Shown here: in pieces, positions 1 to 22,254 of the stretch
Numbering within the stretch: position 1 is the stretch's first letter
How the letters are laid out: every line of letters starts with the position of its first letter
DNA from: a virus
DNA: 22,254 nucleotides
Strand: one strand, 5' to 3'
IMG/VR virus record: IMGVR_UViG_3300040810_000626
Span: 1-22,254 of that record
The notes under the pieces: model-generated
Database searches by the model: none
What the model was told of the DNA's origin: nothing
Seen by the model: only the letters and a program-made list of their open reading frames with translations
Program-made: the position numbers and the translations under genes

Positions 1-278
1 AGGTAGGAGCAGTTGTACGCACCGATGGATGACTTCCGGGCTGGTTCCCCGGCTGTCCATGCTAGCCGCATAGAAGGCATCACTTCAAAATTCAGCAGGG
101 CATCACGAATCTCTTCTACTTCTGCTGGAGAGAGCAACGCAGAGGGTACCACTTCTTGGTAGTAGCTGACTACCCGGTCGACCATCTCTTCATAAGTCTC
201 TCGTCTCATCTTTTCGGGAACCCATCGGAGGTAGGTCCGGTAGGCTACGAATTCGGCTAATTTATTAGGGAATTGCAT
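1..278 (-). CDS. nrdJ: Class II (B12-dependent) ribonucleotide reductase, N-terminal part, cut by window edge
   Basis: The reverse strand is open from an ATG at 278 to the window edge, giving the first 92 residues; the 3' part lies outside. The translation begins MQFPNKLAEFVAYRTYLRWV and continues with RRETYEEMVDRVV, then EVMPSMRLAWTAGE and GAYNCSYL. This matches the N-terminal region of class II ribonucleotide reductases, where a VMPSMR...TAG...YNCSY pattern precedes the thiyl-radical barrel; the Cys of YNCSY lies in the conserved active-site region. The enzyme would reduce ribonucleotides to deoxyribonucleotides using adenosylcobalamin, supplying DNA precursors in the cytoplasm. It is the last gene of the leftward cluster seen here. 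A strong hairpin terminator lies only about 30 nt upstream of the start. Assignment rests on recognised sequence pattern; the catalytic C-terminal half is not visible. Confidence 0.8.
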   Translation of the reverse strand, partial: MQFPNKLAEFVAYRTYLRWVPEKMRRETYEEMVDRVVSYYQEVVPSALLSPAEVEEIRDALLNFEVMPSMRLAWTAGEPARKSSIGAYNCSY

Positions 279-305
279 TCACGAAAACCTTTCTTTATAG
301 GATAC

Positions 306-346
306 AAAAAAGCCTCGCCTTCGTCTGGGGTGACAAAAGCGAGGCT
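306..346 (-). terminator. Rho-independent terminator upstream of nrdJ
   Basis: Read on the reverse strand, 346-311 folds into a 15-bp stem (three G-U pairs) with loop ACCCCA, followed directly by a T run (311-306). This is a textbook intrinsic terminator in the leftward direction. It sits between the 88-aa gene (stop at 375) and nrdJ (ATG at 278), so leftward transcripts should be reduced before nrdJ. Either nrdJ has a promoter in the short gap or the terminator acts as an attenuator. Confidence 0.8.
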
Positions 347-374
347 AGTAGGATATCAAGAGATATCGAAAGTC

Positions 375-641
375 TCAAGACGTTGTGACCTCTTGATCGT
401 CAACTATCATCAAACACGGGTAGCGTTTGACCTTTCCTCCCTTGGCGAGGAACTCGTCCACTTCCTGCTGAAAGACAGACTCTCCACGAATGGTATCCAC
501 CTCCTGATGGGGTAGGGTCTTGGTGAGTTGTTGCTCGATCACCCGGTTGCAGTTCCTGATGAAGTCACAGACATCTACGAAAGTTAGATCAAACGGTTCA
601 ACGTGAGGGTTGTCGAAATCTACGAGTCTTTGTGAGGTCAT
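375..641 (-). CDS. Hypothetical protein, 88 aa
   Basis: I do not recognise this 88-residue protein. It begins MTSQRLVDFDNPHVEPFDLT, has no membrane segment and no clear motif, and looks like a small soluble cytoplasmic phage protein. Its ATG overlaps the stop of the upstream 58-aa gene (ATGA at 638-641). No separate Shine-Dalgarno is visible, so translation is probably coupled. It is followed by a weak stem at the stop codon and then the strong leftward terminator at 311-346. Being coding is supported by the tight ATGA overlap and position in the leftward cluster, not by homology. Confidence 0.6.
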   Translation of the reverse strand: MTSQRLVDFDNPHVEPFDLTFVDVCDFIRNCNRVIEQQLTKTLPHQEVDTIRGESVFQQEVDEFLAKGGKVKRYPCLMIVDDQEVTTS

Positions 642-814
642 TGGAACAATGCGTCAGGGTAGTGGGGAGCATTCTCGTCGAGGTCTTCGATATCAGCGTC
701 GATGGTCTCGATCCATGTGTCAGGGGTGAAGGTGTGTGTGGTCAGTGCAGTCTGAAAATTTTCCGTTGTCTCCACAATGCTGTGGTCTTTTAATCGCTTT
801 ACTTGATAAATCAT
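638..814 (-). CDS. Hypothetical small protein, 58 aa
   Basis: An ATG at 814, preceded by AAAGGCTCAAA like the other leftward genes, opens a 58-residue frame starting MIYQVKRLKDHSIVETTENF and ending PHYPDALFQ. The C-terminal half is acidic (IDADIEDLDENA). It ends in an ATGA overlap with the 88-aa gene. The main oddity is a 95-nt overlap in another frame with the 3' end of the zinc-ribbon gene (stop at 720). Either both are used, or the zinc-ribbon gene has been extended into it. Function unknown. Support is the stereotyped start signal and the coupled downstream start. Confidence 0.6.
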   Translation of the reverse strand: MIYQVKRLKDHSIVETTENFQTALTTHTFTPDTWIETIDADIEDLDENAPHYPDALFQ

Positions 815-1202
815 TTTGAGCCTTTAAAGATCTAAAGTAGTTGGTTGTCTGTTCAACTTTGTAGCATCCACAGGACTTGGAACTACCCCGGAGAACGGAC
901 GTAAGTCGAAGCAGGGAGGTGTAGCCGCACGAGCATCGGCACTTAGCATAACGATGGGTATTGATGACAGGGCCTAGCTCAAGGATCGTCCAACGATTGT
1001 GGGTAGTACCGACCACTTTGAGAAGTTCTCGGGATTTACCACACCCACAGGATTTAGACTTACCAGCCTTGAGATCATCGACCCTGACATAGTTTTTTCT
1101 CATGCAGACACAACGGGCGAGGACATATTGATGCTGCAGGTCACCGACTTCGTGTGGTGCCCTTGAGAGTACTTGCCAGTAACCAAAGTATTGATTGATC
1201 AT
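720..1202 (-). CDS. Protein with two tandem Cys-rich zinc-ribbon-like repeats
   Basis: Starting from the ATG at 1202 the product has 160 residues. It contains two copies of a short module: an aromatic G-x-W-x-V/I-L start, a C-x-C or C-x-C-x-C-G pair, then L-x-x-G-x-S-K-SCGC. Copy one runs from YFGYWQVLSRA to KSKSCGCG; copy two from NRWTILELGP to SSKSCGCYK. Such modules recur in phage proteins, often next to AP2 or HNH nuclease domains, and probably bind Zn and nucleic acid; no nuclease domain is present here. The longer open frame to 1334 would run through a hairpin at 1222-1246, so the ATG after the hairpin is preferred, although its SD is poor. The last 95 nt overlap the 58-aa gene, which is unusual. 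Confidence 0.6.
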   Translation of the reverse strand: MINQYFGYWQVLSRAPHEVGDLQHQYVLARCVCMRKNYVRVDDLKAGKSKSCGCGKSRELLKVVGTTHNRWTILELGPVINTHRYAKCRCSCGYTSLLRLTSVLRGSSKSCGCYKVEQTTNYFRSLKAQNDLSSKAIKRPQHCGDNGKFSDCTDHTHLHP

Positions 1203-1221
1203 AGCGTCAAAAGAAAGTGAT

Positions 1222-1246
1222 GACACCCCGATACCTCCGGGGTGCC
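1222..1246 (-). repeat. Post-stop intergenic hairpin (family member, loop reversed)
   Basis: CACCCCG (1224-1230) pairs with CGGGGTG (1238-1244) around a 7-nt loop ATACCTC. It lies 10 nt past the stop of the 113-aa leftward gene. Compared with the other members the GATAC loop sequence occurs on the opposite strand. On the leftward transcript it is followed by the U-rich stretch ATCACTTTCTTTT, so it may also terminate weakly. Confidence 0.6.
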
Positions 1247-1255
1247 GTGGGTTAA

Positions 1256-1597
1256 TTAAGAAGTTTTCTGCCCTACAGTGGGAAAAGATTGAAATACGAT
1301 CTCGATACCTCCACCTTCTGCCCAGTCCAACCATGCGTAGAAAGAACGGTGAGACGGAAGGAACTCATCAGTCTCCGGTGGGATTATTTCATCAAGGGCT
1401 TCGTCCCCTTTAAGTAATTCCAAAAGGTGGAACTTACTGAGATCAAGTTCGTACTCGTAAAAAACCTCTCCTGCTACCCCCACCGTATGGTAGGTAACTC
1501 TATGACGCTTTGCATGGCGAATAAAATGGCGTAGAGTCCTAGAACCCTCTAGGTAATCCGGTGATGCTGGGGATATCTTTCTTGATTTGATTAACAT
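1256..1597 (-). CDS. Hypothetical protein, 113 aa
   Basis: An ATG at 1597 follows TTTTGAGGCTTT, the stereotyped leftward start signal. The 113-residue product begins MLIKSRKISPASPDYLEGSR and has a basic N-terminal third (HFIRHAKRHR) and an acidic C-terminal half (LLKGDEALDEIIPPETDEFL) ending with aromatic residues (SFYAWLDWAEGG). I see no membrane segment or known motif and do not recognise the family. It lies downstream of the DUF932 gene and is followed 10 nt after its stop by a hairpin of the intergenic family. Being a gene is supported by the start signal and spacing. Confidence 0.6.
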   Translation of the reverse strand: MLIKSRKISPASPDYLEGSRTLRHFIRHAKRHRVTYHTVGVAGEVFYEYELDLSKFHLLELLKGDEALDEIIPPETDEFLPSHRSFYAWLDWAEGGGIEIVFQSFPTVGQKTS

Positions 1598-1718
1598 AAA
1601 GCCTCAAAAGAATGGAGGGCACCAACGATGACCAACGGAATTGCTGATCAATCTTGACCTCCTACAGTCAGGTGCCCTGAGATGCCAACCCGGATGCTGG
1701 TAAGGTTGACATCTTCGG

Positions 1719-1741
1719 ACACCCCGACAGTATCGGGGTGT
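1719..1741 (-). repeat. Post-stop hairpin with conserved apical loop
   Basis: A perfect 9-bp stem ACACCCCGA/TCGGGGTGT encloses a 5-nt loop (TACTG on the leftward transcript). It starts 7 nt after the stop of the DUF932 gene. The closing GA-TACTG-TC is shared with hairpins at 5376, 6753 and 7164, while the lower stem differs. No U tract follows, so it is not a standard intrinsic terminator. Confidence 0.65.
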
Positions 1742-1748
1742 GTTCGGG

Positions 1749-2744
1749 TTATGCGGCTAGTTCCAGAGCCAGATCGTAGGCACGTTGGGACATCTGGGAA
1801 CCAAGGCCACAGACAGACTTCTCGAACCTTGACTGGTCCGACTTGGTTGGGCTGTCGTGAGTGACGTGATGGGTCACCGCATTGAAGGCATGGTACAGGC
1901 TACCATGTACCTTGGATGGGGATAGCTTCTCTTCATCAGCGTGAGCTTGGAAGAGCCAGTCCAGCTTGCGCTTGCCTTCAGCCATCTGCTTCTCGTAGGC
2001 TTCCTCGTCTGCAACGATAGCCTTCGGATCTCTGAAGGGTAACTGCAAGACGTTGCGGAAGTAGTTCTCCAGACCTAGAGCACTGACAGGTTTTCGGGCA
2101 AGCTTCTTGAGGTGAGCCTCAGAATCAGTGAAACCTTTCAAGGCTTCGGCTGTCACGGCACCGATGGTATCCAGAACCTCGTGAGCACCTCGTCGATGCT
2201 TGATCCGAAGAGTTGTGTTCTTGCTCTCCCGGTTGATCAGGGGGAACATGTTTGTACAGGCTAACCGTGTAGAGAAGGCTTTGATCTCGATAGCAGTGTT
2301 GCCATCGTGCCCGTGGCGTAGCATGATGTACGGTCGATGCTCGTCTCCCTTGACTACGTTGATGGGCTTGACCCCGTCGACATTGGCGACGATGAACATG
2401 TTGCGTCCACCCCGGAAGATCCCGGCACAGTCGATGGTTGCACCAGCCTCGAAGATCGGGCGGAAGAATTCCAGAGCCTCCCGGTTCTGGACTACTTGGT
2501 AGCGTTTGGATACCAGCCCAAGGTGTTGCCCGGTGTCGTCACGAGTGACCACCCGGGAGTCGAATACTGGTTTGCCTGTAGGGTCGAAGACTTCCAGCTT
2601 TGAGACTTCCCAGTTTAGGTTGGGGTCTTGGAGGAGGTCATCGATCTGGGCACCCGGCTTGATCGCTGCAAGGGTGTCGTCCTGCAGCGGAGAGTGTTTG
2701 GCTGTTGCGATGCTGTAGTCTGTTCCCATGATTGCTTTTGACAT
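1749..2744 (-). CDS. DUF932 family phage/plasmid-like protein
   Basis: This 331-residue protein has the layout of the DUF932 family (phage/plasmid-like proteins), which are usually about 300-400 residues. Visible family-like parts are SRVVTRDDTGQHLGLVSKRYQVVQN in the N-terminal third, the FRGGRNMFIVANV strand segment, HDGNTAIEIKAFSTRLACTN in the centre, and a C-terminal AFNAVTHHVTH segment where the family carries a helical end. The molecular function of DUF932 is not established; members are common in phages and plasmids. The ATG at 2744 follows GAGATATAAC. The gene is the largest complete leftward gene and is followed 7 nt later by a perfect hairpin. No signal peptide or membrane segment, so probably cytoplasmic. 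Confidence 0.85.
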   Translation of the reverse strand: MSKAIMGTDYSIATAKHSPLQDDTLAAIKPGAQIDDLLQDPNLNWEVSKLEVFDPTGKPVFDSRVVTRDDTGQHLGLVSKRYQVVQNREALEFFRPIFEAGATIDCAGIFRGGRNMFIVANVDGVKPINVVKGDEHRPYIMLRHGHDGNTAIEIKAFSTRLACTNMFPLINRESKNTTLRIKHRRGAHEVLDTIGAVTAEALKGFTDSEAHLKKLARKPVSALGLENYFRNVLQLPFRDPKAIVADEEAYEKQMAEGKRKLDWLFQAHADEEKLSPSKVHGSLYHAFNAVTHHVTHDSPTKSDQSRFEKSVCGLGSQMSQRAYDLALELAA

Positions 2745-2801
2745 GTTATATCTCGATAAGGTTGTGGTGAGGGAAGCCAGTCAGTGACCGGACTTATACC
2801 C

Positions 2802-2830
2802 TCGAAAGTATCGACATCCCATGAGATGTC
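2802..2830 (-). repeat. Imperfect member of the intergenic hairpin family
   Basis: TCGA-AAGTA-TCGA (2802-2814) repeats the conserved apex with only a 4-bp stem, and a second 6-bp hairpin GACATC/GATGTC (2813-2830) abuts it. They lie 19 nt or more past the stop of the small membrane protein gene, in the 104-nt gap before the DUF932 gene. This gap otherwise shows nothing recognisable. Confidence 0.4.
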
Positions 2831-2848
2831 AATCTAAAAAGTAGAGGG

Positions 2849-2977
2849 TCAAAACATCCTGAACACTTTAGTCCAGAAGGCAATTGCGTCGAGGATCAGC
2901 GGACAGAGGAGAAGGAAGCTGATCGAGGTCAGCAGAATGAACAGGGAGAAGCGAAGGATCGAGTCGAGTACTAGCAT
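2849..2977 (-). CDS. Small membrane protein, 42 aa
   Basis: An ATG at 2977, preceded by TTTTAAGGCTCT, opens a 42-residue frame ending at TGA 2849. Residues 7-34 are almost entirely hydrophobic (for example LRFSLFILLTSISFLLLCPL) and should form one transmembrane helix, with a short basic tail (TKVFRMF). It starts 7 nt after the stop of the upstream 67-aa gene, whose TAA lies inside its ribosome-binding region, supporting coupled translation. It could be an inner-membrane phage effector or a holin-like peptide; nothing in the sequence decides between these. Function not recognised. Confidence 0.55.
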   Translation of the reverse strand: MLVLDSILRFSLFILLTSISFLLLCPLILDAIAFWTKVFRMF

Positions 2978-2983
2978 AGAGCC

Positions 2984-3187
2984 TTAAAAGATGAGGGTGG
3001 AGATGTTGCAGTCTTTGAAGATATCCCAAAGACGTTTTGCCTGTTTGCGAGATAGCTTGATGTTGTACTGTTTGTACACTTTGCGAAGTTCCTCAACCTG
3101 ACCTTCGGGGTACCAGTTCTGGCACCCTTTGCTAATCTTAGCTGGTATTTCGACATCGTTGCACTTCATGCCTGACATGTGTCCCAT
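2984..3187 (-). CDS. Hypothetical protein, 67 aa
   Basis: This 67-residue frame starts MGHMSGMKCNDVEIPAKISK at 3187, with AAGGAAACCCA upstream as a normal ribosome-binding site. The rest is charged and helical, with VEELRKVYKQYNIKLSRKQA followed by KRLWDIFKD, a layout reminiscent of a small helical nucleic-acid-binding or regulatory protein, but I recognise no family. A competing frame (2971-3156) lacks a good start and is rejected. It lies 9 nt after the DUF2786 gene and directly before the 42-aa membrane protein gene, in one leftward operon. Confidence 0.6.
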   Translation of the reverse strand: MGHMSGMKCNDVEIPAKISKGCQNWYPEGQVEELRKVYKQYNIKLSRKQAKRLWDIFKDCNISTLIF

Positions 3188-3196
3188 TGGGTTTCC

Positions 3197-3988
3197 TTAG
3201 TTGTAGGTGATGCGAGGAGCATTCGACGTGCTCCCCACTTGGGAATGGAGGCTGATCTTGTCACCAGCCTGTTTGCCAGCAGAGAACCCGTCCAAGCTGG
3301 AGGGGCCACTGGCACGGTTCTGCTTCAGTTTGATGTTCGCCATGAAGTCTTGGATGGCAGCTTCCTGCTGTTGACGGGCTGTCAGGACAGTCAGAGCCGT
3401 GATGTGCTGCCCGGTCGAGGACTCCATGCCATGCAGGTCTCGAGTGGTAGCGATCTCTTCCATCCGATCTCGAAGTCGAACAGCCGCACCGTAGCGAAAA
3501 GAGTTACGGTATTTCGTCCAATAGCCTCGTTCCTCGAACCCGGAAGCGTTCCACTTCTTTTGGTAACGGAGTTCATTCTTGGCCTGACGTTCAATCGCTT
3601 CGATCAGGTACTCGAGCATCGAGTGGGACACCTCAACCTGTGACGGTCTGCCTACGAAGACCATCCCGGTCTGCCGGGTGAACTTGGTGCGGTACGGAGA
3701 GTCGCTGATGTCTTCGTATTGCGTTTCAAAATAAGATTCGCACATGTTCAGCTTGCTGATGCCGTAGGCCAAGGCACCGTGCCAGTGGTTCAGCTTGGCA
3801 GCGTAGACTTTGCGAATCTCGGTAACCTTCTGCGAATCGTCGCCACTGACGATGTCTGCCTCGAGTAGTCCATGCTCGAGCATCAGGCGTGAGGCTTTCT
3901 CCGCTGCAGCGGCAGCTTCGGCTTCGTTGGGGTTGTTTCCGGCTAGGTTTAAAAGTTTACGGACACGGTCCTTGATGGTTGTGTTCAT
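3197..3988 (-). CDS. DUF2786 domain protein
   Basis: The 263-residue product starts MNTTIKDRVRKLLNLAGN and continues NPNEAEAAAAAEKASRLM-LEHGLL, which is the diagnostic N-terminal DUF2786 domain (about residues 5-45; K-x-R-K-LL-x-LA...E-A-x-x-A...A-x-x-LM-x-x-x-G). A middle segment (HWHGALAYGISKLNMCESYF, then FVGRPSQVEVSHSMLEYLI) matches the domain that commonly follows DUF2786 in phage and bacterial proteins. The C-terminal part is basic and Ser-rich. DUF2786 proteins are frequent in phages; function is unknown. The start at 3988 follows GGAGACCCC. Its ATG overlaps the stop of the upstream 112-aa gene (ATGA), so the two are co-translated. Probably cytoplasmic. Confidence 0.85.
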   Translation of the reverse strand: MNTTIKDRVRKLLNLAGNNPNEAEAAAAAEKASRLMLEHGLLEADIVSGDDSQKVTEIRKVYAAKLNHWHGALAYGISKLNMCESYFETQYEDISDSPYRTKFTRQTGMVFVGRPSQVEVSHSMLEYLIEAIERQAKNELRYQKKWNASGFEERGYWTKYRNSFRYGAAVRLRDRMEEIATTRDLHGMESSTGQHITALTVLTARQQQEAAIQDFMANIKLKQNRASGPSSLDGFSAGKQAGDKISLHSQVGSTSNAPRITYN

Positions 3989-4323
3989 GGGGTCTCCTGT
4001 TGGTATTTAGCTTTGCGCTGATAACGTTTAAGGTCTTTACGTTCGATCTGCTTGTAGCCGAACTTGGTACTGAGCTTCTCGAGAATCGGGTAGGCATTCT
4101 TTCGAGTTGCTGCCCCGGCCCAATTGCCTTCGACAACTATGGTCCTACTCAACTCATCGAAGAAGACGGTGCCAGCAGAGTCACCGTTCCAGTTCTTACC
4201 ACCGTTCAGGCGAGGGAGGTCAATGTAGATCCGACCTTGTCCCTCACCTATTTTGTTCCAGACATGGCACCGTTCTACTCCTTCAGATTCTTCAAATTCA
4301 AAGGCGAGTTTGTCTAAGTTCAT
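3985..4323 (-). CDS. Hypothetical protein, 112 aa
   Basis: This 112-residue protein begins MNLDKLAFEFEESEGVERCH and contains RIYIDLPRLNGGKNWNGDSA and a very basic C-terminus (KQIERKDLKRYQRKAKYQQE). It has no membrane segment. I do not recognise the family. The start at 4323 has GAGGCAGC immediately upstream, located inside the last codons of the preceding gene. Both ends form ATGA overlaps (4320-4323 and 3985-3988), placing it in a run of translationally coupled genes. A large overlapping plus-strand frame (3979-4317) is an antisense shadow. Confidence 0.65.
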   Translation of the reverse strand: MNLDKLAFEFEESEGVERCHVWNKIGEGQGRIYIDLPRLNGGKNWNGDSAGTVFFDELSRTIVVEGNWAGAATRKNAYPILEKLSTKFGYKQIERKDLKRYQRKAKYQQETP

Positions 4324-4538
4324 GCTGCCTCGTCTTGAGAGATGTGATCACAGAATGACTCTGTGTTGATTTGGAAAAGTTTACCGTTCTGGGTGACGGT
4401 AATGACTTCATCGCACTCTGTCAGGCCCCGGTGAGCGCTCCAGTGGGGCACCATCAGGCGTGATGCGATGTGATTAAGGAAGTAGAGGATTTCGTCATCG
4501 GTGATTTCCTCTAGCACGAGATCGACACGGTTAATCAT
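4320..4538 (-). CDS. Hypothetical acidic protein, 72 aa
   Basis: This 72-residue acidic protein starts MINRVDLVLEEITDDEILYF and ends FCDHISQDEAA. It contains a likely amphipathic helix (DDEILYFLNHIASRLM) and a possible beta strand stretch (DEVITVTQNGKLFQ). No known motif is visible. It starts 3 nt after the stop of the upstream 79-aa gene, with GGGG a few bases before the ATG, and ends in an ATGA overlap with the next gene. Support for coding comes from tight packing and clean overlaps. Confidence 0.6.
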   Translation of the reverse strand: MINRVDLVLEEITDDEILYFLNHIASRLMVPHWSAHRGLTECDEVITVTQNGKLFQINTESFCDHISQDEAA

Positions 4539-4541
4539 TGG

Positions 4542-4781
4542 TTACCCCACTATTAAATGGTAAGATGGAAAAGTACCCTGCAATCGGCAGCGATTACCGT
4601 ACTGATGAACAGCACCGTCCACATACCAACGTTTGAAATCCTTGAGGTCTGAACGGTCGAACAGTTTGTAAATGTTGCGTTCGTTGTCCTCGTAGACTTC
4701 AAGGTGCCCACGAGGTAGTGGCTGGTAGTAGCCGTATTGACCAGCAAAAGAACGCTTTATGTGTGTGTAGGTGTAGCTCAT
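4542..4781 (-). CDS. Hypothetical protein, 79 aa
   Basis: The 79-residue product begins MSYTYTHIKRSFAGQYGYYQ and is rich in Tyr and aromatic residues (GYYQPLPRG, then FKRWYVDGAVHQYGN). It is near neutral or basic and lacks a membrane segment. Family not recognised. GAGGACCG lies just before the ATG, and its start overlaps the stop of the 50-aa membrane protein gene (ATGA, 4778-4781). A shorter alternative frame at 4553-4747 is a shadow. Confidence 0.6.
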   Translation of the reverse strand: MSYTYTHIKRSFAGQYGYYQPLPRGHLEVYEDNERNIYKLFDRSDLKDFKRWYVDGAVHQYGNRCRLQGTFPSYHLIVG

Positions 4782-4930
4782 CGGTCCTCATCAGTTGGGG
4801 TTACGTCAGGATAGTGCTCGAAGCTTGGGAATTCGTAGCTTCGGCTTTCGAGGGTATCGGCTAGCCACCAGAGGAATACCCCGGCACCCATACCCGTCAG
4901 AAAAATCAGGATCATTGGTATCAATTCCAT
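4778..4930 (-). CDS. Small membrane-anchored protein, 50 aa
   Basis: An ATG at 4930 preceded by TAGAGGCTCAA (stereotyped start signal) opens a 50-residue frame. Residues 3-24 are hydrophobic (LIPMILIFLTGMGAGVFLWW) and predict one transmembrane helix with Gly-x-Gly packing. Residues 25-50 form a short acidic tail (ADTLESRSYEFPSFEHY, then PTDEDR). The stop overlaps the next ATG. The predicted topology is N-in or N-out single pass with a soluble tail. It is the second tiny membrane protein in this arm. No function is recognised; small phage membrane proteins of this kind may modify host membrane functions, but that is speculation. Confidence 0.6.
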   Translation of the reverse strand: MELIPMILIFLTGMGAGVFLWWLADTLESRSYEFPSFEHYPDVTPTDEDR

Positions 4931-4952
4931 TTGAGCCTCTAAAAAAGATGAT

Positions 4953-5345
4953 TCAGGTGTTGTTGGGGTAGAAGTCGATATCCGTGTCAGGGTTCTGCTG
5001 ATCTAGTTGATCAGGGAACTCCTCACGGTCATCATAAGGGGGTTGGTCATCATCATCAGCGTAGGCAGATTCGATCTGCTCCCCACAGTGGCAGCAGTAG
5101 AGATCTGAGTCTTCCCAGTTGATCTCGACACCTACGAGTCTCCAATCGTCACCCATGTCTGCCTCATCGACATGTTCAGCCTCTGACTCAGCACAGTGGT
5201 GACACAAAGCCTCACCGTCTGCTAGCACGGCATACTTGGGGTAACCTCCGGGCCAAGCATAGGGGTTCTTGACGAGGTCTTGACGCAATTCGATGGGGGT
5301 CTGTAGGGTCAGACCGTGAGTGGTTCGGTGTGGTAGTGTGTGCAT
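4953..5345 (-). CDS. Hypothetical protein with two CxxC zinc-binding pairs
   Basis: The 130-residue protein has the pairs CHHC (in GEALCHHCAESEAEH) and CCHC (in DLYCCHCGEQIESAY), about 35 residues apart, which together would bind one Zn ion as a ribbon. The N-terminal part contains GYPKYAVLADGEALC. The last 35 residues are strongly acidic (ADDDDQPPYDDREEFPDQLD). Phage proteins with this K/Y-x-x-V-L-x-D-G-x-x-LC-x-x-C layout are common and uncharacterised. The start at 5345 follows AAAGAGGTACC. It lies 30 nt downstream of the hairpin that follows the 203-aa gene. Possibly nucleic-acid or protein binding; not established. Confidence 0.65.
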   Translation of the reverse strand: MHTLPHRTTHGLTLQTPIELRQDLVKNPYAWPGGYPKYAVLADGEALCHHCAESEAEHVDEADMGDDWRLVGVEINWEDSDLYCCHCGEQIESAYADDDDQPPYDDREEFPDQLDQQNPDTDIDFYPNNT

Positions 5346-5375
5346 GGTACCTCTTTGATTTGATGGTAGAAAGAA

Positions 5376-5404
5376 GTGACACCCCGAAAGTATCGAGGTG
5401 TCAC
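5376..5404 (-). repeat. Post-stop hairpin with conserved apical loop
   Basis: A 12-position stem (one A-C mismatch) GTGACACC..GGTGTCAC encloses CGA-TACTT-TCG on the leftward transcript. It begins 8 nt past the stop of the 203-aa gene and ends about 30 nt before the next start. The apex matches the hairpins at 1719, 6753 and 7164 although the lower stem sequence differs. Confidence 0.65.
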
Positions 5405-5411
5405 AGGGAGA

Positions 5412-6023
5412 TCACTTAGGTGTGATGACTACATTCGCAGGACGGGTCAGCACTGTCTGAGGACAGCCCTTGTAGGTCTCGTGGGATTTGATGGTTGCCT
5501 TGAGGGTGTACTGGTCCCCGGTCTTAACTTCGGTGATGCGTCGACCCTCGTCTTCGATGATGGTCAGAGGGATAGCGAGACCCGTGTACTTGTAGACGTT
5601 GCCATCGGCATCTTCAAAGATGAGGATGTCCTTGTAGCCGGGGTCCCGGTAGAATTGTGGTCGGTACTCGAACCCGGTCTTGTACTTGAGGGTCAAAACA
5701 AACTCTCGACGTTCCTTGATTTCACCCACATGGCCCTTGGTCTTGATGGCTTCGGCACGTTCAGCATCACGCTCGAGTTTGCGTTCGGCCCGTTTGGCTC
5801 TGATCTTGCGGACAGCCTCAACCTGTCGAGGTGAAAGCTTACCGTAGGTGTCGAAGGATTCTGCCATCTGCTTGAGGAATGGGTTGCCGTAGTGCTCGTA
5901 CTTGATGTAGCTGATAATCTCCGCTGCATCACTGACGGTACGATGAAAGGTTGTGGTGGCGTTGTGAATGATACGGGCCTTGGTCGCTGCAGCGTAGCGT
6001 TCTGGGTATTCGATGATGTTCAT
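5412..6023 (-). CDS. Hypothetical protein, 203 aa, helical N-terminus with beta-rich C-terminus
   Basis: The N-terminal half is helical and ends in KQMAESFDTYGKLSPRQVEA followed by a basic coiled stretch (VRKIRAKRAERKLERDAERA). The K-L-S-x-R-Q-V-x-A-V-x-K-I pattern is a recurrent helical motif in phage and plasmid proteins of DNA metabolism. The C-terminal ~100 residues look beta-rich (REFVLTLKYKTGFE; YTLKATIKSHETYKGCPQTV; LTRPANVVI), compatible with an OB-like fold. A role in single-stranded DNA binding is a guess. The start at 6023 follows TAAGAGGCATC. The gene is followed by a conserved hairpin. No membrane segment. Confidence 0.7.
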   Translation of the reverse strand: MNIIEYPERYAAATKARIIHNATTTFHRTVSDAAEIISYIKYEHYGNPFLKQMAESFDTYGKLSPRQVEAVRKIRAKRAERKLERDAERAEAIKTKGHVGEIKERREFVLTLKYKTGFEYRPQFYRDPGYKDILIFEDADGNVYKYTGLAIPLTIIEDEGRRITEVKTGDQYTLKATIKSHETYKGCPQTVLTRPANVVITPK

Positions 6024-6031
6024 GATGCCTC

Positions 6032-6259
6032 TTAGTCTTGGTTACGTTGATCGTAAGAACGAAGAATGGTTTGCACTCTACGCTCTTCAATGGAGATGGT
6101 GGTGAACATGGAAGGACTGAAGCTGGTCTTGGGATGATACCGTTCAAGTTCCCAAGATCCGTTGCCTAAATGGTACAGTTTGATCTGCACCAAGGACTGA
6201 GCAGAGGGTAGTTCGATGGATGAGAAACTAGCTTTTCGCATGATGTCGAAGGTAGACAT
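6032..6259 (-). CDS. Hypothetical protein, 75 aa
   Basis: The 75-residue protein begins MSTFDIMRKASFSSIELPSA, contains LVQIKLYHLGNGSWELERYH and ends with a basic helix (EERRVQTILRSYDQRNQD). No family is recognised and there is no membrane segment. Its start at 6259 has the exact signal TAGAGGCACCATG, and its stop is 8 nt before the next start (6023). A competing reverse frame at 5929-6147 has no such signal and is rejected. Confidence 0.6.
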   Translation of the reverse strand: MSTFDIMRKASFSSIELPSAQSLVQIKLYHLGNGSWELERYHPKTSFSPSMFTTISIEERRVQTILRSYDQRNQD

Positions 6260-6272
6260 GGTGCCTCTAGAA

Positions 6273-6587
6273 TTAGAATTGTTGGAAGATTATCGTGTCA
6301 TCGGTGCATCCGACGACTTGTGTCTCGTCAGCTAAATCTTCTGCTAGATCTTCGAGTGACTCGTGCTTCTCGAACAGTTGATAATCAGCGTCGAACTGTT
6401 CCTTGGTACACTCGACGAAATCACAGCAGATAGCGATCACGTCGAGTTGGAAGGATTCACCACAGTGGTCTTCGAGATCTGTGAAATACTCGAAGAGTAG
6501 GTCCAGTGCGGCTGGTGAGAATTGCGTTTCTCGTCCATAGGCTTTGAACGCCTGATGGAATCCTGCATTGTCGATGGTCTGGTACAT
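6273..6587 (-). CDS. Conserved phage-type hypothetical protein, 104 aa, acidic
   Basis: The start chosen is the ATG at 6587, because AAGAGGCACC lies right before it; a frame extending to 6656 would add 23 residues with no ribosome-binding site. The product has FHQAFKAYGRETQFSPAALD, then LLFEYFTDLEDHCG and QLDVIAICCDFVEC. This F-x-x-A-F-x-x-x-GR...FS...L-LFEY-L-x-x-x-E...ELDVIAICCD-F pattern recurs in small proteins of phages and plasmids whose function is unknown. The C-terminal part is acidic. No membrane segment. It ends 13 nt before the next gene start. Confidence 0.7.
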   Translation of the reverse strand: MYQTIDNAGFHQAFKAYGRETQFSPAALDLLFEYFTDLEDHCGESFQLDVIAICCDFVECTKEQFDADYQLFEKHESLEDLAEDLADETQVVGCTDDTIIFQQF

Positions 6588-6679
6588 GGTGCCTCTTGAT
6601 CGTGGTGGTTGGTGCCCGAAGGCACGTTGAGGATGCATATGTCTAGGCATATACATCAGGGATATACTTGGGAGCCTCG

Positions 6680-6706
6680 TGAGACCTTGAAGATATCAAG
6701 ATCTCA
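6680..6706 (-). repeat. Intergenic hairpin, related apex
   Basis: TGAGACCTTGA pairs with TCAAGATCTCA (one C-A opposition on the plus strand, U-G on the leftward RNA) around loop TATCT. The apex GA-TATCT-TC resembles GA-TACTN-TC of the other members. It lies in the 202-nt gap 6588-6789, which also holds the hairpin at 6753-6783 and otherwise shows no gene. Confidence 0.5.
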
Positions 6707-6752
6707 AGAGACCACCGAAGTGGTCAGGGGGTTGGTCAGTAGAAGTAAGTGT

Positions 6753-6783
6753 TGCAAGGTCCGGAGAGTATCAAGACCTTGCA
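6753..6783 (-). repeat. Post-stop hairpin with conserved apical loop
   Basis: TGCAAGGTC (6753-6761) pairs with GACCTTGCA (6775-6783), with an interior mismatch zone and a closing GA-TACTC-TC on the leftward transcript. It begins 6 nt past the stop of the 116-aa gene. It is nearly identical to the hairpin at 7164-7194, differing by compensatory or loop changes. Confidence 0.65.
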
Positions 6784-6789
6784 GGGTTG

Positions 6790-7140
6790 TTAGATCAGGT
6801 AAAGTTCACCATTGACAATAATGGCGATTGACTCCTGACGCATTCGATCACGCATGTTCTCAGCGTACTGAATCACGTCTTGAATGTGCTCCTCGAGACC
6901 ATCACTGGTGCAGTAGGAGATGACTTGGGTCACCTGTTCCTTGACCAGACCAGCCTCTTGGGATACCCAAGTACCCAAGCAATTGCTTGCGGTGGCACCG
7001 TTGAAGAGTCGACCCATGAATTCAAGGCAATCGTCAACGACGACAGAGTTGTCGACGTGCTGGTTTACTTCGGTGGTTGAAGGGACCAACAAGGCAACGT
7101 GGCAGGATAGACGAATCAGGTTTTTCAGTGACTTTGGCAT
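6790..7140 (-). CDS. Hypothetical protein, 116 aa
   Basis: The 116-residue protein starts MPKSLKNLIRLSCHVALLVP and contains LFNGATASNCLGTWVSQEAG followed by LVKEQVTQVISYCTSDGLEE. The F-x-GATA...G-x-W-x-S...GLV-x-E-x-V-T-x-V pattern occurs in unnamed phage proteins of about this size. The N-terminal stretch is mildly hydrophobic but too short and charged to be a sure membrane segment. Start at 7140 follows TTTGGAGGCAT. It is flanked on both sides by near-identical hairpins (7164-7194 upstream, 6753-6783 downstream). Function unknown. Confidence 0.65.
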   Translation of the reverse strand: MPKSLKNLIRLSCHVALLVPSTTEVNQHVDNSVVVDDCLEFMGRLFNGATASNCLGTWVSQEAGLVKEQVTQVISYCTSDGLEEHIQDVIQYAENMRDRMRQESIAIIVNGELYLI

Positions 7141-7163
7141 ATGCCTCCAAATAATTAAGGTAT

Positions 7164-7194
7164 TGCAAGGTCCGGAGAGTATCGGGACCTTGCA
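7164..7194 (-). repeat. Post-stop hairpin with conserved apical loop
   Basis: TGCAAGGTCC (7164-7173) pairs with GGACCTTGCA (7185-7194), 10 bp, then an inner G-G mismatch and GA-TACTC-TC apex on the leftward RNA. It begins 6 nt past the stop of the 131-aa gene. No U tract follows (next bases AATACCTTAATT). Confidence 0.65.
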
Positions 7195-7199
7195 GGAAA

Positions 7200-7595
7200 T
7201 TAAAAGATGAAGTCTACCAGCACTTCGGTGGTGCCTTCCTTAGAGATGGCTTTGCGGCCTTCATCAGCATAATTGATGAGGGTGTACGCATGGCTACCCC
7301 TGTCGTAGGCTCCCCGGACCCACACTTCACCGTTGGGTTTGAACCTGACAGGGGTTCCCTTCTTGACTTTGGACAGTGGCTTGAGCTTACCAAAGTCAGG
7401 GGTGAGGAGTGATGCCTTCGGTTCAGGGACCAGATTGCCCTTCACCAGCACGGGGAGGTTGCGACCTCCCTTGTCGATCACTACCGGGGATTCGTAGGCA
7501 CGGGTGAGAATCCCGTAGGGTTCGCCTTTGCAGAATTCAAATGAATATCCTGCTGACTTAGCGAGGGTGATGATCTTTTGAACTGCTTGGTGCAT
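7200..7595 (-). CDS. Hypothetical protein, 131 aa
   Basis: The ATG at 7595 is chosen because AAGGAGGCATA precedes it; a longer frame to 7628 would overlap the upstream gene by 34 nt without a site. The product starts MHQAVQKIITLAKSAGYSFE and contains a basic, beta-rich middle (LTPDFGKLKPLSKVKKGTPV, then RFKPNGEVWVRGAYDRGSHA). It looks soluble and basic; no family is recognised. It overlaps the upstream gene by one base (TAATG), so translation is coupled. The stop is followed by a conserved hairpin. Confidence 0.65.
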   Translation of the reverse strand: MHQAVQKIITLAKSAGYSFEFCKGEPYGILTRAYESPVVIDKGGRNLPVLVKGNLVPEPKASLLTPDFGKLKPLSKVKKGTPVRFKPNGEVWVRGAYDRGSHAYTLINYADEGRKAISKEGTTEVLVDFIF

Positions 7596-7807
7596 TATGC
7601 CTCCTTGTTTGCTTCGGTTCTGAGCCATTCAATTGACTCATAGGTTCCGTAGACATCCTCGTCATCACAGGTGAACTCTAAGTCCATCCTGTCCAGATGA
7701 CGGTAGTAGTCCACTCCGGTGGACACTGTTCTCTGAAAATTGGAACCGTCTAAGACAGCTTGGATTGGTGCCGTGAGTGATGTGACTCGCTGATTTTGAT
7801 AATGCAT
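7595..7807 (-). CDS. Hypothetical protein, 70 aa, first gene of the leftward cluster
   Basis: The 70-residue protein starts MHYQNQRVTSLTAPIQAVLD and is acidic in its C-terminal half (DLEFTCDDEDVYGTYESIEW). It is the most upstream leftward gene; the next 1.16 kb carry no gene. The start at 7807 has CTTGAGGCACC immediately upstream. If transcription begins near 8165, the leader is about 350 nt. No family or motif is recognised and there is no membrane segment. Confidence 0.6.
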   Translation of the reverse strand: MHYQNQRVTSLTAPIQAVLDGSNFQRTVSTGVDYYRHLDRMDLEFTCDDEDVYGTYESIEWLRTEANKEA

Positions 7808-8173
7808 GGTGCCTCAAGGTTTGGGTAATCTAAGATGCTGACTTGCAATTAGACCATCTAAAGAAATCAACATCGACGATCACCCACTGACAACCGGATT
7901 GACCGGGACGATCAGTATTACGTCAGTGCCTTGGATCGTGCGCTTATAGGGTAGGGTCTGGCATCTTCTCCTGACCGAACCTTGGGGACCCGTGATCTGG
8001 TGATCATCGGGAAGCGTTCTCTGGGGTCCTCTCTTTGTCGTCCAACTAAGCGACTACTGACCGGGTTATGCCGGGGAGGTCCATCTGGTTGTCGTACCGG
8101 GCCGACCGGGATGGTCGGGCTTACCGGGGAAGATCGAAGTAGCTGGTCACCCTGATCGGTGCCAGTGGCAAAA

Positions 8174-8203
8174 AACCTATCAGCATTCTGTTTTGAGTGT
8201 CAA
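8174..8203 (-). promoter_or_regulatory. Candidate sigma70 promoter for the leftward cluster
   Basis: On the reverse strand TTGACA (8203-8198) is a perfect -35, followed after 18 nt by TAGGTT (8179-8174) preceded by TG-A, an extended -10. The -10 hexamer itself matches only partly. It would read into the leftward genes with a leader of about 350 nt. Confidence 0.35.
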
Positions 8204-8349
8204 TACTTTTTTTGAGAATAAATGAGATTTATTTTGCAATGCCGCTTGTTTACTGGTCTGCAGAGGATAATTTTTTTTGACTTAGGTCTTAATTGTAGGT
8301 TTGAGATGATGATCTTGGGGAGTGTCTGAATGGGTAGATTTAATTCTCC

Positions 8350-8420
8350 AAGCTGCATCAAACTGATCTAGAGGTAGGCTGTCAAGCTGCCCTAAACTGA
8401 TCTTGAGGTAGGGTAAGCTG
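8350..8420 (+). repeat. Tandem direct repeat, 34-bp period
   Basis: AAGCTGC-NNN-AAACTGATCT-N-GAGGTAGG occurs at 8350 and again at 8384. A third, degraded unit (AAGCTGACTAGTAGG) starts at 8415. A GGGG/CCCC hairpin (8436-8457) follows. Direct repeats here are candidate protein-binding sites in the control region. Confidence 0.65.
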
Positions 8421-8546
8421 ACTAGTAGGTAACTGAAGGGGTGGGGTTTTTCCCCTTTATAGTAGGTGCATTAGCTAATCAGGGACCGGAAGATATATGT
8501 CTAAGTGTTTGTTTTAAAACAATATTTTATAAATACTAATAATCTT

Positions 8547-8635
8547 GGTCTCTGTTGGTCTCTGTTGGTCTTTGGGAAAAATTAGATAAGTTATTGATAT
8601 TACTATATATTCTTTATGGTCTCTAGGTCTCGCTA
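8547..8635 (+). repeat. 10-bp tandem repeats GGTCTCTGTT (left array)
   Basis: GGTCTCTGTT occurs twice in tandem (8547-8556, 8557-8566) and is followed by GGTCTTTGGG (8567-8576). Two further GGTCTC units lie at 8618 and 8626, 8 bp apart. The 10-bp period puts successive units on the same helix face. The complementary orientation appears as a second array at 8728-8823. Confidence 0.7.
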
Positions 8636-8727
8636 TAAAAAAAGTATTCTGAAAATAATAATGTTACTTATAGGTGATATTACTCTTCTATCCCTCCTAT
8701 ATATTTTACAAAACTTTGTTCACCACC

Positions 8728-8823
8728 AGACCACAGGGACCAGAAGCTTTTCTTAATAAAATCAACACTATAGGGCAGAAAACGCCAGAGACCAAGAGAG
8801 ACCAACAGGGACCACAGGGACCA
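8728..8823 (-). repeat. Inverted array of the same repeats (right array)
   Basis: AGACCAC and AGGGACCAG at 8728-8743, then AGAGACCAAG, AGAGACCAAC, AGGGACCAC and AGGGACCACT from 8787 to 8823, with periods of 9-10 bp. These are reverse-complement versions of the left array. An isolated CAGGGACC also occurs at 8480. The space between the arrays (about 8636-8727) is AT-rich. Confidence 0.7.
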
Positions 8824-8968
8824 CTGAAATTATTATAATCATAAAAGTCTAATTTAAGCGCAATCTTGTAACGTCATAAGTCTCACTTAAAGTTAAGGGA
8901 CATTGCCTTGAGAGTTATCCTTAATCTGGTAAGCTTAGAAGACAATTTAATCCCTACTCTGAAGGTAT

Positions 8969-9664
8969 ATGACAGAAGCACTTCCAGATCTAGCTGAACT
9001 ACGGATAGACCTACCCTTCCCGGTATCGCTTAACACCTACTACAAAAAGTTTCGCAATCGGCTAATGATCAGTGAAGATGGTCGACAGTTCAGGGATCGA
9101 GTGATTAAGATCATTCAGAATAGGACCAAAGGACATCGGTTTAACGATAGTGCCCGGTTGTCACTTAGTGTTCGATTAGTCACTCCAGATAGGAGAAAGA
9201 GAGACCTAGATAATTTCTGTGGCAAGGCTCTTCAGGATGCATTGCAACACTCTGGGCTATTTAAAGATGATTCCCAGATCGACCACTGCAATTACATCCG
9301 AGGGGAAGTAGATAAAGAAGATCCACGGGTCGAGGTTTATCTTGTCGATCTTGGCACGACATCGGTCGAGTCTAAACTAGTTGATGATGAACACATAGAG
9401 ATTCCCTCTGATGCTATTTATGTGGCTATGGGAAAGCTAGCTGAAGTACTACTGGAGAATGCACCAACCGACCTGATGGCATATGATGAGGCAACGCATG
9501 ACCCGGAGTTCCCCCGAAATGAATTTTTAGCCTTTATGCAGCTAAACGAGCAATTTGAAAACAGCATCTACGACGAAGAGGATAATCCCCTTGGATTAGG
9601 TTTAGAGCCTGTAAGAAAACTGCACACCCTCTGGAGGGAGATGCACGAGCAGAGTTTGAACTAA
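8969..9664 (+). CDS. RusA-like Holliday junction resolvase with C-terminal extension
   Basis: Residues 10-128 match the RusA family: an N-terminal LPFPVSLNTYYKKFRNRLMI, then the acidic signature RRKRDLDNFCGKALQDAL (Asp79, Asp81) and HSGLFKDDSQIDH (Asp100/Asp101). The Asp residues of D-x-D-N...DD bind the catalytic metal in RusA, which cleaves four-way DNA junctions. In phages this resolves recombination or replication intermediates before packaging. E. coli RusA is about 120 residues; this protein has 231, with an acidic C-terminal extension of about 100 residues that I do not recognise. The ATG follows GAAGGTAT. It is the first rightward gene after the control region, and its stop overlaps the next ATG (TAATG). 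Confidence 0.85.
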   Translation: MTEALPDLAELRIDLPFPVSLNTYYKKFRNRLMISEDGRQFRDRVIKIIQNRTKGHRFNDSARLSLSVRLVTPDRRKRDLDNFCGKALQDALQHSGLFKDDSQIDHCNYIRGEVDKEDPRVEVYLVDLGTTSVESKLVDDEHIEIPSDAIYVAMGKLAEVLLENAPTDLMAYDEATHDPEFPRNEFLAFMQLNEQFENSIYDEEDNPLGLGLEPVRKLHTLWREMHEQSLN

Positions 9665-9873
9665 TGGATTCAGTAACGAAGTCTGTGCTGGATAAATATC
9701 TGGACAGAGCAGTAGCCGGGAAGAACAAATACGGCACTGACATGGATAGAAACGATCTGAATGTAGTGCAGTGGCTACAGCACTTGCAGGAAGAGATGAT
9801 GGACGCAACCCTTTACGTTGAAAAACTATTACAAGAACAGGAGAAGCATGAGCGAGTTTACAAAGTCAATTAG
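9664..9873 (+). CDS. Small MazG/dNTP-pyrophosphohydrolase-like protein, 69 aa
   Basis: The 69-residue protein has KYGTDMDRNDLNVVQWLQHL followed by QEEMMDATLYVEKLLQEQEK. The KYG...D...W-L-Q-H-x-x-EE-x-x-DA-x-Y pattern resembles the helical core of all-alpha NTP pyrophosphohydrolases, in which the E-E...D residues bind Mg. Full MazG domains are about 90-100 residues, so this is at the short end and activity is not assured. It might clean up or redirect dNTPs, which fits a phage with nrdJ and thyX. Start overlaps the rusA stop by one base. Only assignment to the fold is suggested. Confidence 0.6.
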   Translation: MDSVTKSVLDKYLDRAVAGKNKYGTDMDRNDLNVVQWLQHLQEEMMDATLYVEKLLQEQEKHERVYKVN

Positions 9874-10054
9874 CGACGAAGGTATGGAGATGATGAATCG
9901 CATGTGGCAGTTGTTTCAACCTCTAAACAACATGTGGCAGCGAGTTTTAAAAGATCCAAGTAAGAAAGAAAATTACTTCTGGACTGATGATGAAGTGCTG
10001 GTGATTAAGCACACCGCAGAAGCCTTCCTGAGTGGAGACAGATCGGGAAAGTAA
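9848..10054 (+). CDS. Hypothetical helical protein, 68 aa
   Basis: The start is set at ATG 9848 because CAGGAGAAGC precedes it; a frame open from 9818 has no site and lies inside the upstream gene. The product starts MSEFTKSISDEGMEMMNRMW, continues QLFQPLNNMWQRVLKDPSKK and ends VIKHTAEAFLSGDRSGK. It is helical and Met-rich. It overlaps the upstream gene by 26 nt in another frame. No family is recognised. Confidence 0.55.
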   Translation: MSEFTKSISDEGMEMMNRMWQLFQPLNNMWQRVLKDPSKKENYFWTDDEVLVIKHTAEAFLSGDRSGK

Positions 10055-10089
10055 ATAAGGCTGGAATAGCACGATCTTGGGAGAGATTA

Positions 10090-10398
10090 GTGGTTTTGTG
10101 TGAGCATATCGCAGAGCCACACTTCACTACTCTGGAGACTGCCGAATTGCTTGGTATTGAGAGACGCACAGTTGACTATTGGATCTACACTAAAAAGCTT
10201 CCAATAAGATTAGTTGAAGGTCGTAATTATATTCGTCTTTGTGATCTGGAGAAGATTCTTTACGAAGGTTCAGCAAGTATTGAAAGAGAAAAGAATAGAC
10301 GGTTAAAAGAATCAGCTAAATTGAAAAAGCATCGTGATCCCTCAACACACAAAAAGCTCAAGGCAGCAAGTAATTCCTGCTACCACAAAAGTACCTGA
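10090..10398 (+). CDS. Helix-turn-helix DNA-binding protein, MerR/excisionase type
   Basis: Translation from the GTG at 10090 (site GGGAGAG 6 nt upstream) gives 102 residues. Residues 11-50, HFTTLETAELLGIERRTVDY followed by WIYTKKLPIRLVEGRNYIRL, form a clear winged-helix HTH of the excisionase/MerR type: T-L-x-x-A-x-LLGI...T-V-x-Y-W...G...YIR-x-x-DL-x-x-IL. The C-terminal 45 residues are very basic (REKNRRLKESAKLKKHRD). It could be a transcription regulator or the DNA-recognition part of the packaging machinery, since it overlaps the next gene and lies upstream of terL. The sequence alone does not decide. Confidence 0.7.
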   Translation: MVLCEHIAEPHFTTLETAELLGIERRTVDYWIYTKKLPIRLVEGRNYIRLCDLEKILYEGSASIEREKNRRLKESAKLKKHRDPSTHKKLKAASNSCYHKST

Positions 10399-10816
10399 GA
10401 CGATGACAGAGTTCAACGAAGCAAAAAAGCAGTTACTGCAAGAAACCAAGGAGAAACGGTTAGCCTTGCTACAATCTTTGGATTTTTTGTGGTTGTCGAG
10501 CGAATTGCATAAGCAATACACTAAAGCTGATGAGGCTGATGATGTGCGCTCTGCAACAAGTGTGCTAAGTGTCCTCGCTGATAAACTGAAATTATTTGAA
10601 AGAGCGGAAGCTTCGAGGCTACAATTAAAAGCAGAAAAGTGGTCTGCTAATGATTTGCTTACGGTTCAATTTGACCTTCTAAAAAATGCCGTTGAACATG
10701 GAAATCTACCACTGGCTACGAGGATCTTGGAGACCATGAAGAAGAGCCAATCGAAGGATACAGATCTGGTGAATTACGAAGCACAATTGGCCCAACTACT
10801 TGAAGATCCGAAGTAA
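10334..10816 (+). CDS. Hypothetical helical protein, possible small terminase subunit
   Basis: From the GTG at 10334 the product is 160 residues; an ATG at 10403 (MTEFNEAKKQLLQETKEKRL) would give 137 and avoids the 65-nt overlap with the HTH gene. Neither start has a convincing ribosome-binding site. The protein is almost all alpha-helical and charged, with segments DDVRSATSVLSVLADKLKLF and WSANDLLTVQFDLLKNAVEH. Size, helicity, and position after an HTH protein and upstream of terL are compatible with a small terminase or oligomerisation partner, but no diagnostic motif is seen and a terminator plus three genes separate it from terL. Confidence 0.55.
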   Translation: MIPQHTKSSRQQVIPATTKVPETMTEFNEAKKQLLQETKEKRLALLQSLDFLWLSSELHKQYTKADEADDVRSATSVLSVLADKLKLFERAEASRLQLKAEKWSANDLLTVQFDLLKNAVEHGNLPLATRILETMKKSQSKDTDLVNYEAQLAQLLEDPK

Positions 10817-10820
10817 ACTG

Positions 10821-10915
10821 CTGTAAAATCAATGACTTACAGTTAGTGTCCTCTTGACAACAGATCAGCAGGACAGGTGTTTGCTGGGCTGGAAGGTTGT
10901 TGATCGGTGTCAAAA
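10821..10915. repeat. Inverted repeats in the gap after the 160-aa gene
   Basis: CTGTAA and TTACAG form a small inverted repeat (10821-10842). Further on, CTCTTGACAACAGATCA (from 10851) recurs inverted as TGATCGGTGTCAAAAG (ending about 10915), so TTGACA occurs on each strand about 50 bp apart. AGGACAGG also occurs twice. Neither TTGACA has a good -10 at 16-18 nt. This is the only content seen in the gene-free 10817-10995 stretch. Confidence 0.35.
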
Positions 10916-10996
10916 GGACAGGCCCTGAAGATAGAAAAAGACCTTCCAAACATCATCAGACCATCAAAAAAACTGACCAAAAACATTCCAAATTCT

Positions 10997-11041
10997 GAGA
11001 GGGGGGAGAGGGGCCACGACCCCTCCCCCTCTTTATTTTTT
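10997..11041 (+). terminator. Strong rho-independent terminator
   Basis: GAGAGGGGGGAGAGGGG (10997-11013) can pair with CCCCTCCCCCTC (11020-11031) with small bulges around CCACGA, and is followed by TTTATTTTTT. This GC-rich stem plus T tract is a clear intrinsic terminator for the rightward genes ending at 10816. Confidence 0.9.
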
Positions 11042-11089
11042 GGGACTCCAGTCATCTTTACACCGACCTAAAAAACTTTTCGGAGGTTT

Positions 11090-11347
11090 ATGAAATCAGT
11101 ACCGCAAAGACGCAACAAGTTGGCTGGAAAAGGCAAAGCCAGAGCCTCGGAAGCCAAGAAACAGTACGATTCAGAGTACCATTCAACGCCTGAACGTAAG
11201 CAATATAGGGCTGAATTGAACAAAGCCAATCGTGAAAAACCTAGTCCAAAGGGTTACGACAAATCCCACACCAAAAACGGAAAACTGGTCAACGAAAAGG
11301 CTAGTAAGAACCGTGCTAGAAACCAACCCGGAAGGTCCAAGAAGTGA
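11090..11347 (+). CDS. Small basic protein with HNH-like C-terminal motif
   Basis: This 85-residue protein has about 24 Lys/Arg. The C-terminal half reads KGYDKSHTKNGKLVNEKASK then NRARNQPGRSKK. The D-x-SH...G...E-x-A-S-x-NR-x-RN layout resembles the core of small phage HNH nucleases (DH...GG...N...N-R) and related basic proteins in which the first catalytic pair is altered. It may therefore be a degenerate HNH-fold DNA-binding protein or an active nuclease; the second His is not obvious. The ATG follows CGGAGGTTT. It is the first gene after the terminator, and its stop overlaps the GTG start of thyX (GTGA). Confidence 0.55.
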   Translation: MKSVPQRRNKLAGKGKARASEAKKQYDSEYHSTPERKQYRAELNKANREKPSPKGYDKSHTKNGKLVNEKASKNRARNQPGRSKK

Positions 11348-11964
11348 GAGAGCAGAACCTCGTAGAACTAATCGATTTTGTAGGAGGAGATCACGCTCAC
11401 GCCCGGGCAGCTTGGGCCAGTACCAATCAGGAGATCAGCGAGGAAACTAAACATCGTATCCCCGGATTACTTCGATATCTCGCATTGAACCACCACGGCA
11501 CCCCCTTTGAACACTCCATGTTATCCTTCCGGGTTCAATCCGATATCGCAACACATATACATCTCCTAAAACACAGAACCCTCTCGATCAATTCAGAGTC
11601 CGCCCGATATAAGGAACTAAAACGGGATTCCTACTACATTCCAGAAGACTGGCCCGAAAGTCTTCAAGAGTCAGCTTCTAATCTTGTTCAGGCAGCACAA
11701 CGTACTTACCATTTATTCATAAAAGACTTGGAAGCCTCCGGGCTTTCTCGTGCTCGTGCCAAGGAATCCGCCAGATTCCTACTCCCCTACGCCAACCAAC
11801 TACGCTATGTAGTTACTTTCAACTTCCGAAATTTCGTTCATTTCTATCAGCTTCGTGCCTCAGACCACGCACAGATAGAAGTGAGAGAGATTGCCCACCA
11901 AATGCGCCAACTGATTAAAAATACCGGACAATTTAACGAATCATTACTGGCATTTAGCCTCTAA
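11344..11964 (+). CDS. thyX: Flavin-dependent thymidylate synthase
   Basis: The 206-residue protein is a full-length ThyX. HHGTPFEHSMLSFRV (50-64) matches the conserved H-x-S/T-x-x-EH segment. KHRTLSINSESARY (76-89) is the ThyX signature RHRxxSxNxxSxRY, with Lys in place of the first Arg. ARFLLP (143-148) and NFRNFVHFYQLR with AQIEVR (160-181) are the conserved C-terminal FAD/dUMP-binding parts. ThyX methylates dUMP to dTMP with methylene-tetrahydrofolate, NADPH and FAD, and works as a tetramer. It fits with nrdJ in supplying DNA precursors. The GTG start at 11344 overlaps the stop of the basic HNH-like gene, so the two are coupled. The Lys substitution deserves comparison with other phage ThyX proteins. 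Confidence 0.93.
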   Translation: MREQNLVELIDFVGGDHAHARAAWASTNQEISEETKHRIPGLLRYLALNHHGTPFEHSMLSFRVQSDIATHIHLLKHRTLSINSESARYKELKRDSYYIPEDWPESLQESASNLVQAAQRTYHLFIKDLEASGLSRARAKESARFLLPYANQLRYVVTFNFRNFVHFYQLRASDHAQIEVREIAHQMRQLIKNTGQFNESLLAFSL

Positions 11965-11969
11965 TCGGT

Positions 11970-11997
11970 TTGCTACTTAATTGTTTTATGGTATAAT
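11970..11997 (+). promoter_or_regulatory. Candidate extended -10 sigma70 promoter before the structural module
   Basis: TGGTATAAT contains a perfect -10 TATAAT (11992-11997) with the TG extension. TTGCTA (11970-11975) lies 16 nt upstream as a partial -35 (4/6). It sits in the 51-nt gap after thyX, about 19 nt before the ATG at 12016. It could drive the nuclease-like gene and the packaging and head genes. Confidence 0.6.
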
Positions 11998-12015
11998 CAG
12001 CTTCACAATAGAAAT

Positions 12016-12417
12016 ATGACAATGCCACTCCAGCCAGAGATTCTGGAGGTCGAGGTATTGGACTACATTCAAGACCAGCTTGGCGGACAAAGAGAAGTCC
12101 GCTTGAAATCAGGAATAGCGGATCTTGTAGTCGGCACCAGTATCCTCGAAGCAAAGAAGTATGAATGTTGGAAAGCCCTACTCGGACAGGTCCTGTCTCA
12201 CAAGTATTGCTACCCCAACCGGAACTTAATTGCAGTTGCTTATTGTCATCATCGTTTCTTTCCACCCTACAATCTAGAATACGTCCGTAGCGTATTTTCC
12301 CATCACGGGATCAAGTTCTGGGTAACTGCAGACCGTGCCATCAAACGATGCATTTCAAGAAGTACTAAGAAAGCTCAAAGACGATCCTCTTTGGCATTTC
12401 GAGAAGTTCCGGATTGA
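12016..12417 (+). CDS. PD-(D/E)xK nuclease-like protein
   Basis: The 133-residue protein shows a compact PD-(D/E)xK core: an N-terminal helix with Glu (EILEVEVLDYIQDQL), then REVRLKSGIADLVVGTSILE with Asp36 and E45-A-K47, followed by KYECWKALLGQVLSHKYCYP. The G-x-x-D-x-x...x-E-A/V-K-K...W-K-x-A-L-GQ-V-L pattern recurs in small phage nuclease-like proteins. The D...E-x-K residues would bind Mg and cut DNA. It overlaps the terL start by 83 nt in another frame and lies behind a likely promoter. Roles in packaging, recombination or host DNA attack are possible but not shown. Confidence 0.65.
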   Translation: MTMPLQPEILEVEVLDYIQDQLGGQREVRLKSGIADLVVGTSILEAKKYECWKALLGQVLSHKYCYPNRNLIAVAYCHHRFFPPYNLEYVRSVFSHHGIKFWVTADRAIKRCISRSTKKAQRRSSLAFREVPD

Positions 12418-14089
12418 ACGCTTCGGAACCGGAGACCTGATTCCTTTTACGTTGAACACCGTTCAGCGGATTCTGCACCATCGATGTGAGAAGCAGAAAA
12501 AAGAGACTGGGTTTGTCCGACAGGTAATCCTAAAGCCAAGACGTAGCGGACTTTCAACGTACTGCCTAGCGAGATTCTTCCGGGCAGCATTGATCGGACA
12601 AAACATGAGGGTAGCCATCGTAGCCCACGATGAGCCTACGACGATTACCCTGTTTAACATGGTCCGCCTGATGCTGAAACACTACCCGGCACCCCTCAAG
12701 CCAAAGGAAGGCTACTCCGGTAAACGAGAACTTTCTTTTAGTGACTTGAACGTCCGGTTTCGTTTAGGTACTGCAGGGGGCACCGACATTGTTGGCGATC
12801 AGATCAAGCTTTTGCATTGCTCCGAAGTTTCCCGATGGGGTGAGAACGCTTTTGATTACTCCGGAGCACTACTCCGCAACGTAGCTATCGCAGAAGGAAC
12901 AGAGGTTCTGATCGAGTCAACTGCTCGAGGCATGGGAGGCTACTTCTACGAGTCCTACTGGTCTGCCGCTACAGGTGACAACAAGGGTGGATGGGAAGCT
13001 ACTTTCTTCCCGTGGTATGTGTTCGATGATTATAAGCTACCTTTTGAATCGGACGCAGAAAAGGAAGCCTTTAAGGAAACAGTCGGGACAGAGCCACGGT
13101 ACGGAGGGGAAGAGGAGGAACGCTTACTGACTGAAACCGTTCAGTACGATCTTGGAGATGCTGGTCTTGAGACTTTCGGGGTGTCATTAGAACACCTGAA
13201 GTGGAGACGACTTTCCATCGATGTAAACTGCCAAGGATCTCTCGACCAGTTTCATCAGGACTACCCCAGTTCCGACCGGGAAGCCTTCCTAGCCTCTGGA
13301 CGGATGGTCTTCGACCGGGAGATCCTTGAAAGAATTCGGCAACGGTTAAGCACTCAGAAGTCAGTCGTAAAGATGACGTTGCCTACGAATCGCTACTCTC
13401 CGGGTACCAACATTCCGAAGTACACGTTGGACCCTCACCCTACCGGGGAACTGGAGATATACATCGATCCGATTGAAGGACGAGAGTACCGAATCGGGTG
13501 TGACGTAGCGGAAGGTATTGAAGTTAATGACCGAGATACCGACTGGTCCGTTGCCTGTGTTTTTGACGGTCTAACTTTTGAGCAAGTAGCACAACTCCGA
13601 ACAAAGACAGACCCAGACCAGTTGGCATGGAAGCTAGTCACCCTAGCTCAGTACTATAACGAAGCCTTGATCGTCGTCGAACGCAACAACCACGGGCTGG
13701 TTACCTTACGATCCCTACTGGATAAGCATCACTACACGAATCTATACAACGAGATGCGGCTAGATGAACGGGGTCAGAAGCGTACCAAACGGGTGGGCTT
13801 CCTAACAACGCTGAAGACCCGGCCCCAACTCGTAGACACGATTCGTGAGCTACTACGGGAAGAAGAGATAACGCTGAAAAGCCGGGTGCTTGTTGATGAA
13901 CTGATGACGTTTGTAACTCTCCCGAACGGTAAGGAGGCAGCAAACACAGGTGCCCATGATGACTGTGTGTTTGCCCTCGGGCTAGCTTGCTGGGGCATGA
14001 CAAGACATCCAGCTACCGGAAGAAGAGGACCACTACTACCAGAGTACTCTTCCAGAAAGAACGAATACCGTCACTACGTCCATGTCTAA
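12335..14089 (+). CDS. terL: Terminase large subunit
   Basis: The 584-residue protein has both terminase domains. ATPase: Walker A-like ILKPRRSGLSTYCLARFF (about 65-82), a Walker B-like IKLLHCSEVSRW with Ser-Glu at 163-164, and coupling motif LIESTARGMGG (192-202). Nuclease (RNase H-like): YRIGCDVAEGI with Asp390, LIVVERNNHG with Glu449, and GAHDDCVFALGLA with Asp542/Asp543. TerL pumps and cuts phage DNA at the portal vertex. Start is GTG at 12335, 83 nt inside the upstream nuclease-like gene; the next in-frame start would cut into the N-terminal region. It is followed by a 51-aa gene and the portal gene. Length is normal for TerL. Confidence 0.93.
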   Translation: MPSNDAFQEVLRKLKDDPLWHFEKFRIERFGTGDLIPFTLNTVQRILHHRCEKQKKETGFVRQVILKPRRSGLSTYCLARFFRAALIGQNMRVAIVAHDEPTTITLFNMVRLMLKHYPAPLKPKEGYSGKRELSFSDLNVRFRLGTAGGTDIVGDQIKLLHCSEVSRWGENAFDYSGALLRNVAIAEGTEVLIESTARGMGGYFYESYWSAATGDNKGGWEATFFPWYVFDDYKLPFESDAEKEAFKETVGTEPRYGGEEEERLLTETVQYDLGDAGLETFGVSLEHLKWRRLSIDVNCQGSLDQFHQDYPSSDREAFLASGRMVFDREILERIRQRLSTQKSVVKMTLPTNRYSPGTNIPKYTLDPHPTGELEIYIDPIEGREYRIGCDVAEGIEVNDRDTDWSVACVFDGLTFEQVAQLRTKTDPDQLAWKLVTLAQYYNEALIVVERNNHGLVTLRSLLDKHHYTNLYNEMRLDERGQKRTKRVGFLTTLKTRPQLVDTIRELLREEEITLKSRVLVDELMTFVTLPNGKEAANTGAHDDCVFALGLACWGMTRHPATGRRGPLLPEYSSRKNEYRHYVHV

Positions 14090-14237
14090 TATCCAACACC
14101 TAGTAGCCGAATGGCGTGAGCTTATTTCAGAGAAGCAGGAAGAAACTTTCTCTTCTTTTGAACTCATCGAAATAAACGAAAGAATCGCAGAAGCTTTGTT
14201 AGACACTTTACACGAATTGGAGACAGACCTTGATTGA
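14082..14237 (+). CDS. Small helical protein between terL and portal, 51 aa
   Basis: An ATG at 14082 inside the terL 3' end opens a 51-residue frame: MSNIQHLVAEWRELISEKQE then ETFSSFELIEINERIAEALL and DTLHELETDLD. It is acidic, entirely helical, and likely a helical hairpin. It overlaps terL by 8 nt and the portal start by 8 nt, so it exactly fills the 140-nt gap. Coding potential is supported by this tight fit. No family is recognised; it may be an assembly or packaging accessory. Confidence 0.6.
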   Translation: MSNIQHLVAEWRELISEKQEETFSSFELIEINERIAEALLDTLHELETDLD

Positions 14238-16554
14238 CGTATCACCAATAGTAGATCCGGGTACTCCTCCCCCTCCCCCAGAAGACTCGGGATACAACCA
14301 AGAAGATCAGCTAGCAACCCTGATTCGCAACAAGTTTGAAGAGTCTCGAGACTATCGTCGCAATATCGAGAATGAACGGTGGCTTCCCGGGGAAGATGCC
14401 TACAATGGGGTCTATGTGGAAGAACTCCGTAAAGAGTCGGGCAGGAACGCACCTTACATGAACTTGACGAGAAGGGAGGTGACTTCGGCTCATATCAAGA
14501 TCAACGGAATGTTGTTTCAAAATAACAAGATTCCGTTTTCGGTGGTTCCTGCTCGTACTCCCAAGTTTATTCCTGCAGACATCCACCAGATGGCTGAAGG
14601 GATGCCGATGATGTCGGACAAAGAGAAGTCGGAATATATCAAGGAACTCAGTACTCATCTTCCCGTCCACCAGATTCTTCGGGACCGTGCCCAGAACATG
14701 GAAGATCGAATACGAGACATTCTTGATCAGACAGATTTTACGACAGAGATTGGTAGAGCCATCCACGAGATGATCCTGCATGGTACCGGGGTATTGAAGT
14801 CTCCCGTGTTAATTCGTAGGAACTACCCGGTTTACTCCGGTAAGTTCTCCGGAAGACTTGAGAGTATCGAGAGTGCCGTAGAAGCGGAACTATTACCGAC
14901 TGCAAAGTTTGTTTCTATTTTTAACCTCTATCCGTCTCCAGAAGCAGATAATGAAAATGATCTGAGTTACATCATAGAACGTACACAACTATCATCCGTT
15001 CAAGCCAGACAGAAGCTGACAGAAGAATATGGCTACAATCCGGAAGCCGTAGCGGATGTGCTGGAAAACAAGTACACGATAGGTGGTTACGAACTATCTA
15101 GGCCAATCAACCCACACCAAGAGTCCTATCAGGAATCAGAGAAAGAGTACGAACTCTTGGAGTTTTGGGGGACCCTCGACCGGGACGATCTGGAAGGTTA
15201 CATTGACGAAGATGCTCTCGGGATTCTCGAGGTGGCACCAGTTTGTGTGACAGTTCTTGGGAATCGAGTAGTTAAAGCCTCTATCAATCCTTATGATGGG
15301 CAGATCCCTTATCACTTCTGTTACTGGCATGACAACACGCACTCCATCTGGGGTGACGGAATCTACTGGTCGATTCGAGACATCCAGAGCCTGATCAACT
15401 TTGCCATGAGCATGTACGTCGAAGGCAAAGAGATGTCTTCGGTTCCGATGGTCGGCATGGACTCCAGCCAACTAGCAGCAAATGAAGACCCGACAGATCT
15501 CTACCCCGGAAAGGTTTGGCAGTTCGCACCGGGTGCCGATGTCTCTGGCGCATTCCGTCCGGTATTGATTCCAGACGTGACCCACGGTCTGATGGAACTG
15601 ATGCAGTTTCTTCAACGGGAAGCCAATCTTTCTTCAGGACAATCACCGATTGGCATGGGGCAGACAGCACCCTACCAGACCCGAACTGCTACCGGGATGT
15701 CAATATTGGACCGGAATCAGGCCCGTAGTACCGCATCAGTAGTTCAATCGATTTCGCACATGATGCGAAACACTTTAAATGGAATCTATCGGTGGATCTT
15801 AGTGGATACGGATGATCCGGAACTCCACTGTGATGCGGACGCACTCTGCACAGGCTACGAACGCTACATCGCTGAAGAAGTTCACAATCAACAACTCCTT
15901 CAGTTCATGCAGGTTCTCCAGCAGTTACCGGGCCTAGCGGAAGAAATTCGAGTAGACCGTTTGGCAAAGCCGATCCTGAACGCCTTCAATCTGGAACCGG
16001 ATGAATTACTGAAGACTCCGGAAGAGAAGCAGCAAGCCCAGCAGCAAAAACAACAGATGCTGCAGATGCAAATGCAGATAGAGGCTCAAAAGAAACTACA
16101 GGAAGGACAGATCGATGAGCAGTTAAAGCGTTTGGATTCGGCTCTTGAAGAGAGACACAGTATTGGGAAGCAACGCAGAGAGTTGGAGATTCAACGAATC
16201 CTCAAGATGATGGACATGGGCCAAATGGTTCAACCTTCTGATTTTTCAGATCTTTCCATCATGCTCAAGGAGGACCAACAGAGAATGGCCCAACAAAGAT
16301 ACCAGCAGGAAGTTCAAGCACAACAACAGCAAGCTGCACAGGAGCAACAACTCCAGCAGGTACTAGGAGAGATGCAACGTGAACAGATGGCAGCAAACCA
16401 AGGGGCAAACATACCCCCTGACCAACGACGAACTGCAGGTCCTCCGGGGGCAGAAGCTATGGCTACACCTCGAGGAAATGCTGCAAACCCGAATAACGGA
16501 GGAAGTGGAACGACTCAAGTTACTGGTGACCCCGGAGGGTCTAGCCCAGCATAA
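14230..16554 (+). CDS. Portal protein (large podoviral/P22-like type)
   Basis: The 774-residue protein lies in the portal position between terL and scaffold and has size and layout like large podoviral portals (P22 portal is about 725). Its N-terminal part contains WLPGEDAYNGVYVEELRKES, APYMNLTRREVTSAHIKING and a MEDRIRDILDQTDFTTEI then GRAIHEMILHGTGVLKSPVL stretch, where portals have their conserved wing helix and hallmark YGTG-type turn. The centre has HFCYWHDNTHSIWGDGIYWS, typical of P22-like portals. Residues from about 580 are very Gln-rich and coiled, followed by a Pro/Gly/Asn tail. Start is TTG at 14230 with GGAG upstream; no better start is seen. The portal forms the dodecameric DNA channel at one capsid vertex. 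Its last 176 nt are overlapped by a second gene. Confidence 0.88.
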   Translation: MIDVSPIVDPGTPPPPPEDSGYNQEDQLATLIRNKFEESRDYRRNIENERWLPGEDAYNGVYVEELRKESGRNAPYMNLTRREVTSAHIKINGMLFQNNKIPFSVVPARTPKFIPADIHQMAEGMPMMSDKEKSEYIKELSTHLPVHQILRDRAQNMEDRIRDILDQTDFTTEIGRAIHEMILHGTGVLKSPVLIRRNYPVYSGKFSGRLESIESAVEAELLPTAKFVSIFNLYPSPEADNENDLSYIIERTQLSSVQARQKLTEEYGYNPEAVADVLENKYTIGGYELSRPINPHQESYQESEKEYELLEFWGTLDRDDLEGYIDEDALGILEVAPVCVTVLGNRVVKASINPYDGQIPYHFCYWHDNTHSIWGDGIYWSIRDIQSLINFAMSMYVEGKEMSSVPMVGMDSSQLAANEDPTDLYPGKVWQFAPGADVSGAFRPVLIPDVTHGLMELMQFLQREANLSSGQSPIGMGQTAPYQTRTATGMSILDRNQARSTASVVQSISHMMRNTLNGIYRWILVDTDDPELHCDADALCTGYERYIAEEVHNQQLLQFMQVLQQLPGLAEEIRVDRLAKPILNAFNLEPDELLKTPEEKQQAQQQKQQMLQMQMQIEAQKKLQEGQIDEQLKRLDSALEERHSIGKQRRELEIQRILKMMDMGQMVQPSDFSDLSIMLKEDQQRMAQQRYQQEVQAQQQQAAQEQQLQQVLGEMQREQMAANQGANIPPDQRRTAGPPGAEAMATPRGNAANPNNGGSGTTQVTGDPGGSSPA

Positions 16555-16678
16555 CTCAAGAGTTGGGAAGATTCAGGCATTTCAGGAAATTCTGAACTAT
16601 CCCGACTACGTCAAAAACCTTTCTCGAGACACGAATGACCAATCCAGAAAAATTGGAAGAAGTTCCATCGACCGATGA
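16379..16678 (+). CDS. Hypothetical protein overlapping portal 3' end and scaffold 5' end, 99 aa
   Basis: A GTG at 16379 with AGGAGAG 8 nt upstream opens a 99-residue frame inside the portal gene, in a different frame. It spans the 80-nt gap between portal stop and scaffold start and ends 44 nt inside the scaffold gene. The sequence looks protein-like: LTNDELQVLRGQKLWLHLEE, MLQTRITEEVERLKLLVTPE and NSRVGKIQAFQEILNYPDYV. The pattern (ELQ-x-L...W-x-x-L...E-x-x-x-x-LL...E-x-L-A-x-x-N-x-x-x-G-x-I-x-A-x-x-x-I-L) resembles short helical proteins found near head genes in other phages, though I cannot name a family. It may be a head-assembly accessory. A shorter start at Met34 (16478) is possible. 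Confidence 0.6.
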   Translation: MNRWQQTKGQTYPLTNDELQVLRGQKLWLHLEEMLQTRITEEVERLKLLVTPEGLAQHNSRVGKIQAFQEILNYPDYVKNLSRDTNDQSRKIGRSSIDR

Positions 16679-17576
16679 AAACGTTGAAGAACTTCCTGTT
16701 GAACCTTCTAAAGAAGATATCTGGACCCAGATTTCTGTAGGAAAGAACACAACCCAACCGGAACAAGAGCCTGTTGCAGTCGACCCTGAACCAGAGCCAG
16801 ATCCGGAACCAAAACCAGAGCCGAAACCGGAATCCACCTTGGAGAATGACCCCAAGTTGGCAAAACGCTTTCGAGACTCGCAAGAATTCATCTCCAAGTT
16901 AAAGGCTGAAAACAAGGAGATGACCGAATCATTATCTCGGTTACGGCAGGAGATCGAAGATCTCAAGAGAAACCGGGAGACACAACCCAAGCAGGAAGCA
17001 CCACCTGACCCGGTGCCTAACCTACAGGAGTTGTTATCAGATTTGCCGCAAGACGTTCGAGATGAACTCGAGGCATTTCCCGAACTGTTTCGAGGAATGA
17101 CTACCCTGTTGGACAAGCGCATCAAGCAGATGCAACAACAGGTAGACCCGGAGATTCAGGAATTCAGGAAAGAAAGAGAACGACGACAGGTACAGGACTC
17201 TTTGTCCAAAAGACATCAGTTGGCTAATACCCAACTTGGGATTCTCAACGCCCGGGAGATCGACTTTGATTCTCCGGTCTTTGCCCAGTGGGTTCTTGGA
17301 AGTGACTACCGTAAATCAGTAGTTACGAACTTTGCCAGCCCGGATGCTTTTGTAGACCTGATGCGATCCTTTCTTTTTGAATATCCAGACGAAGCCAAAC
17401 GCCAAGAACCTACGCAACCCGTAGTTTCTACCTCGCAAGCAGACTCCCAGAGAGTGGAGAGACGGAAAGCTGCCAGTAGTGTTGTCTCACGAAAGTCGGC
17501 ACCCGAACGACCTAAAGCTGGAATTGCTTCTTTAGATGATAAAAGCAAGTTCTGGTCACAACTAATGCAGACTTAA
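16635..17576 (+). CDS. Capsid scaffolding protein (predicted)
   Basis: The 313-residue protein immediately precedes the major capsid gene (12 nt gap), where phages encode the scaffold. It is acidic at the N-terminus, has a Pro-Glu repeat hinge (about 50-66, PEPEPDPEPKPEPKPE), then a coiled coil of about 40 residues (KLAKRFRDSQEFISKLKAEN onward to about 115) and a further helical region with DEIQ/R-rich stretches. The C-terminal ~60 residues are basic (VERRKAASSVVSRKSAPERP), as expected for the capsid-binding end of scaffolds. Scaffold organises capsid subunits into the procapsid and leaves before DNA fills it. There is no homology-level motif; position and composition support the call. ATG at 16635; no strong SD is seen, and it overlaps the 99-aa gene. 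Confidence 0.75.
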   Translation: MTNPEKLEEVPSTDENVEELPVEPSKEDIWTQISVGKNTTQPEQEPVAVDPEPEPDPEPKPEPKPESTLENDPKLAKRFRDSQEFISKLKAENKEMTESLSRLRQEIEDLKRNRETQPKQEAPPDPVPNLQELLSDLPQDVRDELEAFPELFRGMTTLLDKRIKQMQQQVDPEIQEFRKERERRQVQDSLSKRHQLANTQLGILNAREIDFDSPVFAQWVLGSDYRKSVVTNFASPDAFVDLMRSFLFEYPDEAKRQEPTQPVVSTSQADSQRVERRKAASSVVSRKSAPERPKAGIASLDDKSKFWSQLMQT

Positions 17577-17588
17577 TAGGAGACCAAA

Positions 17589-17816
17589 ATGGCTATTACG
17601 ACTACCGCTTACGCTACGACTAGCGGTAATCTTTACGGAGACCTGTCAACCGAAGATGCGTTGACGATTCAAAGTAAGATGCTACCTGTAGCGAAGAAGA
17701 ACCTGACTTTTGCTCGGTTCGCTCAAAAAGATACCAAAGGCCGCAATGATGGCAACGTCATGCGACACAGACGGTACAAGAAATTTCCTCTAAACGATAC
17801 ACCGTTGGGAGAGGGT
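17589..17816 (+). CDS. Major capsid protein (N4-gp56 type), exon 1
   Basis: Exon 1 of the major capsid gene gives 76 residues, MAITTTAYATTSGNLYGDLS to KKFPLNDTPLGEG, from an ATG with TAGGAGACCAAA upstream. Reading on beyond 17816 gives only KLSYAP and a stop at 17835 inside the intron. N4-gp56-type capsid proteins have an uninterrupted R-Y...T-PL-x-EG-VTP...QYG-x-Y-V-x-x-TD-x-x-x-L; here the left half of this motif ends at Gly76 and the right half begins at Val77 of exon 2. Spliced product: 364 residues, normal for the family. Without splicing only a truncated, nonfunctional 82-residue peptide could be made. Confidence 0.88.
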
Positions 17817-18067
17817 AAACTGAGTTATGCCCCCTAATCTGGCGACAGGTTAGTGAAAATGCCGTGAATTGCTGGGAACTCCAGAACGGACAATCAGCAG
17901 CCAAGCCCGAAAGGGAAGGTTCAACGACTATCTCGAAAGAGAGTAGGATCAAGCGATCCGAAGTGCGGCACACCTCAAGTAGGTGAAGATATAGTCTGAA
18001 CTTTATAGGAATATAAAGCAGTCCTTTTGGACGGTCTAAGTCTAGCGAACTTAGATGAACACTTTTG
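17817..18067 (+). ncRNA. Group I self-splicing intron (subgroup IA-like), 251 nt, no ORF
   Basis: The interruption folds as a group I ribozyme. P1: exon GAGAGGGU (17809-17816) with GCCCCCU (17829-17835), including the splice-site U-G pair at U17816-G17829 and one A-C mismatch. P2: 8 bp with GCGA loop (17834-17853). P3: UGCCGUG (17860-17866) with UGCGGCA (17964-17970). P4: UGCUG (17870-17874) with CAGCA (17895-17899). P5: UCC with GGA (17880-17890). P6/P6a: CC/GG and CCC-GAAA-GGG (17901-17919). P7: GACUAU (17926-17931) with AUAGUC (17991-17996). P7.1: 17932-17941. P7.2: 17946-17959. P8: CACCU/AGGUG (17971-17985). P9: CUUUAUA-GGAA-UAUAAAG (18001-18018). P9.1: 18021-18032. P9.2: 18035-18055. P10: GAGUUAU (17822-17828) with 3' exon GUAACUC (18068-18074). 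It ends in the omega G (18067). P7.1/P7.2 are a subgroup IA hallmark. No homing endonuclease ORF is present. Confidence 0.93.
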
Positions 18068-18934
18068 GTAACTCCCGATTTTGACCAGCTAGAATCAGAA
18101 GTGGTCAGCACAACCATCCGCCAGTACGGTAGATATGTGCCTGTGACCGATCTGATGGAACTGCTGGGACAAGATCCCTACATCAGTATTATTACAGAAC
18201 GTCAGGCGCAGCAAGCTGCAGAAGTGATTGACCTGTTGTGCTACAAGACCTTCCGTAATCCAGCCAACACCATTTATGCTGGTGGGGCCGCAATTACCTC
18301 TCGTGCTGCAGTCAACGGGGTAGTGTCCACGGCTGATCTGGATCGTGCAATCCGACACTTAGAGGGTCTAGATGCAGAGAAACTGACAGAAATGCTAGCA
18401 GCAACTCCTGACGTTTCTACGCAACCTTTGCGACCTAGCTATGTTGCGATCTGCCACCCGATCTTGCGCTATGATTTAGAGCAGTTATCTGGTTTCATAC
18501 CTGTCGAGCAGTACGCCAATAGCTCACAAGCAATGGACTTTGAGATTGGTTCCTACAAGGGAGTTCGCTTCCTCGTAACCACTCAAGCAGTTGCTTTTGA
18601 TCGTAATGGTGACAACTCTCTCGGTGCTGGCGCAGCAGGGACATCTCTCGTAGAGGATGCTTCCGGTTCATATGCTGAAGTTTACCCGATTGTGATCTTC
18701 GCAAAAGATGCTGTAGGCACTGCAACTATCGGGGGAATGGATTCAATCGTTCCCAAAGTTGTCCGCCCGACACCTTCTGGAACCGATCCCTTGGGTCAAC
18801 GTGGTACAGTAGGATACACTTTCATGCATGGTCAGTTAATCCTTAACGAGGATTGGATCATTACAATTGAAACAGGTGTATCAACACTGGCTTCCACAGT
18901 GACCACAGGAACCCTCTACGCAGCAAATAGCTGA
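18068..18934 (+). CDS. Major capsid protein (N4-gp56 type), exon 2
   Basis: Exon 2 supplies 288 residues, opening VTPDFDQLESEVVSTTIRQY then GRYVPVTDLMELLGQDPY, the family's conserved VTP...QYG-x-Y-V-x-x-TD stretch. Later it has NTIYAGGAAITSRAAVNG, LRPSYVAICHPILRYDLEQL and GFIPVEQYANSSQAMDFEIG, typical of the N4-gp56 capsid fold. It lacks a start with a ribosome-binding site of its own; the TTG at 18065 is the end of the intron. Joined to exon 1 at Gly76-Val77 it restores the full 364-residue shell protein. The next gene follows after a hairpin, and neighbours are the scaffold and head-completion genes. Confidence 0.9.
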   Translation, partial: VTPDFDQLESEVVSTTIRQYGRYVPVTDLMELLGQDPYISIITERQAQQAAEVIDLLCYKTFRNPANTIYAGGAAITSRAAVNGVVSTADLDRAIRHLEGLDAEKLTEMLAATPDVSTQPLRPSYVAICHPILRYDLEQLSGFIPVEQYANSSQAMDFEIGSYKGVRFLVTTQAVAFDRNGDNSLGAGAAGTSLVEDASGSYAEVYPIVIFAKDAVGTATIGGMDSIVPKVVRPTPSGTDPLGQRGTVGYTFMHGQLILNEDWIITIETGVSTLASTVTTGTLYAANS

Positions 18935-18943
18935 AACCAATAA

Positions 18944-18970
18944 GTCTCGGGATTACTAAGATCTCGGGAC
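18944..18970 (+). repeat. Hairpin after the major capsid gene
   Basis: GTCTCGGGAT (18944-18953) pairs with ATCTCGGGAC (18961-18970) over 10 positions, including two G-U pairs, around TACTAAG. It starts 9 nt past the capsid stop. No T tract follows. It could reduce or process the transcript between the highly expressed capsid gene and the next gene. Confidence 0.55.
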
Positions 18971-18992
18971 ACTCTCATCTAAAGGAGATGTT

Positions 18993-19394
18993 ATGAAGAG
19001 TGATAAGATGCAGATGAGTTATGTGCCTCAGACTTCTGAGCATGTACTTATCTCAAGCAACACCGTCAAGGATATTGTCCTGCCTTACGGTGCGATTGTG
19101 GAGGACATCAAGGTAGTAGTTACCGCATTGGAAGCGACTGCTACCGGAGCAGAGATTGATCTCGGCACTACTGCTTCAACCAACTACTACAAGGCAACGG
19201 CAATTCCTTGTGACAGTACTGGTTCGGTAGGTGTTCAGACCAGCATTGACGGGGCAAAGATGATGACTGCTGTACCAGCAGATAGAATCATCCGCATCAC
19301 TCCGAATACTTTTTCAGCAAACAGTGTTGCAAGAGTATATGTCTGGGTGAACTATCGGTTTGCTCCTAACGATTACCCAACCCAGTTGGTGTAA
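18993..19394 (+). CDS. Predicted head decoration or structural protein, 133 aa
   Basis: This 133-residue protein follows the capsid gene with a strong site AAAGGAGATGTT before its ATG, typical of an abundant virion protein. It is beta-rich: SEHVLISSNTVKDIVLPYGA, VVVTALEATATGAEIDLGTT, then ADRIIRITPNTFSANSVARV and YVWVNYRF. Size, position and composition fit a small capsid decoration or head-associated protein. No family motif is recognised, so this is inference from context. There is no signal peptide. It lies after the hairpin at 18944 and before a candidate promoter and hairpin at 19408-19462. Confidence 0.6.
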   Translation: MKSDKMQMSYVPQTSEHVLISSNTVKDIVLPYGAIVEDIKVVVTALEATATGAEIDLGTTASTNYYKATAIPCDSTGSVGVQTSIDGAKMMTAVPADRIIRITPNTFSANSVARVYVWVNYRFAPNDYPTQLV

Positions 19395-19407
19395 TTTCTC
19401 ATTAAAT

Positions 19408-19439
19408 TCGTGAGGTGGTCGTGTTCGGTCACCTTGCGA
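19408..19439 (+). repeat. Intergenic hairpin, 10-bp stem
   Basis: TCGTGAGGTG (19408-19417) pairs with CACCTTGCGA (19430-19439), with two G-U pairs, around a 12-nt loop. It lies 14 nt past the stop of the 133-aa gene. No T run follows. Its 3' arm contains the -35-like TTGCGA of the promoter below. Confidence 0.5.
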
Positions 19440-19462
19440 GTTTATACGCTTTAAACTATAAT
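19434..19462 (+). promoter_or_regulatory. Candidate sigma70 promoter before the 172-aa gene
   Basis: A perfect -10 TATAAT (19457-19462) lies 17 nt after TTGCGA (19434-19439; 4/6 of TTGACA). Transcription would start near 19469, only about 5 nt before the ATG at 19474, so a transcript from here would be nearly leaderless. Confidence 0.45.
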
Positions 19463-19473
19463 GTAGGCTAAAA

Positions 19474-19992
19474 ATGGCTCAAGCCCAGTACTACGAACCA
19501 TCTCTCTCCCAAGCTTATTACAACCCCGGAACAGGACGGTTTTCACAGGTCTCTGCCCATGCTAATTTAGCCAAAGAATGGGACGGTGATCCAGCCAGTA
19601 TTCCTGATGGATATGGGGTAATTCGCATTGAAATGGGACGAGATGTCCATGACACGGCTGAAGTAGCATCCTCGATTAACGGATTTCGGGTAGTCATTCC
19701 ACGAGGTTCCGCACGAGTTGTTTCCGCCATTCACATCAATCGCCTGATGAACGAATGCTACGAAACTGAATACACCCAGACTCAATACTCTCGACCTCCC
19801 GAAGGATACCGCAGACCTAGATTTCCAATCTCATTGATTGTACCCCCTAAGAATTCTCCTGTGTTGATCGACCCCGACACCGGAAATGCTGCCAAATCAG
19901 AAGCAAAAACGGTGAAAGCACCTCCAAAACGGAAGCACAACTACACGGTAGAAGATGACATTAACTTTGGGGAACCTTCAGGATCGAGTTGA
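19474..19992 (+). CDS. Hypothetical virion-associated protein, 172 aa
   Basis: The 172-residue protein starts MAQAQYYEPSLSQAYYNPGT, is Tyr/Pro-rich at its N-terminus, and contains SINGFRVVIPRGSARVVSAI and RPRFPISLIVPPKNSPVLID. The C-terminal end is basic then acidic (KAPPKRKHNYTVEDDINFGE). Its position between a capsid decoration-like gene and the adaptor gene suggests a head-completion or connector role, but no family is recognised. No clear Shine-Dalgarno is seen before the ATG (TAGGCTAAAA). It overlaps the next gene by 38 nt. Confidence 0.6.
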   Translation: MAQAQYYEPSLSQAYYNPGTGRFSQVSAHANLAKEWDGDPASIPDGYGVIRIEMGRDVHDTAEVASSINGFRVVIPRGSARVVSAIHINRLMNECYETEYTQTQYSRPPEGYRRPRFPISLIVPPKNSPVLIDPDTGNAAKSEAKTVKAPPKRKHNYTVEDDINFGEPSGSS

Positions 19993-21022
19993 ACGATTAC
20001 TACAGGATACCACAAATCGTAGATGGACAGTTGCAGAGATCAACGATTACATCTTTGATGCTCAACACGAGTTCATCCGCCTAACTGGATTCCCTTTATA
20101 CACTACAAACGTTGATCTACAGGGGTTGGTTGCAACCTATGATGTACCAACCCTGACTTCAAACAGTGTGACGTATCCTGCCTTGATGGATATTCAACGT
20201 GCTCGGGTACGCAATCGTGCAGTAGAAATCCCGATCATCAGTCCCACCGTACTGGATGAGGCTTCTTCCTTCCTGCATGAGCCTGTAGATGCAGATTGGC
20301 GTTCCCAGACAGGCCCAATCCGGGCTATTGTCTTGGATCATCAGTCCGCTTCCACCTTCCGACTTTATCCGATTCCTGCTGGCAACATCGTCAGTACGGT
20401 CACTGCTTCTTTTAACGCTACAACAACATCGATCACTGTTTCTGACGCATCAGATTTAGCAGTCGGGATGTATGTTGGTGGGAATACCAATATTCCTGAG
20501 AAGACTGCCATCTCAGCGATCAGTGGCACTACGATCACGTTGACAAAAACTACGACCAATACAGGGACTGTTTCCAATGCGTCAGTCACGTTTGTATCGT
20601 CTAATGTTTTTTCCAACTACCTCCTACAAACTCCGACTACTGATGTGGATGCCATTAGTGGAACCGATCTGCTTTTTGATGCTAGCGGTTTCTTTCAGGG
20701 TACTACCGTAGTTCTACCGTCTATAGAATTGCAGGGAACTCGGAATCCTCCACGCAACGCTTTACAAAACTACGCTAATGTGGCTGGAGGAACAGACACC
20801 CCGATCATCGGATCACGTTTTCACGAAGCGTTGGTCTTCGGTGCAGTGGAACGGGCTTATCTCAAGGAAAACGAACTCCGCAACGTTCAGAAGAGCAATG
20901 TCTTCAGAGAACGCTTCCTCCAGTTTGTTGCCGAAGCAAGAAGAGAAGAGAGTGAAAACCGGATTCGCAGAGTAGGAGGAGCAAATCGGGTGAGAATGAA
21001 AGTTAGCAGGAGGTGGGTATGA
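19955..21022 (+). CDS. Phage head-tail adaptor protein with inserted beta domain
   Basis: The 355-residue protein starts MTLTLGNLQDRVERLLQDTT then NRRWTVAEINDYIFDAQHEF. The L-x-x-L-x-x-R-V...L-x-D-x-x-x-x-RW-x-x-x-E-I-x-x-x-I-x-x-A-Q-x-E motif is typical of podoviral head-tail adaptors. The C-terminal helical part (RFHEALVFGAVERAYLKENE) also matches these connector proteins, which dock under the portal. Residues about 146-215 (VSTVTASFNATTTSITVSDA, then SDLAVGMYVGGNTNIPEK) look like an extra Ig-like or jellyroll-like beta domain inserted in the adaptor; I see no such insert in the usual pattern. The stop overlaps the tail-fibre ATG (ATGA). The start in the upstream gene overlap is supported by the family N-terminus. 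Confidence 0.75.
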   Translation: MTLTLGNLQDRVERLLQDTTNRRWTVAEINDYIFDAQHEFIRLTGFPLYTTNVDLQGLVATYDVPTLTSNSVTYPALMDIQRARVRNRAVEIPIISPTVLDEASSFLHEPVDADWRSQTGPIRAIVLDHQSASTFRLYPIPAGNIVSTVTASFNATTTSITVSDASDLAVGMYVGGNTNIPEKTAISAISGTTITLTKTTTNTGTVSNASVTFVSSNVFSNYLLQTPTTDVDAISGTDLLFDASGFFQGTTVVLPSIELQGTRNPPRNALQNYANVAGGTDTPIIGSRFHEALVFGAVERAYLKENELRNVQKSNVFRERFLQFVAEARREESENRIRRVGGANRVRMKVSRRWV

Positions 21023-22254
21023 CGGTTTCCGTTGTAGGGTCAAACAATGAAACGGTAGTCTTTCAGACCCGTAAAGTTAAAGGGTCTGATCTAGAAACAG
21101 ACGCAACGCTTCTTGACCTTGATGACATTCCCATGCCCTCTGGTGTGTTGGATTCCAACAACCAGACCTATGCTAATTTCTCTGCACTTTATGCCGATCT
21201 TCCAACAAACCAGAATATCCGTGGCCCAGAGGGGCCACAAGGCCCGGCAATTGACAGTGTATCGCTAGCACAGTCAGTCGATCTCTCCACCGTCACAATG
21301 ACCTTTGGTTATACCAAGAATAATCAGGGGTATACGGTAGGAACAACACCCTCCTTTACAATTCCTGCTGGCCCAACTGGCCCTACTGGAACAGGAATTC
21401 AGTATGTTTCGCACGATACTGATAATCATACCCTGACTTTTCAGTTTACGGACACACTCCCCGATAAAACCGTTACCTTACCGCAAGGAGACATTGGCCC
21501 GGCAGGTCGTAGTATTTCAAGCATCTCCAAATCAGGAGATGTGCTGACAATCAACTACGATGATGGTTCCTCTCCGACCCAGATCTCAGGAATCCGTGGC
21601 CCGGCAGGAGATGCTGCAACTGTAACCGTAGACTCTACAAACACGTTAGCGGCAGGATCGTCCGCCAGTGTGACGGAAACGGGAACCAGCAATTCTCAGA
21701 ATCGGGAATTGATTTTCAACATCCCTGCTGGTGCAGACGGAACAGACGGAGTAGACGGGGTAGACGGAAATGATGGGGTTTCTGTTACCGGAGTCAACCA
21801 AGTCAACGCAAGCACGATCAATTTTAGCCTATCCGACAGTACCACTACTTCCAACATCACACTTCCTTCGGCTTCTGCCTCTGCCATTTTACCAAGCTAC
21901 ACGAACAACGCAGGAAAAGTTCTCGCAGTCAACAGCAATGCTAATGACATCGAATGGATTGCGGTATCAGGGACAGGGACGGTCACCAGTGTTGGACTGA
22001 CAGGTGCGAATGGAATCACATTCTCAGGAAGCCCGATCACAACTAGTGGCACAATTAGCACAACCGTAGATGCCGCTACGCTAAAAAGTCATTTAGCGAT
22101 TGATTGGTCAGACGTTGCGAATAAACCAAGTATTCCTGTTTCGGGAACGGATTTCGATCCGGTTGGAACAGACAACAGTACAAACGTCACACTCAACACC
22201 GCAAGTTATGATTATCTTTCTTTAGCTGGTCAAACGATAACATTAGGACAAGTT
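21019..22254 (+). CDS. Tail fibre-like protein with collagen-like repeats, cut by window edge
   Basis: The frame is open from ATG 21019 (AGGAGGTGGGT upstream, ATGA overlap) to the edge, 412 residues so far. It has Gly-x-y triplet stretches: RGPEGPQGPA (68-77), GPTGPTGTG (about 120), IRGPAGDA (about 190) and GADGTDGVDGVDGNDG (about 238-253). Between them are beta-rich segments. Further on, GKVLAVNSNANDIEW then GTGTVTSVGLTGANGITFSG resembles repeats common in marine and freshwater phage tail fibres. Collagen-like segments form trimeric stalks. It probably binds host surface polymers or caps the tail; the receptor-binding end lies outside the window. There is no signal peptide, as expected for a virion protein. 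Confidence 0.8.
   Translation, partial: MTVSVVGSNNETVVFQTRKVKGSDLETDATLLDLDDIPMPSGVLDSNNQTYANFSALYADLPTNQNIRGPEGPQGPAIDSVSLAQSVDLSTVTMTFGYTKNNQGYTVGTTPSFTIPAGPTGPTGTGIQYVSHDTDNHTLTFQFTDTLPDKTVTLPQGDIGPAGRSISSISKSGDVLTINYDDGSSPTQISGIRGPAGDAATVTVDSTNTLAAGSSASVTETGTSNSQNRELIFNIPAGADGTDGVDGVDGNDGVSVTGVNQVNASTINFSLSDSTTTSNITLPSASASAILPSYTNNAGKVLAVNSNANDIEWIAVSGTGTVTSVGLTGANGITFSGSPITTSGTISTTVDAATLKSHLAIDWSDVANKPSIPVSGTDFDPVGTDNSTNVTLNTASYDYLSLAGQTITLGQV

Follow-up and report, generated by a model that had tools for sequence, protein, structure and literature searches.

A compact ORF-less group I intron, very probably spliced, in an N4-type phage capsid gene and its likely horizontal movement

Introduction

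Why does the major capsid gene of a virus lie in two pieces, and, if an intron divides it, how might an element with no endonuclease of its own have come to sit there? These questions arise in the 22,254-nt stretch of viral DNA analyzed here in full (IMG/VR record IMGVR_UViG_3300040810_000626; hereafter the window), in which the gene is spread over two ORFs of the same strand, one of 82 codons (17589–17837) and one of 289 codons (18065–18934), with 251 nt between the codons for Gly76 and Val77 (insertion phase 0). A preliminary description, made from the letters of the window, had taken the interruption for a group I intron; its account of two capsid halves, in order on one strand and separated by 251 nt that contain a stop codon, agrees with the ORFs and with the stop at 17835–17837. 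Automatic annotation will break this capsid gene into two proteins.

Host gene and exact borders of the interruption

The protein encoded by the joined halves matched Pfam PF25209 (31.5 bits; cut-off 27) and phrog_1357, a major head protein family (E = 2.6e-52), and a profile of its relatives matched N4-type capsid proteins of solved structure. For the protein of the intron-free locus L001, a predicted structure (pLDDT 73) returned the capsids of N4, B2, and Moo19 as best Foldseek matches, and in this HK97-type model the splice junction sits in a predicted loop between strands 57–63 and 86–92. The spliced product is an N4-type capsid protein of the HK97 fold; the capsid identity proposed earlier is thus borne out by PF25209, phrog_1357, and N4 as best fold match. 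Excision joins the halves in frame and restores the EG-VTP motif, as had also been claimed; across 25 relatives Glu75, Gly76, and Pro79 do not vary at all, and Val77 and Thr78 hardly vary.

Queried with the joined protein, IMG/VR yielded 24 loci, in which the capsid gene was either whole (~1092–1116 nt) or in two pieces lying 251–256 nt apart at codon 76/77. Comparison with the uninterrupted genes revealed an exact empty site, GAGGGT/GTRACTCCC, and a continuous protein: no bases lie between the halves, which meet as GAGGGT/GTGACTCCC or GAGGGT/GTAACTCCC, or, in a variant found in L010, as GAAGGT/GTGACGCC. Removing the intron from intron-bearing loci likewise leaves an uninterrupted capsid frame. 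The exact empty site and continuous frame together set the splice sites at 17816/17817 and 18067/18068, so that the borders first proposed, with a 5' exon ending in U and an intron ending in G, are exact to the base. The resulting features are as follows.

17589–17816, plus strand: 5' exon of the major capsid gene, Met1–Gly76 (codons 1–76), 3' end GGU (ORF; alignment to intron-free genes)
17817–18067, plus strand: interruption read as an ORF-less group I intron, 251 nt, phase 0, last base G (RF00028; empty site; covariation)
17835–17837, plus strand: in-frame TAA at the start of P2, terminating translation of unspliced mRNA (sequence; ORF)
18068–18934, plus strand: 3' exon, from Val77 through the stop codon of the major capsid gene (keeps the frame of the 5' exon; uninterrupted in intron-free relatives)

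A group I ribozyme supported by covariation

The Rfam group I model RF00028 had one match only in the whole window, at 17807–18018, with a score of 89.4 bits (E = 5.4e-22) against a gathering score of 50, and scores ranged from 82.5 to 93.3 bits across the window and all intron-bearing relatives tested. An unconstrained minimum free energy (MFE) fold already contained P1–P6, P7.1, P7.2, P8, P9, P9.1, and P9.2, and its stability (z = −3.2) was equalled by none of 200 shuffled sequences; P7 and P10, being pseudoknots, were added by hand and checked against the alignment. Among seven distinct intron sequences, which formed the covariation set, standard pairing was retained in 97.4% of cells and the core helices were kept, while compensatory changes, with both sides altered, were found at 17 pairs. 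These amounted to 39 compensatory cells, compared with a shuffled mean of 14.5 (0 of 500 shuffles as high) and with only 0–7 cells and 0–3 such pairs when partners were slid by 1–3 columns as a control. The structure of the intron is not due to chance. Its helices are listed below.

17811–17834, plus strand: P1, exon GAGGGU (17811–17816) with the internal guide (17829–17834), U.G at the 5' splice site and one A.C mismatch (invariant in all intron copies)
17822–17828, plus strand: 5' side of P10, seven pairs with the 3' exon (18068–18074), the last a U.G (invariant in all copies)
17835–17852, plus strand: P2, seven pairs (compensatory change in L112)
17860–17970, plus strand: P3, 17860–17866 with 17964–17970 (RF00028; fold)
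17870–17899, plus strand: P4 (17870–17875 with 17894–17899) around P5 (17880–17882 with 17888–17890) (RF00028; fold; compensatory change in P5)
17900–17920, plus strand: P6 (17900–17902 with 17918–17920) and P6a (17906–17908 with 17913–17915) (CG-to-GC swaps at two adjacent pairs of P6)
17926–17996, plus strand: P7, the guanosine-binding helix, 17926–17930 with 17992–17996 (RF00028; paired by hand; invariant)
17931–17959, plus strand: P7.1 (17931–17934 with 17939–17942) and P7.2 (17946–17950 with 17955–17959) (five compensatory pairs)
17971–17985, plus strand: P8 (compensatory change)
18001–18055, plus strand: P9 (18001–18007 with 18012–18018), P9.1 (18021–18024 with 18029–18032), and P9.2 (18035–18041 with 18049–18055) (four compensatory pairs in P9)

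In P7.2, three pairs have changed among the intron copies. The few cells of P9.1 and P9.2 that fail to pair reflect alignment slips of one column, and the copy in L110 forms both helices. The helices of the preliminary description, including a P10 of seven bases with the 3' exon, are therefore recovered by the RF00028 match, the MFE fold, and the compensatory pairs, and its statement that the intron holds no ORF extends to every copy. Judging by the elements P7.1 and P7.2, the intron is probably of IA type.

Taken together, these patterns make it very probable that the interruption is a group I intron that splices. A compact 251-nt ribozyme, with P2, P7.1/P7.2, and P9.1/P9.2, would interrupt the N4-type capsid gene at Gly76/Val77; its transcript would fold, with P7 binding guanosine, be cut after U17816 as positioned in P1, and undergo exon ligation via P10, so that the capsid frame is restored. 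Until splicing, ribosomes would be barred from the core by the stop at 17835. The element would also have been transferred between the capsid genes of divergent phages, into one and the same conserved codon pair, with DNA-level homing, in which a few flanking exon bases were copied, as the most likely route; since the intron carries no endonuclease, the cutting enzyme would have been lost or supplied in trans. Both splicing in cells and the homing mechanism are steps that we infer from the sequences.

Intron-bearing and intron-free relatives, and a possible spliced message

An ORF-less intron of 251–257 nt occupies the same phase-0 position in eleven IMG/VR contigs and is precisely absent from L001–L010 and L014. 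Scanning for the 5' end of the intron added two loci, L110 and L112, to those from the protein search, both interrupted at the same codon pair; the same 5' end was not found in genome_contigs. Three matches to a looser intron pattern (L117–L119) were rejected as chance matches, having neither an RF00028 match nor a capsid gene. One search for relatives used a peptide that crosses the insertion site, so that intron-bearing genes were under-sampled, and the numbers of loci with and without the intron should not be read as frequencies.

Close relatives of the window include L011–L013, whose 5' exon protein is 100% identical to its own. L001 (2601 bases) lacks precisely the intron and shares 99.9% identity with the L011 and L012 exons once these are joined, and 99.6–99.7% with the same two loci downstream of the capsid gene; it also has the GTA codon common to intron-bearing alleles. 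Judging from these identities, L001 may be a spliced mRNA captured in a metatranscriptome, or else the product of a very recent gain or loss. Its dataset (3300016743) falls in an accession range that we presume to be that of salt-marsh metatranscriptomes, a point not counted as evidence.

Two other readings of these loci bear on whether splicing occurs. L001 could be a true intron-free DNA allele and not a spliced mRNA, and we give this somewhat less than an even chance: intron-free DNA alleles are common, but the near-perfect match to the intron-bearing L011 and L012 over both exons, together with the GTA haplotype, speaks against it. Far more remote is a gene that is truly split into two capsid polypeptides of 82 and 289 aa, the second starting from a TTG at 18065. 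Both ORFs are indeed open in the DNA; nonetheless, the covarying group I structure, the exact empty site, and the continuous protein of close relatives all argue against such a split, as does the position of the break, which would fall in the predicted loop of the HK97-type fold, and we regard it as extremely improbable beside an intron that splices.

Two intron-free loci showed further peculiarities. The capsid gene of L008 (1337–2446) has the GTA codon that characterizes intron-bearing alleles, and precise intron loss is possible there. In L014 (5001–6102), the capsid gene departs from its relatives by a one-base frame change near codon 104, reflecting either an assembly error or a broken gene.

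Signs of horizontal movement

The intron is more alike between distant loci than are the exons that flank it. The capsid proteins of L110 and L112 share 60% (exon 1) and 44% (exon 2) identity with that of the window, and between the window and L110 the exon DNA is 65–66% identical whereas the first 195 nt of the intron are 86% identical. The nearest intron-free relatives of L110 are L062 and L064 (84% DNA identity), which read GAA GGG/GTG ACC CCG at the site, while L110 reads GAG GGT/GTA ACT CCC, the same letters as the window; beyond these five codons, on either side, L110 matches L062. Synonymous differences between L110 and L062 affect all 5 of the 5 site codons, compared with 91 of 295 elsewhere. 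We interpret the five-codon tract as evidence for co-conversion during homing, and hence for horizontal spread to the same site. Selection for P1 and P10 pairing could instead account for the identity of the flanking codons, although it covers only four of the five, because the third base of CCC lies outside both helices.

On the exon tree, intron presence requires at least five changes, two of them forced by well-supported branches, and the intron branches leading to L110 are about tenfold shorter than the exon branches. Movement within L018/L019 was not significant by the AU test, in which the intron data alone did not reject a clade of L018 and L019 (p-AU 0.42). From the identities, codon tract, and tree, the intron appears likely to have moved horizontally between capsid genes. 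Of the earlier suggestion that mobility had been lost or was borrowed, mobility itself is supported by these comparisons, whereas a mobilizing enzyme was not found.

How the intron came to this distribution might be explained otherwise, as the relic of an immobile, vertically inherited copy in an ancestor, from which many lineages lost theirs precisely. Consistent with this are the similar copies in close capsid relatives, the lack of an endonuclease, and the GTA codon of intron-bearing alleles in the intron-free L008 and L001, as expected after precise loss. Structured RNA may also evolve more slowly than codons, which could bear on the excess of intron over exon identity between the window and L110, but slowness leaves unexplained the five codons of L110 that match another lineage and not its nearest relative, and we consider vertical inheritance improbable relative to horizontal movement. 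One version of the mobility step in our preferred explanation is collaborative homing, in which a free-standing endonuclease cuts the intron-free gene at EG-VTP and repair copies the ORF-less intron in. Such homing is known in T3-like phages and cyanophages, as cited in PMC10448857 (Bonocora and Shub 2009; Zeng et al. 2009) and PMC3984707; as far as those citations describe them, these systems share with the window an ORF-less intron at a conserved site of an important phage gene, but have a free-standing endonuclease beside the gene that cuts the site, of which none was found for the window's intron. The short co-converted tract in L110 fits this mechanism, and an endonuclease gene of Stenotrophomonas phage StenR_269 (see below) offers a lead; on the other side, none of the intron-bearing loci has such a gene next to its capsid gene and the StenR_269 enzyme lacks a close relative in viral_contigs, leaving collaborative homing a serious possibility that falls short of probable. 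Slightly more tentative is the full combination, namely that an ORF-less ribozyme spreads among the N4-type capsid genes of distant phages through cutting in trans at the least variable codons of the family, EG/VTP, co-converting ~15 exon bases, with its spliced mRNA visible in an environmental contig.

Candidate endonucleases

No copy of the intron (251–257 nt) contains an endonuclease ORF, for which it is too small, and none was found adjoining the capsid gene in the intron-bearing loci, all of which are genome fragments only. In StenR_269 (L026), a free-standing LAGLIDADG-type gene (2538–2987) immediately precedes an intron-free capsid gene of the same N4-type family, which shares the EGVTP motif. 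In viral_contigs, a search for relatives of this endonuclease gave no close one and a single doubtful fragment.

The intron-bearing phage L112 encodes a small HNH protein of 79 aa (5743–5979, minus strand) between its terminase and portal genes, and we infer that it may be a packaging protein. In the window, an ORF of 204 aa (720–1334, minus strand) close to where a ribonucleotide reductase gene (3–278, minus strand) begins has repeated zinc-ribbon motifs and a partial match to phrog_374 (HNH endonuclease); similar repeats occur in larger relatives behind L002, L014, L037, and L051. This HNH-like ORF was rejected as a trans-acting endonuclease, having no match in Pfam, to a catalytic HNH domain or otherwise, and none in 'phages'.

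Relation to known phage introns

The preliminary description had called it notable that a capsid gene of this fold should hold a group I intron lacking a homing endonuclease. Neither feature is new in kind given published precedents. In mycobacteriophage LittleE, splicing of a capsid-gene intron was demonstrated by RT-PCR and N-terminal sequencing (PMC3706429); like that of the window, it is of group I type, interrupts the major capsid gene after a U, ends in G, and has intron-free relatives, but it is ~819 nt long with an endonuclease ORF and belongs to a different phage group, whereas the window's is 251 nt, ORF-less, and in an N4-type gene. The minor tail gene of BAKA and Optimus contains a 265-nt ORF-less intron with splicing shown by RT-PCR (PMC3706429), likewise small and in a virion structural gene, though in a tail gene of actinobacteriophages. 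As cited in PMC3706429, lactococcal phage Tuc2009, of a different phage family, also has a capsid subunit gene interrupted by a group I intron. The catalytic core resembles that of many phage introns. Those of T4 nrdD, Twort, Bacillus phage, and Vibrio phage D181 share it (~68–81% identity over core segments) but lie in other host genes, and many carry or adjoin endonuclease genes.

The locus is thus a well-supported further case of intron types already published, and part of its notability is restored by the evidence for horizontal spread at a conserved capsid site; our literature search found no paper naming both group I introns and N4-gp56. Because late expression of a capsid gene must be very high, an intron in it has to be spliced efficiently, and natural intron-bearing and intron-free alleles, with a likely case of horizontal transfer among them, make this a ready system for studying the movement of introns without endonucleases.

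Elsewhere in the window, a long ORF at 21013–22254 (plus strand) contains collagen-like GPxGP repeats and probably encodes a tail fibre protein.
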